A DNA stretch of 64,000 bases from Olsenella porci (GTDB taxonomy: Bacteria > Actinomycetota > Coriobacteriia > Coriobacteriales > Atopobiaceae), in assembly GCF_009695875.1 (NCBI RefSeq), contig NZ_VUNC01000006.1, positions 1-64,000 on the forward strand. Reading direction: 5' to 3'. Positions 1-64,000 of the stretch are shown here, in pieces. The stretch's first letter is position 1. The number at the start of each line of letters is the position of its first letter. Below the pieces are notes generated by a model. That model saw only the letters and a list, made by a program, of their open reading frames with translations, was not told the DNA's origin and did not search any database. Made by a program: the position numbers and the translations under genes.

Positions 1-61
1 GGACAGGGCCTCGCCGGCAGTGGTCGCCGATTCCGGCGCCCCGCGGTGACGGGACTGGCGA

Positions 62-664
62 ATGTACGTTGGTGCGGATGGGGGCGGTTCGCTGTCTAGT
101 CTGGTGAAATCTATCTTGACTTCAACATATGATCCGTTCGCGGACCAGGAGTCGTTTGCTCGGCTCAACGAGTGCAGAGACCTCTGTTGGCGCTACAACA
201 ACACCCTTCCGTCTGAGATGGACGAGAAGCGCCGGCTGCTTAGGCAGATCGTGGGCGAGATGGATGAGACGGCCGTGGTCATGGGCCCGCTGCAGTGCGA
301 CTATGGCTCAAACATCCACCTGGGGCATCGGTTCTTCGCCAACTACAACACTGTCATGCTCGATGCCGCGCCCATCGTGTTCGGCGACAACGTCCTGGTG
401 GGCCCCAACTGCTGCTTCACCACGTCAGGGCATCCCATCGACGCTTCCACCCGCCGGCAGAACCTCGAGTACGCCCTCCCCATCACCGTGGGGAGCGACG
501 TGTGGTTTGGCGCCGGGGTCACCGTGTGCCCGGGAGTCACGATTGGGAGCGACGTCGTGATCGGTGCCGGGAGCGTGGTCACGCACGATATCCCCTCGCA
601 CGTGGTGGCGGTCGGTGTCCCGTGCAAACCGATGCGGCAGATCACCCCCGAGGACCGCCGGTAG
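62..664 (+). CDS. Sugar O-acetyltransferase (maltose/galactoside acetyltransferase family)
   Basis: Predicted cytoplasmic acetyl-CoA-dependent O-acetyltransferase of the left-handed beta-helix MAT/GAT type, 200 residues. The N-terminal Mac segment (YDPF near residue 23, then an R-x-L-C-x-x-YN stretch near 39-47) is followed by hexapeptide repeats from about residue 75 to 190. The family catalytic histidine is visible in TSGHP (H124). An in-frame TGA at 47 limits the start to ATG 62 or later; typical relatives begin nearer the YDPF motif, so a TTG start at about 116 would give a more usual length. The true substrate cannot be read from sequence; many relatives acetylate maltose or other sugars as a detoxifying step. 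Convergent with the phosphatase at 1074. Confidence 0.88.
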   Translation: MYVGADGGGSLSSLVKSILTSTYDPFADQESFARLNECRDLCWRYNNTLPSEMDEKRRLLRQIVGEMDETAVVMGPLQCDYGSNIHLGHRFFANYNTVMLDAAPIVFGDNVLVGPNCCFTTSGHPIDASTRRQNLEYALPITVGSDVWFGAGVTVCPGVTIGSDVVIGAGSVVTHDIPSHVVAVGVPCKPMRQITPEDRR

Positions 665-1073
665 CGCGACATCCCTACTTTCTGCCAAGGTACGAACTTT
701 GATGGATTGCCAACTGCGGAAACGTAGGGCTGATGCCAAGGGGGGACTCCCACAGCTGCTCACGCGAGGGACTTTCTGCCAAAGTGTGATGTTTGATGTG
801 TGCCCTTCCGTCGTGAGCTAGCGAGGAAAAGGAATGGGCGCAGCCATCTGGATGCCATCTGACTGGGTGGATGCCCAGCGGCGCTCCGCGCCATGCTGGA
901 TCCAGTTGCGGCTTCTGTCACCAGTTCCGTAACTCTTCTCTTCTGCGAGCTCTTTCCGAGAGGCATGCACGTGGGGTTGATCCGGGGATTCCGTCCTGTC
1001 GTAAGGGCGAACTCCCTTTAGCGTGAGAGAAGGGTGTGTCCTCGTTCCCGAGCAGCTCGCCTCGAAGGCTTCC
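664..1073. repeat. Convergent intergenic gap with a direct repeat
   Basis: No credible gene between two convergent coding regions. The notable content is a 28-base imperfect direct repeat: ACTTTCTGCCAAGGT... at 677-704 and ACTTTCTGCCAAAGT... at 771-798, both ending in TTTGATG. The same TGCCAA and TTTGATGT pieces recur downstream of a palindrome at 16447-16514. The second copy is preceded by GCTGCTCACGCGAGGG, which resembles the right half of the dispersed palindrome family found at 8.7, 16.3 and 31.4 kb. No T-tract terminator was seen. Confidence 0.6.
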
Positions 1074-1694
1074 TTAATGCACCTTGGTCGGCGGGGTGGA
1101 GTATGTGATGGTAATTGTCCCGTCGTCGACCTCCATCACGGTATAACCGCAGTTTGCCTGCTTCACGCTCCAGAAGTCCTTGAGGGGGATTCCCTTGATC
1201 AGGCCGATGATCGCGCAGTTGATGCCGCCGTGTGCCGTCACGAGCATGGCGTCGTAGTTGCGCGAGGCGCTTACGATCACGTCGTCGATGAACGACCTTG
1301 CCCGTGCGTACACCTGGTCAAAAGTCTCGCCACCGATGGGGGCTTGGTACCTCTCGGGATGGTGCTCGTAGTCGTTGGCGGGGTTAGTGAGGTAGAACCA
1401 CGGTGTGTGCCGGTAGGAACGTCCCTCGAGCAGTCCGTACGAGTGCTCCAGCAGGCGCTCGTCCTTCACGATGGGGACGCTGGGGTCATCGAGCGCGATC
1501 CTCGCCGTCTCGACCGCACGGACGAGCGGGCTGGAGTAGCACACGTCGAAGTCGATGCCCGCAAGCTGGTCGTGCAGCTGGTGCGCCTGCCTCCTGCCCT
1601 CGTCGTTCAGGGGAATGTTGACCTGCCCTTGCATCTTCTTGCGGGCATTCCAGTAGGTGAACCCATGACGGGCGAGCACGACGGTACAGGGCAT
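1074..1694 (-). CDS. Histidine phosphatase family protein (phosphoglycerate mutase-like)
   Basis: Predicted cytosolic phosphatase or phosphoglycerate mutase-like enzyme, 206 residues. The RHG signature carrying the phospho-acceptor histidine is at residues 9-11, the second histidine is in AHGG near residue 158, and conserved arginine and glutamate positions (SSPLVRA, LLEHSYG) fit the family. I start it at ATG 1694 because the RHG motif then falls close to the N-terminus and a clear GGAGG precedes it on the minus strand; the open frame continues upstream without similarity. Members range from true mutases to phosphatases of sugars, nucleotides or cofactors, so the substrate is undetermined. 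Confidence 0.85.
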   Translation of the reverse strand: MPCTVVLARHGFTYWNARKKMQGQVNIPLNDEGRRQAHQLHDQLAGIDFDVCYSSPLVRAVETARIALDDPSVPIVKDERLLEHSYGLLEGRSYRHTPWFYLTNPANDYEHHPERYQAPIGGETFDQVYARARSFIDDVIVSASRNYDAMLVTAHGGINCAIIGLIKGIPLKDFWSVKQANCGYTVMEVDDGTITITYSTPPTKVH

Positions 1695-2008
1695 CCTGCC
1701 TCCCAGCGCGATGTGTAATGGATCACGGACAATTGTAGCTCCCACCTGCAGAAATCCTGGACCCCCAATAAATGTGGAGGGGATGTGGAGGGAACGATTG
1801 CCCGAGGAACAATTGTTGTCCGGGGTCCCGCATACCCCAGGCATCAAGGTAGGCGAGAGGGGCCGGTCATCCGCCTTGCGACGTGGTCAAGTCGGGATGT
1901 GAGGTCACGCGCCTACGAGCTACATGTTCGAGGGACGGGACGCCTGCGGATGCCATCCGCAGGAATCCCGCCCCTCGAAAGCTGGCCAAGTTCCTTGGGC
2001 TACGGCGC
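1695..2008. other. Intergenic gap with a long hairpin
   Basis: Upstream of the histidine phosphatase and downstream of the XRE gene (both minus strand). The distal half holds the large hairpin at 1928-1979 listed separately. The proximal half has an A+T-richer stretch (AATAAATG near 1768) that may contain the phosphatase promoter, and a CAATTGTTG segment near 1808. No coding sequence recognised. Confidence 0.5.
1928..1979. terminator. Long hairpin after XRE gene
   Basis: Near-perfect inverted repeat: TTCGAGGG, CGGGA and CCTGCGGAT on the left pair with ATCCGCAGG, TCCCG and CCCTCGAA on the right around a 3-base loop. It lies just beyond the stop of the XRE gene and probably ends or stabilises its transcript, although no T-run follows. 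Confidence 0.6.
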
Positions 2009-2548
2009 TCAGTCGTGCCGGCTGTTGCGGACGATGCGCGCCACCCCCGCCGCCACGACGGTCACCAGACCCGCCAGGAAGAAGGCGGCGGCCATGGGGA
2101 GCAGGAAGAAGTTCTCGTGCAGCACCCCCGCCGCGTCCACGTACTCCACTGAGTTTGCCTTCACGAAGACGCAGAGCGCCCCCATCAGCATGAGCGCGCA
2201 GCCAACGATCACCGTGACCATGTTGCTGTGGGCTTGCCTTCCCTCGCTTCCGTCGCGGATGAGCTTTTGCGCCATGCGGCTCTCGAGCGTCTCGCCCTCG
2301 CCTGTCGTCTTGCCGGTCTCCGCAATGTTCGTATTGTCCATGTTCGATTCCCCCTTGCCGAGGATGAGTAGGTCGAGGGACACATGGAAGGTCGTTGCGA
2401 TGCGGATGAGCGTCTCTATGTCTGGGAGGTTGGTTCCCCTCTCCCAGTTTGAGACGGCCTGCCGCGTGACCGTGAGGCTCTGTGCCAGTTGCTCCTGGGT
2501 CATTCCCTCGCGCTTGCGCAGCTGCCGCATCTGATCGCCAAACTCCAT
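2009..2548 (-). CDS. XRE-family HTH regulator with membrane domain
   Basis: Predicted membrane-tethered transcription regulator, 179 residues. Residues 1-60 form a Cro/C1-type helix-turn-helix (MTQEQLAQSL, VTRQAVSNWERG). After a polar linker rich in Asn, Glu and Thr come two hydrophobic segments at about residues 108-128 and 145-172, each long enough to span the membrane. XRE proteins with C-terminal membrane helices usually respond to envelope or immunity signals; the signal here is unknown. ATG 2548 is supported by AAGGAGG eight bases upstream. It is divergent from the HAD gene, and the 265-base gap contains an inverted repeat CCCTTGCG (2605-2612) with CGCAAGGG (2639-2646) that could be an operator. 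Confidence 0.85.
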   Translation of the reverse strand: MEFGDQMRQLRKREGMTQEQLAQSLTVTRQAVSNWERGTNLPDIETLIRIATTFHVSLDLLILGKGESNMDNTNIAETGKTTGEGETLESRMAQKLIRDGSEGRQAHSNMVTVIVGCALMLMGALCVFVKANSVEYVDAAGVLHENFFLLPMAAAFFLAGLVTVVAAGVARIVRNSRHD

Positions 2549-2813
2549 GTGCTCCTCCTTTGCCCACACCATCCCTCGGATGGGGCCGGGGGACAAGAAA
2601 GGGTCCCTTGCGGGGGTGGTCTGGGTCGTGCCAAACCGCGCAAGGGGCGCTTGCACAAGGCTATCACCTCGCAAAACGCGGGGGAGAGGCAATTTGCGCC
2701 AATACTGGGAGACATGCGTGCTCAGGGCGTGGTGAGACCTCCCGAGGCTGTAAGGTTGGTGGCAGAAACCTAGGCTTCCGTCCCCGTTGCTCGCCCGTTT
2801 CAGGAGTGGTCGC

Positions 2814-3680
2814 ATGATCAGACTCGTCCTCACGGACATGGACAACACCCTCGTGCCCTTTGGCGACGAGAGGGTCTCGCAGCGCGCGATCGATGCGATC
2901 CGCGCCTGCCAGGAGGAGGGCATCGACTTTGGCCCTGCCAGCGGTCGCGACCGCGGTGAGGTGGCGAGCTTCTTCGGTGACGATGCGAGCTGCTACAACA
3001 CCGGGGTCATGGTCAACGGGCAGAAGGTGTACTTTCTGGGCGAGGTGGTGTATGAGAAGACCTTGCCGACCGCGTTGCTCCGCAAGGTGGAGTCGCTCGT
3101 GGCCCCGCTTCCCGGATGCGCATTCATCACGTATCGCGACAACAACTTTGGCGACTGGGTCGGTGCCACGCGCGAGGAGCTGGGAAGCATGTACGACCGC
3201 GCGTTCATGTGCGGGGGCAGGCGGCACGAGCACGGCGGGATGCCCGACTACCCCGTGATCAAGGCGGGCATCATCGTCCGGGGTCCCGAGGAGCGGGTTC
3301 TCGACCTGTCCGCGCGGCTGACCGAGGCATGCCCGGATCTAACCTTCCTGCACACCGTGGAGCAGTGGCTCGACGTGAGTCCCCGGGGATGGGGCAAGGC
3401 CAACGGCGTGGGCATCCTCTCTAACGTGCTAGGGCTGAGCCTCAGCGAGGTCTGCGTCTTTGGCGACGCGGACAACGACCTGGACATGCTCCGGGCGGTC
3501 CCCAACTCGTGCGCCGTGGCCAACGCCAACCCGGCCGCCTCGCGTGCGGCTCGCTGGCACGTGGGTGCATCTGCGGACTTTGGGGTGGCGCGTGCACTCG
3601 AGCAGATTGCGGAGGCCGCCCGCCTCTCGCGTGAGGTCGGGAGAGAGGTGCTGCCTGCCTTCATGCGGGAGGGGGAGTAG
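2814..3680 (+). CDS. Cof-type HAD-superfamily hydrolase
   Basis: Predicted cytoplasmic phosphatase of the HAD IIB (Cof) group, 288 residues. Motif I is D8-M-D10-N-T, with the nucleophile aspartate first; motif IV is FGDADND near residue 221, preceded by the conserved lysine (GWGKANG). The C2-type cap between about residues 85 and 190 decides the substrate, usually sugar phosphates, flavin or pyridoxal phosphate. The start ATG 2814 has CAGGAGTGG in ribosome-site position and puts motif I at the expected distance. Convergent with the ABC operon; a strong hairpin at 3697-3732 separates them. Confidence 0.88.
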   Translation: MIRLVLTDMDNTLVPFGDERVSQRAIDAIRACQEEGIDFGPASGRDRGEVASFFGDDASCYNTGVMVNGQKVYFLGEVVYEKTLPTALLRKVESLVAPLPGCAFITYRDNNFGDWVGATREELGSMYDRAFMCGGRRHEHGGMPDYPVIKAGIIVRGPEERVLDLSARLTEACPDLTFLHTVEQWLDVSPRGWGKANGVGILSNVLGLSLSEVCVFGDADNDLDMLRAVPNSCAVANANPAASRAARWHVGASADFGVARALEQIAEAARLSREVGREVLPAFMREGE

Positions 3681-3696
3681 CGCCACGCAACAAGTT

Positions 3697-3732
3697 GGGC
3701 GCCCGCATCCGTCGCGGTGGATGCGGGCGCCC
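3697..3732. terminator. Bidirectional hairpin between HAD and ABC genes
   Basis: GGGCGCCCGCATCC pairs perfectly with GGATGCGGGCGCCC over an 8-base loop between two convergent genes. It lacks a clean T-run on either side, so Rho-independent strength is uncertain. Confidence 0.65.
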
Positions 3733-3756
3733 TGGAATGCGGAACTTCTCGCCTTG

Positions 3757-4551
3757 CTACGAGAGGAGCATGCGGTCGTTGGCAAGTTCTCCGCCCGAGA
3801 CCTCCTCGAACTTCTTGAGCAGGTCGGCGACCGTGAGTCCTGCCTTCTCGTCCCCGCGAACGTCGTAGATCACGTTGCCCTCGTGCATCATGATCAGGCG
3901 GTTGCCCAGGCGGATGGCGTCGTGCATGTTGTGTGTGACCATCAGCGTGGTGAGGTGGTTCTCGGCAACGAGCTTCTGGGTGAGCGAGAGGACCTTGCTT
4001 GCGGTCTTGGGGTCGAGTGCCGCCGTGTGTTCGTCGAGCAGGAGCAGCTTGGGCTTCTTCAGCACCGCCATGAGCAGGGTGAGCGCCTGGCGCTGGCCAC
4101 CCGAGAGAAGCCCCACCTTGGAGGTCATGCGGTCCTCGAGCCCCAGGTCAAGCTCCTTCAGGCGCTCGTGGTAGCCGTCGCGCTCCTCCTTGCTGATGCC
4201 CCACGAGAGCCCGCGGTGCTGCCCGCGGCGTGCGGCGAGGGCGAGGTTCTCGTCAATCTGCATGTCGGCGGCGGTGCCGCGCATGGGGTCCTGGAACACG
4301 CGGCCAAGGTCGGCGGCGCGCTTGTGCTCGGGAAGGCGCGAGACGTCCTTGCCGTCTAGCACGATGGTTCCTCCGTCCAGGGGGAACACGCCGGCGATGC
4401 TGTTGAGCAACGTGGACTTGCCGGCGCCGTTGCCGCCGATGATGGTGACGAAGTCTCCGGCGTCCAGGTTGAGGTTAACTCCCGTGAGGGCGGGCTTCTC
4501 GTTGACCGTGCCCCGGTTGAAGGTCTTGGTGACTCCCTTGAGCGACAGCAT
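3757..4551 (-). CDS. ABC transporter ATP-binding protein
   Basis: ATPase of a three-gene import system, 264 residues. Walker A is GGNGAGKST (residues 39-47), the signature is LLSGGQRQA, and Walker B is LLLLDEHTAALDP. Its start ATG (4551) shares one base with the stop of the permease gene (TGATG), so translation is probably coupled. The ATPase, permease and lipoprotein types match the ABC_sub_bind (DUF534-like) systems that in some Firmicutes import tryptophan or other small solutes (TrpXYZ); the substrate here is not established. Confidence 0.92.
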   Translation of the reverse strand: MLSLKGVTKTFNRGTVNEKPALTGVNLNLDAGDFVTIIGGNGAGKSTLLNSIAGVFPLDGGTIVLDGKDVSRLPEHKRAADLGRVFQDPMRGTAADMQIDENLALAARRGQHRGLSWGISKEERDGYHERLKELDLGLEDRMTSKVGLLSGGQRQALTLLMAVLKKPKLLLLDEHTAALDPKTASKVLSLTQKLVAENHLTTLMVTHNMHDAIRLGNRLIMMHEGNVIYDVRGDEKAGLTVADLLKKFEEVSGGELANDRMLLS

Positions 4552-5468
4552 CAGCGCTCGCCTCCCTTCGAGTACGCCCGGCGCGCCTGGCTGCGCTCCA
4601 CGATGACGGGGATGACCAGGGCGAGCGCGACGATGATGGCGGAGAGGAGCTTCATGTCGTTGGCGTCCATGCCCATCTGGAGGACGACGGCACGGATGAT
4701 GAAGTAGATCACGGAGCCCACGACGGCCGAGGTCAGGCGGCTGCCGAACGCTTGGAGCTTGCCCGGGGTCAGGCGGCCGAGCACCTCTCCTATGACGATG
4801 GCGGCGAGGCCAATCACGATGGCGCCGGTGCCCATGTTGATGTCGGCGTACTTCTGGCTCTGGCACACCAGGGCGCCGGAGAGGCCCACCAGACCGTTGG
4901 AGAGGCTGAGCGCGATGAGCTTGGTCACGCGCACGTCGATGCCCAGTGCGCGGCACATGTCCTCGTTCTGGCCGGTGGCGCGCAGCGCGGAGCCGATCTC
5001 GGTACCAAAGAACCAGTAGAGCAGGACGATGCACAGCACGGCGATGACCAGCCCGATGAGCAGGGATGCCATGCTCTGCGAGATGCCGAGCGCCTTGGAG
5101 ACGCGCGTGAACACGGTGTCGACGCCCAATAGCGGCGTGTTGGACTTGCCCATCACGCGCAGGTTAATGGACCAGAGCGAGATCTGCGTGAGGATTCCCG
5201 CAAGGATGGCGGGGATGTCGAAGAGCGTGTGGAGCAGCCCGGTCACGGCGCCGGCGACGATTCCTGCGAGGGTTCCCAGGAGAATCGCGACCAGCGGGTC
5301 GAGCCCCATGTTGACCGATGCCACCGCGGCGACGCAGCCACCCAGGGCAAAGCTCCCGTCCACCGTCAGGTCGGCTATGTCCAGCATCCGGAAGGTGATG
5401 AACACGCCGAGCACCATGATGCCCCAGAGGATGCCTTGCGACACCGCTCCAGCGAGTGCCAATGCCAT
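4551..5468 (-). CDS. ABC transporter permease
   Basis: Integral membrane subunit of the importer, 305 residues, with about eight to nine hydrophobic segments spread along the chain and the conserved cytoplasmic stretch ALRATGQNEDMCRALGIDV that contacts the ATPase in branched-chain/simple-sugar type permeases. ATG 5468 is chosen because GGGGGAA lies upstream and the first helix follows at once; extension upstream would run through the hairpin at 5488-5520. Overlaps the ATPase start by one base. Works with the lipoprotein at 5583-6611. Confidence 0.9.
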   Translation of the reverse strand: MALALAGAVSQGILWGIMVLGVFITFRMLDIADLTVDGSFALGGCVAAVASVNMGLDPLVAILLGTLAGIVAGAVTGLLHTLFDIPAILAGILTQISLWSINLRVMGKSNTPLLGVDTVFTRVSKALGISQSMASLLIGLVIAVLCIVLLYWFFGTEIGSALRATGQNEDMCRALGIDVRVTKLIALSLSNGLVGLSGALVCQSQKYADINMGTGAIVIGLAAIVIGEVLGRLTPGKLQAFGSRLTSAVVGSVIYFIIRAVVLQMGMDANDMKLLSAIIVALALVIPVIVERSQARRAYSKGGER

Positions 5469-5487
5469 ACGTTCCCCCAAACCCGAT

Positions 5488-5520
5488 GATGTGCCCGGGA
5501 CGCGTTGCCCCGGGCACATC
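5488..5520 (-). promoter_or_regulatory. Intra-operon hairpin between lipoprotein and permease
   Basis: GATGTGCCCGGG pairs with CCCGGGCACATC around a short loop. It lies in the 114-base gap after the binding-protein gene and has no T-run, so it more likely protects the upstream message from decay than ends transcription, a common way to make more binding protein than permease. Confidence 0.55.
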
Positions 5521-5582
5521 TCATGTCGCCGCACGTGGCGGCCCTACCCTTGCTTCCGTTCGACCCGATGGCCGCGCGTCTC

Positions 5583-6611
5583 CTATGCCGAGGCGCTGTC
5601 CGCGGAGTCTGCGCCGTCGCTCGACGTGGCGGAGTCGCCCAGCACGGTGAGGTCAACGCCGACGGCCTCTGCCGTCTTCTGGTTGGTCGACAGGGTGCAC
5701 TCCTTGGCGCTCAGGTGCTCGATCGGCATGTCCGCGGGCTTGGACTCGCCCTTCAGGATCTTGACCGCCATCTGGCCGGCCTTGTAACCGAGCTTCTCGT
5801 AGTCGATGCCGTAGGTTGCCAGGCCGCCGTTGTCGACCATTCCCTTCTCGCCGCAGATCACGGGGAGCTTGTTCTCGTTGGCGACCATCGAGACCGTGGA
5901 CATGCCCGCCGCGATGGTGTTATCGGTGGGGGCGTAGCAGGCGTCGACCTTGCCCACCATGGACTCCACGACCTGCTGGATCTCGTTGGAGCTCGAGACC
6001 GAGTAGCGGGTCGCCGTGAGGTTGCGCTTCTTGGCGGCCTCCTCGGCCATCTTCACCTGGACGTCGGAGTTGCTCTCGGCGGTGCAGTACAGGATGCCGA
6101 CGGTCTTGGCATCGGGGAGCAGCTTCACGAGCAGGCTGAACTGGTCGTCGACCGGCGTCAGGTCCGAGGTGCCGGTGACGTTGTTGCCGGGCTTGTCGTT
6201 GCTGTCAACCAGGCCGGACGCGGCAAAGTCGGTGATTGCCGTCCCCACGATGGGGATGTCGGTCGTGGCGCCCGCGACCGCCTGTGCGGCGGGCGTCGCG
6301 ATTGCCAGGATCAGGTCGTCTCCGTCGTTCACGAGCTTGGTCGCGATGGTCTGGCAGGCGGACTGGTCGTTCTGGGCGTTCTGCTGGTCGATGCTGTACT
6401 TGATGCCCGAGTCGTCGAGGGCGCTCACAAAGCCCTTGTTGGCGGCGTCGAGCGCGTCGTGCTCGGTCAGCTGCAACACGCCGATCTTGTAGGTCTTGGA
6501 GCCGGCGGAGCTGTCCGAGCCGCTCCCGCCGCCGCTGCATCCGGCCAGCGTAAAGGCCGCCAGACCCCCAAACAGTGCAATGGCATCGCGACGTGTGACG
6601 TTCTTGGTCAT
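5583..6611 (-). CDS. ABC transporter substrate-binding lipoprotein (ABC_sub_bind family)
   Basis: Extracellular binding component of the importer, 342 residues. The signal peptide has an RR pair near residue 7-8, a hydrophobic core, and an LAGC lipobox, followed by a Gly/Ser-rich tether, so it is lipid-anchored. The mature part has two Rossmann-like lobes typical of periplasmic binding proteins of the DUF534/TrpX kind (KIGVLQLTEHDALD near the start, IVGTAITDFAASG mid-chain). ATG 6611 is supported by AAGGAGGAGG. The acidic Ser/Asp-rich C-terminus is unusual for the family. Its upstream leader carries a CCATGC/GCATGG hairpin and a near-palindrome at 6719-6732. Confidence 0.9.
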   Translation of the reverse strand: MTKNVTRRDAIALFGGLAAFTLAGCSGGGSGSDSSAGSKTYKIGVLQLTEHDALDAANKGFVSALDDSGIKYSIDQQNAQNDQSACQTIATKLVNDGDDLILAIATPAAQAVAGATTDIPIVGTAITDFAASGLVDSNDKPGNNVTGTSDLTPVDDQFSLLVKLLPDAKTVGILYCTAESNSDVQVKMAEEAAKKRNLTATRYSVSSSNEIQQVVESMVGKVDACYAPTDNTIAAGMSTVSMVANENKLPVICGEKGMVDNGGLATYGIDYEKLGYKAGQMAVKILKGESKPADMPIEHLSAKECTLSTNQKTAEAVGVDLTVLGDSATSSDGADSADSASA

Positions 6612-6718
6612 GCTGACAGCCTCCTCCTTGTGCAGTGCCATGCCCGTGCATGGCGGTTGCGCTTATCAGCACATCCTAAGTTTGATGTTGGGGACGTATG
6701 GTTTGGGGAGACGAACGA

Positions 6719-6732
6719 TTACAAGTTCGTAA
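6719..6732. promoter_or_regulatory. Near-palindrome TTACAAGTTCGTAA
   Basis: Fourteen-base sequence with perfect TTAC/GTAA ends in the divergent gap between the ABC lipoprotein gene and the ClC gene. Position and symmetry fit an operator; no family could be assigned. Confidence 0.3.
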
Positions 6733-6852
6733 CCGCACGCGCTGGCGGCAAGCCATTCGAGGTGCATGGAATCCCGTCCCGCGTCGCGTATCCTCTATCA
6801 ATGTTGGGATATTGTCTCGCCGGCGGGCGAGACGGTGCGAGGGGAGAGTTGC

Positions 6853-8154
6853 GTGGAACAGGGGAGAGACCACACTGTGAAGGGTCGCGAGGTAAGCGAC
6901 GGCGGGAGCCAGGGAGCCCTCTCGGAGCTCAGGGGCTCCGACCGCGTCCGGGCGTCCGCCTTCATCCTCCTCGTGGCGCTCGTCCTGGGCGTCGTGGTCG
7001 GCTTCCTGACCTTTGCCGTGCTAAGGCTGGGCGACCTGGCGCAGTCCACGGTGTGGGAGGGGCTGAGGGGCGCCCTTCCCGAGGGCGTGCGCGCCGCGTA
7101 CCCCCTCGTCGTCTGCACGATTGGCGGCATTCTGGTGGAGGCATGGACCCGCAGGTGCGGCTACACGCTCGACACCCTCTCGGTGGTCGTCGCCCACTGC
7201 CGTGAGAGCGGCGGCTACTTTGTGAGGAGCTGGGGCCGCTCGCTGGTCCTCTTCCTGCTGCCTATCGCCTTCGGCGGGGCGGTGGGTCCCGAGGCGGGCA
7301 TCTCGGGCTTCGCTGCGGCGGGTTTCACCGCCGCGATGAGTGCCCTGCGTCGTTCCGGCGGTGCAATTGCAGACGACCCGTCCAAGCCTGTTAGGAGCGG
7401 CATTTCCGCGCTCAGCCCCGAGTGGGTTGGGCGAGAGGTGCGTCTCATGCACAAGCGCCACAGGGCAGTCGTGTGGGCGGTCGCCGGAATCGGCTTCGCC
7501 CTGGGTGCCGTCGTGCTGGCAAGGCTCGCTGGGCCCGCCGGGGCACTGCCCCGCTTCCCGGCGATCGACTACCTGCACTCCTCGATGCTGGCTGCGCTTC
7601 TCGCCCTGGTCCTGGGGTGGGGCCTGAGCGTCGTCGGTGCTGTCGCCGGGAGGGCTGCGAAGAGCGCTGCCGACCGGATGTCCCGGGCGGGCGTGCCGCG
7701 TGCGGTCGTCTGCGGCGTGGTGCTGGGCGCGGTCGCCGTGCTTCTCCCCAACGTCCTCTTCTCGGGCGAGTCCGCCACGGGCGACCTGGTGGGCGGCTGG
7801 CAGGGGGTGGGCGTCGCGGTGCTGTTTGCGTCCGCCCTCGCCAAGGTCTGCCTCACCAAGCTGTGCGTGGCGTGCGACTGGGTGGGCGGCGAGTTCTTCC
7901 CGCTCATCTTCTGTGGCGTGAGCATGGGCTACGTGGCCGCGGCTCTCCTCGGGGTCGACCCGCTCCTGCCCGTCGCCGTCGCGGCTGGCGCGGTCGTGAG
8001 CGCCAGTACAAAGAAGCCGCTGCTCACGGTGTGCGTCCTCGCGCTCTGCTTCCCAATCCAGAGCCTGCCTGCCGTCGCGGTTGCCGCGTTTGTGGCGGCG
8101 AAGCTTCCACTGGGTGTCCCGTCTGGGGAGGCTTCGGAGGACCAGGGGGAGTAA
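6853..8154 (+). CDS. ClC-family chloride channel/transporter
   Basis: Integral membrane anion channel or H+/anion exchanger, about 433 residues with at least ten hydrophobic segments. The ClC selectivity motif GGAVGPEAG (family form GxGPEGP) is present, and the later GGEFFPLIFCGVSMG stretch corresponds to the second helix-N motif GxFxP. The N-terminus has no helix before about residue 30. Two GTG starts, 6853 and 6877, each have a GGGGAG ribosome site; I list the longer. It is divergent from the ABC lipoprotein and followed by a 1.2 kb repeat-bearing gap. Confidence 0.85.
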   Translation: MEQGRDHTVKGREVSDGGSQGALSELRGSDRVRASAFILLVALVLGVVVGFLTFAVLRLGDLAQSTVWEGLRGALPEGVRAAYPLVVCTIGGILVEAWTRRCGYTLDTLSVVVAHCRESGGYFVRSWGRSLVLFLLPIAFGGAVGPEAGISGFAAAGFTAAMSALRRSGGAIADDPSKPVRSGISALSPEWVGREVRLMHKRHRAVVWAVAGIGFALGAVVLARLAGPAGALPRFPAIDYLHSSMLAALLALVLGWGLSVVGAVAGRAAKSAADRMSRAGVPRAVVCGVVLGAVAVLLPNVLFSGESATGDLVGGWQGVGVAVLFASALAKVCLTKLCVACDWVGGEFFPLIFCGVSMGYVAAALLGVDPLLPVAVAAGAVVSASTKKPLLTVCVLALCFPIQSLPAVAVAAFVAAKLPLGVPSGEASEDQGE

Positions 8155-8404
8155 GGGAGGGGGGCCAGTGGGTCGCAGGCTCTCGAGTCCGAGCCGCCGT
8201 GCGGGCCGTCCTCAGGAACGGAAAGGGCTCTAATAAGGGAACGCCGGGGGCTGGCGCGTGCAGAGAGGCCGGTGGTCCTGGAAGGTCGGACTGCCGGCGG
8301 AGTCCTGGGCCTCCGCAGCATCCGTGCAGGTAAAGGGCTTGCGGAAAAGGACAACCTCAGCCCTGGTGACAAACGCCTTGCGTGTTGCTCGCGCTGGGAA
8401 GGCC

Positions 8405-8424
8405 CTTAAGAGTCAAAGAACGGA
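8405..8424. repeat. TCAAAGAA box, copy 1
   Basis: AAGAGTCAAAGAACGGAAG resembles boxes at 35904, 47246 and 60301 that share AAAGAAGTCAAAGAA or AAAGAGTCAAAGAAGG. All four are intergenic. Function unknown. Confidence 0.45.
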
Positions 8425-8525
8425 AGTGGGCCGACGGCGCCGAGGGGGGTTGGCCCGCCTCCGTCCGAGAGGGCCCACACGCGACCGACCTCGAAGCGCG
8501 GCAAGTCCCGTGGGATCCGGGCTCC

Positions 8526-8635
8526 GTAAGGATTGGCGCGTTTAGGACCCCCGTAAACGCGCGTGATCTTACGAGACTCGGAGTTCCATAAAGATTGACG
8601 CGTTTAACGCCTCCCTAAACGCGCCAACCTTTACG
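8526..8635. repeat. Tandem pair of GCGTTTA palindromes
   Basis: Two inverted repeats about 62 bases apart. In the first, GTAAGGATTGGCGCGTTTA (8526-8544) pairs with TAAACGCGCGTGATCTTAC (8554-8572); in the second, CATAAAGATTGACGCGTTTA (8587-8606) pairs at about 17 of 20 positions with TAAACGCGCCAACCTTTACG (8616-8635). The two left arms also match each other, so the unit was duplicated in tandem. RNA from either strand would form two long stems. Confidence 0.7.
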
Positions 8636-8720
8636 GAGCGCACCCCGCGCGGACGTTTTGCCGCCAGGTTCGAGGTTCGATGGGTTAGGGGGCCGTACGT
8701 CTGCGGGTGGGAAGCCACCG

Positions 8721-8760
8721 ATGGCAGCTTAGGTCCGAAGTGAGCACTTCCGCACGGGAG
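8721..8760. repeat. Nested palindrome family, partial copy
   Basis: ATGGCAG at 8721 followed by GAAGTGAGCACTTC (8738-8751). The left outer arm and the core are present, but the right outer arm (CTGCCA) is missing. Confidence 0.55.
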
Positions 8761-8839
8761 GATGCCCGACGCTGACCGGGTTCGCCCAGTGTTCCCCAGG
8801 TGGGGGACCCTTGGGACTTGTCCGCCTTCCAACTCTTGG

Positions 8840-8883
8840 TGGCAAGCTCCCGCCGCGAGCACTCACATCCGGAGTTCGCTGCC
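8840..8883. repeat. Nested palindrome family, full copy
   Basis: TGGCAAG outer arm, core GCGAGCACTCACATCCGG, then TTCGCTGCC outer arm. Same order and spacing as the copies at 8908, 16376, 16447, 31416 and 31488. Confidence 0.65.
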
Positions 8884-8907
8884 GGGAGATCCCCTCTCGG
8901 GGTTCAA

Positions 8908-8956
8908 ATGGCAGAGGGAGCCTGAAGTGAGCACTCACTTTGGGAACATACTGCCA
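8908..8956. repeat. Nested palindrome family, full copy
   Basis: ATGGCAG, core AAGTGAGCACTCACTT, then ACTGCCA. Inner arms AAGTGAG/CTCACTT and outer arms TGGCAG/CTGCCA are both complementary, giving a two-tier stem of about 49 bases. Confidence 0.7.
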
Positions 8957-9383
8957 GCATGTCTGCTGCGGAGGAGACCCGGTCCGCAACGCGACCCCAT
9001 CCCCGGCGGGAGGGAGCTCGATGAAGGAAGAGCGAGTCCAAGCGTGCGCGGAGTTGCAACTTGTTCGGATGGTAGGAAGCCCGTTGCATTCTGAGTCTAT
9101 CGATTTCCGGCCATGCCCCTTCTGGTTCGCTGCCGGATGTGCAGGGGAGGCCGCGCCAGAACGCGTCCGAGCGTGTACATTCGGGTCGGGTTTTAGTGGG
9201 ATGGAGCGCTTAACCGCCACGCCGCTCGGGACCGACAGCGCACGCCACGTGCGTGCGAATTCTCCCCCGCGGCATCCCCTTGCGCCTCGAACGCCCCCTC
9301 GTCCTCCCGCCCTTTGATATCCTGCGGTTGTGAGGAGGGGGGCGTTCTCGCCTCCGTCTTGGACGGCGTCGGGGGAGGAAGCT

Positions 9384-10349
9384 ATGGCAAGGCTCGATGG
9401 TGTGGGCGCCGCGTTCTGCGGTGGTGGGTTCCGCTCGTTTGCCGAGGTTGCCGCCATTGAGGACATGGAGCGCAACGACGTGCGCATAGCTGCCGCGGCG
9501 GGGACCTCCATGGGCTCGATGGTCGCGGTCCTCACTGCCGCGGGGCTCCCCTCCACCCGGATCGAGGAGCTCCTGGTGAAGATGGACCGTCGCGTGGTCG
9601 AGGACGGCTTCCTCAAGAACATGCAGTTCAAGGTCCTCAACATGGTCATGAGCAACGGCTTTTTGGATTCGGGCGTGATGGAGGGCTACGCCCGCGACAT
9701 CCTGGGTGAGGCGGGCGTGCTTCACATGGACGACCTCAAGATGCCCGTTGCCATCCCCGCCGTGGACATCACCTCGGGCCAGCTGTGCGTGTTCACCAAC
9801 GACCCCGAGCTGTTTGGTGACCCCAACGGCTCGTGGGCGTGCCTCACGGGAAACCTCGACCTTGCCAAGTGCGTCACCTGCTCCGCCTCGTACCCCCTTG
9901 CCGTCACGCCCACCCAGTACCTTGGCCGCACCTTCATGGACGGGGGCTGCCGCATGAACCTGCCCACCCCGCTCTTCGACCGAGGCTCGGTGGATGCCGT
10001 GGTGGGCGTGGGCCTCATCCGCTCCATGCACCCGCTCGAGTCGCCCGCCCCCATCGACATCGCCCGGCGGACCATGGCGTGCGGGGCCAACCAGCTCGAC
10101 CGCCTGTACTCCCAGGCCGCGGACGTCTATGTGAACCTCCCCGTCTCGGGTGACGACGCCTTTCAGGCGGGCACGGGGCGCCAGGTGATAGACGAGGCAC
10201 GCGCCATGCTTGCGTCGCATCCCGTCGACTGGTCGGCGGCGAGGCCGTCCGGGCTCACTGCCCTCAGGAGGGCGGCGCTCGATGCCCTGGCAAAGGTCAT
10301 GCGTCCCCAGGGGTCCGAGTGGCAGGAGGGACAGGCGTCCCGTTCGTAG
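9384..10349 (+). CDS. Patatin-like phospholipase
   Basis: Predicted Ser-Asp dyad lipid acyl hydrolase, 321 residues. The oxyanion loop GGGFRS lies near residues 12-17, the nucleophile elbow GTSMGS near 43-48, and the catalytic aspartate in MDGG near residue 190. There is no signal peptide, so it should act on cytoplasmic or inner-leaflet lipids. ATG 9384 has GGGGGAGGAAG immediately upstream; an in-frame extension to 9330 lacks similarity. It is followed after 105 bases by the serine dehydratase; whether they share a transcript is unclear. Confidence 0.9.
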   Translation: MARLDGVGAAFCGGGFRSFAEVAAIEDMERNDVRIAAAAGTSMGSMVAVLTAAGLPSTRIEELLVKMDRRVVEDGFLKNMQFKVLNMVMSNGFLDSGVMEGYARDILGEAGVLHMDDLKMPVAIPAVDITSGQLCVFTNDPELFGDPNGSWACLTGNLDLAKCVTCSASYPLAVTPTQYLGRTFMDGGCRMNLPTPLFDRGSVDAVVGVGLIRSMHPLESPAPIDIARRTMACGANQLDRLYSQAADVYVNLPVSGDDAFQAGTGRQVIDEARAMLASHPVDWSAARPSGLTALRRAALDALAKVMRPQGSEWQEGQASRS

Positions 10350-10454
10350 CGCCGGCGCCACCACGTGCCGGGGGAGAGGACCCGCGTCCGTCTCCGATGC
10401 CTCACCGTCCCGAAACAATCCCCTCCTACGCTGGTGGAAGACCGGGGAGGTGCC

Positions 10455-12077
10455 ATGAGGAGCTTTGGCCTGAGGGATGTCCTGGGACCCATCATGGTGG
10501 GGCCGTCGTCGTCGCACACGGCGGGTGCGCTCCGCATCGCGCAGATGGTGAGGGAGCTCCTGGACGCCCCGCCCGCCGAGGTCCGGTTCACGCTGTACGG
10601 GTCGTTTGCCCGCACGTACCAAGGCCACGGCACCGACCGCGCGCTGGTTGCCGGCATGCTGGGGCTCCACACGGACGACCTGCGCATTCGCGACTCCCTG
10701 CAGATGGCGCGCGACCAGGGGGTCACCGTATCGTTTCGGGCGGATCCCAAGTCGAGGGTCTCCCACCCCAACACCGTGGACGTGTGGGTGCGCGATGCCA
10801 ACGGCGACGAGCTGACGGCCCGGGGCGAGTCCATTGGCGGCGGTGCCGCGCGGCTGACGATGATCGACGGGCTGTCGGTGCAGATTACGGGAGAGTACAA
10901 CGCCCTCATACTCTACGAGCGGGACGTGCCGGGCGTGCTCGGCCACATCGCCGGCACGCTGGGAGAGGGCGGGGTCAACATTGGCTCGGTGTGGATGTAC
11001 CGCTCGCGCCGTGGGGGCGAGGCATTCAACGTGCTGGAGGTCGACGGCCCCGTGTCGCGGGAGGTGCGCGAGGCGATCCTCGCGAGCCCGGACATCAGCC
11101 GCATGCGGTTCGTCCCCGCGGACGGGCTGGGTCGCGCCCCCGACGCAGAGGGGCTGGGCGAGCCCGCGATGGGTCCGGACGAGGCGGAGGCCCTGCTCCC
11201 AACGGTGGACTTTGAGGACGCGTCGCAGCTCCTCTTGCATGCGGAGGCGCATGGGCGCACCCTTGGGCAGTCGTTCATGGCGCGCGAGGAGGTGTGCGAG
11301 GCCATGCACGGTCGTCCCGTCGCTGCCGCCGAGCGCTACCTGGACCGGGTGCTGAACGTGATGCGCGAGTCCGCGTACGGGCCGTTGGATGGCGAGGTTC
11401 GCACCATGGGTGGCCTCATCGGCGGCGAGTCGCGTGCCCTGTCGGGGCTTGCAAGCGGGGGAGACGCGCTTGCCGGCGGGGTGGACGCCCGCGCGGCGAC
11501 GCTCGCGATGGCGGTGCTCGAGACCAACGCCTCCATGGGGCGCATCGTCGCCGCCCCGACGGCAGGGTCGTCGGGCGTGGTGCCCGGCGTCCTTCTCGCC
11601 ATCGACGAGGCGGTTCATCCGGGGCGAGAGGAGATGCGCGACGCCCTTGCCTGCGCCGCGGCGGTGGGGTTCGTGGTCAGTCGAAACGCCACGGTCGCGG
11701 GAGCAGAGGGCGGCTGCCAGGCGGAGGTGGGCACCGCGAGCGCCATGGCGGCGGCAGCGGCTGCCCGCCTGATGGGTGCCGGCCCGCGAGCGTGCCTGGA
11801 TGCGGCGGCGATTGCCCTGGGCAACCTTCTGGGCCTTGCTTGCGACCCGGTGCGGGGCCTCGTGGAGGAGCCGTGCCAGAAGCGCAACGCCGCCGCGGCG
11901 GCGAACGCCCTCGCCTGCGCCCGCATGGCAGTCGCGGGCGTGAGGTCGATCGCGCCCTTTGACGAGGTGGTCCAGGCTGCCAAGCGCGTGGGGGCATCCC
12001 TTCCCATGGAGCTGCGCGAGACTGCCCTGGGCGGGATCGCCGCCTGCCCCAGCTGCCGTGGGTGCGCCCTGGGCTAG
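10455..12077 (+). CDS. sdaA: Single-chain iron-sulphur L-serine dehydratase with ACT domain
   Basis: Converts L-serine to pyruvate and ammonia using a [4Fe-4S] cluster. The 540-residue chain has a beta domain (GPIMVGPSSSHTAG near 11-24), an ACT domain at about 148-222 (YERDVPGVLGHIAGTLG), a linker, then the alpha catalytic domain from about 250. Candidate cluster ligands are C421 (EGGCQAE), C463 (CDPVRG) and C474 (EEPCQKRN). The C-terminus CPSCRGCALG supplies a tail cysteine as in the tail-in-mouth enzymes. Firmicute ACT-type enzymes usually have separate beta and alpha chains; here they are fused. ATG 10455 follows GGGGAGG. Its last four bases overlap the convergent LysR gene, leaving no room for a terminator. 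Confidence 0.92.
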   Translation: MRSFGLRDVLGPIMVGPSSSHTAGALRIAQMVRELLDAPPAEVRFTLYGSFARTYQGHGTDRALVAGMLGLHTDDLRIRDSLQMARDQGVTVSFRADPKSRVSHPNTVDVWVRDANGDELTARGESIGGGAARLTMIDGLSVQITGEYNALILYERDVPGVLGHIAGTLGEGGVNIGSVWMYRSRRGGEAFNVLEVDGPVSREVREAILASPDISRMRFVPADGLGRAPDAEGLGEPAMGPDEAEALLPTVDFEDASQLLLHAEAHGRTLGQSFMAREEVCEAMHGRPVAAAERYLDRVLNVMRESAYGPLDGEVRTMGGLIGGESRALSGLASGGDALAGGVDARAATLAMAVLETNASMGRIVAAPTAGSSGVVPGVLLAIDEAVHPGREEMRDALACAAAVGFVVSRNATVAGAEGGCQAEVGTASAMAAAAAARLMGAGPRACLDAAAIALGNLLGLACDPVRGLVEEPCQKRNAAAAANALACARMAVAGVRSIAPFDEVVQAAKRVGASLPMELRETALGGIAACPSCRGCALG

Positions 12078-12952
12078 GCCGTGGCGTCGCCCCTCTCCCC
12101 AAAGATGAACTCGGCGAAGCCGCGCGACGCCACGGGGAGCGTGTCCCACGCCGACCACGCCAGGGCGATGTTCCTGCTGGGACGCTCCGCGATGGGGCGA
12201 ACCTCCACCCCCGTCGCATAACCCTCGAGCATGGTGGTGTAGAGGATCGAGACTCCCAGGCCCTCGCGAACCATGGCGAGGATGGAGTAGTCGTCGGTAA
12301 CCTCGTAGCGGATGCGCGGGACCAGCGAGAGCTTGTGGAACGACGAGAGTGCCACGCTCACCTGGCCCTCGTCCAGCAGGATGATCGGCTCCCTTGCCAG
12401 CTGGGCCAGGGTCACCTCGTCCCGGGCGGCGAGGGGGTGGCCCTGGGGCAGGACCGCCATCATGGTGTCGGTCGCCACGGTGCGGCAGGGCAGGCCCTCC
12501 GAGTAGTCGCCGTTCAGGAAGCCGATGTCCACCTTTCCCTCGGCGACCCACTCGGCGATGCTCGTGTACTCGCCCTGACGGAGCACGAAGCGCACGTCGG
12601 GGTGCAGCCCCTCAAACCGGTGCATGAGCGGCGGCAGGATCTTTCGGCTCACGCTCGAGAAGGTACCCACGCGGATGGTGGCACCCATTAGGCCGGCGAC
12701 CTCCTGCCTGCGACGGTCGAGCTCCTCCTCCGCCTGCGCCACCGCGCGGATGTTGGGCATGAACGTCTCGCCGTCCCTGGTGAGCGAGAGGGAGCCCCGC
12801 CTGCGGTCGAGCAGGGTCACCCCCAGCTCCGACTCCAGCGAGTGCACGGTCTGGCTCACGGCGCTCTGCGTGTACCCAAGCTCCCTTGCCGCCTGGGTGA
12901 AGCTGCCCGTCTCCACCACCGCGCAGAAGACCTGGCAGCGCGACATCCTCAT
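12074..12952 (-). CDS. LysR-family transcription regulator
   Basis: 292 residues: N-terminal winged HTH (SFTQAARELGYTQSAVSQTVHSLE at about 17-40 by family position) and a LysR substrate-binding domain from about residue 90. Divergent from azlCD with a 125-base gap containing ATTAG-N5-CTAAT, so it most likely controls azlCD and itself, with an amino acid as probable co-inducer. ATG 12952 has GGGAGG upstream; a second ATG two codons in is also possible. It overlaps the 3' end of the convergent serine dehydratase by four bases. Confidence 0.92.
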   Translation of the reverse strand: MRMSRCQVFCAVVETGSFTQAARELGYTQSAVSQTVHSLESELGVTLLDRRRGSLSLTRDGETFMPNIRAVAQAEEELDRRRQEVAGLMGATIRVGTFSSVSRKILPPLMHRFEGLHPDVRFVLRQGEYTSIAEWVAEGKVDIGFLNGDYSEGLPCRTVATDTMMAVLPQGHPLAARDEVTLAQLAREPIILLDEGQVSVALSSFHKLSLVPRIRYEVTDDYSILAMVREGLGVSILYTTMLEGYATGVEVRPIAERPSRNIALAWSAWDTLPVASRGFAEFIFGERGDATA

Positions 12953-12976
12953 GGCGGACCTCCCTCACGTGCATTC

Positions 12977-12991
12977 ATTAGGGTTACTAAT
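12977..12991. promoter_or_regulatory. LysR-type operator candidate between lysR and azlC
   Basis: ATTAG at 12977-12981 and CTAAT at 12987-12991 form a 15-base palindrome of the T-N11-A class bound by LysR proteins. ACTAATCG is repeated directly at 12986 and 13016. The surrounding DNA is the most A+T-rich stretch in the neighbourhood, as expected for back-to-back promoters. Confidence 0.55.
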
Positions 12992-13077
12992 CGAATCATA
13001 AAATACATTCGTTTAACTAATCGCTCCCGCGATGCTATCAAAGAAGTCACAGGGTGTTTACGGCGTGGGGAGCAGAC

Positions 13078-13944
13078 GTGGGACAGGCGAGTATTGCAAC
13101 AACCATGACAGGTGCCGAGGGTGCTTCCCGCGGGGGTGTGGGGGAGTGGACTGCCCCGTTCCGCGAGGGGCTCGCCGCCGGCCTCCCCATAGCGCTGGGG
13201 TACCTCGCCGTGTCGTTCTCGCTCGGCATCGCGGCGAAGATGGCCGGTCTGAGCCTTGGGCAGGGCGTGCTGGTCAGCTTCCTCTGCAACGCGTCGGCAG
13301 GCGAGTACGCAGGGTTCACGCTGGTGGCGGCGCATGCGGGATACCTCGAGCTCGCCGCGATGATGCTCGTGGCAAATGCCCGCTACCTGCTTATGGGGTG
13401 CGTCCTGTCGCAGCGGTTCTCGAGCAACACGCCGCTCTGGATGCGCGCGCTCATCGCCTTCGACAACACCGACGAGATCTTCGCCGTAAACATCGCCCAG
13501 AGGGGAGACGTGCGGCCCGCCCGTGCCCTGGGGACCATGGTCCTGCCCCTTATTGGATGGGCCGGTGGCGCGGCCCTCGGCATGATCGTCGGCAGCGTCC
13601 TCCCCAGCCTGGTGGTGCAGGCGCTGAGCGTCTCGCTCTTTGGCATGTTCCTCGCGGTCATCATCCCGCCCGCGCGTGAGAACCACGTGGTCGCCGGGGT
13701 CGTTGCCGTGAGCTTTGCGGCCAGCCTTGCCGCCTCCGTGACACCGTTGGTCTCGGGCCTCTCTGAGGGCGTCCGCACCATCCTCCTGACGGTGGGGATT
13801 GCGGCCGCTGCCGCCGCACTGTACCCCGTTCCGGACGAGGAGGGCGAGACGCGCGAGGACGTCCCCGCCGATTCCGTCGATGGGCGGCAGCCCGCGTTCG
13901 AGCCCGTCGCCCTGTCCTCCGCCACGACCGCGGTGGAGGCGTAG
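13078..13944 (+). CDS. azlC: AzlC-family branched-chain amino acid permease
   Basis: Large subunit of an AzlCD exporter, 288 residues with seven to eight hydrophobic segments, starting with the conserved region FREGLAAGLPIALGYLAVSF. AzlCD pairs export branched-chain amino acids or their toxic analogues. I choose GTG 13078, preceded by GGGGAG; ATG 13105 is an alternative without a clear ribosome site. The acidic tail after the last helix is longer than usual. Followed after one base by azlD and divergent from its likely LysR regulator. Confidence 0.9.
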   Translation: MGQASIATTMTGAEGASRGGVGEWTAPFREGLAAGLPIALGYLAVSFSLGIAAKMAGLSLGQGVLVSFLCNASAGEYAGFTLVAAHAGYLELAAMMLVANARYLLMGCVLSQRFSSNTPLWMRALIAFDNTDEIFAVNIAQRGDVRPARALGTMVLPLIGWAGGAALGMIVGSVLPSLVVQALSVSLFGMFLAVIIPPARENHVVAGVVAVSFAASLAASVTPLVSGLSEGVRTILLTVGIAAAAAALYPVPDEEGETREDVPADSVDGRQPAFEPVALSSATTAVEA

Positions 13945-13945
13945 C

Positions 13946-14260
13946 ATGGGCGCGACCGGCTGGGCCTACGTCGCCATCATGGCAGGCGTGACGTTTGCGA
14001 CCAGGGCGCTTCCTGCCACGCTCATCAGGCGGAGGATCACGAGCCCGTTCCTGCGCTCTTTTCTCTATTACGTGCCCTACGTCACCCTTGCGGTCATGAC
14101 GTTCCCGGCGATCCTCGGTGCCACGGGCGTTCCTGTTGCCGGTGCGGTCACACTCGTCGTGGGTATTGCCCTCTCGTGGATGGGCGCCGGCCTGTTTGCC
14201 GTGTCGGGCGCCTGCTGCGCCTCGGTCCTCGCGGTCACGCTGCTGGTACAGGCGCTCTAG
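13946..14260 (+). CDS. azlD: AzlD-family small permease subunit
   Basis: 104-residue membrane protein with three to four hydrophobic segments and the AzlD hallmarks ATRALPATLIRRR near the N-terminus and FLYYVPYVTLAVMTFP in the middle. It begins one base after the azlC stop, so the two are co-translated and should form the exporter together. Confidence 0.9.
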   Translation: MGATGWAYVAIMAGVTFATRALPATLIRRRITSPFLRSFLYYVPYVTLAVMTFPAILGATGVPVAGAVTLVVGIALSWMGAGLFAVSGACCASVLAVTLLVQAL

Positions 14261-14534
14261 GCCTGGCGTCGCCGTAATGCTGCCACCCCAGCCGTCTGAC
14301 GTCTTGGGAGTGTGCTCCCCCTGGCGGGACGCCCGGAATGCCATGGGGATTGGCATGGGGGGCGGTCCGTCGCACCTCTCCCCAAGGAACCTAGATATAC
14401 AATAAAACCCACTATGATTCTCCGGCGTCCGACGGATGGGCCTCGCCCTCGCCTGACGGCGGTCTCCGTGCCATCGCCTACGTGATGCCACGGTGGAAGG
14501 GGCCCCGCGAAGGGCGGGGGAGAGGGGATGTGCC

Positions 14535-15698
14535 ATGAGGTTCTCGAAGAGGCTCGACCTGTTTGGAGACGAGGTGTTCGCCGCCCTCAACGTCAGGCGC
14601 CGCGAGCTCGAGGCCAAGGGGCGCGAGGTATACGACCTTTCGGTGGGCACGCCGGACTTCGCCCCAGACCAGCGCCTGATTGACGCGATGGTCAAGAGCG
14701 CGAGCGACCCCGAGAACTGGAAGTACTCGCTTCACGATCGCGATGAGCTTGACAAGGCGGTCTGCGACTACTATCGCCGTCGCTACGGCGTCGAGGGCAT
14801 CACGCCCGACATGGTCATGAGCTGCCACGGCACCCAGGAAGGCATGGGCTTTGTGTGTCAGGCGCTCGTGGACCCGGGCGACACGGTGCTGGTCCCCGAC
14901 CCGTGCTATCCGCTGTTCCGCACGGCGAGCCTGCTCGCGGGCGCCAAGCTGGCGTTCTACCCGCTCAGTGCCGAGCACGACTTTCTGCCCTACGTCGAGG
15001 GCATCCCCGACGACGTCGCGGACGCCGCGCGCTACATGGTGGTCTCGCTCCCCGCCAACCCCGTGGGCTCCGTGGGGACCCCGGAGGTCTATCGCCAGAT
15101 CATCGACTTCGCCAAGGCGCACGACATCGTGATCATCCACGACAACGCCTACTCTGACATCGTGTTTGACACCGAGGAGCCGGGTGGCTCGTTCCTCGCG
15201 TACGAGGGCGCCCGCGAGGTTGGCGTTGAGTTCCTCTCGCTCTCCAAGTCCTTCGACGTCACCGGCGTCAGGCTGAGCTTCCTGGTTGGCCGCCCCGACA
15301 TCGTCGCCGCCGCGAAGAAGCTGCATGGGCAGCTTGACTACGGCATGTTCTTCCCCGAGCAGGACGTTGCGATCGCCGCGCTCACCGGTCCTCTCGACGG
15401 AGTCGAGCGCCAGCGCATGCTCTACCAGGAGCGCCGCGACGCGCTGTGCGACGCGCTCGAGGGCATTGGCTGGGAGCGTCCCAACGCGCACGGCTCCATG
15501 TTCGTGTGGGCGCGCATCCCGGGCGGGCGTATGGACTCGGTCGACTTCACGCTCGAGCTCATGGAGAAGTCCGGCGTCATCGTCACCCCCGGCGCCAGCT
15601 TTGGTCCCGCCGGCGAGGGCTTTGTGCGTATGGCCCTGGTGATGCCGCCCGAGCGGCTGCGCCTTGCGGTCTCCAAGATTCACGAGGCTGGTTTCTAG
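14535..15698 (+). CDS. Class I/II PLP-dependent aminotransferase
   Basis: 387-residue fold-type I aminotransferase related to the aspartate and LL-diaminopimelate groups. The PLP lysine lies in SLSKSFDVTG, the cofactor aspartate/tyrosine region in IHDNAYSDIVFD, and the carboxylate-binding arginine in GFVRMAL near the C-terminus. ATG 14535 follows GAGAGGGGA. Transamination partners cannot be fixed from sequence; relatives act on aspartate, aromatic amino acids, alanine or diaminopimelate. It lies 275 bases after azlD; an A+T-rich patch near 14394 (ATATACAAT) may hold its promoter. Confidence 0.9.
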   Translation: MRFSKRLDLFGDEVFAALNVRRRELEAKGREVYDLSVGTPDFAPDQRLIDAMVKSASDPENWKYSLHDRDELDKAVCDYYRRRYGVEGITPDMVMSCHGTQEGMGFVCQALVDPGDTVLVPDPCYPLFRTASLLAGAKLAFYPLSAEHDFLPYVEGIPDDVADAARYMVVSLPANPVGSVGTPEVYRQIIDFAKAHDIVIIHDNAYSDIVFDTEEPGGSFLAYEGAREVGVEFLSLSKSFDVTGVRLSFLVGRPDIVAAAKKLHGQLDYGMFFPEQDVAIAALTGPLDGVERQRMLYQERRDALCDALEGIGWERPNAHGSMFVWARIPGGRMDSVDFTLELMEKSGVIVTPGASFGPAGEGFVRMALVMPPERLRLAVSKIHEAGF

Positions 15699-15905
15699 GG
15701 GTCGGTCGCCACTCGTGGCTGCGTCGATGTCGCCTAACAATCCCTTGGAGACGCGCGCTGGTACGCCACCAGCGGTTTCATGAGGCATCGGAAGGGCCAC
15801 TTTGGGTCGCGTCCCGCTTGAGGTGGATGTCGGGGGTGATCCCACTCTCTTCTCCTCGCTCAAGCTGGCGTCCCACCATGAGGCGCCCAAGCAAGAACAT
15901 CAAGG

Positions 15906-15944
15906 AAGCCGGGGCCATGGGCAAGATGTCCGTGGCCCCGGCTT
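15906..15944. terminator. Strong GC hairpin
   Basis: AAGCCGGGGCCA pairs perfectly with TGGCCCCGGCTT across a 15-base loop, followed on the plus strand by CGTCTTGTCC. Likely terminator, but over 200 bases after the aminotransferase stop. Confidence 0.6.
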
Positions 15945-16258
15945 CGTCTTGTCCAGTTCCGCTCCCTGTGGCGGATAGCCTGGATGTGGTTGCCCGGCCT
16001 GCAACGAAAGGCCGGGGCACCTCTCGGTTGCGGAGGCGAGCTGCAGCACGTGCCCCGCCTCCCGCGCTGCCGTCTCCCCCCATGGGTTCTGTTCTGGGGC
16101 CTCACCAGCCAGTCAGACCGTGGGCCTTCGACGTTGACCATGGGAGTGCGCCCTCAATGGTCAAAGGGGGGCCTCTGCCAGCGGATCTCCCGTTAATCGT
16201 GCCTTGCCTGCTCCTGATTTCTCTCGAGCCCTGCATGTCTGGCATCAAGGGTTAAACC

Positions 16259-16285
16259 ATGGCAGTGGAAGCCTGATATGAGCGG
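16259..16285. repeat. Nested palindrome family, left-half copy
   Basis: ATGGCAGTGGAAGCCTGATA then TGAGCG matches the left half of the full copies and stops at the centre of symmetry. Confidence 0.5.
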
Positions 16286-16375
16286 GTCGGCTGGTGAGTT
16301 CTCATCGGGGTGTGTGGTTAGCTCCAGTGTTTCAGCAGGTAGAGGGGTCGAGGGGACATCGCCCGCCCTGGAGCG

Positions 16376-16423
16376 TGGCAGCGTCTTCCCGATATAGGCA
16401 CTCACGTCGGGCGCTTGCTGCCA
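16376..16423. repeat. Nested palindrome family, full copy
   Basis: TGGCAG outer arm, CCCGATATAG and CACTCACGTCGGG inner arms, CTGCCA outer arm. The inner CCCGA/TCGGG and outer TGGCAG/CTGCCA pairs are both intact. Confidence 0.7.
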
Positions 16424-16446
16424 TTTGGCCATCATTCCGGACATGA

Positions 16447-16514
16447 TTGGCGGCGGGAGACGGATATGAGTGCTCACATCGGGAGTTTGCTGACAATGTT
16501 GGAAGTTTGATGTC
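16447..16514. repeat. Nested palindrome family, full copy with TTTGATGT tail
   Basis: TTGGCGG, then GATATGAGTGCTCACATC, then TTTGCTGACAA, continuing into a GAAGTTTGATGT tail. The tail links this family to the direct repeats at 677 and 771. Confidence 0.65.
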
Positions 16515-16861
16515 CGAGCGCGCCGCTGATCGCGAAGGCGTGCCGAAGAGGCCGTGCCTATCACGGGCAGGAAGGCCATCGGAAGTCAGAGAAGTGAGGA
16601 GTCGGGGCCAGGTTGAGCGGGCCCGAAATCGGGGTGGGCTTGCCCCGGGGCCCGTCTGCTCGGCCCGCGCCACCCGCCGACGGTCGCACTACGCCAGAAA
16701 GCGCGTCCCGCGTGTACACGCGCCATGGGATTTCCGACATGGGCCCGACCGTCGCGGCGAGTCGGCAGGGGCTTACCGTCCGCTTACCATCGGCTTGCCA
16801 AGGGCCCGTTACACTCGCGCAAAGGGCCGCCTACGGGCGGACGACCGAGCGGAGGTGCCAT

Positions 16862-17062
16862 ATGGGAACGTCGGCGCAGGGAGGGGGCGGAGGCATTGCC
16901 GTCCCCGTGGTGATCGTGGCGGTTTACGTTGCTCTGTGCATTCTGGGCGCAGTGGTCGGAGGGCCGTTCGGAGAGTTCTGGGGCGGGGCCGCGCCCTGGG
17001 TTGCGGTCGGGCTCGCCCTGGCGATGGCCGCCGCGTGGTGGCCATCCCGCAAGGGGCGCTAG
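16862..17062 (+). CDS. Small two-helix membrane protein, unknown function
   Basis: 66-residue predicted membrane protein. After a Gly-rich start come two hydrophobic segments, about residues 12-32 and 40-58, ending in a basic WWPSRKGR tail that should face the cytoplasm. ATG 16862 has GCGGAGGTG upstream, and the frame ends 17 bases before the convergent trmL. I recognise no family. Supporting evidence is the ribosome site plus membrane-protein composition; it could still be a chance frame. Confidence 0.55.
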   Translation: MGTSAQGGGGGIAVPVVIVAVYVALCILGAVVGGPFGEFWGGAAPWVAVGLALAMAAAWWPSRKGR

Positions 17063-17078
17063 CGGCACGGGACCGGTG

Positions 17079-17702
17079 TCAGCCGTCGAGCCCCGGGTAC
17101 CCCTGCTGGCGCAGCGCCTCAAACAGCACAATGGCGACGGCGTTGGAGAGGTTGAGTGAGGTCACCTGCATGCTCCTCTCGTCTACGAAGTTACCGCAAA
17201 CGTCACGCTTGAGCTCGGGGTGCAGCCCCAAGTGCGAGGCGTGCCACTCTCCTGCGTTGGCGAGTGCAGCATCGCCCACCATGGGGATGCGCTCGCACAG
17301 GTTGGGGTGCGACGCGATGAGCCCCTGGTCCAGGCCCGTGCTCTCTCGTCCGAATACGAGGTAGTCGCCGTCATGGTAGCGGCTGTCCGAGTGCCGCCTG
17401 GCACCCCGCTTGGTGAGAAGGTGCATGGCGGGCGCCGGTTCTCCGCCCTCCCCGCCGGGGGAGAGGGGCCCGCCGAGCGCCGCCCAGGCGTCGTGGTTGG
17501 CAAGGAGGAGCGCCTGCCAATCCTCGTAGACCCTGACGTCCAGGCTCTGCCAGTAGGCGAGCCCCGCGCGCCTGAGCGCACGCTCGGAGAGGTCGAACCC
17601 GGGCGCCACCAGGTGAAGGCGCGACCCCGTGAGCACGCAGGTCCTCCCGATGTTGCCGGTGTTGGCCGGTATCTCCGGCTCCACGAGCACGACGTTGAGC
17701 AT
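17079..17702 (-). CDS. trmL: tRNA (cytidine/uridine-34-2'-O)-methyltransferase TrmL
   Basis: SPOUT-class RNA methyltransferase, 207 residues. The three SpoU motifs are visible: NTGNIGRTC at 14-22, FGRESTGL near 127, and SLNLSNAVAIVLFEALRQ near the C-terminus. It is expected to 2'-O-methylate the wobble base of leucine tRNAs using S-adenosylmethionine. An insertion around residues 78-95 (GGPLSPGGEGGEPAPA) is longer than in short homologues. Eight bases separate it from the upstream SHOCT gene, so the two are probably co-transcribed. Confidence 0.92.
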   Translation of the reverse strand: MLNVVLVEPEIPANTGNIGRTCVLTGSRLHLVAPGFDLSERALRRAGLAYWQSLDVRVYEDWQALLLANHDAWAALGGPLSPGGEGGEPAPAMHLLTKRGARRHSDSRYHDGDYLVFGRESTGLDQGLIASHPNLCERIPMVGDAALANAGEWHASHLGLHPELKRDVCGNFVDERSMQVTSLNLSNAVAIVLFEALRQQGYPGLDG

Positions 17703-17710
17703 GTCTCCCC

Positions 17711-18625
17711 CTACAGTCCCAGCAGCTGGCGCTTCTTGCGGTCAAACTCCTCCTGGGTCAGGATGCCCAGGTCCAGGAGCTCCTTTGCCTTCTTGACCTC
17801 CTCGTAGGGGTCGCCCAGGGGAGACGGGGCCGCGACATCTGAGCCCGCTGCCTTTGGGTTGGGCTCGGCACCCTTTGTGTACAACACCGCGTCCCTGGGA
17901 GCGGGGGAGAGGGGCGTCCCCCTCCAGGCCGCGCGCAGTGCCGCGACGGCCGCAACCGCCTCGTCGGGCCCAAGCCCCAGACGCATGGCGTCGCGGGGTG
18001 CCTTGATCGTGAGCACGGAGCGCTCCGTGCCCTCCTCCAGCGCGATGTCCGTGACCGTCTCCCAGGGGAGCGTGACGGGACGCAGGCCAAACAGCCTTCT
18101 CTGGGAGGAGTGGAGCGCGCTCTGGGTCGCCACGAAGGCGAACTGGCCGTCGTTGCGTCTGCCGTCGCGGTAGTTGACCTGAGCGACGAACGTGACATAG
18201 GGGTGCTCGTCGGACTCCAACCCGTTGACCACGACCGCCAGGTGGCGCCGGAGCAGCTGGGGGTCCATCCCGTCGTCGAGTCCGTCTGCCGCGCACCTCC
18301 CGGCAAGGGCCTCGCAGACGTCCTCCTCGCGCCTGCGCTCGCGGACCTCCTCCCCCGTCCTGCCGCCGCGGTTCCTGAGCGCGATGCGGTCCAGCTCCTC
18401 GATGATGGCGTTGCCGGCCTCCAGGTCCTTCTGCGCAAACGACACGTTGACCACCTTGTCGCCCACCGTCACCTGGTACACGGCGGCGAGCAGGCGCGAC
18501 GGCTTGATGAACGCGCGCACGGCCGAGACCTCTGCGGTGGGGTAGTGCTCCCTCCCCACTATGAGCTCCGTGTCGGTGAGCGTGGTGTCGGGCCCGTATC
18601 CCGCGCCCGGTGCGTAGAGCTTCAT
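17711..18625 (-). CDS. SHOCT-domain protein of unknown function
   Basis: 304 residues. The last 30 residues match the SHOCT pattern (KKAKELLDLGILTQEEFDRKK), a short helical hairpin found at the end of many bacterial proteins. The N-terminal 220 residues contain two beta-rich stretches resembling PH-like/bPH domains (around 15-70 and 130-210) separated by a charged helical segment (RRGRTGEEVRERRREE region), but I cannot name a family with certainty. No membrane helix. ATG 18625 follows GAGGGGA. Co-directional with trmL eight bases downstream and divergent from the methyltransferase. Confidence 0.75.
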   Translation of the reverse strand: MKLYAPGAGYGPDTTLTDTELIVGREHYPTAEVSAVRAFIKPSRLLAAVYQVTVGDKVVNVSFAQKDLEAGNAIIEELDRIALRNRGGRTGEEVRERRREEDVCEALAGRCAADGLDDGMDPQLLRRHLAVVVNGLESDEHPYVTFVAQVNYRDGRRNDGQFAFVATQSALHSSQRRLFGLRPVTLPWETVTDIALEEGTERSVLTIKAPRDAMRLGLGPDEAVAAVAALRAAWRGTPLSPAPRDAVLYTKGAEPNPKAAGSDVAAPSPLGDPYEEVKKAKELLDLGILTQEEFDRKKRQLLGL

Positions 18626-18822
18626 GAGGTCCCCTCTCGCTTGTCTCATCGCTCTAGGCTAGCGCGAAGCGTTGTGGAGGGGCGGGAGAACCTCCATCGT
18701 CCTCGCTCGGGATCGTCCGTCCCGCACGCTGTGATGCCGTGGATTGGGAATAGAATCGTGTGACCCGGCCCGCGCTTCCCGCGGGGCCGGCTAGCAGAAT
18801 CCGAGGTTGGGGGAGGTAACCC

Positions 18823-19488
18823 ATGGAAGGTGCGGACGAGGTCATGGACGAGCGCGCGGTCACGCGCGAGGGGGATCCCGGCAACCCCCATGGGACCTTT
18901 GGCGAGCGGATGCTCGAGCGCATGAACCGGAGCCATGCCGACGTCACCAACTGGGCTCTCGACCTGGTCGACTTCCATGCCGGGGACCGTGCCCTGGACA
19001 TCGGCTGCGGCGGGGGTGCCACGATGGGGCGCATCGCGGACCGCATCGAGGCGGTGGGTGGGGGCGGCCACGTGAGTGGCGTCGACCACTCGGAGGTCTC
19101 GTGCGCCACCTCCCGCCGGCAGAACGAGGCGGCCATCCGCGCGGGGTCGATGGACGTCACGTGCGCATCGGTGGAATCGCTGCCCTTTCCCGATGCCTCG
19201 TTTGACGTGGTGACCACGGTCGAGAGCTTCTACTTCTGGCCCGACCCGCCGCGCTCCCTGCGCGAGGTGGCCCGCGTGGTGAGGCCGGGAGGGCGCTTCC
19301 TCCTGGTGGCCGACGTCTACCGCCGTCCCGACCTCGACGACGAGGTGCGGGAGAACATCGAGCGCTATGACCTCACCGTGCTCACGCCCGATGAGTATGT
19401 GTCGCTTCTGGAGGGCGCGGGCTTCTCGCATGCGACCGCCCACCTGCGCGAGGGGACGACCTGGATCGCCGTGGAGGGCGTGAGGTAG
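18823..19488 (+). CDS. Class I SAM-dependent methyltransferase
   Basis: 221-residue methyltransferase_11/UbiE-like enzyme. Motif I is ALDIGCGGGA (57-66), the acidic end of strand 2 is SGVDHS, and motif post-II is DVVTTVESFYFWPD. GGGGGAGGT immediately precedes ATG 18823. The stop is directly followed by the GTG of the YwaF/TMEM164-like gene with no gap, so the pair is almost certainly co-translated; the methyl acceptor may be a lipid or small molecule handled by that membrane protein, but that is an inference. Confidence 0.88.
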   Translation: MEGADEVMDERAVTREGDPGNPHGTFGERMLERMNRSHADVTNWALDLVDFHAGDRALDIGCGGGATMGRIADRIEAVGGGGHVSGVDHSEVSCATSRRQNEAAIRAGSMDVTCASVESLPFPDASFDVVTTVESFYFWPDPPRSLREVARVVRPGGRFLLVADVYRRPDLDDEVRENIERYDLTVLTPDEYVSLLEGAGFSHATAHLREGTTWIAVEGVR

Positions 19489-20313
19489 GTGGGTGCCCTG
19501 CAAGGGCTTGCGTCGGTGGTCTTGGCGTTTCTCACCCCCGAGCCGGTGTTCCTCTCACACCCCGAGGGGGGATTCGCGACCTTTGGTCCCCAGCACCTCT
19601 GCATGCTCGCGATCATGGCCGCACTCTCCGTCGTGCTGCTGCGCGCCTTCCGCCGGCTGCCCGCGGGATGGGGGAGAGGGACGGCGCGCCATCGGTTCCT
19701 GGTCACCGTGGCGGCGGTCCCGCTCGCGCTCCTAGGGTCGCGCGACTCCATCCTCATTGCCCGGGGGCTCATGACCCCCAACTTCTGGCCGCTGCACATC
19801 TGCAACATATGCGAGTTCCTCAACCTCGCGCTCGCGGTGAGCGAGAGCCGCCACATCGCGCGCGTCGCCTATCCGTGGGGCATGGTGGGCGGCATCGGCG
19901 CCCTTCTCCTCCCCGGCTGGACCTACTGCCCCGTTTGGAGCTACGCATCGGTGGGCGGCTTCGTCGAGCACGCCCTCATGGTCGTCTGCTGCCTGTGCAT
20001 GGTGGGGGGTGGACTGTATCGCCCGCGGCTGCGGCACCTTTGGGAGCCTACGGTCGCGGCGGTGACGGGCGGCCTGCTGTTCCGGATCCTCAACCCGGTG
20101 CTGGGCACCAACTTCTTCTTCGTCACCCAGCCCGTGGCCGCGCCCTTCGTGTGGGGTGTGAGGCGGTTTGGCGACCCGGGGTTCCTGGTGATCTACCTGC
20201 TCATCGCCTTGGCGCTGTGGTGTGCCTTCGATGGGATGGGGCTTCTCCTCCGGGGAACCCTGGTTTGTCCCGCGGAGGTGGGAGACGAGCAAAACCTCAG
20301 TGCGAGTGCATGA
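19489..20313 (+). CDS. YwaF/TMEM164-like integral membrane protein
   Basis: 274 residues with six to seven membrane segments. The family signature is visible: FGPQHL near the start, FWPLHICNICEFLN in the middle, and a later LNPVLGTNFFF stretch. These proteins are conserved across bacteria, and the human relative TMEM164 is an ether-lipid acyltransferase; a role in lipid remodelling is possible here. It starts with GTG abutting the methyltransferase stop. Confidence 0.8.
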   Translation: MGALQGLASVVLAFLTPEPVFLSHPEGGFATFGPQHLCMLAIMAALSVVLLRAFRRLPAGWGRGTARHRFLVTVAAVPLALLGSRDSILIARGLMTPNFWPLHICNICEFLNLALAVSESRHIARVAYPWGMVGGIGALLLPGWTYCPVWSYASVGGFVEHALMVVCCLCMVGGGLYRPRLRHLWEPTVAAVTGGLLFRILNPVLGTNFFFVTQPVAAPFVWGVRRFGDPGFLVIYLLIALALWCAFDGMGLLLRGTLVCPAEVGDEQNLSASA

Positions 20314-20404
20314 GATTTTCTGAATGCCAGATTACAGGTCAATCCCCGGGGTAAACACTTAGCTGTGAAAAAAACGTACGCCGCTAGAAGGGGGACATGC
20401 CTGC

Positions 20405-22375
20405 ATGAAGCAGTTCAAGACAGAGAGCAAGAAGCTCCTGGACCTCATGATCAACTCGATCTACACCAACAAGGAGATCTTCCTGCGCGAGCTCATCTCC
20501 AATGCGTCCGACTCCCTGGACAAGCTGTCGTTCGAGGGGATCAACAACCCAGACCTGCATGTTGACCAGGACTCGCTCGAGATCCGCGTGAGCTTTGACA
20601 AGGACGCCCGCACCGTGACCGTGAGCGACAACGGCATCGGCATGGACAAGGACGCCCTGGAGAAGGACCTGGGCACCATCGCGCACTCGGGCTCCGAGGA
20701 GTTCAAGCGCGAGAACAAGGAGCACCAGGGCGAGGACGTGGACATCATCGGCCAGTTTGGCGTGGGCTTCTACAGCTCGTTCATGGTCGCCGACCACGTG
20801 CGCGTAGTGAGCCGCGCTCTGGGTGCCGACGCCGCCTATGCCTGGGAGTCCGACGGCGTGACGGGCTACACCATCGAGCCCGCAGCCGAGGGCGAGAGGG
20901 ACGGTGCCGACGACCACGGCACCGACGTGGTCCTTCACCTGCGTCCCTCCACGGACGACGAGAACACCGATCGCTTCCTGAGCGAGTGGGGCCTGAGGGA
21001 CCTCATCACGCGCTACAGCAACTACGTGCGCCACCCCATTCGCATGATGGTGGAGAAGTCGCGCGAGAAGCCCAAGCCCGAGGACGCCGGCGACGACTAC
21101 AAGCCCGAGTACGAGACGTACGAGGAGCTCGAGACCATCAACTCCATGACGCCCATCTGGAAGAAGCGCCAGGCGGACGTGGAGCAGAAGGACTACGACG
21201 AGTTCTACAAGTCGACCTTCCACGACTGGGAGGACCCGCTCCGCACCGTGAGCTTTCATGCCGAGGGCGCGCTGAGCTACGACGCGCTGCTGTTCATCCC
21301 CAGCCAGGCGCCGTTCGACCTGTACAGCAAGGACTACAAGAAGGGACTCGCGCTCTACTCGTCAAACGTCCTCATCCAGGAGAAGTGCGAGGACCTGCTT
21401 CCCGACTACTACAACTTCGTGCGCGGCATCGTGGACTCGCCCGACGTGCACCTCAACATCTCGCGCGAGACGCTGCAGCAGAACGCTCAGCTCAGGGCCA
21501 TTGCCCGTCGCGTTGAGAAGAAGATCACGAGCGAGCTGCAGGCCATGCGCGACAACGACCGCGAGGACTACGAGAAGTTCTTCGACAACTTTGGCCGCGG
21601 CCTCAAGTTTGGCATCTACAACAGCTACGGCTCCAAGGCCGACGAGCTCGCCGACCTCCTGCTGTACTGGAGCGCCAAGCAGGGCAAGATGGTGACCTTC
21701 GCGGAGTACGTGGAGTCGATGGCGGAGGGGCAGGACAAGGTCTACTACGCCTCGGGCGAGAGCCGCGAGCGCCTGGAGCAGCTGCCTGCCGTGAGGAGTG
21801 CCGTCGACCACGGCTACGACGTACTTCTATGCACCCAGGACGTGGACGAGTTCATGTTCCAGGTCATGCGCTCCTACCACGTTGACGCCAAGGCGGGCGA
21901 CTCCGAGCACAAGGGGACCGAGGCCAAGGACTACGACCTGGTCAACGTCACGACCGCGGGCCTGGACCTGGCGACCGACGACGAGAAGAAGGATGCCGAG
22001 AAGGCCCAGGACGAGCACAAGGAGCTGTTCAGCGAGCTCAAGGATGCCATGGACGGCAAGGTTGACGACGTGAAGGCGGCCGCCGGCCTGGGGGACGCCC
22101 CCGCGGCGATCGCGTCCGAGGGTCCCGTGTCGCTCGAGATGGAGCGAGTGATCAGCCATGGCCCCGAGGGCGAGAACGCCCCCAAGGCGCACCGCGTGCT
22201 GCAGCTCAACGCCGCGCACCCCGTGTTTGGCAAGCTCGTGGCGGCACAGGAGTCGGGTGACAAGGACCGCCTGAAGCTCTATGGCCACATCCTGTACGAC
22301 CAGGCACTCCTGGTTGCTGGCATGCCCATCGACGACCCGATCGAGTTCGCCAAGGACGTCACGGAGCTTATGTAG
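20405..22375 (+). CDS. htpG: Molecular chaperone HtpG (Hsp90)
   Basis: 656-residue bacterial Hsp90. The GHKL ATPase domain shows the N box (ELISNASDSLDKL), G1 (DNGIGM) and G2 (GQFGVGFYSSFMV). The middle domain holds the ATP-responsive arginine region (LNISRETLQQN), and the C-terminal dimerisation domain is complete. A charged insertion (DDEKKDAEKAQDEHKE region) sits near residues 520-540. ATG 20405 follows GAAGGGGGACATG. No CIRCE or HAIR heat-shock operator was found in the 91-base upstream gap. Ends at a strong hairpin facing the YdcF gene. Confidence 0.97.
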   Translation: MKQFKTESKKLLDLMINSIYTNKEIFLRELISNASDSLDKLSFEGINNPDLHVDQDSLEIRVSFDKDARTVTVSDNGIGMDKDALEKDLGTIAHSGSEEFKRENKEHQGEDVDIIGQFGVGFYSSFMVADHVRVVSRALGADAAYAWESDGVTGYTIEPAAEGERDGADDHGTDVVLHLRPSTDDENTDRFLSEWGLRDLITRYSNYVRHPIRMMVEKSREKPKPEDAGDDYKPEYETYEELETINSMTPIWKKRQADVEQKDYDEFYKSTFHDWEDPLRTVSFHAEGALSYDALLFIPSQAPFDLYSKDYKKGLALYSSNVLIQEKCEDLLPDYYNFVRGIVDSPDVHLNISRETLQQNAQLRAIARRVEKKITSELQAMRDNDREDYEKFFDNFGRGLKFGIYNSYGSKADELADLLLYWSAKQGKMVTFAEYVESMAEGQDKVYYASGESRERLEQLPAVRSAVDHGYDVLLCTQDVDEFMFQVMRSYHVDAKAGDSEHKGTEAKDYDLVNVTTAGLDLATDDEKKDAEKAQDEHKELFSELKDAMDGKVDDVKAAAGLGDAPAAIASEGPVSLEMERVISHGPEGENAPKAHRVLQLNAAHPVFGKLVAAQESGDKDRLKLYGHILYDQALLVAGMPIDDPIEFAKDVTELM

Positions 22376-22412
22376 GAGACGCGCAAGACGCAGCGCACCA
22401 GAACGAGGGGGT

Positions 22413-22440
22413 CGTCCCGGATGGGGCGGCCCCCTCTCGT
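22413..22440. terminator. htpG/ydcF bidirectional terminator
   Basis: ACGAGGGGG and CGTCCC pair with GGGGCG and CCCCCTCTCGT between convergent genes. Confidence 0.7.
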
Positions 22441-22464
22441 GTGGTAGACGCGCGCCTCTCCCCG

Positions 22465-23547
22465 CTAGCTTCCCACGATGGTGCCAAAGAGCCAGGCGGC
22501 GACGTAGACGGCGGCGAGGGCGATCATGACCCTGGTGTAGAGCCTCCTGCGGAGAGAGACGTATGCCGCCCACTCCCTCACGAGTGCGTTGAGCGAGAAG
22601 TACAGGCGCACGCGGGATCCCAGCCCGTCGCAGCGAACGCCCAACTCGCGGGTGAGAAGCAGCGCTCGGAACACGTGGTAGTCGTCCGTTACCACAACCG
22701 CGCGCGAGCGCCGGGAGACATCCCCGCCGTCGGGGGAGATGAGTGCGAACGAGTTCGCGATGTTCTCCCGCGTGCTGCGCGAGCGGTCCTCCAGGACGAT
22801 TGCCTCCCGAGGTACGCCTTGCGAGACGGCGTACTCTGCCATGGCGCTGGCCTCGCTCACCAGCTCGTCCGGCCCCTGGCCGCCCGACATCACGAGGATG
22901 GAGCCGGGGTTGTCGCGCCACGCCCGAACGCCGCGGTCGACCCTGCGTGCCAGGAGCGGCGTCACGGTGCGTCCCTCCGCGAGCCCCGCGCCCAGGACGA
23001 CCACGTGAGCGTAACGACGGCGGCGGTGCGGGATCTGCGCGAGCGCCCCGCTGATGGTGTAGAGCGTGAAGACCGCCGAGAGCACGCCCAGGACGATGGC
23101 TGCAAGGCCGAAGGCCAGGTCGAGGGCGCCGCCAACGATCGGAAGGGAGACCAGCTTGTCTCTGACGAGGGGCCATACCGCGACGTAGGCGACCATCAGG
23201 ATGCCCAATCCCAGCGACAGCAGATTGGAGGGCCGAGCCCCCTCCCGGCGAATCAGCCTTACTCCCGAGACGACGAGCGTCACCACCAGGGCAACCGGGA
23301 ACAGGGCGAGAAGCACCACGAGCAGCACCAGGACCACCAGGTTGGCCTGCTGCAGCACTGGGTGGTCGCCAAACGGGACGCCGGCGACCAGCATGGTCTC
23401 CACGACGAGGGCCAGCGTCCCTATCGCAAAGAGGAACGACAGCCCGTACCACAGGCTCCTCTCCTCGTGCACCCTCAGGTACCAGAACCACGCCTGTCCC
23501 GCGACTGCCGTTGCCACGAGCAGGGCAACCAGGGTCCCTACCGTCAT
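22465..23547 (-). CDS. YdcF/SanA-family membrane protein (DUF218)
   Basis: 360 residues. About five hydrophobic segments fill the first 165 residues, then a DUF218 domain (YAHVVVLGAGL, ILVMSGGQGPDE, LEDRSRSTRENIANSFAL, VVVTDDYHVFRALLLTRELG), with a final helix near the C-terminus. DUF218 proteins such as ElyC and SanA affect envelope integrity and peptidoglycan/lipid carrier metabolism. Its start overlaps the stop of the upstream LysR gene by four bases (ATGA), implying translational coupling. Confidence 0.87.
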   Translation of the reverse strand: MTVGTLVALLVATAVAGQAWFWYLRVHEERSLWYGLSFLFAIGTLALVVETMLVAGVPFGDHPVLQQANLVVLVLLVVLLALFPVALVVTLVVSGVRLIRREGARPSNLLSLGLGILMVAYVAVWPLVRDKLVSLPIVGGALDLAFGLAAIVLGVLSAVFTLYTISGALAQIPHRRRRYAHVVVLGAGLAEGRTVTPLLARRVDRGVRAWRDNPGSILVMSGGQGPDELVSEASAMAEYAVSQGVPREAIVLEDRSRSTRENIANSFALISPDGGDVSRRSRAVVVTDDYHVFRALLLTRELGVRCDGLGSRVRLYFSLNALVREWAAYVSLRRRLYTRVMIALAAVYVAAWLFGTIVGS

Positions 23548-24440
23548 CCCTCGCTCCTCTCGCCCGCGTCCCCAAGGCTCTGACCCAGGTGCCTTAAGAA
23601 GTCCCTCGTTGCCCTTGACAGCTCGGCCTGGGGGCGGTACGTCACGTAGATGTCACGGTACGCCCTGGGCTCGAGTGGCAGGATTGCCACGTCAAAGGGG
23701 CAGCGTGACAGGATGAGTGAGGGCAGGATCGAGACCCCCAGCCCCGCCTCGACCAGCGCCATTATCGCGTAGTCGTCCCAGGTCCTGAGCCATACGTTGG
23801 GGGAGAGGCGTGCCCTCTTGAACAGGCGCGGCACCATGCCGGCGGACTCCTGCTCCAGCATCAGAAAGGGGCCGCGGGCGAGCTCGCGCAGGGTCACCGA
23901 ATCGTGCGCTGCCAGCTCGTGCCCCCGCGGGACCACGGCGACCAGCTCGTCCCGGTCGATGGCGGCGCGCTCGATGCCCGCACCCGGCTCGTAGGGGAGA
24001 AACCCCACGTCCACGCGCCCGGAGTCGACCCACCGCTCGATCTGGTCGTAGTCTCCCAGCAACAGCTCGTAGTCAACGTGCGGATGGCGGCGCTGCAGGT
24101 CACCTAGCACGCGGGGGAGGATGTAGGTTGCCACGCTCGACACGGTGCCGATGCGGACGGCCCCGGTCTCGAGGCCGCGTATCTCTCCCACGCGCTCCTC
24201 GAGGAGGTGGTACTCGGAGCAGAGGCGCTGGGCAACGGGTAGGATTCGCTCTCCGTCGGGGGTCAGGGTGATCCCGCGCCGCCCGCGGTTGAACAGTGTC
24301 ACCTCCCAGTCGCGCTCGAGGTCGGCAATCATGCGGCTTACTCCCGATTGGGAGTAGCCCATCTGCTCCGCGGCGCGCGTGAGGCTCCCCAGGCGTGCCG
24401 TCTCCACGAAGGCCTGGTACTTGAGGATGCTGGCGTCCAC
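23544..24440 (-). CDS. LysR-family transcription regulator
   Basis: 298 residues: winged HTH (SLTRAAEQMGYSQSGVSRMIADLE, residues about 17-41) plus a substrate-binding domain with VRIGTVSSVATYILP at its start. GTG 24440 is preceded by AAGGGAGGGTCA. Divergent from the EamA transporter across 117 bases, the classical arrangement for a LysR regulator and its target. It is also translationally coupled to the YdcF-like gene behind it. An imperfect inverted repeat, CTGACCCTCCCT at 24440 and AGGGAAGGTCAG at 24511, brackets the gap, though the first arm is also its ribosome site. Confidence 0.92.
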   Translation of the reverse strand: MDASILKYQAFVETARLGSLTRAAEQMGYSQSGVSRMIADLERDWEVTLFNRGRRGITLTPDGERILPVAQRLCSEYHLLEERVGEIRGLETGAVRIGTVSSVATYILPRVLGDLQRRHPHVDYELLLGDYDQIERWVDSGRVDVGFLPYEPGAGIERAAIDRDELVAVVPRGHELAAHDSVTLRELARGPFLMLEQESAGMVPRLFKRARLSPNVWLRTWDDYAIMALVEAGLGVSILPSLILSRCPFDVAILPLEPRAYRDIYVTYRPQAELSRATRDFLRHLGQSLGDAGERSEG

Positions 24441-24557
24441 TGACCCTCCCTTGTTAGGTATGCAGAGGCATCATGACACACATGAGATATTCGCGCTTTT
24501 CTCAGACGAGAGGGAAGGTCAGACTATGCCCGGGAAACGTCGTGGAGGGGATGGCTC

Positions 24558-25481
24558 GTGTCTCGGTCGTATGGGAAGTACCTCGCATCGCTCTTGCTGT
24601 TTGGGTCAAACGGGATAGTCGCGAGTGGCATCTCGCTCCCCAGCACGCAGATCGTGCTCCTGCGCACCCTCCTGGGGGCGGTACTGCTCGTGGTCGTCCT
24701 GCTCGTCTCTCGGCAGCCGCTCGTTGGGCGCGAGCATCCCCGCCAGGTGGCGGCGCTTGCCGTCTCGGGTGGAGCCCTGGGTGTGAGCTGGGTGTTCCTC
24801 TTCCAGGCCTACCGGCTGGTGGGGGTGGGGACCTCCACCCTGCTGTACTACCTAGGGCCGGTCATCGTGATGGCGCTCGCCCCGCTCCTGCTCCACGAGC
24901 GGCTCGGTGCCCCCAAGCTCGCCTGCTTCGCCGCGGTCCTGCTGGGTGCCTACCTCGTTGTGTCGCAGGGCTCCGGCGGCCTGGGCTCCGCACGGGGAAT
25001 CCTCTGCGGCCTGGGTGCGGCGGCCTTCTACGCCGTCATGGTCATCGCCGGCAAGGGGTCCCACGACGTGGGCGGGCTCGAGGCCGCCACGATACAGCTG
25101 GTCGCGAGCTTCGCGGTCGTCGCGCTGTACACGCCCTTCGCCGGGGCGCTGCAGCCCGTGGCTCCGTCCTCTCTCCCCATGGTCGCCATGCTCGGCCTCG
25201 TGAACACCGGCCTGGGCTGCTACCTGTACTTCTCCGCCATGGGGCGCCTGAGCGTGCAGTCCGTCTCGGTCCTTGGCTACCTCGAGCCCGTCTCGGCGGT
25301 GCTGCTCTCCGCCATCCTGCTCGCGGAGCCCCTGGGTCCCGGCCGCATCCTGGGTGCCGTGCTGGTGCTGGGAGGGGCCATGGCCTGCGAGCTGGTGGGC
25401 AGGCGCCAGACGGCCGACGGGCGCGGGTCCCGTGGCGGCGTGGTACCAGACGGTGCCAGCGCGAGCGGGATTGCCGCATAG
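24558..25481 (+). CDS. EamA/DMT-family transporter
   Basis: 307-residue drug/metabolite transporter with ten predicted helices in two EamA repeats (about residues 5-135 and 145-285). The repeat junction GVGTSTLLYYLGPVIVMALAPLLLHE is typical of exporters of amino acids or metabolites, and the second repeat ends with SVLGYLEPVSAVLLSAILLAEPLG. GTG 24558 has CGTGGAGGGGATGG upstream. Probably controlled by the divergent LysR protein. Confidence 0.9.
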   Translation: MSRSYGKYLASLLLFGSNGIVASGISLPSTQIVLLRTLLGAVLLVVVLLVSRQPLVGREHPRQVAALAVSGGALGVSWVFLFQAYRLVGVGTSTLLYYLGPVIVMALAPLLLHERLGAPKLACFAAVLLGAYLVVSQGSGGLGSARGILCGLGAAAFYAVMVIAGKGSHDVGGLEAATIQLVASFAVVALYTPFAGALQPVAPSSLPMVAMLGLVNTGLGCYLYFSAMGRLSVQSVSVLGYLEPVSAVLLSAILLAEPLGPGRILGAVLVLGGAMACELVGRRQTADGRGSRGGVVPDGASASGIAA

Positions 25482-25509
25482 GATTGGTGGCTCTCACCTC
25501 GTGACGCGC

Positions 25510-25547
25510 GGGGCGGCGGGCATCTGGTGCCCGCCGCCCCGTCTTGT
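25510..25547. terminator. Bidirectional terminator
   Basis: GGGGCGGCGGGCA pairs perfectly with TGCCCGCCGCCCC over a 5-base loop, followed by GTCTTGTCT, between the convergent EamA and DUF4179 genes. Confidence 0.8.
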
Positions 25548-25564
25548 CTCGCCCCGTCTTTCGG

Positions 25565-26644
25565 CTATTCCGTCACGGTAACGCCGCCAAAGCTCACGGA
25601 TGCCACCTGCGACGGGTCGATGGTGCGGTTCAGGAACGCGCCCATCTCGACCACCGTCTTGCCATCCTCCTCGTGGGAGCTGCACGCCCCGCTGGGGACC
25701 GTGATGGTCGTCCCGTCGCGCATGGTGACGGTGATGTCTCCCAGGTCGAGGTACTTGGGCGACCACCTGCCAGACGTCTTGGGGGCTTCCTCCGTGCCGT
25801 CCACGGTGTAGTCCACGCTCACGGCAACGGGCGAGACGCTCACGGACTGCACGCTTGCGTCCGTTCCCGCCACGGTAAGGCTTCCGGTGGGCTTGAGGCT
25901 CACGGAGTCCGCCTCGTAGTTGAGCTTGAACTTGAGGTCCCAGCTCCCCGTTGCCACGGGCGTCTCGGACTGCGTGGAGTCATCCAGCCCGTTGATGGCG
26001 GAGAGGTGCATGTTCACTGTGGCCCCAATCACGTTGGTGTCGGCAGTGAGCTGCGTCACCAGCTGGATCGCGTTGTCGGAGGGGTCGGCGTCGTAGAAGT
26101 ACGCGCTGCCGCCCTGACCGGTCGCCCCGTCCACGCTCTGGTCGAAGTCCGCGGACAGCGGGTGCCCGTCCAGCGTGAGCGTGCCGTTCTCGTCGGTGCC
26201 CACGGTGCCGAGCGGCTTGCCGTCGGCGCGGGCGATGCTGTAGACCACCACGTAGTTGCGCTCGTCTCCCATGATCGCGTCTGCGGAGATGGTGATGCCA
26301 TTGCACGTCGCGACCGCGTTGACCGGGCGGCCGACCTTGTCGGTGACGTTGGTGGGGGCGGTCCCTCCGCCAAACACGTCGTCGAACGCGCTCGCGACGC
26401 TCACGAGCTGCCCGCTCGCGTAGGCGTAGCCGCCCAGTCCCACCGCAACGGCGATGCCCGCGGCGACCGCCGCGACGGCGAGCCCGCGACGCCTGCGGGG
26501 GCGGAACGCGGCGACGGGGGCCTCGCCGCTAGCTTGCGTACCCAGGGCTGCAGAGGCAACTGCCTGCGCCATCCTGTCCCTCTGCTCCTTGGTGAGCGCG
26601 ACCTGACCCATCTCGTCCCGATACCTCGCTGCCATGTCGCTCAT
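25565..26644 (-). CDS. DUF4179-type membrane anti-sigma factor candidate
   Basis: 359 residues. A cytoplasmic N-terminus (1-50, with QRDRMAQAVASAALG), one membrane helix at about 54-76, then a long exported beta-rich part with repeated Ser/Thr/Asp-rich strands. This topology and the position right after an ECF sigma gene match DUF4179 anti-sigma proteins, where the cytoplasmic end holds the sigma factor and the outside part senses stress. ATG 26644 is well supported by GGAGGGG. Its first 116 bases lie inside the annotated end of the sigma gene. Confidence 0.82.
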   Translation of the reverse strand: MSDMAARYRDEMGQVALTKEQRDRMAQAVASAALGTQASGEAPVAAFRPRRRRGLAVAAVAAGIAVAVGLGGYAYASGQLVSVASAFDDVFGGGTAPTNVTDKVGRPVNAVATCNGITISADAIMGDERNYVVVYSIARADGKPLGTVGTDENGTLTLDGHPLSADFDQSVDGATGQGGSAYFYDADPSDNAIQLVTQLTADTNVIGATVNMHLSAINGLDDSTQSETPVATGSWDLKFKLNYEADSVSLKPTGSLTVAGTDASVQSVSVSPVAVSVDYTVDGTEEAPKTSGRWSPKYLDLGDITVTMRDGTTITVPSGACSSHEEDGKTVVEMGAFLNRTIDPSQVASVSFGGVTVTE

Positions 26645-27161
26645 CGCTCTTCCCCTCCAGCCTCTCGCGGAGCTCCGCGCGGGCGCGGCTCAGCCTCTTG
26701 GCCACGGCGCCCTCGCTTGCCCCGACTGCCTCGGCGATCTGCCGAAGGCTCATGTTCTCGTAGTAGTGCAGGTAGATGACCTCGCGGTATGTGGGAGGCA
26801 GGCCCATCACGGCCCTGGTCACCTCTCCCGGGACGTCGTCCGCGTCCGTCTCTGCGGTGGCATCCGGCACCTCGGCGACCTGGTCGAGCGAGACGTTCCT
26901 TCGCCTCGACGCGCTCCTCAGGAGGTCCTTGCAGGCGTTGGAGGTGCAGCGGATGACCCACGCACGCTCGTGCTCGGGGCCGTTGAAAGGCTCCTTCCTG
27001 CACAGGAGCTTGCATAGCACGTCCTGGCTCACGTCCTCGCTGTCCTGGCGCGACCCCAGGTAGGTGTATGCGAGCCTCAACGTCAGGTCGCCGTACTCGT
27101 CGACCAGGCGGCGTGCCTCCCTCTGCACCTCCTCCGAGCTGTCCCGTCTTCTTCTCAGCAT
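26529..27161 (-). CDS. ECF-type RNA polymerase sigma factor
   Basis: 210 residues. Sigma region 2 (LAYTYLGSRQDSEDVSQDVLCKLL) and region 4 (LPPTYREVIYLHYYENMSLRQIAEAVGASEGAVAKRLSRAR) are complete, without regions 1 or 3. The chain should normally end soon after residue 172; here another 38 low-complexity residues run through the start of the anti-sigma gene. A single-base shift near 26650 would give the usual ATGA-type junction. Upstream on the minus strand, TGTCAG-N16-CGTATT near 27210-27240 could be a self-recognised promoter. Confidence 0.88.
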   Translation of the reverse strand: MLRRRRDSSEEVQREARRLVDEYGDLTLRLAYTYLGSRQDSEDVSQDVLCKLLCRKEPFNGPEHERAWVIRCTSNACKDLLRSASRRRNVSLDQVAEVPDATAETDADDVPGEVTRAVMGLPPTYREVIYLHYYENMSLRQIAEAVGASEGAVAKRLSRARAELRERLEGKSDERHGSEVSGRDGSGRAHQGAEGQDGAGSCLCSPGYAS

Positions 27162-27263
27162 GTCAACCCCTTGTCACTTGGCTGGCTCGAGCCTTCGACA
27201 ACAATACGTTCGAGGGGGTGGAACCTGACATTTCGCCGAGGGGATGCCTGGCGGTGCGATGGG

Positions 27264-28238
27264 CTACTTGGAGGTTGCGAACATGTTCCTCTCGGCAAAC
27301 TCCGCCTGGACGGTGCGGAACATGAGGTCCACGTCCTCCAGGCCAAGGTGGCGCTCCTTCTCGTTTGCCTTGAGGGTGCCGCGCCTGCGGGCCCAGCTCT
27401 CCAGCGCGGCGGGACGGGAGTCGTGGGGGAGGGTCTTGTACTCGGGGTCGACCTTGCGACAGATGTCGCGGGTGTCGATGGGGACGACCTTGCCCGCCTT
27501 GCGGGCCTCGGCGTAGCCGTCGATGTTGAGCATGAACCAGGAGTCCTCGAAGGCGGCGTTGTGCGCCATGAAGGGGTACATGGTCAGCGCTGCCAGGATT
27601 GCCTCCTGCATCTTCTTGTTGGAGCGGAAGGGCTTCTTGCCCTCAACGTCCTTCCAGGTGATGTGGTGCACAAAGGAGAGGGGCACGCCCTTCTCGCGGT
27701 ACATCTCGGGGAGTCCACAGCAGCTGCTGAAGGGGTGGTTGGGCTTTGCCTTGGGGGCAAGCTCCATGAACTCCAGGCCCACGTTGACTATGTAGCCTCG
27801 GCTGGGGTCGCGGTCGGTGGTCTCGATGTCGATGCCCACCACGGTGCCCGAGACGGGCGCCTCCACGTAGGCGATGCCCAGGTCGCGGCAGTCGGGGCCG
27901 GCGGTGCGCCTGACATCCGCCTCGTTGCGGTGCTGCATGCGGGCCACGGCGCGGATCAGGTCGTCGTTCGAGAGGCTGCGCGAGAGGCAGCTGGGCGACA
28001 CGTTGCGCAGGCGGTCGGTGCCGTAGCTGTCACAGCTCACGCGGTTCCTGTCCGCCAGCCCCAGCACCAGGTCGAAGGGGAAGGGCTCCTGACCGGCGGG
28101 CGTCGACTTCCAGGCGTCCATCAAGAGGCAGATGGCCTCCTCGTTGCGCTGGCGCTCCACGGTGAGCGTGGCGTCGTCCGCCATGAAGCCGGGGAAGACG
28201 AAGGCGTTGGCGTGCTCGATGGCTTGGCTCAGGTTCAT
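27264..28238 (-). CDS. DEDD-family 3'-5' exonuclease
   Basis: 324 residues. The exonuclease core is at about 130-310: ExoI VGIDIETTD (D137, E139), ExoII HNAAFEDSW (D232), ExoIII RHLGLEDVD (H297, D302), making it a DnaQ-like DEDDh enzyme acting on DNA or RNA ends. The first 130 residues are an extra region with no family I recognise (ends with RMQHRNEADVRRT). It sits upstream of the sigma/anti-sigma pair on the same strand, 102 bases away. Confidence 0.88.
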   Translation of the reverse strand: MNLSQAIEHANAFVFPGFMADDATLTVERQRNEEAICLLMDAWKSTPAGQEPFPFDLVLGLADRNRVSCDSYGTDRLRNVSPSCLSRSLSNDDLIRAVARMQHRNEADVRRTAGPDCRDLGIAYVEAPVSGTVVGIDIETTDRDPSRGYIVNVGLEFMELAPKAKPNHPFSSCCGLPEMYREKGVPLSFVHHITWKDVEGKKPFRSNKKMQEAILAALTMYPFMAHNAAFEDSWFMLNIDGYAEARKAGKVVPIDTRDICRKVDPEYKTLPHDSRPAALESWARRRGTLKANEKERHLGLEDVDLMFRTVQAEFAERNMFATSK

Positions 28239-28536
28239 GTCAGGGTCCCTCTCGCGTAGGCATATCCCCTTAGCCTAGCAGTGGGCGAGGAGGAGCGGCG
28301 GCTGGGGGAGGTGAAACACGAAGACGGCAGGGAAGCGACCGTGGCGCATGGGAGTCGGCGTCCCGCTGGCGGCCAGGGTGGGGTCCCTGCGCCGGGGCCC
28401 TGGGAAGGGTGCACCCGGACGGACGCCGCATCGACCGTGCGTTGTTGTCCCTCTCGCCCCATGAGCCGTCCGAAAGGGCTACCATGTGACCAAAAGGAAC
28501 GTTTGGCTAACTTTTGGACGGGACGAGGGGACCTCG
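28239..28536. other. Divergent gap upstream of feoAB
   Basis: Divergent intergenic region between the exonuclease and feoAB. The only notable feature is the inverted-repeat region near 28491-28518 described separately; the rest is G+C-rich with no recognised signal. Confidence 0.5.
28501..28511. promoter_or_regulatory. DtxR/IdeR-like iron box upstream of feoAB
   Basis: GTTTGGCTAAC differs by one base from the core GTTAGSCTAAC of actinobacterial DtxR/IdeR sites, and it is flanked by CCAAAAG (28491) and CTTTTGG (28511), themselves inverted repeats. It lies 26 bases before the feoAB start, a position where a bound repressor would block transcription. Confidence 0.55.
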
Positions 28537-30939
28537 ATGGCAGATGCGCGCGGCACGACGCTGGGGAGCCTGGAGATAGGGCAGACGGCGGTTATCACCA
28601 ACGTGGGCGGCGAGGGGGCGCTGCGGCAGCACTTCCTGGACATGGGCGTCATCCCCGGAGCCCGGGCGACCCTGGTGAAGTTCGCCCCCATGGGTGACCC
28701 CATGGAGTTCAGGCTTCACGGCTACGAGCTCACCCTGCGCGTGGCAGATGCCCACCGCATAGGCGCCACGCTCGTCTCGCCTGACTCAGGGTCTGGCGTC
28801 TCCCCATCAGACAACGCGACAGTTCCCGCAGGGGAGAGGGGCAAGCCCTCCGGCATGGAGCACCCCGGCCTGGGTGAGGGCGGCAAGTACCATGTGAAGG
28901 CCACCGAGCACCCCCTGCCCGAGGGGACCACGCTCACCTTTGCCCTTGCGGGCAACCAGAACTGCGGCAAGACCACGCTGTTCAACCAGCTAACAGGCTC
29001 CAACCAGCATGTGGGCAACTTCCCAGGCGTCACCGTGGACCGCAAGGACGGCGCCATCCGCGGCCATGCCAACACGGACGTGACCGACCTGCCCGGCATC
29101 TACTCCATGAGCCCCTACAGCCAGGAGGAGATGGTCAGCAGGAACTTCATCCTGGACCAGCGTCCCACGGGCATCATAGACATCGTGGACGCCACCAACA
29201 TCGAGCGCAACCTGTACCTCACGATGCAGCTCATGGAGCTTGACCGGCCGATGGTCCTCGCGCTCAACATGATGGACGAGCTCCAGGGCAACGGCGGGTC
29301 GATCCACGTCAACCGCATGGAGGACATGCTGGGAATCCCGGTGGTTCCCATCTCGGCGGCGAAGGACGAGGGTGTGGACGAGCTCATCGAGCACGCGCTT
29401 CATGTTGCCAAGTACCAGGAGCGTCCCGGTCGGCAGGACTTCTGCAGCCCGGAGGACCACGGGGGCGCCGTTCATCGCTGCCTCCACGCGATCATGCACC
29501 TCATCGAGGACCACGCCGAGCGCGCGGGCATCCCGCTGCGCTTTGCGGCGACCAAGCTCGTGGAGGGCGACCCCGCCGTGGAGGAGGCGCTGCGGCTCGA
29601 CCAGAACGAGCGCGAGACCATCGAGCACATCATCGTCCAGATGGAGGACGAGCGCGGCCTTGACCGCGCGGCGGCCATCGCGGACATGCGGTTCTCCTTC
29701 ATCGAGAAGGTCGTGGCGCGCTGCGTGGTCAAGCCCCACGAGTCGAGGGAGCACGAGCGCAGCGAGCGCGTGGACCGCATCCTCACGGGACGCTACACCG
29801 CGATCCCAGCGTTCGTGGGCATCATGGCGCTGGTGTTCTGGCTCACCTTCAACGTTGTGGGGGCGTTCCTCCAGAACCTCGTCGCCGATGGGGTCACGTG
29901 GCTCACCAACGCGGCTGACGCCGGGCTCACGGCGGCGGGCACCAACCCAGTCCTGCACTCGCTCGTGATCGACGGCATCTTCAACGCGGTGGGGACGGTG
30001 CTGCCCATCCTGCCCATCGTCGTCACCATGTTCTTCTTCCTCTCGCTGCTGGAGGACACCGGCTACATGGCGCGCATCGCGTTCGTGATGGACAAGCCAC
30101 TGAGGAAGATCGGGCTCTCCGGCCGCTCCATCGTGCCGATGCTCGTGGGCTTTGGCTGCACGGTCCCCGCGGTCATGTCCACCCGGACCCTGCCCTCCGA
30201 GCGCGACCGCAAGATCACGGTTGCTCTCACGCCGTTCATGAGCTGCTCTACCAAGCTTACGATCTACGCCTACTTCACCGCGGCGTTCTTCCCGGGCACC
30301 GGCGCCGTCGTGATTCTCTTCCTGTACCTGCTGGGCATCCTGGTGGGGGTGACCGTCGCCGCCATCTCGCACCGCACGTTCGCCAAGGGCGAGGCGGTTC
30401 CCTTCGTGATGGAGCTTCCCAACTACCGCATGCCGTCCGCCCGCAGCGTCCTCCAGCTCATGTGGGAGAAGTCCAAGGACTTCCTCCAGAGGGCGTTCAC
30501 CGTGGTCTTCGCCGCCGCCGTGGTCATCTGGGTGCTTCAGACCTTCAGCCCCGCCTTCCAGATGGTCTCCGACCCCAGCCAGTCGATCCTCGCCGTCATC
30601 GCGAGCTGGATCTCTCCTATCTTTGCACCGCTCGGCTTCGCCGACTGGAGGGTCACCACCGCCCTCATCGCAGGCTTCATGGCCAAGGAGGTCGTGGTTG
30701 CCACCCTCAGCGTGCTCTTTGGGAGCGTCAGCACCCTCACCTCGCTGATCTCGCCCCTCTCCGCGCTCTCGCTGCTGGTGTTCTGCCTGCTGTACACGCC
30801 TTGCGTCGCCGCAATCGCCGCCATCAGGCGCGAGCAGGGCGGTCGCTTCGCGCTCGGGGTCGTGGTGTTCCAGTGCGTGGTCGCCTGGGTCATCGCCCTC
30901 GTCGTGCGCCTGGTCGGGCTCGCGCTCGGCTTTGCGTAG
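28537..30939 (+). CDS. feoB: Ferrous iron transporter, FeoA-FeoB fusion
   Basis: 800-residue inner-membrane Fe(II) importer. Residues 8-80 are a FeoA SH3-like domain (MGVIPGARATLV). After a linker comes the FeoB G domain: G1 GNQNCGKT (139-146), G3 DLPG (184-187), G4 NMMD. It is followed by the NFeoB helical part and about eight to ten membrane segments with Gate motifs (FGCTVPAVMSTRTL; CSTKLTIYAYF). ATG 28537 follows GACGAGGGGA. In most bacteria FeoA is separate; the fusion occurs in some anaerobes. A DtxR-like box lies just upstream. Confidence 0.95.
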   Translation: MADARGTTLGSLEIGQTAVITNVGGEGALRQHFLDMGVIPGARATLVKFAPMGDPMEFRLHGYELTLRVADAHRIGATLVSPDSGSGVSPSDNATVPAGERGKPSGMEHPGLGEGGKYHVKATEHPLPEGTTLTFALAGNQNCGKTTLFNQLTGSNQHVGNFPGVTVDRKDGAIRGHANTDVTDLPGIYSMSPYSQEEMVSRNFILDQRPTGIIDIVDATNIERNLYLTMQLMELDRPMVLALNMMDELQGNGGSIHVNRMEDMLGIPVVPISAAKDEGVDELIEHALHVAKYQERPGRQDFCSPEDHGGAVHRCLHAIMHLIEDHAERAGIPLRFAATKLVEGDPAVEEALRLDQNERETIEHIIVQMEDERGLDRAAAIADMRFSFIEKVVARCVVKPHESREHERSERVDRILTGRYTAIPAFVGIMALVFWLTFNVVGAFLQNLVADGVTWLTNAADAGLTAAGTNPVLHSLVIDGIFNAVGTVLPILPIVVTMFFFLSLLEDTGYMARIAFVMDKPLRKIGLSGRSIVPMLVGFGCTVPAVMSTRTLPSERDRKITVALTPFMSCSTKLTIYAYFTAAFFPGTGAVVILFLYLLGILVGVTVAAISHRTFAKGEAVPFVMELPNYRMPSARSVLQLMWEKSKDFLQRAFTVVFAAAVVIWVLQTFSPAFQMVSDPSQSILAVIASWISPIFAPLGFADWRVTTALIAGFMAKEVVVATLSVLFGSVSTLTSLISPLSALSLLVFCLLYTPCVAAIAAIRREQGGRFALGVVVFQCVVAWVIALVVRLVGLALGFA

Positions 30940-30963
30940 GGCTCGGCAGGTCTCTGATCCGTC

Positions 30964-30999
30964 AGCTGCCCCCGCGGATTCCCGCGTGGGGCAGCTTTG
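30964..30999 (+). terminator. feoAB terminator
   Basis: AGCTGCCCC pairs with GGGGCAGCT, with inner CGCGG/CCGCG pairing, followed by TTTGCG, 25 bases after the stop. Confidence 0.75.
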
Positions 31000-31301
31000 C
31001 GTTGACGGGGAGAGTCAGCAGCCGAGAATCGCCAGAGCTCAAGGCATCAGGATTCGAATCATAGCGGCATGTCGCCCGCGTGGGTGCCCATACGTTCGCT
31101 GACGTGCCCCTCGGCTGTTCCGTGGAGCTCTGGAGTCGCTTTTCCCAACGCGAGGCTGGTCTTTCAAAAGAGCGGAAAGAAGGGGGAGCCCGCGCAACAA
31201 CGTGGCGGGCTGCAATATTTGGTCCGCCGGTTGGACGAACGATGCTGGGAGCGTGGCAGCCCGCCGGCTTGCTGGTATCAGCTGACATCATGATTCGAAC
31301 C

Positions 31302-31333
31302 ATGGCAGGGAAGTCCCGATGTGAGCGTTTCTG
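31302..31333. repeat. Nested palindrome family, left-half copy
   Basis: ATGGCAGGGAAGTCCCGATG then TGAGCG; matches the left half only. Confidence 0.5.
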
Positions 31334-31415
31334 CAGGTGGGTCAGAGCAAGGCGGCTGCGTGCCCTCTTCATTCCTGCTGGTAGAGGGGTCGGTGATTAT
31401 CCCTGTTAGCAGCGG

Positions 31416-31465
31416 ATGGCAGAGGGGGCCCGATGTGAGTGCTCATGTCGGGCGCGCGTTGCCAA
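31416..31465. repeat. Nested palindrome family, full copy
   Basis: ATGGCAG, inner arms CCCGATGTGAG and CTCATGTCGGG, outer arm TTGCCAA. Confidence 0.7.
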
Positions 31466-31487
31466 TTACGGCAGCTTGAGCTTTCAG

Positions 31488-31537
31488 ATGGCGGCTAGCT
31501 CCCGATGTGAGCACTCATAAAGGGATGTTGCTGCCAA
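31488..31537. repeat. Nested palindrome family, full copy
   Basis: ATGGCGG, inner CCCGATGTGAGCACTCAT, then TTGCTGCCAA. Lies 23 bases after the previous copy in the same orientation. Confidence 0.7.
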
Positions 31538-31619
31538 CCGTCGGGACGCAGAAAGCCGCATGATTGGCTTGCCTGCGCAAGCGCTACCATCCGTTTGAGC
31601 CCCTCCTAGGACTCCTGCT

Positions 31620-31652
31620 CAAAAGCGCTCACATCGGGATCCTGTTGCCATA
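31620..31652. repeat. Nested palindrome family, right-half copy
   Basis: GCGCTCACATCGGGATCCTG then TTGCCAT matches the right half only; the left arm is absent. Confidence 0.55.
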
Positions 31653-31983
31653 ATGCGAAAATCACTGGAGGAATTACCCGTAGGGAGGAATGCTTCCCAG
31701 CTAGGCGAGCCCCCCCTGCCGATCCAGGGGAGATTGGACCCAATACCAATCCACGGGGACTACCTAGTGGCGAACGGCTTCCAGCCGGATGACCTCCCTG
31801 CTCCTCTTCTTGGACAAAGACTGCGGGTAGACCCCATGGCGCGGGAAGCCGGTGGGAGGGGCGCGGGCGGTGTGGCAACGCCCCTCTCGCCCGTCCTCGC
31901 GCTAAGCTGGGTGAGAGACGACAATTCCATGGCGCTGCGAGTCGACCAACGGGTCGATGCGGGTGCCGAGAGAAGGAGGACAC

Positions 31984-33315
31984 ATGGACGGCATGGAGGA
32001 CGACCTGGAGGTCTCGCGCGACCTGATCGACTTCATCGCGAGCTGCCCCAGCATGTTCCACACCACCAGGACGATTGCGGGGAGGCTTGAGGCGGCGGGC
32101 TTTGAGCAGCTCCCCGAGGGTGAGGAGTGGCACCTGGAGCCCGGTGGCACCTACTACGCAACGCGCAACGGGTCCAGCGTGATCGCTCTGCGTGTGGGTG
32201 ACGCAATCGACGTGCCCCACTTTCAGATGACGGCGGCCCACGGTGACTCTCCCACGTTCAAGCTCAAGGACGCCCCCGCGCTGGAGGGTCCCGAGGGAAC
32301 GCTGCGGCTGAACGTGGAGGCCTATGGCGGCATGATCGACCACACCTGGTTTGACCGCCCGCTCTCCGTTGCCGGTCGCGTGATGGTGCGCGACGGCAGC
32401 ACGGTGCGCAGCCGCCTCCTCGCGCCCGACCGCGACCTGGTGCTTATCCCCAGCCTCGCCATCCACATGGACCACGACGTCAACAAGGGCTTTGCGCCCA
32501 ACCGCCAGGTCGACCTGTGCCCGCTCTTCTCCGCCGGGGAGCTGAAGGCGGCCGACGTCGACCGCCTGATCGCGGGCGAGCTGGGCGTGGAGCCGCACGA
32601 CGTGCTGGGGCGCGACCTCTTCCTGGTCAACCGCCAGCCGGGTTGCGTGTGGGGCGCCGCGAGCGAGTTCGTGTCGTCCCCCAAGCTCGACGACCTGCAG
32701 TGTGCGTATGCGTCGCTCGTGGCGTTCCTCACGTCTCGTAACGAGTCCGCGATCACCGTGTACTGCTGCTTTGACAACGAGGAGGTGGGCTCCAACACCA
32801 AGCAGGGGGCCCTCTCGACCTTCCTGCACGACGTGCTCCTCCGCTCGTCCCTCGCCCTGGGCATGACCGAGGAGGGCTACCTCAGGGCGCTCTCGCGCTC
32901 GTTCCTCGTGAGCTGCGACAACGCTCACGCCGTGCACCCCAACCACCCGGAGCGCGCGGACGACGCCAACCGCTGCAGGCTCAACGGCGGCCTGGTGGTG
33001 AAGGAGGCGGCCAACCAGCTCTACACCACCGACGCCTTCAGCCGCTCCGTGTTCCGAGCGGTCTGCGACGACGCGGGGGTGCCGCTGCAGCACTTTGCAA
33101 ACCGCAGCGACATGCAGGGCGGCTCCACCCTGGGCAACCTCTCTAACACGCAGGTCAGCGTGCATGCAGTTGACGTGGGGCTCCCGCAGCTTGCCATGCA
33201 CTCCAGCTACGAGACCACCGGCTCGCACGACACCGCGCTGGGCATCAGGGCGCTGCGAGCGTTCCTCTCCACCAACGTCGCCATCGAGGGCGCGGAGTCC
33301 GCGACCCTGGGGTAG
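31984..33315 (+). CDS. apeB: M18-family aminopeptidase
   Basis: 443-residue cytosolic zinc aminopeptidase (aspartyl aminopeptidase group, dodecameric in relatives). Metal and catalytic regions: TAAHGDSPTFKLK near residue 84, DNEEVGS near 263, DNAHAVHPNHPE near 312, and SYETTGSHDT near 412. AGAAGGAGGACAC precedes ATG 31984, one of the best ribosome sites in the window. It trims N-terminal residues, probably acidic ones, during peptide turnover. Convergent with the glutamine amidotransferase. Confidence 0.94.
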   Translation: MDGMEDDLEVSRDLIDFIASCPSMFHTTRTIAGRLEAAGFEQLPEGEEWHLEPGGTYYATRNGSSVIALRVGDAIDVPHFQMTAAHGDSPTFKLKDAPALEGPEGTLRLNVEAYGGMIDHTWFDRPLSVAGRVMVRDGSTVRSRLLAPDRDLVLIPSLAIHMDHDVNKGFAPNRQVDLCPLFSAGELKAADVDRLIAGELGVEPHDVLGRDLFLVNRQPGCVWGAASEFVSSPKLDDLQCAYASLVAFLTSRNESAITVYCCFDNEEVGSNTKQGALSTFLHDVLLRSSLALGMTEEGYLRALSRSFLVSCDNAHAVHPNHPERADDANRCRLNGGLVVKEAANQLYTTDAFSRSVFRAVCDDAGVPLQHFANRSDMQGGSTLGNLSNTQVSVHAVDVGLPQLAMHSSYETTGSHDTALGIRALRAFLSTNVAIEGAESATLG

Positions 33316-33360
33316 GGGAGAGAGGCCATGACTCCCGCCCGCGGCCCATCCCGCTGGCAT

Positions 33361-33410
33361 GCAAGCGCCGCCGTACCCCCAGCCCGGGGATGCGGCGGCG
33401 CCATTCTTGC
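33361..33410. terminator. Bidirectional terminator
   Basis: GCAAG and GCCGCCG pair with CGGCGGC and CTTGC, with an inner CCCC/GGGG stem, between convergent genes. Confidence 0.75.
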
Positions 33411-33442
33411 TTGCCCCGGACCCGTGAGGGCCTCCCAGCCAG

Positions 33443-34258
33443 CTAGGCGACCTGCTGCTTTGGCGGCACGTAGGTCTCGCCCAGGGCACGGCGGATGTCC
33501 AGAATCGCCTCGCAGAACACGTAGCCGTGGGGCGCGGAGGTCTTGACCAGCTTTCCGTCGCGATACGCGATCAGGCGGTTGCGGGGGACGGGGGACCATG
33601 CGTCTGCCTCGTTAGGCCCGCCCAGGGGATAGGTGCTGAACACCAGGCCGTCGCCCACGTGCCTGAAGTACAGGGTCACCTCGGACGTGTTGGTGTGCAC
33701 GTAGGTGTACGTTCCGTCGTCCAGGATCACGTTGAGCTTGTTCTGGTTGCCCAGCTGCGACACAGCGCCGGCAAGTGCGTCGAAGGTCTGGTCAAAGCCC
33801 AGGCGCCCGTTTGAGCGCAGCGCCGCCTCGTCCACCACGTCGAGGAAGAAGAGCATGGCGCGCTCGCTGTCGGTCTGCCCCTCCTCGCGCTGGTCGTAGC
33901 CCCAGAGCATGCCCTCGTTGAAGAGGATGCCGTTGTGGATCATGGTCCAGTCGCGACCGGTGATGTCGCTTCCGCGGAAGGGGTGGCAGTTCTCCGGGCT
34001 CAGCGTGCCGCAGGTCGCGTTGCGAATGTGTGCCTGCAGGTGGCTGGCCTCGATCGGGCGCTCCAACAGGGTCGGCAGAAGCTTGGACTCGTACGCGGCG
34101 ACGGGTTCGCGCCAGAGCCTCACGGTGTCGTCGGAGCCTCCCTCGCGGTACGTCAGCCCCCAGCCGTGGGGGTTCCCGTGGCTGTGGTCGTAGAACTCCG
34201 CCAAGTAGCGGTTGACGTTGATGGGTGACTTTGAGTTGACGGCAAAGAGTTCGCACAT
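33443..34258 (-). CDS. Class II glutamine amidotransferase (YafJ-like)
   Basis: 271 residues. The N-terminal nucleophile cysteine is residue 2 (MCEL), exposed after Met removal; the Ntn-hydrolase pattern continues with HGNPHGWGLTY, HIRNATCG and HNGILFNE, which bind glutamine and form the oxyanion hole. The synthase partner and product are unknown; relatives include YafJ and the ergothioneine-pathway EgtC. Its upstream region holds a 15-base sequence identical to one upstream of cysK, hinting at sulphur-linked control. Convergent with apeB. Confidence 0.9.
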   Translation of the reverse strand: MCELFAVNSKSPINVNRYLAEFYDHSHGNPHGWGLTYREGGSDDTVRLWREPVAAYESKLLPTLLERPIEASHLQAHIRNATCGTLSPENCHPFRGSDITGRDWTMIHNGILFNEGMLWGYDQREEGQTDSERAMLFFLDVVDEAALRSNGRLGFDQTFDALAGAVSQLGNQNKLNVILDDGTYTYVHTNTSEVTLYFRHVGDGLVFSTYPLGGPNEADAWSPVPRNRLIAYRDGKLVKTSAPHGYVFCEAILDIRRALGETYVPPKQQVA

Positions 34259-34394
34259 GATGGCATGCCTCGATTCAATGGTGTCTGGCTAGTACACAAA
34301 CGCGTGCGTACAGCGACAACACATCGCCAGACGTGCCATGCGAACCTCCCTCTTCCGTAGTGGTTGGTGGCATCATAGGGCAAAACACCCACCG

Positions 34395-34409
34395 GCAAGG
34401 TAGGAATAC
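34395..34409. promoter_or_regulatory. GCAAGGTAGGAATAC motif, copy 1
   Basis: Fifteen bases identical to 38271-38285 upstream of cysK. It lies about 137 bases before the glutamine amidotransferase start, in opposite orientation to that gene. Confidence 0.5.
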
Positions 34410-34469
34410 CCTCTCATCACCAACTGGTAACATTTCCGCGCGTTGGCGGGCATCGGCAGGGGAGAGAAG

Positions 34470-34506
34470 CGCCCCGCCGGGACTGGTGGCAATCCCGGCG
34501 GGGCGA
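34470..34506 (-). terminator. pfkA terminator
   Basis: CGCCCCGCCGGGA pairs perfectly with TCCCGGCGGGGCG just past the pfkA stop; weak T-rich run afterwards on the minus strand (CTTCTCTCCC). Confidence 0.75.
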
Positions 34507-34534
34507 GGGTCTCTCCCTGTTGTGACGTCACGCG

Positions 34535-35614
34535 CTACTTGTCGCCGAAGCTGATCCCTAGCTGGCGCGCCTCGCGCACCAGGTCGCTGTTGGTGTCGAC
34601 GTACTTGAGCTTGCCGGCGACCTCCTGGAGGGGTACCAGGGTCATGGCGCCGCCAACCTGCGCGACCATCACGCCAAATGTGCCCTTGAGGCAGGCCATC
34701 GCGGCCTCGACCCCGCACTGCGTGGCGAAGATGCGGTCCTGGGCGTCGGGGATGCCGCCGCGCTGCGTGTGGCCCGGAATGCCCACGCGGACCTCGCGCC
34801 CGGTCGCCGCGGCGATCTGGTCGGCGATGTCATAGGCGACCGACGGGCTGGTGCGTGCGGCCACGCGCGCCTTGTACTCCTTCTTGGGGAGGGCCGCCTC
34901 CTCCTTGCTGATGGCACCCTCGGCCACCGCGACGATGGCAAAGCGGCCGCCGTCCTTCTCGCGCTTCTCGATGGCCTTCACCACGTTGCCCATCTCGTAC
35001 GGGATCTCGGGGATCAGGATGACGTCGGCGCCACCGGCGACGCCTGCGTAGAGCGGGATCCAGCCCACCTTGTGCCCCATGATCTCGACTACGAAGACGC
35101 GGCCGTGCGAGCTCGCCGTGGTCTTTATCTCGTCCAGGTACCTGGTCGCGACGTCGATGGCGCTCGTGAAGCCAAAGGTGAGGTCGGTGCCATAGGTGTC
35201 GTTGTCGATGGTCTTGGGGAGGGCGATCACGTTGAGGCCCTCCTGGGCAAGGCGGTTCGCGGTCTTGGTGGAGCCGTTGCCACCCAGCATGAACAGGCAG
35301 TCCAGCTGCAGCTTTGCGTAGTTCTTCTTCATGGCGGCGACCTTGTCGACGCCATCGGCCTCGGGGATGTCCAGGCGCTTGAAGGGGGTGCGGCTGGTCC
35401 CCAGGATGGTCCCGCCCTGGGTCAGGATGCCCGAGAAGTCCGCCCACGCCATGGTGCGGTACCTCCCGTAGATGAGCCCCTGGTAGCCGTCCTCAAAGCC
35501 GTACACCTTCACCGGCTCCTTGGACTTGTTCATGATGGTCTTGACGATTGCGCGCATCGTGGCGTTGAGGGCCTGGCAGTCCCCGCCGCTCGTGAGCAGC
35601 CCGATCCTGAGCAT
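34535..35614 (-). CDS. pfkA: 6-phosphofructokinase, group III-like
   Basis: 359 residues; phosphorylates fructose 6-phosphate in glycolysis. TSGGDCQALN opens the nucleotide site, GGNGS replaces the classical GGDGS, and PKTIDND provides the catalytic aspartate. In the usual scheme a Gly at position 104 with Lys at 124 (here GGNGS and PKT) marks the mixed group III enzymes, several of which use ATP; pyrophosphate users have Asp at 104. So ATP is the more likely donor. ATG 35614 lies beside the conserved LRIGLLTSGG start; longer frames upstream are non-homologous. A 1 kb repeat-bearing gap precedes it. Confidence 0.93.
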   Translation of the reverse strand: MLRIGLLTSGGDCQALNATMRAIVKTIMNKSKEPVKVYGFEDGYQGLIYGRYRTMAWADFSGILTQGGTILGTSRTPFKRLDIPEADGVDKVAAMKKNYAKLQLDCLFMLGGNGSTKTANRLAQEGLNVIALPKTIDNDTYGTDLTFGFTSAIDVATRYLDEIKTTASSHGRVFVVEIMGHKVGWIPLYAGVAGGADVILIPEIPYEMGNVVKAIEKREKDGGRFAIVAVAEGAISKEEAALPKKEYKARVAARTSPSVAYDIADQIAAATGREVRVGIPGHTQRGGIPDAQDRIFATQCGVEAAMACLKGTFGVMVAQVGGAMTLVPLQEVAGKLKYVDTNSDLVREARQLGISFGDK

Positions 35615-35903
35615 GGTTCTTCCTCTCCGCAGGTAACCACCTGACGTGATGATTCTCTCACAGTTGGCTTGCCGCAAGCTTGCACTTGGCTGCCCTGACC
35701 GTCGGATGACGCGCGGCTTACGGGAGCACTGGGGATAGAAGCGATACACACCGCTCGCAACCCCATCCGTCGGCATTGCGGGGGGATTGGACCAATTGGG
35801 CCCACGAAATGATCGGCCAGCGGGCGTTTCCGCACTGGCGTCGCGCATGGGGGTGTCGTCGTCCGAGGGGCGGACGGCGCCCCGGGTGGGATGCGGGACG
35901 CAC

Positions 35904-35927
35904 GGGTTTGGAAAAGAAGTCAAAGAA
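35904..35927. repeat. TCAAAGAA box, copy 2
   Basis: GGGTTTGGAAAAGAAGTCAA then AGAA; closest relative is the box at 60301. Confidence 0.5.
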
Positions 35928-36213
35928 TGCGATGCCTGCCCTCCGTACCTGGAGGACCGTGCTGAGCAGCTCGGTTGGACCATGATGGCTGGGCTCTCCC
36001 CATGCGTGCGGGTGCGCCGGGCTCGGAGGGGCGGCATCCGTGTGGGCTCGGGAAGCTTTGGGCGTGAAACGGCTATCCCACCATGAGGTCGGGGAGAGCC
36101 GGGCGTCATCGGGTGGGTACTCCGGTGTGATGCTTAGCCCTGCCGGTACTCGAACGGGTTGTGCGTCCTTGGTGCTTAACCTGGCCGGGGGCTGCATGGA
36201 TTTCGGAGCAACA

Positions 36214-36284
36214 TGCTTAACTTTCCCAGGGCTTGCATGGGTCCAATCGCCCGAAATCCGCGCGGGCACCGGGAATTCTAAGCA
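36214..36284. repeat. 71-base palindromic element, copy 1
   Basis: Ends TGCTTAACTTTCCC and GGGAATTCTAAGCA are near-perfect inverted repeats. GAAATCCGC starts at offset 39, exactly as in the second copy at 47576-47646, which is also 71 bases long. Related fragments (TGCTTAGCCC at 36131, TGCTTAACC at 36173) lie beside it. Confidence 0.7.
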
Positions 36285-36621
36285 CTCTGCCATCAAGGGC
36301 GGAATCCGTCTGGATAACGTCTTTCCCCGCAAACCGCGGTGGGTTCGCGACCACTCTCAGCTACCTCGCCTCTACCGTACCAGTGCGTCACGCCAGCGCC
36401 CGAGACCCGCATCCCCGCCCATTCTCTGACCTCTTTTGCATGGGCAACGGGTTCGTTGGACGCAACGATCTGTGGTTTCGCGGCTGGAGAGTCGCTGCCT
36501 CCTCGCATGCATTACTCCAGGAGAGTCGCGCTGCCATCGGAGCGAGCGCAAGCCATGGCGGCGCGAATCTCTCCTCCCATGTCCGCAAGGGAACCGTCAG
36601 GCGACCGTCGACGCGACGCCG

Positions 36622-38130
36622 TCAGCCCTCGCTTCCCTGTGGCCTCACGAGGATGGGGATGTTGTCCAGCTTGTCGGCAGCCGCCTGGGGGAGGTACAGC
36701 GTCAGGAGGGCTCCGCCGGTAGGAAAGTCGGCACACCCGTCGTCGCCGATCGTGACGGTACCGTCACAGCCAAGGACGCAACGCCACGTCTCGCCCGCGT
36801 GTCCCTCTCCCACGCACATGCGCTTTGCCGCATCGCCCCTGCGGGTGGAGAGCAGCACGGCGGCACCCGAGGAACCGTGGCGTGCCGTGCCCTCGCGGGT
36901 CCAGCCAACAAGGTCGCGCTCGTCGAACCAGTCGCGCTGCGCGCCATAGGCGAAGCGCCTGCGCACCTCCATGAGGAGCTCCAGCTCGGGGACGGCGGGG
37001 ATGCCATCGTTGGGGAGGCCGAAGAGGTCGCTCATGAACACGCAGGGGTAGCCCTCCTCGCGCAGCAGGATCAGAGCGTAGGCGAGGGGCTTGAACCACG
37101 GCTGCACGGTCGACTCCAGCGCCTGGTCGGGTTGCGTGTCGTGGTTGTCCACGAACGTCACCGCGTGGACGGGGTCGGCTCCAACCAGGCTGCCGTCCAG
37201 GATGTGCGCCAGGTCGATGTCGTCGCCTGCGGTGGAGGCGCGGTAGAAGTTGAAGTGCAGGGGGACGTCGAACAGGCTCATCGCGCGCTCGTCGCCCAGG
37301 TAGGCCAACAGCTCGCCCAGGTCGGCGGACCAGTACTCGCCCACGCAGAACAGCTCCCGTCCCGTCGCCCGGCGCATGCTGCCCAGCCAGTCAAGGTAGA
37401 AGGAGCGGCTCATGTGCTTTACCGCGTCCAGGCGTACCCCGTCGACCCCGGTGAGCGAGAGGTACCACTTGCCCCACTTGTCGAGCTGGTGCCTCACCCG
37501 CTCGTCCCCCAGGTCGACGTCGGCCCCCATCAGGTAGTCGAAGTTGCCCATCTCGTGGCTCACGTCGCCAGCCCAGTCCTTGCCCAGCAGGCGGAACACG
37601 CCCGTCTCCTGCGTCGCCTCGTCGTAGTCGACGCCCGTGAAGCAGGTGCTGTCCCACTTGAAGTCGTCGAGCCTGCCGGCGCGACCGGGGAAGACGAAGC
37701 GCGTATAGGCCTCTATCTGCCTGGGCTCGCCCACCGGCTGGTTGCGGTCGTCCTGGCTCACCTGCTGGGCCATGACCTTCTGTGCGCCGTCCGCCCCCAT
37801 GCGGTGGTTGAGCACGATGTCGGCCAGGACGTCGATGCCCTCGGCCTGGATCGCCTTGATGGCGGAGAGGTACTCCCTCCTCAGCCCGTACTTGGTGCGG
37901 ACGGTGCCCTTCTGGTCAAACTCGCCCAGGTCCCACAGGTCGTAGACCCCGTATCCAACGTCCTCCGTGCCAGCCTGGCCCTTGTATGCCGGCGGCATCC
38001 ACACCGAGGTGAATCCCTCCTCGCGAAGGCGGGGTGCCATCTGTGCCAGGCGGCGCCAGTGCTGACCGTCTGACGGGAGGTACCAGGAGAATGCCTGGAG
38101 CATGAGACCGTTCTTCGTGTTGATGGCCAT
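36622..38130 (-). CDS. amyA: Cytoplasmic alpha-amylase (GH13)
   Basis: 502 residues, no signal peptide, so it acts on internal or imported alpha-1,4-glucans (GH13 subfamily 5 type). Conserved regions: I DIVLNH near residue 104, II GVRLDAVKH with nucleophile D235, III CVGEYW with acid/base E265, IV FVDNHD with D331. Calcium-site aspartates typical of the group are present. The start is well placed, with the TIM barrel beginning at residue 8. It is divergent from cysK over a 252-base gap. Confidence 0.94.
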   Translation of the reverse strand: MAINTKNGLMLQAFSWYLPSDGQHWRRLAQMAPRLREEGFTSVWMPPAYKGQAGTEDVGYGVYDLWDLGEFDQKGTVRTKYGLRREYLSAIKAIQAEGIDVLADIVLNHRMGADGAQKVMAQQVSQDDRNQPVGEPRQIEAYTRFVFPGRAGRLDDFKWDSTCFTGVDYDEATQETGVFRLLGKDWAGDVSHEMGNFDYLMGADVDLGDERVRHQLDKWGKWYLSLTGVDGVRLDAVKHMSRSFYLDWLGSMRRATGRELFCVGEYWSADLGELLAYLGDERAMSLFDVPLHFNFYRASTAGDDIDLAHILDGSLVGADPVHAVTFVDNHDTQPDQALESTVQPWFKPLAYALILLREEGYPCVFMSDLFGLPNDGIPAVPELELLMEVRRRFAYGAQRDWFDERDLVGWTREGTARHGSSGAAVLLSTRRGDAAKRMCVGEGHAGETWRCVLGCDGTVTIGDDGCADFPTGGALLTLYLPQAAADKLDNIPILVRPQGSEG

Positions 38131-38270
38131 GGCGACCTCCTCGTCCGTCCCCTCGTGCGTGCGTTGGCAAAAAGCCCAGAGGGGATGATACCCAAGGGCG
38201 AGAGGTGCCCTTCACCCCCCCTCCGGGTCGCCACATTCCGGAGGGTGCCGCATTTTCCAAAAACCTACTT

Positions 38271-38306
38271 GCAAGGTAGGAATACTAGTGGCACCCTACT
38301 AGTGGC
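38271..38306. promoter_or_regulatory. cysK upstream control region with GCAAGGTAGGAATAC
   Basis: The 15-base motif at 38271-38285 equals that at 34395. Just upstream, CCTAC (38264) forms an inverted repeat with GTAGG (38276), and TACTAGTGGC is repeated directly at 38283 and 38297 (14-base period). This cluster in the amyA-cysK gap, about 80-110 bases before the cysK ATG, fits a repressor site; an Rrf2-type regulator is the first candidate. Confidence 0.55.
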
Positions 38307-38382
38307 GAGCCGAGCGACGGCATGCGTGCCGCACGACCAACTCGCATCCAGTGAAGAGCGTCACAGTCTAGGAGGCACCACC

Positions 38383-39294
38383 ATGCAGGTTGCAAACCGC
38401 GTCGAGTCCTTGATTGGTACAACGCCACTCGTGAACCTCTCCGCCCTCGTGGGCGGGAAGGCCACCATCTACGGAAAGTACGAGGCCACCAACCCCGGCG
38501 GGTCCATCAAGGACCGCATCGCCAAGGCGATGATCGACGCCGCCGAGGCCGATGGCTCCCTCCAGGCGGGCGGCACCATCATCGAGCCCACCAGCGGTAA
38601 CACGGGCGTCGGCCTTGCCATGCTCGCCGCCGCGCGCGGGTATCACATGATCCTGGTCATGCCCGAGACCATGTCGGTCGAGCGTCGCAAGCTCGCCGCG
38701 TCCTATGGCGCCAAGATCGTCCTCACCCCCGGAAAGGAGGGCATGAAGGGTGCGGTCGCCAAGGCCGACGAGCTCAAGGCCCAGACGCCCGGCTCCATCG
38801 TCGCCGGCCAGTTCGTGAACCCCGCCAACCCCAAGGCCCACTATGAGACCACCGGCCCCGAGGTCTGGAAGGACACCGAGGGCGCCGTCGACGCCATCGT
38901 CGCGGGTGTAGGCACCGGCGGAACCATCTCCGGCACCGCCAAGTACCTCAAGGAGAAGAAGCCCTCCGTCAAGGGCATCGCGGTCGAGCCGGCTGAGTCC
39001 GCCGTCCTCGAGGGCAAGCCCGCTGGCGCGCACCGCATCCAGGGCATTGGCGCGGGCTTCGTCCCCAAGACCTTCGACCGCTCCGTGGTCGACGAGATTG
39101 TGCCCGTTACCTCCGATGACGCCATCGAGACCAAGAAGCGCCTCGCATCCGAGTTCGGCCTTCTCGTGGGCATTTCCTCCGGCGCTGCCGTCGCCGCAGC
39201 CGTCGAGCTCGCCCAGCGCGACGAGTACGCGGGGAAGGTCATCGTCGCCGTTCTCCCCGACACCGGCGAGCGTTACCTCTCCATGGACCTGTAG
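38383..39294 (+). CDS. cysK: Cysteine synthase (O-acetylserine sulfhydrylase)
   Basis: 303-residue PLP enzyme that makes cysteine from O-acetylserine and sulphide. The cofactor lysine is K43 in GSIKDR; the substrate loop TSGNTG is at 70-75; the phosphate-binding GTGGTISG loop is near 172. CTAGGAGGCACC precedes ATG 38383. Nine bases separate it from cysE, so both steps from serine to cysteine form one operon. No T-box or SAM riboswitch was found upstream. Confidence 0.97.
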   Translation: MQVANRVESLIGTTPLVNLSALVGGKATIYGKYEATNPGGSIKDRIAKAMIDAAEADGSLQAGGTIIEPTSGNTGVGLAMLAAARGYHMILVMPETMSVERRKLAASYGAKIVLTPGKEGMKGAVAKADELKAQTPGSIVAGQFVNPANPKAHYETTGPEVWKDTEGAVDAIVAGVGTGGTISGTAKYLKEKKPSVKGIAVEPAESAVLEGKPAGAHRIQGIGAGFVPKTFDRSVVDEIVPVTSDDAIETKKRLASEFGLLVGISSGAAVAAAVELAQRDEYAGKVIVAVLPDTGERYLSMDL

Positions 39295-39303
39295 GGAGCG
39301 GGA

Positions 39304-39972
39304 ATGTCTCAGGCGGATTCTTTGAGCCGCTCCGAGCATATGACAGACCAGGGGTCGCGCGAGAGGCGCGGCTCCTGGCTCTCGCATATGCGCGAGGACG
39401 TGGCAGCTATGAGGAGGAGGGACCCCAGCGCCACCTCGGACGCCAACGTGGTCCTCTTCTCCACCGGGCTCCATGCGATTTGGGCGTACCGTCGCCAGCA
39501 TTGGCTGTGGGAGCACGGCGCAAAGGGGCTTGCACAGTTTCTCTCTCGCAGGTCCCGCCGTCGCTATGGGATCGAGATCCATCCTGCCGCCACCATCGGG
39601 CGCCGCTTCTCCATCGACCACGGCATGGGAATCGTGATTGGCGGGACGGCGATCATCGGCGATGACTGCATGCTGTACCAGGGCGTCACGCTGGGGATGA
39701 CCGGGCATCACGGTGGCAAGCGCCATCCCACGCTCGGCAACAACGTTATGGTGGGTGCCAACGCCACCATCCTGGGCGACATCCACCTGGGCGACAACGT
39801 TAAGGTTGGTGCCGGCGCCGTCGTGGTGAAGGACGTCCCCGCAAACGTAACGGTCGCCGGCGTCCCCGCAACGATCGTGAAGGAGCATCGCTGCTGGGAG
39901 GCGGCCCGCCTCACGCTCGTGAAGCCGGAGGACCTGGACAACGAGAACGTGCGCTGGTCCTGCGCCCTGTAG
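39304..39972 (+). CDS. cysE: Serine O-acetyltransferase
   Basis: 222 residues; acetylates serine to supply CysK. The N-terminal helical part is short (about 85 residues), as in many Gram-positive forms, followed by a left-handed beta-helix with the catalytic histidines in [11 protein letters not shown] and [11 protein letters not shown]. The C-terminus does not end in the canonical Ile that binds CysK, so a stable cysteine synthase complex is less certain. GGGAGCGGGA precedes ATG 39304. Confidence 0.95.
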
Positions 39973-40449
39973 CCGTCGGATGACGGGATGGAGAAATGAC
40001 GTGGTTCGTCTCGCCTGATTAGGGATCCCGACGAGGGGAATACAAGAGTACGTGCACAGGGCAGGTCCCCAGAGCCGCGGGTGTTTCCCTCGGCGGGGTC
40101 CGGTAGCCCGAAAAAGTGGGGGCTCCGTGGTTTTGTCCGGGGCCCTCGTCCATATGAAAAGACCCTCGTGTTCCCGCGCCGTCTTGCTCCGCGCGGGTAT
40201 TCCCTGTTGCGGTCATCGCAGGCGAGGGGGTTCCCGTCAGCGGTTTCTACGGGCCCCCTTTGAACGGGGGAGGAGCCTGTCCCCGGGCCGCTGCGGGTTT
40301 GCTGGCACGAGGCTTGCGCCTTGGGCCATTCCAAGTCGGGTCTCGCCTATCATCGTTTGAAGAGGCACCCGGGGCGTGCGTGACGCGTGGGTGCCACCGG
40401 CGACGTCGATGGGGGAGAGGGGCGTGTCCCTCTCGCTTGGGAGGCCTGC
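39973..40449. repeat. Intergenic region with several hairpins
   Basis: Between cysE and the CPBP gene. CGAGGGGAATAC (40032-40043) pairs with GTGTTTCCCTCG (40081-40092) over a 37-base loop. AGCCC/GGGGCT at 40104-40123 is a small stem. CCCGCGC (40173-40179) pairs with GCGCGGG (40191-40197) near the centre, again flanked by GTGTTCC and TATTCCC. These look like diverged members of one hairpin type. No gene seen. Confidence 0.5.
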
Positions 40450-41484
40450 ATGGACGAGAGGGAGTTGGCCAGGAAGCCGCGCGGGACAGCGAGGATGCTC
40501 CTTGCGCTTCTCGCCCTTGTCGTGGCCTTTATTGGCGAGGCGATCCTTGGGTACGCCTTCTACGACCTGGGGCTGGACGAGAACCTCGCGTTCACCTTGG
40601 GAGGGGCAATCTCCTCCGTTGTCCTGGTGTGCGCGCTGGGTGGGCGGCGGCTCCTGCGCCCCACGCGCCGCGGGATGGGCGGCATCTTCCGCCTAGGGTG
40701 GTGGCTCCTCGTGGTGAGCGCGTTCCTGGGAGGCATGGACCTGTACTCGTTTTTGCAGGACTCGTCGCAGCTCTCGCCGCACTGGGTGGCAAACGTCGCC
40801 AACCTGGCGCTGCTCTGCCTCTGCATCGGCATCGAGGAGGAGTGTATGTTCCGCGCCCTCCTGCTGGGCGGACTGCAGGCGCGCCTTGGGGGGAGGCGCG
40901 GCGGCCTCGTTGTCGCCTGCGTCTTGAGCTCGCTTCTGTTTGGCTGCGCGCACATCTCGTTTGGCGACGTGGCCTGGGGGGACCCGCTGCAGTCCGGCCA
41001 GGCGGTGCTCAAGATCGCCCAGACCGGCACCTATGGGTTCGTGCTCGCCGTCGCGGTCGTGCGCGACGAGTCCATCAGTGGGGCGGCCCTCTTCCACGGG
41101 CTCGACGACTTCCTGGTGATGTTTGTGGCGAACGGCCTCCTGGGCGAGGCGAATACCACCAACTACGTGTCGAGCGGCTCGGATGCCGCCTACACCCTGT
41201 TCTTCTACGGGCTGGTGACGATTCTCTACCTGCCCGTCGTCTGGCGTGCCGCCCGCGAGCTGGCGCACGTGGGCCTTCCGTGCCGTGGTTCCTTCTATCG
41301 TGCGGGCAACCGAGCGAACGGCCCCGCCGCCCCCGTTCCTCCCCAGGGCATGGACCTGGGGGCGCAGGTCCCGCGGCATCTCTCGTCTGGCGAGGCGCCC
41401 GTGGCAACGTGGTCGGGAGACGCCTCCCGCCTTCAGGCCGAGACGTCCGCAAACAGTGACGACTGGGTCGACTGGCAGGAGTGA
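40450..41484 (+). CDS. CPBP-family intramembrane metalloprotease
   Basis: 344 residues, about seven to eight membrane helices in residues 15-275. Diagnostic CPBP (Abi) motifs are GIEEECMFRALLLGGL (EExxxR) and FGCAHISF (FxxxH). A later FHGLDD motif supplies the third site. The last 65 residues are hydrophilic and disordered. Relatives process peptides, prenylated proteins or confer bacteriocin immunity. ATG 40450 follows TTGGGAGGCCTGC; a GTG start 24 bases upstream is possible. Convergent with a glycosyltransferase. Confidence 0.87.
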   Translation: MDERELARKPRGTARMLLALLALVVAFIGEAILGYAFYDLGLDENLAFTLGGAISSVVLVCALGGRRLLRPTRRGMGGIFRLGWWLLVVSAFLGGMDLYSFLQDSSQLSPHWVANVANLALLCLCIGIEEECMFRALLLGGLQARLGGRRGGLVVACVLSSLLFGCAHISFGDVAWGDPLQSGQAVLKIAQTGTYGFVLAVAVVRDESISGAALFHGLDDFLVMFVANGLLGEANTTNYVSSGSDAAYTLFFYGLVTILYLPVVWRAARELAHVGLPCRGSFYRAGNRANGPAAPVPPQGMDLGAQVPRHLSSGEAPVATWSGDASRLQAETSANSDDWVDWQE

Positions 41485-41519
41485 GCGCCGTGACGCGGTA
41501 GCGGCCGTCGCAAGACGAA

Positions 41520-41555
41520 GGCGCCCCGCACGCCAGCGAAGGCGGACGGGGCGCC
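41520..41555. terminator. Bidirectional terminator
   Basis: GGCGCCCCG pairs with CGGGGCGCC, with an inner GCC/GGC stem, between convergent genes. Confidence 0.7.
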
Positions 41556-41583
41556 GTGCGATCGGGTCTCTCCCCCGAAGGCG

Positions 41584-42618
41584 CTAGTTGAACTTGAAGA
41601 TCTTGGCGACCGTTCGGTAGATGGCGACCGTTGCGAGCTTGCCGCCCCTGCCGGGGAGGTTCGTTGCCAAGCCGCAGATGCCCAGGCGTGCACGTCTCCA
41701 CATGCGACGGTCGTAGTCGTGGAGCTCGGCCCACAGGTCGCCGAGCTCGTCCATGGCGTCGGGGTGGTCGCTGAGCTCGCTGAAAACCGAGCAGATGGCC
41801 ATCATCAGCACGAAGTAGTTGACCATGTAGGCGCGCAGCGCGTAGCTGTCGATGTCATCGTACAGGTGGTAGGCGTGCATCATGATGCGCGTGATGCGAA
41901 CCTGCTGGTCAATGCGCCCCGCCATGACCTTCTCGTTCACGCTCTGGTCCTCGCGGCCGATGAAGTAGTGGTACAGGTCCACGTCCAGGTAGTAGATGGC
42001 CTTGCAGCGGGGGAGAGGGACGTAGGCATAGATGTTGTCCACATAGAACGTGTGGGCGGGCATGGGCACGCCGCCGTCGCGCAGGACGTCCGTGCGGTAG
42101 CAGAGCGAATGCATGAGCAGGTTCTGCGACATCATGAAGTGCCCCATGTCGTTCCAACGGAAGGTCCTGCCCACGGGGAGGGCGTGGCGATAGTTGACCG
42201 CGTGCCGCTTGCCCTCGAGGGTATGGTCGTAGATGTAGTTGGTGACCACGAGGTCCACGCGCTCGCCCAGGCGGTCGAACTCGCGGAGCTTGTCCATCAG
42301 CTTGGGCAGGGCCTCGTCGTCAAGCCAGTCGTCCGAGTCCACCACCTTGAAGTAGGTTCCCTCGGCAACGGAGAGGCCCTTGAGCACCGCGATGCCGTGG
42401 CCCCCGTTCTCCTGGTGCACCGCCTTCACGATGTCCGGGTACCTCTGCTCCCACTCGTCTGCCTTGGCGGGGGTGTCGTCCTTCTGGGATCCGTCGTCCA
42501 CGATTACGACCTGCACGTCCTTGGCGTACGAGGTCCCCTCGAGGATCGACTGTATGCAGTGGTCCATGTACTCCGCCGAGTTGTAGCAGGGGATGGCGAA
42601 GGTGATGACCTTCTTCAT
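41584..42618 (-). CDS. Family 2 glycosyltransferase
   Basis: 344 residues, GT-A fold. VDDGSQKDD near residue 39 and VVDSDDWLDD near 95 are the nucleotide-sugar and metal sites; GHGIAVLKG is the usual acceptor loop. No membrane helix; a weakly amphipathic C-terminus may touch the membrane. Such enzymes build surface polysaccharide or teichoic-type glycans. ATG 42618 has GGAGG at usable distance. Divergent from the radical SAM gene. Confidence 0.88.
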   Translation of the reverse strand: MKKVITFAIPCYNSAEYMDHCIQSILEGTSYAKDVQVVIVDDGSQKDDTPAKADEWEQRYPDIVKAVHQENGGHGIAVLKGLSVAEGTYFKVVDSDDWLDDEALPKLMDKLREFDRLGERVDLVVTNYIYDHTLEGKRHAVNYRHALPVGRTFRWNDMGHFMMSQNLLMHSLCYRTDVLRDGGVPMPAHTFYVDNIYAYVPLPRCKAIYYLDVDLYHYFIGREDQSVNEKVMAGRIDQQVRITRIMMHAYHLYDDIDSYALRAYMVNYFVLMMAICSVFSELSDHPDAMDELGDLWAELHDYDRRMWRRARLGICGLATNLPGRGGKLATVAIYRTVAKIFKFN

Positions 42619-42851
42619 TGTGTGCGGCCTCCTGGTCGTGTTGCCGGCGCATTGCGCCGCGCTTGCGAAACCATTATGGCACGTGTTGGCGGTTGCGCAG
42701 GTATCGCGTCCGTCGCCGCGCGACAGTCTGCGCCAGCCTTCCGCGAGCCACGCCGCCTGGTTTGGGTCCGCCGCGTTTCTCCCCTGCCCACACGCCGCGA
42801 GCTGCGAGAGAATGGGCATACATGCCAAACGCGATGCGGGGGAGAGGGAGC

Positions 42852-43628
42852 ATGTCGACGTTTCTGCATTCCAGCCTGGTGTATGGGCCGGTCCATAGCA
42901 GGAGGCTCGGGGTCTCGCTGGGGGTCAACCTCAACCCAACGGAAGGCAAGCACTGCAGCTTTGACTGCGTGTACTGCGAGAACGGGACCAACTCCCAGAG
43001 GCGGACAAGTGCGCCCTTCCCGTCGGGGGAGAGGATCGTTGCCGCGCTTGGGCAGAAGCTGCGCCAGATGGCGGCAGAGGGCGTCTCGCCCGACGTGGTC
43101 ACGCTTGCGGGCAACGGGGAGCCCACCCTCAACCCAGACTTCCCCGAGGTGGTGAACGGGGCGCTTCGGCTGCGAGACGAGCTGTGCCCCACGGCAAAGG
43201 TCGCCGTGCTCTCCAACGCCACCCGCGCGGGCGATCCCCGCGTGCATGCGGCCCTCCTGCGCGTGGACGACAACATCCTCAAGCTCGACACCGTGGACCC
43301 CGACGCCATCCGTCGCATCGACCGTCCCGTGGGTCCCTACGACGTTGACCAGGTTGTCTCGACGCTCGCGTCGTTTGACGGCCACGTGATTGTGCAGACC
43401 ATCTTCCTTGGGGGAGAGGTCGACGGGCGGCCCATCGACAACACGGGCGAGAGGTACGTGGCGCCTTGGCTGCGGGCCCTCGAGCGTATAGCGCCGCAGG
43501 CCGTCACCGTCTACACCATCGCGCGCGAGACCCCGTACCCGGGGCTTCGCAAGGCGTCTCGTGCCACGCTTGATGGCATATGCCAGAGGGTGCGCGCCCT
43601 CGGAATCCCCTGCAGCGCTTCCTACTAG
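42852..43628 (+). CDS. Radical SAM protein
   Basis: 258 residues. The cluster motif is C35-x3-C39-x2-C42 (KHCSFDCVYCENG), followed by TLAGNGEPTLNPDF (GGE-like SAM motif) and VLSNATRAGD. The short N-terminus GPVHSRRLGVSLGVN resembles the MoaA/wyosine-type cytosolic radical SAM group often annotated as Fe-S oxidoreductase. The substrate is unknown. ATG 42852 follows GGAGAGGGAG. Requires clusters likely supplied by the Suf system at 52-57 kb. Confidence 0.88.
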   Translation: MSTFLHSSLVYGPVHSRRLGVSLGVNLNPTEGKHCSFDCVYCENGTNSQRRTSAPFPSGERIVAALGQKLRQMAAEGVSPDVVTLAGNGEPTLNPDFPEVVNGALRLRDELCPTAKVAVLSNATRAGDPRVHAALLRVDDNILKLDTVDPDAIRRIDRPVGPYDVDQVVSTLASFDGHVIVQTIFLGGEVDGRPIDNTGERYVAPWLRALERIAPQAVTVYTIARETPYPGLRKASRATLDGICQRVRALGIPCSASY

Positions 43629-43724
43629 CTCCCCTATCCGTTGGCTGTGTCGTTGGGTGGCATTTGTTTGCCGCCGTCCACCGATGGGGAGAATGCCAAC
43701 ATGCACAGGCTGAGAGGGGTTGCC

Positions 43725-44147
43725 ATGAACAAGAGCGACGCGCGAGAGCTTGACGAGGCCATAGCTGCCGGGGAGGATGCGCTGGCAAGCCTCGAGGAGG
43801 CGCGGAAGACCCTCAAGAGCGCCAGCAACTGGGGCCTGGCGGACATCTTTGGCGGTGGCTTCATCACCACTGCGATTAAGCACTCCCGCATCGACGACGC
43901 CCGTGACCAGATTGAGCAGGCGCGCCGCGACCTCGTTCGCTTCTCCAGCGAGCTCAAGGACGTGCGCAACCTTAACCTGCCCGACATCGAAATAGACGGG
44001 TTTCTCTCGCTTGCCGACTACCTGTTTGACGGGGCGGTTGCGGACGTGCTGGTCCAGTCGCGCATCCAGGACGCGCTTGACCAGGTCAACGTTGCCAAGG
44101 CGCGCGTTGAGGAGATCGTGGCGACGCTGAAGGAGCAGTGCCGCTAG
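43725..44147 (+). CDS. Conserved helical protein of unknown function
   Basis: 140 residues, almost wholly alpha-helical with two coiled-coil stretches (about 5-35 and 60-85) separated by a Gly-rich loop SNWGLADIFGGGFITTAIKH that is the most conserved-looking part. A final helix covers 110-138. It resembles small cytoplasmic proteins found across Firmicutes and Actinobacteria without assigned role. ATG 43725 follows AGAGGGGTTGCC. Overlaps the convergent L,D-transpeptidase by four bases. Confidence 0.78.
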   Translation: MNKSDARELDEAIAAGEDALASLEEARKTLKSASNWGLADIFGGGFITTAIKHSRIDDARDQIEQARRDLVRFSSELKDVRNLNLPDIEIDGFLSLADYLFDGAVADVLVQSRIQDALDQVNVAKARVEEIVATLKEQCR

Positions 44148-45595
44148 GTGTGCACGATGACCTTGTCGCCCACCTTTACGAGCGAGTAGAGCTCCGCCGC
44201 GCTCTGGCTCGGCAGGTTGATGCAGCCGTGGCTGCCGTTCCACTGGTAAATGGTCCCGCCAAAGGAGCTGCGCCACGGGGCGTCGTGCAGTCCCACGGAG
44301 TTGCCCTGGAACGGCATCCAGTAGCTGACCTTGCTCCTGTAATCAGGCTCGCCGTCCTTGTCCTCGTCCGCGCCGACGAGGGTCTGGTCGGTCATCTTGT
44401 TGTTGATGTGGAAGGTCCCCGTGGGGGTCGCGCGGCCCTCGCTGGTGTCACCCGAGACAAAGTACGAGCGCCAGATGACCGTGCCGTCCGAGTCGTAGAA
44501 CCGCGCGTACTGGGTGGTCAGGTTAACGTCGATGTGGCGTCCCTGCTCGCGGGCTCCCTCCGACTCCGCCGGGCGCGTCCCCACGAGCGTGCGGGGGATC
44601 TCGATGGCATCCGAGCTCGCGTTGCACACGGCGTCGAAGATGCTGCCCGCGAGCGAGTCGCTGTCCAGCGCCCAGTCGTGCTCCTCGTCTGACGACGCGA
44701 CCTGGTCTGAAAGCTGGTCGCTCACCCAACTGGCAATGGCATCGCGGCTCACGTCGATCTGCGTCCCGTTGCTCACGCTCACCCAGCCCGAGAGCTGGTC
44801 GGAGCCCACCGTGGCGAGCGTCTTACCGTCCAGCGAGAGGGGGATCTTGAGGGCGAGAATCTGGTTGGCGCGCTTGAGGGTTTCCTTCAGGGTGGCGTCG
44901 TCCTTTCCCAGCGAGGGCTGTGCCAGGACCGAGTCGTCCAGCCTGACGTCGGTGGAAAGGGACGCGACCCCAGAGGCGACGGCCTTCTCAACCGCGTCCG
45001 CATCGAGCGCCGTCCCCACGGCCTCGTCGGTCGCGACGAATGCCTTCTGGTCAGAGTTGTACTCGATTCCCGCGTTGGTGGGTTGCGTGGCGCTGGCGTT
45101 GTACGTCTCGACCGCCGATGCGACGGCAGCCTTGAGCGCCGTCTCGTCGTAGCTCGTGGCCTCCGTCACGTGGACCTGCGTCTTCTCGAACAGGCCGAGC
45201 GGCCAGCGCTCCGGGTGGTTCTGGTCCATCGCCCCGCGGGCGTACGCAGACGCGTCCGCCTTGAGCGAGACGTCCGACGCCTTGAGGGTGAGGGAGAAGC
45301 CGTTGGGGCCCTGGGCCTTCTCCTCCCAGCCGGAGATGCCCTGGTTGACCAGCCGCTCGAGTGCAGCCTGGTCCATTCCGGAGACGTCCGTGCCGTTCAC
45401 GGTTGTTCCGGGGACAAAGTGGGTGGAGAAGAACGCGAAGCCAACTGCGTAGGCTACAACGACGGCTCCGACAACGGCGCAGAGCGCGGCGATGCCGCGC
45501 CGCCTGCCCCTCTTCGGTTCCTTCTCGGGCTGCTTGCTGGGGTCCGGGTCAGCGTGCTTTGGCAAGGTGCACCTCACAGGGGTGGGATGGGACAT
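44144..45595 (-). CDS. Membrane-anchored L,D-transpeptidase (YkuD domain)
   Basis: 483 residues. A basic Pro-rich tail and one membrane helix (about 34-56) anchor the exported part: two PG_binding_4-like domains (about 70-340) and a YkuD catalytic domain with GSHGCINLP (H456, C458). It should form 3-3 crosslinks in peptidoglycan or attach proteins to it. ATG 45595 has a poor ribosome site; TTG 45565 has GAGGTG at good distance and would shorten the tail by ten residues. Convergent, with a four-base overlap, with the helical protein gene. Confidence 0.9.
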   Translation of the reverse strand: MSHPTPVRCTLPKHADPDPSKQPEKEPKRGRRRGIAALCAVVGAVVVAYAVGFAFFSTHFVPGTTVNGTDVSGMDQAALERLVNQGISGWEEKAQGPNGFSLTLKASDVSLKADASAYARGAMDQNHPERWPLGLFEKTQVHVTEATSYDETALKAAVASAVETYNASATQPTNAGIEYNSDQKAFVATDEAVGTALDADAVEKAVASGVASLSTDVRLDDSVLAQPSLGKDDATLKETLKRANQILALKIPLSLDGKTLATVGSDQLSGWVSVSNGTQIDVSRDAIASWVSDQLSDQVASSDEEHDWALDSDSLAGSIFDAVCNASSDAIEIPRTLVGTRPAESEGAREQGRHIDVNLTTQYARFYDSDGTVIWRSYFVSGDTSEGRATPTGTFHINNKMTDQTLVGADEDKDGEPDYRSKVSYWMPFQGNSVGLHDAPWRSSFGGTIYQWNGSHGCINLPSQSAAELYSLVKVGDKVIVHT

Positions 45596-45670
45596 TACGC
45601 GCCCCGTTGCCCATCGGCATAGCAAAGGTGAGAGGGCCCGGGTGCGCACAGCTGCAGAGTGTAGCGCATG

Positions 45671-45699
45671 GGCCGGACACAATGTGTGGCCCTCCGGCC
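45671..45699 (-). terminator. Nested hairpin after glycosyltransferase-HTH gene
   Basis: GGCCGGA/TCCGGCC outer and CACA/TGTG inner stems, seven bases beyond the stop. Confidence 0.6.
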
Positions 45700-45705
45700 T
45701 GTGGC

Positions 45706-47064
45706 CTACCTGAGGAGCGCCGAGGACGTGGCATCGAAGACCTTTGCCTCAAGCCCCTCGAGGGAGTCCGTCTCGTCCTGGTCCATGTCGCGCGTGCGTG
45801 CGGCGTCAAAGTCATCGAGTGCGTCGGAGATAGCCTTGAGGATGCCGCCCGAGTCCGGGGCGAGCGTGGCGCCGGTGACCTTGCGGGGCTTTCCCGTTGG
45901 AAGGTATCCGTCGTCCGCGGTGGCGTCGTCCTCCTCGTCGTCGGGCGTGGGGGCGTTTGTGCTCACATAGCCGCGCGAACGCAGCTTTGCCAGGGATGCC
46001 GACACCGACATCGGGCTCGACCCCACGTAGTCGGCCATCTCCCTGGTGGAGCCGGCCGTCTCGCAGTACATGAGGTACACCAGCAGGCGCACGTCCTTCA
46101 CGTCTAGGTCGTACTGCGACGCGACGTTGTCCAGGTAGCGGTCCAGGAGCTTCTGCTCCAGATACAGCCTCCCCAGAGGGTTGGGTCGCATCTGCGGGTC
46201 CACGTAGGCCCTCGTGCGCTCCCTCCCCAGCTTGGTCGAACCCGGCCCCGGGAGCACCGCCCCGTCGCCGGCGGAGGTGAGGAAGAAGCGGTAGATGTCG
46301 AGCCTGCGACGCTGGTAGTCCCGCTCGTCGTAGATCGCCTGGTAGAACTTCTTGTAGTACTCGATCACCGCGAGCTTCATGCGCACGGTGCCGGGGATGC
46401 TCGCGCTCGTTGCGACAAGCGAACCCTCGGTCTTCACGTAGTAATAAAGGGGGACCTGCAGGGGGTAGATGCGCTTGGTGTGCAGCACGTACTCCATGTT
46501 GAAGATGAAGTCCTCGCACCAGCTGATGCTGGGGTCCATCCTGATGTGGAACTCCTCCACGATCTGCCTCTTGAATAGCTTGTTCCACACCACCCCGTAG
46601 TAGAAGTCGCTCGGGGCCTCCATCATGAGGTCGGCGTACTCCTCGCGCGTGACGGGGCGGTCCACGTCGATGTCGCCCTTGCGGGCGGTGCGGGACCCAA
46701 CCACGCGATAGAAGTCGCAGATCACCATGTCTGCGTCGTTGTCCTCCATGGCGCGCACCAGGAGCCTCGTGGCATCGGGGGCGATCCAGTCGTCGGCGTC
46801 GAGAAACTGCAGGTAGGTTCCCCGCGCGAGGTCCATCGCGGCGTTCCTGGTCTCCGAGACGCCGCTGTTATCGCGGTGTATCGCCCTGACGCGGTGGTCC
46901 TCCTCGGCGTACGAGTCGAGGATGGCAGGAGACGAGTCGGAGCTACCGTCGTCCACCAATAGCAGCTCAAAGTCCGTGAAGTCCTGCCTGAGGATGCTGT
47001 CGACGCAGCGCCTGAGGGTGCCCTCCGCGTTATAGACCGGGACGATGATGCTGACCTTTGGCAT
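45706..47064 (-). CDS. Family 2 glycosyltransferase with C-terminal winged-helix domain
   Basis: 452 residues. Residues 1-215 are a GT-A domain: IIVPVYNAEGTLRRC, VDDGSSDSS, FLDADDW (89-93) and SWCEDF (catalytic ED). Residues 230-310 are helical. Residues 320-370 (KDVRLLVYLMYC... STREMADYVGSSPMSVSASLAKLRSRGYVS) read as a MarR/winged-helix fold with a clear recognition helix and wing. The rest is acidic and disordered, ending TSSALLR. A GT fused to a DNA-binding-like domain is uncommon. GGGAGGC precedes ATG 47064. Confidence 0.85.
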   Translation of the reverse strand: MPKVSIIVPVYNAEGTLRRCVDSILRQDFTDFELLLVDDGSSDSSPAILDSYAEEDHRVRAIHRDNSGVSETRNAAMDLARGTYLQFLDADDWIAPDATRLLVRAMEDNDADMVICDFYRVVGSRTARKGDIDVDRPVTREEYADLMMEAPSDFYYGVVWNKLFKRQIVEEFHIRMDPSISWCEDFIFNMEYVLHTKRIYPLQVPLYYYVKTEGSLVATSASIPGTVRMKLAVIEYYKKFYQAIYDERDYQRRRLDIYRFFLTSAGDGAVLPGPGSTKLGRERTRAYVDPQMRPNPLGRLYLEQKLLDRYLDNVASQYDLDVKDVRLLVYLMYCETAGSTREMADYVGSSPMSVSASLAKLRSRGYVSTNAPTPDDEEDDATADDGYLPTGKPRKVTGATLAPDSGGILKAISDALDDFDAARTRDMDQDETDSLEGLEAKVFDATSSALLR

Positions 47065-47245
47065 GCCGCCTCCCACGACGTCCGGGGCCATCCCCGGGAT
47101 GACCAAACCAGTGTAACGCGCGCCCGGGGGTCGGGACGATTCAAGGGCGGGGGAGAGGAGCGTCCGACACCGGCTCGACGGACCCTCCCGCCGGCATCAA
47201 TCCCGTCTTGACCCAAGACTCCGTCCGCCTGGTCGTCACTTGCGA

Positions 47246-47269
47246 GTTGGGAGAGAAGGTCAAAGAAGG
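47246..47269. repeat. TCAAAGAA box, copy 3
   Basis: GTTGGGAGAGAAGGTCAAAG then AAGG; aligns with the boxes at 8405, 35904 and 60301. Confidence 0.5.
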
Positions 47270-47575
47270 GGTCAACGAGCAAGGTGCGCTGGGTCCCGGC
47301 GCAGCCTTCTCCCGCGTCTCGGCTGGTGGCGCGCCCCGTCGGCGAGGTGTCGGCCCACGCCAGATGCGGCGGGGAAAGGGCGGTAAAGAAGGGGTTGAGG
47401 AGCGACGCAACCCGAGAAGGCACGTTCTCTCCCACGCGCGGTGAAGTGCCACCGCTTAACTTTCCCCAGCCCCGCACGAATGGGCTGCTCGTCTGCTTAA
47501 TCCCACTAGGCCCCGTGCAGGTATTGCCACTGGATGCCTAGCCCCGCTAGCGCTCGTGTCGATTTCTCTGCCAAA

Positions 47576-47646
47576 TGCTTAGTCCCGCTAGCTCCCCATG
47601 TGGTCGGGAGTGCTGAAATCCGCACGTGGCCTAGGGGCGTTAAGCA
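47576..47646. repeat. 71-base palindromic element, copy 2
   Basis: Starts TGCTTAGTCCCGCTAG and ends CTAGGGGCGTTAAGCA, with GAAATCCGC at offset 39, matching copy 1 (36214-36284) in length, ends and internal position while the remaining sequence differs. Confidence 0.7.
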
Positions 47647-47879
47647 CGTGCCCACCAAATTCACGTGGGGCTAGGAGTGCTAAGCATAAAAGTGCCCGAC
47701 CCATCACGGGGCTGGCCTTCGGAGGACACCTCCCCTTGATGGGCTTCTCCATCCGGGGGAGGGTGACTACTCGCGAAGGCACACCTGCCGAATGGGCACA
47801 TTGTGGGTCCAAAACCAGGAGAACCCGTCACGGCGGCGATGTCGTGGCGGGCGCTCTTGACTCCATGAGGGGACGAGTC

Positions 47880-49013
47880 CTAGTTACCGCTCGTAGTGCT
47901 TGTGGTGGTGGAAGTGGAACCGGTGCTCCCGGACGTGCCGGAAGACGAGCCGGAGCTGTTCGTTGAGCTACCGTTGCCGTTGTCCGTGGTCGTTGAGCTG
48001 GAGTTTCCGGAGCCTGAGTTGTCGGTCGTGGTCGAGGACGAGCCCGAGTTGTCGGTCGAGGACGACCCGGAGTTGCCGCTCGAACCACTGTTGTCGGTCG
48101 TGGTCGTTGAGCTGGAGTTTCCGGAGCCTGAGTTGTCGGTCGTGGTCGAGGACGAGCCCGAGTTGTCGGTCGAGGACGACCCGGAGTTGCCGCTCGAGCT
48201 GCCGTTGTTGGTGGTCGAGGACCCCGAGCCCTTCTCGTCCTGCTTAGCCTTGGTGTCATCGGGCTTCGAGGGAGCGTCGTTGCCCTGGTCCCCTGTCGCC
48301 TGGTCGGTGGCATCCTCGTCGGTGACCGTGGCGGTCTGGGTGGTCGTGGTGCCGATGCCCTTGCCCTGCGTTGCGACCGAGACGATCGCGGCATAGACGA
48401 GAACGGCCACGATTGAGACCGCGGCGAGTACGGCGACCGTGCCCCTTGCGACCTTCTTGCTGTGCCGCTTGCTCGCGCGCTCCCTTAGAGACTCGGGGGC
48501 GATGGGGGTGCCCGTCTCGGCTACGCCTGCCTGGGAGAGGGGCTGCGTGAGGTCGCGGGTGAGCTCGGTGGCGGCGGGGCGTACGGTGGTGGTGCCGGCA
48601 TCAGAACGGTCCACCTGGCCGGACATGGGCTGCGTGAGGTCGTCGTCCGAGCTGTTGGCAAGGTTCTTGATCTTCTTGGCGGATGCGGACAGCATGCCCT
48701 TGTACACCTGGGTGGCTATTGCGGAGGCTGCTGCCGCGACCCCGACGCCGATGACGGAGCCTGCCATGCCGATCTTCGACGAGAGGGCGAACGACGTTGC
48801 GGCGGCAAGGGCGCTGGCGATCACGGCGGACATGGAGAAGTCGCTCAGGATCCCGCCCTTCTCGTCATCCTCGTCCTCGGCTTGATTTGAGGGGGTGCCT
48901 GTGGGCGAGACCGGCGTGGCGTTGTTTTGGTAGCTTGGGAAGGCTTGGGTGCGATAGGCGCCGTAGGGATTGTCCCTCGAGGTGTCATCCCCGGTCTGTC
49001 GCTCGTTCTGCAC
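47880..49013 (-). CDS. Membrane protein with Ser/Thr/Asn-rich repeat tail
   Basis: 377 residues, unknown family. An acidic N-terminus, an Ala/Gly-rich double hydrophobic stretch (about 60-110), a linker with two DLTQP motifs, one strong membrane helix near 196-218, then about 150 residues of Ser, Thr, Asn, Gly and Asp. The tail contains a 38-residue unit repeated twice (114-base period at DNA level, 47992 and 48106). Such tails usually sit outside the cell and may be glycosylated or act as a wall spacer. The start is GTG 49013. Confidence 0.75.
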   Translation of the reverse strand: MQNERQTGDDTSRDNPYGAYRTQAFPSYQNNATPVSPTGTPSNQAEDEDDEKGGILSDFSMSAVIASALAAATSFALSSKIGMAGSVIGVGVAAAASAIATQVYKGMLSASAKKIKNLANSSDDDLTQPMSGQVDRSDAGTTTVRPAATELTRDLTQPLSQAGVAETGTPIAPESLRERASKRHSKKVARGTVAVLAAVSIVAVLVYAAIVSVATQGKGIGTTTTQTATVTDEDATDQATGDQGNDAPSKPDDTKAKQDEKGSGSSTTNNGSSSGNSGSSSTDNSGSSSTTTDNSGSGNSSSTTTTDNSGSSGNSGSSSTDNSGSSSTTTDNSGSGNSSSTTTDNGNGSSTNSSGSSSGTSGSTGSTSTTTSTTSGN

Positions 49014-49327
49014 TCGCGATCATCTCCCGTCAGTTCAGTCGTTTTCAGATGAGGTACCCCGTGACTATAGCGACGAGATGCTGCGAGGGCGGCATTTCAC
49101 GAAGACTGGACAAGACCCTCGTTTGGCTGACACGAGGGGCATCCTGTCCGAAGCGGGCGGGGATTCGCGGACAATGTCCAGCAATCGGGGTGCAAACTTT
49201 CGAAGTCTTGCATATCCGGGCCCAAATACCAGTTAATTATGGCTGGACGGGACATAATCGGAGCTGGACGCGGTATCATCACCTTGTACGTGCGTTTGCG
49301 TTTCCACCAACAAGATGGAGGTACCAG
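49014..49327. promoter_or_regulatory. Divergent control region upstream of aldolase
   Basis: Between the low-complexity membrane protein and fba. Contains GCTGGACG at 49242 and 49263 (21 bases apart, two helical turns), CTGGAC at 49106, inverted GTCCAG at 49176, and a CCCTCGT/ACGAGGG hairpin at 49116-49138. TTGCAT at 49209 with downstream A+T-rich AGTTAATTATGG may be the promoter. Confidence 0.45.
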
Positions 49328-50200
49328 ATGCTAGTCAACGCCACTGCAATGCTTCAGAGTGCCGAGAAGGGCCACTACGGAATCGGTGCGTTCAACACCA
49401 ACAACCTCGAGTGGGCCTCCTCCATCCTCGACGCCGCCGAGGCGCTCCAGTCCCCCGTCATCATCCAGTGCACGAGCGGCGCCGCCAAGTGGCAGATCTC
49501 GTTCAAGGTCGTCTCCGACATCGTGCATGACCTCGTCGAGGCCAAGAACATCACCGTCCCCGTTGCCCTGCACCTCGACCACGGCTCCTACGAGGCCGCC
49601 TTCGAGTGCATCGAGGCCGGCTTCACCTCCGTCATGTACGACGGCTCGCACGAGCCCGACTTCGAGACCAACCTCAAGCGCACCGCCGAGGTCGTCAAGG
49701 CAGCCCACAACAAGGGCATCTCCGTCGAGGCCGAGGTCGGCGGCATCGGTGGCACCGAGGACGGCGTGACCTCCGCCGGCGAGCTCGCCGACCCCGAGCA
49801 GTGCGCCGCCATCGCGGACCTGGGCGTCGACTTCCTCGCTTGCGGCATCGGCAACATCCACGGCATCTATCCCGCCGACTGGCAGGGCCTCTCCTTCGAG
49901 CGCCTGCAGCAGATCAAGGCCAAGACGGGCGACCTGCCCCTCGTCCTCCACGGCGGCACCGGCATCCCCGTTGACCAGATCCAGAAGGCCATCTCGCTTG
50001 GCATCTGCAAGATCAACGTTAACACCGACCTCCAGCTGGTCTTCGCCGAGGCAACTCGCAAGTACATCGAGTCCGGCGCCGACAAGGAGGGCAAGGGCTA
50101 TGACCCGCGCAAGCTCCTGAAGCCGGGCCGCGAGGCCATCGTCACCCGTACCGAGGAGCTCATCAAGGAGTTTGGCTCCGAGGGCAAGGGCTGGAACTAG
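49328..50200 (+). CDS. fba: Class II fructose-bisphosphate aldolase
   Basis: 290-residue zinc aldolase cleaving fructose 1,6-bisphosphate. Metal and catalytic signatures: LHLDHGSYE (catalytic D and ligand H), EAEVGGIGGTEDG, GIGNIHGIYP (H ligand) and LHGGTGIP (H ligand), then NVNTDLQ for phosphate binding. Length and motifs fit the Firmicute/actinobacterial class IIB type. GATGGAGGTACC precedes ATG 49328. Ends with a classic terminator. Forms the glycolytic pair with pfkA at 34.5 kb. Confidence 0.95.
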   Translation: MLVNATAMLQSAEKGHYGIGAFNTNNLEWASSILDAAEALQSPVIIQCTSGAAKWQISFKVVSDIVHDLVEAKNITVPVALHLDHGSYEAAFECIEAGFTSVMYDGSHEPDFETNLKRTAEVVKAAHNKGISVEAEVGGIGGTEDGVTSAGELADPEQCAAIADLGVDFLACGIGNIHGIYPADWQGLSFERLQQIKAKTGDLPLVLHGGTGIPVDQIQKAISLGICKINVNTDLQLVFAEATRKYIESGADKEGKGYDPRKLLKPGREAIVTRTEELIKEFGSEGKGWN

Positions 50201-50227
50201 ATCAGTCACAGTACGTGGCACTTTTCA

Positions 50228-50260
50228 GGGAGCCGACCGATGGTCGGCTCCCTTTCTTGT
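50228..50260 (+). terminator. fba Rho-independent terminator
   Basis: GGGAGCCGACC pairs perfectly with GGTCGGCTCCC over a 3-base loop, followed by TTTCTTGT. Confidence 0.9.
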
Positions 50261-50373
50261 TAGCGCCGAGTCGTGCAGTGGTAGCGTAGATTGCGGGAAC
50301 GCTGCCAACTTGGACTATCCTTGTGAGGTCTGAAGTCAGCGAAGGGCCAAGCGCCCAGACAATGGAGATGCAC

Positions 50374-51618
50374 ATGAGACGCAGAACAGTCGCCATTGCC
50401 CTCGCTCTGGCGGTAGGGGGGTCGGGCGTTTTCGTCGCTCCGGCCGTTCCGGCCCTCGCGGAGGACACGACGACCTCGTCCAGCTCGACGAGCAGCCTCC
50501 AGAGCCAGCTTGACGCGGCGAACGAGAAGCTCGACGAGCTGAGCACCCAGGTTGCGAGTGCCGGCGAGAGCCTGAACGACACCAAGTACCAGCTCCAGCA
50601 GACGGAGCAGCAGATCGAGGACACCAAGTCGCAGATCCAGGAGAACGAGCAGAAGCTCTCCGAGGCGCGTGAGACGCTCTCGAAGCGTGTGAGCGCCGAC
50701 TACAAGGCGGGGAAGACATCGTTCCTCAGCATCATCCTCAACGCCTCCAACTGGGACGACTTTCTCAGCAGGGTCTACTATGCCGACAAGGTCAGCGAGT
50801 CGGATGCCGCCGCGATCAAGGAGGTCAACGACCTCCAGAGCTCGCTCGAGGAGAAGAAGGCCTCGCTCGAGAAGGACCAGCAGGAGCAGGAGCAGCTCCA
50901 GTCGCAGCAGGAGCAGCAGGTCAGCGACCTCAAGGCAAAGCAGTCCGAGCAGCAGGACTACGTCAACTCGCTGAGTTCCGAGCTGCAGGCGGCCATCAAG
51001 AAGCAGCAGGAGGAGGAGATCGCCAAGCAGAAGGCGGAGGCGGCCGCGCAGCAGGCAGCCGCAAAGGCACAGGCAGAGGCGGCCGCCAAGGCGACGTCCA
51101 GCTCTTCCAGTTCCAGCTCATCGTCTAACTCAAGCTCGAACTCCAGCTCCAGCTCAAAGTCAAACTCCGGTTCCAAGTCGAACTCCGGCTCCAGCTCTAA
51201 CTCCGGCTCCAGCTCGGGCTCCAACACCAACGTGAGCGGGGGTGGGGGGCTCACCGCCAGCCAGCGCTCCACGATCATCAGCGCGGCCTACTCCCAGCTC
51301 GGCGTCCCCTACGTGTGGGCGGGGTCGACCCCGGGGGTCGGGCTCGACTGCTCCGGCCTCACACAGTACGCCTACGCCTGCGCCGGGATCTCGATCCCCC
51401 ACAGCGCTGCGGGCCAGTACGGCATGTCGTCGCACAAGAGCAAGTCCGAGTGGCTGCCGGGTGACCTCGTTTTCTGGATTGGCGGCGTCGCCAGCGGGTC
51501 TGGCAACCACGTTGCGATCTACCTTGGCAACAACAAGATTATCCATGCCAACGGTACGCTCGTGACCGTCTCCACGCTCAGCAGCAGCTACACCACGGGC
51601 GGCACGCCCAACGCATAG
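50374..51618 (+). CDS. Secreted coiled-coil NlpC/P60 peptidoglycan hydrolase
   Basis: 414 residues. A signal peptide ends at ALA-E near residue 29. Residues 40-235 form a long coiled coil rich in Gln, Glu and Lys, of the PcsB/CwlO type that FtsEX-like partners control. A Ser/Asn/Gly linker (about 238-292) leads to an NlpC/P60 domain with the catalytic cysteine in LDCSGLTQ, histidine in GNHVAIYLG and a polar third residue in IIHANG. It should cut peptide stems during growth or division. I choose ATG 50374, four bases after GGAGATGC; ATG 50362 is in frame. Confidence 0.92.
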   Translation: MRRRTVAIALALAVGGSGVFVAPAVPALAEDTTTSSSSTSSLQSQLDAANEKLDELSTQVASAGESLNDTKYQLQQTEQQIEDTKSQIQENEQKLSEARETLSKRVSADYKAGKTSFLSIILNASNWDDFLSRVYYADKVSESDAAAIKEVNDLQSSLEEKKASLEKDQQEQEQLQSQQEQQVSDLKAKQSEQQDYVNSLSSELQAAIKKQQEEEIAKQKAEAAAQQAAAKAQAEAAAKATSSSSSSSSSSNSSSNSSSSSKSNSGSKSNSGSSSNSGSSSGSNTNVSGGGGLTASQRSTIISAAYSQLGVPYVWAGSTPGVGLDCSGLTQYAYACAGISIPHSAAGQYGMSSHKSKSEWLPGDLVFWIGGVASGSGNHVAIYLGNNKIIHANGTLVTVSTLSSSYTTGGTPNA

Positions 51619-51642
51619 CCCGTCCACAACGGTAAGACGAGA

Positions 51643-51680
51643 AGGGGACCGTCCGGAGTTCGGATGGCCCCCTCTTGTTA
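51643..51680 (+). terminator. NlpC/P60 gene terminator
   Basis: AGGGGACCGTCCG pairs with CGGATGGCCCCCT, followed by CTTGTT; it also faces the end of the rrf2 gene. Confidence 0.8.
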
Positions 51681-51707
51681 GGCGTTATCTGCCGACGGAA
51701 AAAGACT

Positions 51708-52193
51708 TCAGCAGGCGGTGTTTCCGCTCGGCCTTCTCACTCGGCTGTCCTTGGGATGCCAGTCTGTGACCCCCGAGGTCCGCGTCTTGTCGCTCACGAT
51801 GTCCGCGAGCGTCTTGCTGTCCAGGTACTGCGCGGTGACCTTGCCCAGGTCGCGCCACACCGTCACCGTGGGGCACGAGTCAATGATGGGGCAGATCTCT
51901 CCATTGGTGCAGTCCAGGCAGGCAACGGGAGCGAGAGAACCCTCCGCCGCGCGGAGGATCTGGCCCAGGGTGTATTCCTCGGGCTTGCGGGTCAGACGGT
52001 AGCCACCCCCCTTGCCACGGCAGCTTTCGACGTACCCCGCCTTGTGCATGAGCGAGATGACCTGCTCAAGGTACTTGCGCGAGATGTTCTGACGCTTCGA
52101 GACGTCGCCGAGGGACACCCATCCGTCGTGCGTCGCCAGGTCTGCCATCGCTCGAAGCGCATATTTTCCCTTCGTGGAGAACATGCCAGCCAT
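51708..52193 (-). CDS. Rrf2-family Fe-S regulator
   Basis: 161 residues. N-terminal winged helix (TKGKYALRAMADLA, ISRKYLEQVISLMHKAGYVES, GKGGGYRL) and a cysteine group C92, C95, C101, C107 in CLDCTNGEICPIIDSC, one more than the three of classical IscR, consistent with a cluster-binding sensor. As last gene of the suf operon it probably represses suf when clusters are plentiful, and may also read the GGTAGGA-type sites near cysK and sufC. A 35-residue basic tail follows the core. Starts at M1 or M4. Confidence 0.9.
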   Translation of the reverse strand: MAGMFSTKGKYALRAMADLATHDGWVSLGDVSKRQNISRKYLEQVISLMHKAGYVESCRGKGGGYRLTRKPEEYTLGQILRAAEGSLAPVACLDCTNGEICPIIDSCPTVTVWRDLGKVTAQYLDSKTLADIVSDKTRTSGVTDWHPKDSRVRRPSGNTAC

Positions 52194-52261
52194 GCTTGGG
52201 CCTCCTTCCGGCGTTCACTCCAGCCCGCTTCCGCGGGCGCCAATGAGGTTGGGGAGAGGTG

Positions 52262-52759
52262 CTAGTCCCCGCAGTCGCAGTGGTCGTGGGCGGGGATCGA
52301 GACCGTCCCGCTCGTCTCGCCCTGCTCGAGCATCTCCTCGAGGGTGCGCCACGCGAGCTCCGCGCACTTCACGCGCGCCGGCATGTGGCTGATGTCCTTG
52401 AGCATGGCGGCCTCGTCCAGCTGCTCGATCTTCTCGGGGTCGGTCTCCTCGCCGCGCACCATGCGGCCGAACAGCTTGCAGAGCTCGATGGCCTCCTGGG
52501 GGGTCTTGTCCACCATGAGGTCGCTCATCATGTCGGCGGACGCCTGGCTAATGGCACAGCCGTGCCCCTGGTAGGAGGCCTCCTCGATCCTGCCGTCCTC
52601 ACCAATCCTGACCGAGAAGGTGAGCTCGTCGCCGCACGAGGGGTTCACGCCCTCGTGGGTCATCGTGGGGTCGTCCATAACGTACTTGTAGTCGGGGTGC
52701 GAGACGTGGTCCATGAACTGCGCGTTGTAGAGGCTCGCGACACCTGTGCTAGTTGCCAT
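52262..52759 (-). CDS. sufU: SufU-family sulphur relay/scaffold protein
   Basis: 165 residues. Zinc and sulphur-transfer residues of SufU are present: C42, D44, C68 and C132 (PSCGDE, GHGCAIS, RVKCAEL). In Gram-positive bacteria SufU takes persulphide from SufS and passes it to SufBCD. A C-terminal HDHCDCGD tail adds two extra cysteines and histidines. Starts inside the end of sufS (11-base overlap). Confidence 0.94.
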   Translation of the reverse strand: MATSTGVASLYNAQFMDHVSHPDYKYVMDDPTMTHEGVNPSCGDELTFSVRIGEDGRIEEASYQGHGCAISQASADMMSDLMVDKTPQEAIELCKLFGRMVRGEETDPEKIEQLDEAAMLKDISHMPARVKCAELAWRTLEEMLEQGETSGTVSIPAHDHCDCGD

Positions 52760-54011
52760 TGAACACCTGCCAAACCGTCTTGAGGCCCTCGACCAGGCGG
52801 TCGATGTCCTCCTTGTCGTTGTAGAACGCCACGCTCGCGCGGCAGGTGCTGCTCTGGCCGAGCCAGGCGAGCAGGGGCTGCGCACAGTGGTGGCCGGCGC
52901 GGATGCACACCTTGGAGCCGTCGAGGATGCTCGCGACGTCGTGCGGGTGCACGCCTCGCACATTGAACGCGACGGCACCTACGTGGCGCTCGCCCTCCAG
53001 GGGACCGATCACGTCGACAAAGTCGAGCGCCGCCAGGCTCTGGGTGAGGTAGGAGGCAAGCAGCCGCTCGCGCCGCTCCACGGTGTCGAGGCCGATGCTC
53101 TCGAGGTAGGTGAGGTCGGCGTCGAAGGCGTAGCTGCCTGCCGCGTCCTGGGTGCCCGCCTCGAACTTCTGCGGCACCGGCGCCCACACCGCGTCGGTCT
53201 CGGTGACGGAGTCGATCATCTCGCCGCCCGTGAGGAACGGAGGCATGGCGTTCAGGATGTCCGCCTTGCCCCACAGCACGCCGATGCCCATGGGGCCGCC
53301 CAGCTTGTGGGCGCTGAACGCGAGGAGGTCGGCGCCCAGGTCGTGGACGTCCACCTTGAGGTGTGGCACGCTCTGCGCACCGTCCACGACCATGTATGCG
53401 CCCATTTGGTGGGCCCGGTCGGCGATCTGGCGAATGGGGTTCTCCACTCCCAGCACGTTGGACACCTGGGTCACCGAGACGATCTTTGCGCGAGGGCCGA
53501 TCTTCTCTTCGATCTCGTCTTGCGTGATGCGGAAGTCGTCATTCGCGCGCAGGTAGACGAGGTGTGCGCCCGTCTGGCGGCAGACCTGCTGCCAGGGGAT
53601 GAGGTTGCTGTGGTGCTCCATGATTGAGATGACCACCTCGTCCCCGGGCTTGAGGATGCTCGCGCCGAGGGTGCGGGCAACCAGGTTGAGCGACTCGGAG
53701 GTGTTGCGCGTGAACACGACCTCGTTGCCCTGGGGGTTGCCCGCCTCGTCGACCGCGCCGATGAAGCTCGCGATGTGGTTGCGGGCGTCCTCGATTGCCT
53801 GCGTCGCCTCGACGGAGAGGCTGTAGAGGCCACGGAGCGGGTTGGCGTTCATGGTCTCGTAGAAGCGCCGCTGGGCGTCGAGGACTGCCCTAGGGCGCTG
53901 CGAGGTTGCGGCGCTGTCGAGGAACGTGAGGTCGGGGTTGTTGGCGAGTAGCGGGAAGTCCTTCTTGTAGGGGCTTGCCGTGATGGCTGCCAGCTGGGAC
54001 GAATCGAGCAT
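52749..54011 (-). CDS. sufS: Cysteine desulphurase SufS
   Basis: 420-residue class II PLP desulphurase that removes sulphur from cysteine. The PLP lysine is K236 (SAHKLGGP), the catalytic cysteine is C376 (RAGHHCAQP), and the cofactor histidine lies in EHHSN. Its ATG shares one base with the sufD stop (TAATG). Supplies persulphide to SufU; cysteine probably comes from CysK/CysE. Confidence 0.96.
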   Translation of the reverse strand: MLDSSQLAAITASPYKKDFPLLANNPDLTFLDSAATSQRPRAVLDAQRRFYETMNANPLRGLYSLSVEATQAIEDARNHIASFIGAVDEAGNPQGNEVVFTRNTSESLNLVARTLGASILKPGDEVVISIMEHHSNLIPWQQVCRQTGAHLVYLRANDDFRITQDEIEEKIGPRAKIVSVTQVSNVLGVENPIRQIADRAHQMGAYMVVDGAQSVPHLKVDVHDLGADLLAFSAHKLGGPMGIGVLWGKADILNAMPPFLTGGEMIDSVTETDAVWAPVPQKFEAGTQDAAGSYAFDADLTYLESIGLDTVERRERLLASYLTQSLAALDFVDVIGPLEGERHVGAVAFNVRGVHPHDVASILDGSKVCIRAGHHCAQPLLAWLGQSSTCRASVAFYNDKEDIDRLVEGLKTVWQVFNGN

Positions 54012-55177
54012 TACTCCTCCTTGGGATCATCCGCGCTGGCGGGCTCGATGCCCAGGCCGGACGCGAGGTCGTGTGCCATGTCGTCCCCCACGACGTTCGC
54101 CGCGCGGTCGAGTGCGGCGGAGAGGGACTGCTGCTCGGGAGCGTGGATCACGGCGTCGTCGAACAGGGCGCGGGCGAACAGCGCCTCCGCCTCGGCGTCC
54201 GAGAGGCCCCTGTCGGCGAGGTAGGTCATCTGCTCGGAGCTCACGGAGCCGATGGAGGCGCCGTGGTTGCCCGCGACGTCGTCCTCGTCGCACAGGATGA
54301 CCGGAAGGGTCCTGTTGACGATGTCGTCGCCGGTCACGAGCACGGTCTCGCGCTCGTTGCCCTTTGAGCCGTGCCCGCCGTGGCGTAGGTCGATCGTCTC
54401 GCGCATTGTCTTCTGCCCGGCGTCTGCGAGGATGCCGGACGTCTGGATGTCACAGCGCGTGCGCTCGCCACGCTGGAGCACGGCGTGGTTGACGTCGAGA
54501 ACCTCGTGGTGCCGCACGATGTAGCGGGAGTCCAGGTCCAGCGTCGCGGCGTCGCCCGCGAGGTCGGCCTCGAAGCCCACGGCCACGCGACCGCCGCCCA
54601 GGAGGTACTGGCGGGCGTCGACCCTGGCGCCATCCTCGGCGACGAGGCCGATGCCCTCCAGGTGCTGGCGCTCGTCTCCCATGGCGACGACCTCCACCAG
54701 GTGCACGGTCGCGCCCTTCTCGGCATACACGCGCACGAGGTTTGCTGAGGTCGCGGCGGGGGTGGGGGAGAGGGGCGCGTCACCCTCGGCGTCGCCCGAA
54801 CCGTGGCTCACGAGGACGATGGTCGCCGTGGCGCCGCCCCGGACCATGACGCCGCTGTCGCGCACCTCGCCGGCGTCGGCGTCGCAGGAGAGGACGATGG
54901 GCTCCTCCCGAACGGTGCCGCGCGGCACCTCCACGTAGCGGGAGTCGCCCGTGGTGGCCTCGACCCATGACACGGCCTCGGTGCCCACGCCCGCGCCGAT
55001 GCGGGAGAAGAGCCGTGGGAGCCTCGTTGGGACGGTGCCGGCGCTCGTGGGGACGGGCACCGAGAGGGCTATCTGGTCGATCTTGAGGTAGTTCCAGGTC
55101 TGCGCGGGGGGAACGTTGACGTGGGCGAGGGTCATCGCCTTGGTGGTTCCCTCCAGGCAAGTTGAGGTTGAGGCCAT
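54011..55177 (-). CDS. sufD: Fe-S assembly protein SufD
   Basis: 388-residue SufBD-family protein, beta-helix core with the family C-terminal motif around RTLPVILCDEDDVAGNHGASIGSVSSEQMTYL by position 290-320. Partners SufB and SufC in the scaffold complex. Its ATG overlaps the sufB stop by one base (TAATG). The N-terminal 60 residues are less conserved. Confidence 0.93.
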   Translation of the reverse strand: MASTSTCLEGTTKAMTLAHVNVPPAQTWNYLKIDQIALSVPVPTSAGTVPTRLPRLFSRIGAGVGTEAVSWVEATTGDSRYVEVPRGTVREEPIVLSCDADAGEVRDSGVMVRGGATATIVLVSHGSGDAEGDAPLSPTPAATSANLVRVYAEKGATVHLVEVVAMGDERQHLEGIGLVAEDGARVDARQYLLGGGRVAVGFEADLAGDAATLDLDSRYIVRHHEVLDVNHAVLQRGERTRCDIQTSGILADAGQKTMRETIDLRHGGHGSKGNERETVLVTGDDIVNRTLPVILCDEDDVAGNHGASIGSVSSEQMTYLADRGLSDAEAEALFARALFDDAVIHAPEQQSLSAALDRAANVVGDDMAHDLASGLGIEPASADDPKEE

Positions 55178-56634
55178 TAGCCGATCGCCCCTTCCATCTC
55201 GAGCTTGATGAGGTTGTTCATCTCGACGGCGTACTCGAGCGGCAGCTCCTTCGAGACCGGGTTGGCGAAGCCGTTGACCACCATGGTGCGGGCCTCCTCC
55301 TCGGAGCACCCGCGGCTCATGAGGTACAGGATCGTGTCGTCCGAGATGCGCCCGATCGTTGCCTCGTGGCCAACGGAGGCGGTGCGGTTGCGCACGTCCA
55401 TCGCGGGGATGGTGTCCGAGCGGCTGATGTCGTCGAGCATGAGGGACTGGCACGAGACGGTGCAGCGGGCGTTGTCCGCATGGCGCCCCACGACCACGGA
55501 GCTGCGGAAGGTGTTGACCCCGCCGTCCTTTGAGATGGACTTGGCGCTCATGGACGCACGGGTGTCTCGCCCGTTGAGGATGACCTTGCACCCGGTGTCA
55601 AGGTCCTGGTTTGCGCCGGAGAAGGTGATGCCGGTGTACTCGCACACCGAGCGGTCGCCCTGCAGGATCGTGGTGGGGTAGAGGTACGACACGTGACTGC
55701 CGAACGAGCCGGAAACCCACTCCATCGTCGCATCCGCCCCGACCCTCGCGCGCTTGGTGTTGAGGTTGTACATGTTCTTGGACCAGTTCTCGATCGTGGA
55801 GTAGCGCAGCCTCGCGCCGTCGCCCACAAAGAGCTCCACCGCGCCGGCGTGGAGGTTGGCCTCGTAGTACTTGGGCGCGGAGCAGCCCTCGATGAAGTGG
55901 AGGTTTGCGCCGGGCTCGACCACGATGAGCGTGTGCTCAAACTGTCCCGCGCCGCTCGCGTTGAGGCGGAAGTAGCTCTGGAGCGGGTAGTCGAGCGAGA
56001 CGCCCTCGGGAACGTACACAAAGGAGCCGCCGGACCACACAGCGTAGTGGAGCGCGGCAAACTTGTGGTCGGTCATGGGAATGAGGGTGCCAAAGTACTT
56101 GCGCACCACAGGCTCCCACTGGGGGTCGTGGATGGCGTCCTCGATGGTGGTGTAGACCACCCCCTGCTTGGCGACCTCCTCGCGCATGTTGTGGTAGACG
56201 ATCTCGGAGTCGTACTGGGCGCCCACGCCCGCGAGCGAGTCGCGCTCCGCCTGCGGGATGCCCAGGCGCTCGAAGGTGTCCTTGATGTCCGCCGGGACGT
56301 CGTTCCAGTCGCGCGCCTGCTTGGTCTTGGGCGAGACGTAGGTCGAGATGTCGTCCATGTTGAGGCCGGATGTGTCCGGGCCCCAGTTTGGCGCCATGTC
56401 GATGTCGTGGAAGCGCTCGAGCGCCTCGAGGCGCATCTTGAGCATCCAGTCGGGCTCGTCCTTCTTGGCCGAGATGGAGCGCACGATGTCGGGTGTGAGC
56501 CCGTCGGCGTAGCGCTCGTAGCCCTCCTCGCTCTTCACGAAGTCGTACAGCGAGCGGTCGACGTCCTGGACCTTCGACCTGCCTCTCTCGTCCACCTCCG
56601 GGCGCGCGTTCGTCCTGTCCTTTTCGTCTGCCAC
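55177..56634 (-). CDS. sufB: Fe-S assembly protein SufB
   Basis: 485-residue scaffold subunit. Conserved blocks include GTLIPMTDHKFAALHYAVWSGGSFVYVPEG, FIEGCSAP, and the cluster/sulphur cysteine region near VCEYTG and SCQSLML, ending with RGCSEEEARTMVVNGFANP. Starts with GTG 56634, one base after the sufC stop. The best conserved protein of the operon. Confidence 0.96.
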   Translation of the reverse strand: MADEKDRTNARPEVDERGRSKVQDVDRSLYDFVKSEEGYERYADGLTPDIVRSISAKKDEPDWMLKMRLEALERFHDIDMAPNWGPDTSGLNMDDISTYVSPKTKQARDWNDVPADIKDTFERLGIPQAERDSLAGVGAQYDSEIVYHNMREEVAKQGVVYTTIEDAIHDPQWEPVVRKYFGTLIPMTDHKFAALHYAVWSGGSFVYVPEGVSLDYPLQSYFRLNASGAGQFEHTLIVVEPGANLHFIEGCSAPKYYEANLHAGAVELFVGDGARLRYSTIENWSKNMYNLNTKRARVGADATMEWVSGSFGSHVSYLYPTTILQGDRSVCEYTGITFSGANQDLDTGCKVILNGRDTRASMSAKSISKDGGVNTFRSSVVVGRHADNARCTVSCQSLMLDDISRSDTIPAMDVRNRTASVGHEATIGRISDDTILYLMSRGCSEEEARTMVVNGFANPVSKELPLEYAVEMNNLIKLEMEGAIG

Positions 56635-56635
56635 C

Positions 56636-57415
56636 TTATGCCTCGACCTTCTCGCCCTGGCTGGCGGCGAGGCCGTCCTCGTAGGCGCCGAAGCCGTTGC
56701 GGTCGATGTCGTCGATCATGGACGCGGGGCCCTCTGCCACGAGGTGACCCCTCACCATCACGTGTGTGCGGTCGACGTTGAGGCGCTCCAGGATGCGCGT
56801 GTTGTGCGTGATCATGAGGAGCGCGCCGTCGCAGTCGCGGCGATAGGCCTCGATGCCCTTGCTCACGATGGAGAGGGCGTCGACGTCCAGGCCGGAGTCC
56901 GTCTCGTCCAGGATCGCCAGCTTGGGGCGGAGCAGGAGGAGCTGGAGCATCTCCACCTTCTTCTTCTCGCCGCCGGAGAAGCCAACGTTGAGCTCGCGGG
57001 TGAGGAACGACTCGTCCATGTCGAGCTCTGCCATGATCTGCCCCACGCGCTGGCGGAACTTGCGTGCGGTGGTCTTGAGCTCGGGCCTCATCTGGCAGAT
57101 GGTGCGAAGGAAGCTGTACAGAGGCACGCCGGGGACCTCGACTGGCGCCTGGTAGGAGAGGAAGATGCCCGCCAGTGAGCGCCTGTCGGGCGCGAGGTCG
57201 GTCACGTCCTGGCCATCGAAGGTGACGGTGCCCGAGCTGACCTTGTAGACCGGGTCGCCCATGATGACGTGGCCGAGCGTGGATTTGCCCGCGCCGTTGG
57301 GGCCCATGAGGACGTGGGTCTCGCCCGCGCCCACGGAGAGGTCGATGTCGTGGAGGATGGGCTTGTCCTCGGTTCCCGCCGAGAGCCCCGAAATGGTGAG
57401 AAGCTCGCTTGCCAT
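56636..57415 (-). CDS. sufC: Fe-S assembly ATPase SufC
   Basis: 259-residue ABC-type ATPase. Walker A GPNGAGKST near 38-46, Q-loop SYQAPVEVPGV, signature FSGGEKKKVEM, Walker B LAILDETDSGLD, all in the SufC-specific form. First gene of sufCBDSU-rrf2, all on the minus strand with overlaps or gaps of a few bases. Control sequences lie at 57416-57500. Confidence 0.96.
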   Translation of the reverse strand: MASELLTISGLSAGTEDKPILHDIDLSVGAGETHVLMGPNGAGKSTLGHVIMGDPVYKVSSGTVTFDGQDVTDLAPDRRSLAGIFLSYQAPVEVPGVPLYSFLRTICQMRPELKTTARKFRQRVGQIMAELDMDESFLTRELNVGFSGGEKKKVEMLQLLLLRPKLAILDETDSGLDVDALSIVSKGIEAYRRDCDGALLMITHNTRILERLNVDRTHVMVRGHLVAEGPASMIDDIDRNGFGAYEDGLAASQGEKVEA

Positions 57416-57715
57416 GGTGCCTCTTTCTTGTCTGCGCGGATGCGCTTGCTTAGCGGCGGGGGCCAGGCTCCCGCAACATATCCTACCGACTGGGGGGTAT
57501 TTTACCCACAGCCGCCATGCCAATCAATGCACTTGGCAGATTTGTGAAGTCATGTGGAAGCCAGGTGAGAGGGCCGTGCGAGCGGCGTCGAAGCGCGTCG
57601 TCCGGGTCGCGCGCGTTTTCGGGAGGCTGCGGGTTTGGATCGACTGAGCCTCGCCTGCCCATGCCGGCTTCCGCGGCCCTACAATGGCGCGTGGAGCAGC
57701 GAAGGGGGATGGCGC
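57416..57715. promoter_or_regulatory. Divergent region between sufC and the BASS-family gene
   Basis: Upstream of both genes. On the minus strand, GGTAGGATATG (57477-57487) resembles the GGTAGGAATAC core shared by cysK and the glutamine amidotransferase; GGGTATTTTACCC next to it (57496-57508) is a palindrome. These lie 60-95 bases before the sufC start. The part nearer 57716 shows only a ribosome site. Confidence 0.5.
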
Positions 57716-58732
57716 ATGCAGAGGTGGAGCGCAATCGGAGAGTTCATCGGGTCTCACATGTGGGCGGTCTCGCCGCTCTGCGTCGCAGCCGGCGTGCTGT
57801 TCCCTCGCGAGGTGGGCGTGCTCAACCCCCTCGTCGTGGCGCTGTTCGCGTTCATGACCTTTCAGGGCTCGCTCTCCAACCGCTTCTCCAACCTGGCACA
57901 GACGGCTCGTCACCCGCTGCCCATGTTCGTGATCCTGGGCCTCTCCGCGGTCGTGATGCCCGCATTCTCGTGCGTGCTCGCCCAGCTGCTGTTTGGCTCG
58001 GATGGCAACCTCGTGACCGGCATCGTGCTCGAGTACTGCGTCCCCGTCGCCGTGGTCTCGACCATGTGGATCGGCATGAGCTCCGGGAACATGGCGCTGG
58101 GCCTGGGAACCCTGCTGGTGTCGACGGTCGTCTCGCCCGTCACCATCCCGCTCACGCTCAAGCTCCTGCTGGGTGAGACCGTCCGGGTCGACTTCGCCGG
58201 CATGATGTTTGACATGCTCGTCGAGATTGCCATCCCCGCGCTCGCCGGGGTCGCGATCAACGACCTCACGCACGGTTGGGGGAAGAGGACCCTCTCCCCC
58301 GCCCTCATGCCCGCCGCACGCATCACCATCATGCTGGTCATCGCGTCAAACTCGACGGGGATCTCGGCCTACATGCGAAACCTCACCCCAACTCTGGTGA
58401 TGGTCGCGCTGTTCATCTGCGCCTACGCGAGCCTGGGGTACCTGGTGGGCTTTGTCGTGGCGAGGCTGCTGGGCGAGAGGCGCGAGGACGTGGTGACCTC
58501 GACCTTCCAAGTGGGCATGCGCAACATCTCCGCCGGAGCGGTGCTCGCGCAGCAGTTCTTTCCCGCGGAGGTCATGTTCCCGGTGGTCGCGGGGACGCTC
58601 TTTCAGCAGATCCTCGCGGCGATCTGCGAGATCGTGGTGAGCCGCGTGCTGGGGACGGGAGAGGTCCCCTCGGCCTTGGCGGACGAGAAGGCCGCACCAG
58701 ACGAAGTTGCCGTGGCGGCGCGGACGCGCTGA
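57716..58732 (+). CDS. Bile acid:sodium symporter family (BASS) transporter
   Basis: 338 residues with nine to ten membrane segments. The family signature is seen in FMTFQGSLSNRFSNLAQ, YCVPVAVVSTMWIGMSSGNMALG and the crossed-helix segment FQVGMRNISAGAVLAQQFFP. BASS proteins move bile acids, pantoate or other organic anions with sodium; the substrate here is open. ATG 57716 follows GAAGGGGGATGG. The last 30 residues are charged and disordered. Confidence 0.9.
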   Translation: MQRWSAIGEFIGSHMWAVSPLCVAAGVLFPREVGVLNPLVVALFAFMTFQGSLSNRFSNLAQTARHPLPMFVILGLSAVVMPAFSCVLAQLLFGSDGNLVTGIVLEYCVPVAVVSTMWIGMSSGNMALGLGTLLVSTVVSPVTIPLTLKLLLGETVRVDFAGMMFDMLVEIAIPALAGVAINDLTHGWGKRTLSPALMPAARITIMLVIASNSTGISAYMRNLTPTLVMVALFICAYASLGYLVGFVVARLLGERREDVVTSTFQVGMRNISAGAVLAQQFFPAEVMFPVVAGTLFQQILAAICEIVVSRVLGTGEVPSALADEKAAPDEVAVAARTR

Positions 58733-58968
58733 GGACTCGGGCGCCGGGGCGGAATGCGCTGGCCTCGTCTTGCGTTCGCCAGCACAAGCTCCGCCAGGAA
58801 GGCGGGAAGATGAGAGCCACCCGTGCATCGTGTCGTCGCGTTCCTGGTGCCTGGCATTCGGCTGGCTTTCAGCAATCCGGCAAATGCGCTAACGTCTTCT
58901 CCATAGGGCCCCGCGGAAAGGTGCGCACCCACCCGTAGGGCAATGCCACAGCGGTGCAGGAGCCATCC

Positions 58969-60222
58969 ATGCAGAGAGCATTATCAGCCAGGGGAGAGGA
59001 TGGCCTCCTCCCCAGTCTTGCATCTCGTCTCGCCGTGGTGGACCTTCTCTATCAGTTGGGCCTTCAGGCGACGTACTTCGTGGGCGTCGTGGGATGCGCC
59101 ACCTATGTGCTTGGGGCGAATGCGTTCCAGGTCTCGTACCTGGTTCTCACGTTCAATCTCGTCCTCGTGGCGGGTGGGGTCGCCTGTGGCCCGTTCGTCG
59201 ATAGGGTTGGACCCCGCAGGGCGCTGGTGCTCGCGTTCCCCGCCATGTCGCTGCTGGGACTGTTTGGCTGGCTCTTCCCGCTGAGCATGGGGAGCCTGTT
59301 CGTCACCGCCACCCTCCTCGGGGCACTTTGGGCCGTTGCGGGCACCGCGGTCAACGCGTTCCCGCGCTACCTGACCGACAGCCCGCGCGAGCTGCTGCGC
59401 ATGAACAGCCTGTGCAACACTGCGACGAGCGTCGCGGTCATCGTGGGGCCCCTGCTTGGCGGCGCTATCAGCATGGTCGCCCCTCAGCAGTGCGTGTTCT
59501 CGGTCCTCGCCTTCGCGCCCCTCTCCGCGGAGGCAGTGGTGATGGGCATGCCCCGTGCTGCCTTGTGCAAGCCGGGGACGGGGGAGACGGGTAAACCCGA
59601 CGGGACGGGTCGCGACAGTGGTCGCGGCGCGTTTCTCCATGAGCTCTGGGAAGGCGTCAGGATCGTCTTCACGCGCGGTGACCTTGCGTTCCTGTTCTTC
59701 CTGGGGTTCCTGGGCTTCTTCTGCTACGGTGCGTTCGACTCGCTCGAGTCGCTCTTCTACCGCTACACGCTCCACGCCAGCTCGGACTGGATGGGTTGGC
59801 TCTCGGCCATTGCGGGCGTGGGCGGGACCCTCGGCTCCCTCCTTGTCATGCGCGTTCCCGAGCGCAGGCTCACCCCCACGCTGCTCTCGGCGCTGCTCCT
59901 GGTGACGGGCGTTGGCTCCATGGTGTACGTGGGCACGGGCTCGGTCGCGGGCGCGGCGGTTGGGCAGGCCATTGCCGGGCTAGGGTTTGGGGCCATGGGG
60001 CCGGTCCGCACGACCCTCACGCAGCAGCGCTGCGACCCGAGCTACGTGGGGAGGGTCACCTCCGTTATGCAGGCTGGCCTCAACAGCGCCGGCATCATTC
60101 CCCTGTTCTTTGCCCCGTTCCTGGCGGATGCTCTTGGCGTTCAGACGGTTCTGTTTGGTGCAAGTACGATGGTCGCCCTGGTCGCGGTTGCGTTTCTTCT
60201 TGCTTCGCTTCGGCGCAGATAG
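58969..60222 (+). CDS. Major facilitator superfamily transporter
   Basis: 417 residues, about eleven to twelve membrane helices. The A-motif-like loop GPFVDRVGPRRALV follows helix 2; a 45-residue charged central loop (GTGETGKPDGTGRDSGRG) separates the halves. The second half has GLGFGAMGPVRTTLTQQRC and VGRVTSVMQAGLNSAGI typical of the DHA3/macrolide-efflux-like group, so a multidrug or metabolite exporter is likely. ATG 58969 follows TGCAGGAGCC; GTG 58954 is in frame. Confidence 0.88.
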   Translation: MQRALSARGEDGLLPSLASRLAVVDLLYQLGLQATYFVGVVGCATYVLGANAFQVSYLVLTFNLVLVAGGVACGPFVDRVGPRRALVLAFPAMSLLGLFGWLFPLSMGSLFVTATLLGALWAVAGTAVNAFPRYLTDSPRELLRMNSLCNTATSVAVIVGPLLGGAISMVAPQQCVFSVLAFAPLSAEAVVMGMPRAALCKPGTGETGKPDGTGRDSGRGAFLHELWEGVRIVFTRGDLAFLFFLGFLGFFCYGAFDSLESLFYRYTLHASSDWMGWLSAIAGVGGTLGSLLVMRVPERRLTPTLLSALLLVTGVGSMVYVGTGSVAGAAVGQAIAGLGFGAMGPVRTTLTQQRCDPSYVGRVTSVMQAGLNSAGIIPLFFAPFLADALGVQTVLFGASTMVALVAVAFLLASLRRR

Positions 60223-60300
60223 CCGCGTGAGAGGGGCGGCGGAGAGAGGGCTTCCGTTGCGTCGTCGGAGCCCTGCCGAGGGCCGATTGGTTGCCCGCGG

Positions 60301-60324
60301 GGTTGGAAAAGAGTCAAAGAAGGG
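60301..60324. repeat. TCAAAGAA box, copy 4
   Basis: GGTTGGAAAAGAGTCAAAGA then AGGG; same class as 8405, 35904 and 47246. Confidence 0.5.
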
Positions 60325-60530
60325 GAAGAGAGAGGCCCGGCCGTGCCCTCTCGATTCAACTGGTGGGAGAGTGACGTGCCCGCTTGCGTATGTAGTGGCG
60401 AGCGGCCTGCTCCATTCCTAGCCCAGCGATTCCTCACCGTGGTCGTCGTTGCCCGGAACCTTAGATTGGTACCTTGCGGAGGGGCCCTCGCGGCCCCACA
60501 GCTGTCGGTAATCGCCCCCCATGTGTACGC

Positions 60531-60562
60531 ATGGGACGAATCTTCTATGGGACGAATCTTCT
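60531..60562. repeat. Exact 16-base tandem repeat upstream of gatC
   Basis: ATGGGACGAATCTTCT occurs twice with no spacer, 158 bases before gatC. A tandem operator or a replication slip are both possible. Confidence 0.6.
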
Positions 60563-60719
60563 GACGGCGAGGATTCAGCCCCCATCAAAGTTTTCCGAAG
60601 GGTTGCGCCTTCGCGCGGGCGGTGGGCCTTCGCCTAGAATGTTCACGCAAGACAGACGACAGATGCGGACGGGCAATCTTACGTCTCGCCCGCAGCGCAA
60701 GGAAGGCTGGGAGGAACGC

Positions 60720-61037
60720 ATGCCCCTGAGCCAGAAAGACGTCGCCGGCATCGCCGACTACGCCCGCATCGCCCTGACGGGCGACGAGCTCCAAGAGATG
60801 ACCGCCTACATGAACGAGGCGGTCGAGCTGCTCAAGCCCATCACCGAGTACGACCTCGATGGGGTGGAGCCCACGTTCCACCCCATCGGCGACCTCTCGA
60901 ACGTGATGGGCGGGGACGTGGTGGACGCCTCAGTCCGCGCGCTCCCCATCGACGTCGCACTCAAGAACGCGGGATCCTCCGAGGGTCGCTACTTCCGCGT
61001 CCCGTCCATCCTGGGAACCGAGGAGGGTGACCGCTGA
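60720..61037 (+). CDS. gatC: Asp/Glu-tRNA amidotransferase subunit C
   Basis: 105-residue helical clamp of the GatCAB complex that converts Glu-tRNA(Gln) and Asp-tRNA(Asn) to Gln-tRNA(Gln) and Asn-tRNA(Asn). The pattern Q-K-D-V-x-G-I-A-x-Y-A-R-I-A-L near the start and the VEPTFHP motif near 48 fit GatC. GGCTGGGAGGAACGC precedes ATG 60720. Stop and gatA start overlap by one base (TGATG). Confidence 0.95.
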   Translation: MPLSQKDVAGIADYARIALTGDELQEMTAYMNEAVELLKPITEYDLDGVEPTFHPIGDLSNVMGGDVVDASVRALPIDVALKNAGSSEGRYFRVPSILGTEEGDR

Positions 61038-62533
61038 TGGCGAACTTCGACCAGCTTTCCGCCGCCCAGATTGCCGCCGGCGTGAGGGCGGGTGACTTCT
61101 CCGCCACTGAGGTCGCGCGCGCGTCCCTCGACGCCGTCGACGCACGCGAGCCGCAGGTCCAGGCGTTCCTGGAGGTCTCCGCGGACCTCGCCCTCAAGGC
61201 GGCCGAGAGGACCGACCAGGCAAGGGCCAGGGGAGAGGAGCTTGGACCCCTCGCCGGAGTGCCCTGCGCGTTCAAGGACAACATGCACCTTGTGGGCACG
61301 CACACCACCTGCGCCTCCCGAATGCTCGAGAACTACGAGTCCACGTTCACCGCGACCTGCGTTCAGCGCATGCTCGACGCCGGTGCCACGCCCATCGGGA
61401 AGGCCAACATGGACGAGTTCGCGTTTGGCTCGTCCACGGAGTCCAGCGCGTTCCACCGCACCAACAACCCGTGGGACACCACGCGCGTGCCTGGCGGCTC
61501 GTCGGGCGGCTCGGCTGCCGCGGTCGCGTCGGGCGAGGTCACGGTCTCGCTGGGATCGGACACGGGCGGCTCCATCCGCCAGCCGGCAAGCCTCTGCGGC
61601 GTCGTGGGGATGAAGCCAACGTACGGTGCCGTGAGCCGCTACGGCGTGGTCGCCTTTGGCTCGTCGCTCGACCAGGTGGGGCCGTTCGGCCGCCGGGTTG
61701 AGGACGTCGCGCTCGCCATGAACGCGCTCGTCTCGCCTGGCCGCGACCCCTTCGACTCAACCAGCCAGGACTGCCCGATCGACTTCCTGGAGCACCTGGA
61801 AGACCCCATAGCGGGCAAGCGCGTGGGCATCGTTCCCCAGCTCATGGAGGTCCAGGGCCTCACCGACGAGGTCAGGGATGCAGTGAACGGCGCCGCCCGC
61901 GCCCTCGAGGATCAGGGCGCCCAGGTGGTGGAGGTCGACCTCCCCAACATCGCAAGCGCCATCTCGGCCTACTACGTGATCGCGCCCTGCGAGGCCTTCA
62001 GCAACCTCGCCCGCTTTGACGGCGTCCGCTACGGGTACCAGGAGCAGGGCTGCGCCACGCTGGCAGAGCAGACCTCGCTCTCGCGCGCCCACGGCTTTGG
62101 CGAGGAGGCCAAGCGCCGCCAGATGCTCGGCGCCTACCTGCTCTCGAGTGGGGTCTACGACACCTACTACTATCCCGCGCAGCAGGTGAGGACCCTCATC
62201 ACGCAGGACTACGAGCGCGCATACGAGAAGTGCGACGTCATCCTCATGCCGGCGGCCCCTCGCACGGCGTTCAAGTTTGGCGAGCTGTCCGACCCCACCC
62301 AGATGTACGCGTCGGACATGTTCACAATCTCGAACAACATCGTGGGCAACGGTGGCGTCAGTGTCCCCCTGGGACTCGGGCGCGACTCGGGGCTGCCCGT
62401 GTCGGCCCAGCTCCAGGGCCCCGCGTTCAGGGACCGCATGCTCCTGCAGTTTGCCCGCTCCATCGAGCGCGCCTACGACGCGAGCGGCATCGTCGCGCCC
62501 GACTTTGCCGGGAAGGGGGGTGACCTCGCATGA
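61037..62533 (+). CDS. gatA: Asp/Glu-tRNA amidotransferase subunit A
   Basis: 498-residue amidase-signature glutaminase that feeds ammonia to GatB. The catalytic triad is K80 (CAFKDN), S155 (PGGSSGGS) and S179 (SDTGGSIR), at the positions known from characterised GatA. The C-terminal lid motif NIVGNGGVSVPLGLG is present. Overlaps gatB by four bases (ATGA). Confidence 0.97.
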   Translation: MANFDQLSAAQIAAGVRAGDFSATEVARASLDAVDAREPQVQAFLEVSADLALKAAERTDQARARGEELGPLAGVPCAFKDNMHLVGTHTTCASRMLENYESTFTATCVQRMLDAGATPIGKANMDEFAFGSSTESSAFHRTNNPWDTTRVPGGSSGGSAAAVASGEVTVSLGSDTGGSIRQPASLCGVVGMKPTYGAVSRYGVVAFGSSLDQVGPFGRRVEDVALAMNALVSPGRDPFDSTSQDCPIDFLEHLEDPIAGKRVGIVPQLMEVQGLTDEVRDAVNGAARALEDQGAQVVEVDLPNIASAISAYYVIAPCEAFSNLARFDGVRYGYQEQGCATLAEQTSLSRAHGFGEEAKRRQMLGAYLLSSGVYDTYYYPAQQVRTLITQDYERAYEKCDVILMPAAPRTAFKFGELSDPTQMYASDMFTISNNIVGNGGVSVPLGLGRDSGLPVSAQLQGPAFRDRMLLQFARSIERAYDASGIVAPDFAGKGGDLA

Positions 62534-64000
62534 GGAGCCTCCAGGAGGTGCTCCAGGACTGGGAGGCCGTCATCGGCCTGGAGGTCCACACCGAGCTCAC
62601 CACGCTCGAGACCAAGATGTTCTGCAACTGCAAGCTGAGCCACGACGACGAGCCCAACACCAACGTATGCCCGGTGTGCCTGGGCATGCCCGGGGCGCTG
62701 CCCGTCCCCAACAAGAAGGCGATCCAGTCCATCGTGATGGCTGGCCTGGCGACCAACTGCCAGATCCAGAAGCACTCGATGTTCTACCGCAAGCACTACT
62801 TCTATCCCGACATGGCCAAGAACTTCCAGACCACGCAGGGGCCGGTCGCCTTCTGCATGTACGGTCACCTGGACCTCGAGGTGTCCGGCGAGGGTGCCTC
62901 CGAGCGCCCCGACGGGGTCGAGACCGGCACCGACACCGTGGCCGCCCACGACGTCGCCGCGCCGGTGACCGTGCGCAAGGCAGAGGACGGCTCCTACACG
63001 GTCCCCATCCGCATCCTGCGTATCCACATGGAGGAAGACGCCGCCAAGATGGTGCACGTGGGCGGCGAGGAGGGCCGCATCGCCGACGCCACCGAGTCCC
63101 TCATCGACTACAACCGCTGCGGCACCCCACTCATCGAGCTTGTGACCGAGCCCGACCTCCGCACTCCGGAGGAGGCGCGCCTCTTCATGGAGAAGCTCCA
63201 GCAGACCTTCCGCACGCTGGGCATCAGCGACTGCTCGCTCGAGAGCGGCTCCATGCGCTGCGACGGCAACGTGAGCCTGCGTCGCCGCGGGACCCGCGAG
63301 CTGGGCACCAAGACCGAGCTTAAGAACATCAACTCGTTCAAGAGCCTGCACGACGGCCTTGAGTACGAGATCCGCCGCCAGGCGGAGGTGCTCGAGGAGG
63401 GCGGGATCATCTACCAGGAGACCCGCCACTGGGAGCCCAGCCGCAAGCGCACCGTGGTCATGCGCGTGAAGGAGACGGCGGACGACTACCGCCTGTTCCC
63501 TGACCCCGACCTCGCGCCCTTCGACCTCTCCGACGAGTTCATCGACGACTGCCGCGCCCGCATCCCCGAGCTGCCCGACGCCAAGCGCGACCGCTACATC
63601 GCGTCCTACGGCCTCAAGCGTGCCGACGCTGCCCAGATCGCCGGCGACCCCGTCACGGCGGGCTTCTTTGAGGAGGCGGCCGACGGTGTCGACGCTCGCG
63701 TGGTCCCCACCATCGCGAACGTTATGGTCAACCTGGTCCCCGCCTTCGACGCCCTCACCCCTGCCCAGGTCCGCTCCATCTCCACGCTCCTCGCCAGTGA
63801 CGCCATCACCTTTGCCCAGGCCCGCGAGGTGCTCGAGGCCGTCAACGGCACCCAGGACGACCCGGAGCGCGTGGTGGACGAGCGCGGCATGCGCCAGGTC
63901 ACCGACACCGGTGCGCTCGAGCCCATCGTGGACGAGGTCCTGGACAGGTGCCAGGACCAGGTCCAGCAGTACCACGACGGCAACAAGAAGGTCGTTGGCT
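62530..64000 (+). CDS. gatB: Asp/Glu-tRNA amidotransferase subunit B (3' end beyond window)
   Basis: About 490 residues visible, with no stop before the window ends. The cradle domain starts EAVIGLEVHTEL; the zinc cysteines CNC and CPVCLG are present; the kinase-like site YRKHYFYPDMAKNFQTTQ and the GatB signature SLRRRGTRELGTKTELKNINSF are intact, followed by the helical and YqeY-like tail. Kinases the amide-acceptor carboxylate on misacylated tRNA. Confidence 0.96.
   Translation, partial: MRSLQEVLQDWEAVIGLEVHTELTTLETKMFCNCKLSHDDEPNTNVCPVCLGMPGALPVPNKKAIQSIVMAGLATNCQIQKHSMFYRKHYFYPDMAKNFQTTQGPVAFCMYGHLDLEVSGEGASERPDGVETGTDTVAAHDVAAPVTVRKAEDGSYTVPIRILRIHMEEDAAKMVHVGGEEGRIADATESLIDYNRCGTPLIELVTEPDLRTPEEARLFMEKLQQTFRTLGISDCSLESGSMRCDGNVSLRRRGTRELGTKTELKNINSFKSLHDGLEYEIRRQAEVLEEGGIIYQETRHWEPSRKRTVVMRVKETADDYRLFPDPDLAPFDLSDEFIDDCRARIPELPDAKRDRYIASYGLKRADAAQIAGDPVTAGFFEEAADGVDARVVPTIANVMVNLVPAFDALTPAQVRSISTLLASDAITFAQAREVLEAVNGTQDDPERVVDERGMRQVTDTGALEPIVDEVLDRCQDQVQQYHDGNKKVVG

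Follow-up and report, generated by a model that had tools for sequence, protein, structure and literature searches.

What role does a MarR-type winged helix play at the C-terminus of a glycosyltransferase? The question arises from one gene in a 64,000-nucleotide stretch of Olsenella porci DNA, here called the window. A first-pass annotation of this gene suggested that it could couple glycan synthesis to gene control, or that the partner of its helix may be a protein rather than DNA. The single uninterrupted frame said to carry both domains is present, as a 452-residue ORF. The annotation had not specified its strand, which is the minus one; the plus strand at 45706–47064 holds stops. A ribosome site was said to precede the glycosyltransferase start only. 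The site before that start is there (Table 1), but an in-frame GTG at codon 288, at the domain boundary, has a motif that also scores 5/6. Scores of at least 5 occur at 114 of 1339 positions, so that about 1 of 12 internal start candidates is expected to have one by chance. The MarR part may conceivably also be translated on its own from GTG288, but the ribosome-site score there is at chance level. The residue at this position is valine in 34% of family members.

Table 1. Features of the fusion gene and its product, in window coordinates
Feature	Position	Strand	Basis
GT2-MarR fusion gene, 452 aa	45706..47064	-	ATG 47064, stop TAG 45708-45706
Shine-Dalgarno-like GGGAGG	47069..47074	-	4 nt before ATG 47064; 5/6 matches to AGGAGG
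GT-A glycosyltransferase family 2 domain, residues 5-170	46555..47052	-	Pfam PF00535
Linker, mostly helical, residues 223-282	46219..46398	-	Alignment and AlphaFold2 model
Complete MarR-fold domain, residues 296-451, six helices	45712..46179	-	Model, Foldseek, VIA, profile
alpha1, residues 296-317, equivalent of MarR dimer helix	46114..46179	-	AlphaFold2 model
alpha4, recognition-helix equivalent, taken as residues 350-364	45973..46017	-	Model helix 351-363
Wing, residues 365-402	45859..45972	-	Strands 367-369 and 399-401; middle low-confidence

The N-terminal half is a GT-A transferase, as first annotated. Its match to PF00535 (Glycos_transf_2; E 5.3e-39) scores 134.3 bits, far above the curated cut-off of 23.3. 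Across 57 aligned proteins, D39, D89-x-D91, D92 and W160-N161-K162 are invariant, as are E184-D185 just past the Pfam match. The DxD metal motif and the acidic catalytic region are thus conserved in the fusion family. We take D39, D89, D91, D92, E184 and D185 to be the metal-binding and catalytic residues of a GT-A enzyme. By this conservation the domain appears to retain the residues of an active enzyme, and it is probably catalytic. It would move a sugar from a nucleotide sugar onto an acceptor, and the enzyme is presumably cytoplasmic or membrane-peripheral. Six linker residues are also invariant (K230, Y237, F240, D267, G280 and E282).

In the structure prediction the C-terminal half is more than a winged helix. 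An AlphaFold2 model of the full protein, built from the 57 aligned sequences, reaches a pLDDT of 87.3 and a pTM of 0.88; residues 283–452 modelled alone give 89.0 and 0.82. The helices run alpha1 (296–317), alpha2 (322–333), alpha3 (340–347), alpha4 (351–363), alpha5 (403–423) and alpha6 (429–451). With the wing between alpha4 and alpha5, this is the topology of a whole MarR chain. The 50 Foldseek matches listed are of MarR type, judged in part by their titles; their E-values are modest, the best being 4.0e-05. VIA aligns the domain with SlyA (3qpt; Z 15.2, rmsd 3.2 over 132 residues). A profile of the 57 members matches the MarR protein PA3341 at E 4.7e-13, over positions 23–149 of 153, and SlyA at E 1.4e-11. 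Pfam helix-turn-helix matches of the window protein stay below cut-off (HTH_Crp_2, 23.6 versus 27; MarR_2, listed for the C-terminal fragment only, 14.6 versus a gathering score of 27). One of 10 relatives scanned, L130, passes, with both MarR_2 (27.2 versus 27) and HTH_24 (25.7 versus 21.9). Model and profile together show that the predicted domain has the MarR fold and MarR ancestry. The MarR-like winged helix of the first-pass annotation is therefore borne out by the structure prediction and MarR comparison it had suggested. Its boundaries, given as 320–370, miss the flanking alpha1 and alpha5–alpha6. The stretch MADYVGSSPMSVSASLAKL, quoted as the recognition helix, corresponds to alpha3-turn-alpha4 (343–361).

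The fusion is conserved in Coriobacteriia, where a search for it had been proposed, and beyond. The C-terminal half is present in 17/140 genomes of the window's family and in 26/395 of its order, a count that includes the window's own genome and one marginal case (G297). A scan of one genome per species returned 91 pattern matches, 79 of them loci encoding a relative, in Olsenella, Tractidigestivibacter, Collinsella, Enorma, Bifidobacterium, Pseudoscardovia, Lachnospiraceae, Oscillospiraceae and Solobacterium, among others. Both B. thermophilum and B. boum have a family member. Start codons of the relatives were chosen by us. Duplicates, matches ending before residue 345 and scores below 150 bits were dropped from 99 rows. 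This left 80 different full-length fusions, counting that of the window; they come from Coriobacteriia, Bifidobacteriaceae and Bacillota. An assembly artefact is ruled out by these 80 members in two phyla. The alignments of 57 leave out 10 of 66 related-locus sequences: L075, which is very long, and nine near-duplicates.

Some relatives lack the MarR domain. Four of them (L124–L127) keep the glycosyltransferase and end at about 300–355 residues, so the enzyme can dispense with the module. In a quick tree of the glycosyltransferase domain (67 rows) they form one clade with support 96, and two further rows lacking the module, L006 and L007, fall apart from them. The fusion label needs two changes on this tree and the label for its absence three; with long outgroup branches, the tree fits gain and loss of the module alike. 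Actinomycetota and Bacillota branches are mixed, which suggests horizontal transfer of the family between the two phyla. A putative TetR-type regulator, recognised by eye and encoded at L124:9344–9919 (plus strand), lies 72 bp upstream of a relative without the MarR domain.

The two halves of the fusion differ in how well they are conserved. Over the same 3160 pairs, mean pairwise identity is 0.63 for the glycosyltransferase and 0.25 for the MarR-like domain. No column of the MarR-like alignment is invariant, and only two positions, Y19 and L79, reach at least 90%. The controls were three standalone MarRs encoded in the same genome as the window's fusion. Searches in the order or family gave matches in 59/395, 205/395 and 90/140 genomes, and the 30 best-hit loci of each search were taken; these are best database matches rather than proven orthologues. 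Pairs were compared at an overall domain identity of 0.38–0.70. The recognition helix is the most conserved element in all three control sets, exceeding the rest of the domain by +0.246 (394 pairs), +0.207 (179) and +0.241 (131). For the fusion the difference is -0.065 (153 pairs, 61 sequences). Its most conserved element is instead alpha1, at +0.134 versus -0.019, +0.057 and -0.184 in the controls. Among the helices of the standalone proteins alpha5 ranks last or next to last in conservation (-0.226, -0.260 and -0.159); in the fusion it comes close to the average (-0.034), and alpha6 is below average (-0.074).

The same question was asked by column entropy, by clade and by identity bin. For the fusion, 32% of randomly drawn column sets reach the conservation of alpha4, versus 0.4% and 3.3% for two controls. 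Relative to the domain mean, entropy in the fusion is 0.92 for alpha1, 0.91 for alpha3 and 0.97 for alpha4, and by this measure alpha1 appears only level with alpha3 and close to alpha4. Overall, the recognition helix of the fusion does not exceed the remainder of the domain in conservation; the exceptions are four of nine clades, all small (1–5 pairs each). It falls below the rest in another four of the nine, and the largest clade, with 26 sequences and 316 pairs, has 0.41 for both. None of the three larger clades has the +0.2 excess of free MarRs. Most fusion pairs, 2976 of 3148, lie below 0.4 identity. An all-pairs comparison by identity bin, from which pairs above 0.95 were removed, gives an alpha4 excess below 0.4 of +0.04, +0.02 and -0.02 for the fusion versus +0.08, +0.01 and +0.06 for the one control that reaches so low; at 0.2–0.3 the values are +0.02 and +0.01. 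The contrast between fused and standalone domains thus seems to hold only above about 0.4 identity.

The wing differs as well. A D-x-R motif is present in 89/90 standalone sequences (30/30, 29/30 and 30/30) versus 7/80 fusions, and the window protein is not among the seven. The arginine of this motif is reported to make the minor-groove contact that is generic to MarR proteins (PMC2650471). The wing slice (window residues 365–405) is 19–120 residues long across fusions; the 16-residue slice of the controls never varies in length. The wing is acidic in the window protein (-5) and hypervariable in the family, with a mean charge of +0.5 and a range of -9 to +12, and several wings are Lys-rich. 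Alpha4 carries 0 to +5 in all 80 fusions; its mean of +2.5 makes it more basic than its counterparts in the controls (-1.6, +1.0 and +0.9). Such a helix would also fit contact with DNA, RNA or membrane. An acidic and conserved recognition surface, named at the outset as the mark of protein contact, is not what we find: alpha4 is basic and not preferentially conserved. The idea that the helix binds protein instead of DNA survives only in changed form. Taken with the helix data, the comparison shows that recognition helix and wing are apparently no longer under the extra constraint of same-order standalone MarRs.

We lean modestly towards the view that a GT2 enzyme has recruited the MarR fold as a module for oligomerisation and possibly for allostery. 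A complete MarR-type protein would have been fused to the C-terminus of the enzyme and then converted to a structural module. Most likely it would hold the enzyme as a dimer and position the catalytic domains, and small-molecule sensing may persist from the MarR pocket. Alpha1 is reported to form the dimer of MarR proteins (PMC10458429). We infer the dimer-holding role from the finding that this helix, which here follows the glycosyltransferase linker, is the most conserved one in moderately diverged pairs. A dimer interface is thus a prediction for this protein, and the conservation of alpha1 may instead reflect packing on the linker. The equal conservation of alpha4 in the largest clade and the fading of the contrast below 0.4 identity call for more reserve about an oligomerisation module and lend slightly more weight to the two alternatives that involve DNA or a polyanion.

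An allosteric sensor is an unlikely alternative. A small ligand, for example a sugar-phosphate, a phenolic or a lipid, would bind between the dimer and winged-helix lobes and switch the glycosyltransferase, the output being enzyme activity and not DNA. MarR proteins are described as generally binding ligands between their dimerisation and DNA-binding parts (PMC10458429), and the fusion preserves the fold with a relaxed DNA surface. The joint model of the two parts (pTM 0.88) fits as well. Against a sensor stands the poor conservation of the domain, given its low mean identity and lack of an invariant column. We give similarly little credence to a broader version, a one-component regulator of gut Actinomycetota and Bacillota whose output has moved from DNA to enzyme, with the ligand signal passing through alpha1 and the linker.

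A bifunctional enzyme and transcription regulator, whose MarR domain would bind operators, perhaps lineage-specific ones, and so couple glycan synthesis to gene control, is improbable. The complete fold, with alpha4 included and basic, speaks for it, as does the alpha4 excess in four of nine clades. Perfect inverted repeats with 9-bp arms also occur in 5/67 upstream regions versus 0.45% of shuffles. Yet three of these five represent a single hairpin-like element, found in L104, L106 and L129, which are related loci, and the best palindromes are on average near chance (7.0 versus 6.7 in shuffles). The window's own upstream region has an 8-of-9 repeat, a level reached in 58/300 shuffles. No consistent operator-like palindrome is shared by the 67 upstream regions, and no neighbour is universal: no ORF cluster is common to more than 9/67 loci, with neighbours clustered from longest-ORF gene calls, which miss some genes. 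An overall alpha4 excess is lacking, in the three larger clades too, and the wing arginine motif is mostly missing. Of the tested features of DNA-binding MarR regulators, the protein lacks two, recognition-helix conservation and the wing D-x-R, and classing it with the MarR transcription factors would be a mistake. Control of genes as by a MarR repressor is unlikely, and the coupling first proposed is not supported, given a recognition helix and wing without standalone-MarR conservation and the absence of a shared palindrome. The element in L104, L106 and L129 lies about 80 bp upstream of the gene, and the differences that set L104 apart from L106 and L129 compensate each other; it is probably the terminator of the upstream gene and possibly an operator.

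That the basic alpha4 and variable wing contact an anionic partner other than an operator, such as a membrane lipid, a teichoic acid-like acceptor polymer or RNA, seems very improbable, since wing charge is not conserved and is negative in the window protein, although alpha4 is never acidic, several wings are Lys-rich and basic grooves at the TarS C-terminus have been proposed to bind anionic polymer, as that report has it (PMC5156392).

Seven neighbour proteins were tried by tblastn in 72 loci, and GH5 was found within 1 kb in the most places, 13. All 13 are among the 68 fusion loci, in Lachnospiraceae and Bifidobacteriaceae (L068, L070, L073, L075, L083, L084, L086, L090, L092, L094, L095, L096 and L099). 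Nine lie on the same strand as the fusion gene and four are divergent. With up to 10 kb searched on each side, all 13 nearest matches fall within 0.5 kb. The GH5 of L073 is closest to an exo-beta-1,3-glucanase (6zb9, E 8.7e-99), and neither it nor that of L096 has an obvious signal peptide at its start, judged by eye. In five Erysipelotrichaceae loci a GH3 gene (Pfam) overlaps the 3' end of the fusion gene. A GH5 or GH3 gene thus adjoins it in 18/68 fusion loci. These beta-glucanase and beta-glucosidase genes faintly hint at a beta-linked, glucose-containing product in some lineages. Genome-level co-occurrence of GH5 is uninformative, with relatives in 197/395 order genomes versus 26 with the fusion.

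Three other genes of the same genome were noted. A YkuD L,D-transpeptidase ORF (44144–45682, minus strand, longest start) begins about 24 bp past the fusion stop, on the same strand; it was rejected as a partner, since none of the other 71 loci gave a match at E 1e-10. A few kb from the fusion there is a second GT2 gene (41584–42828, minus strand; PF00535, E 2.7e-26). Elsewhere in the genome (L142, G000:C8 near 362 kb), an N-terminal winged helix (HTH_24, E 2e-10; MarR_2, 31.2 bits, above cut-off) precedes an NTP transferase and a choline-kinase/APH domain. By its domain matches this is another winged helix joined to an enzyme, here of a type seen in surface-glycan or lipid metabolism.

The comparison suggests the domestication of a common transcription-factor fold as an enzyme module, a case of fold exaptation that can be tested. 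It also draws attention to a glycosyltransferase conserved among gut, rumen and oral bacteria. Annotation based on winged-helix matches could miscall such fusions as gene regulators. We found no description of a GT-MarR fusion in openly licensed PMC papers, judged by title and the start of the abstract.

With MarR/SlyA transcription factors the module shares the complete six-helix fold and significant profile similarity. It differs in being joined to an enzyme, in mostly missing D-x-R, in an alpha4 that is not preferentially conserved and in its hypervariable wing. BirA and NrtR also combine an enzyme or enzyme-like domain with a winged helix in a single polypeptide. There the winged helix binds DNA, whereas the DNA-reading surface of the fusion looks relaxed. 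GmaR of Listeria, a glycosyltransferase and MogR antirepressor, is a precedent for a glycosyltransferase domain and a gene-control part in one protein, and its glycosyltransferase domain matches the fusion weakly (22ao, E 6.5e-5). Its C-terminal part is described as TPR, linker and antirepressor helices that bind the repressor MogR, and not as the winged helix found here (PMC9638930). The wall-teichoic-acid GT2 enzymes TarS, TarP and RmlT, which have C-terminal regions of their own, are among the best PDB matches of the whole protein and share the GT-A family 2 N-terminal domain and the helical linker. The C-terminal domain of TarS, as that account describes it, forms trimers, affecting processivity and hardly catalytic efficiency (PMC5156392). 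A C-terminal domain that drives oligomerisation is the role we propose for the fusion; in TarS its fold is reported as immunoglobulin-like and CBM-like (PMC5156392), and here it is that of MarR.
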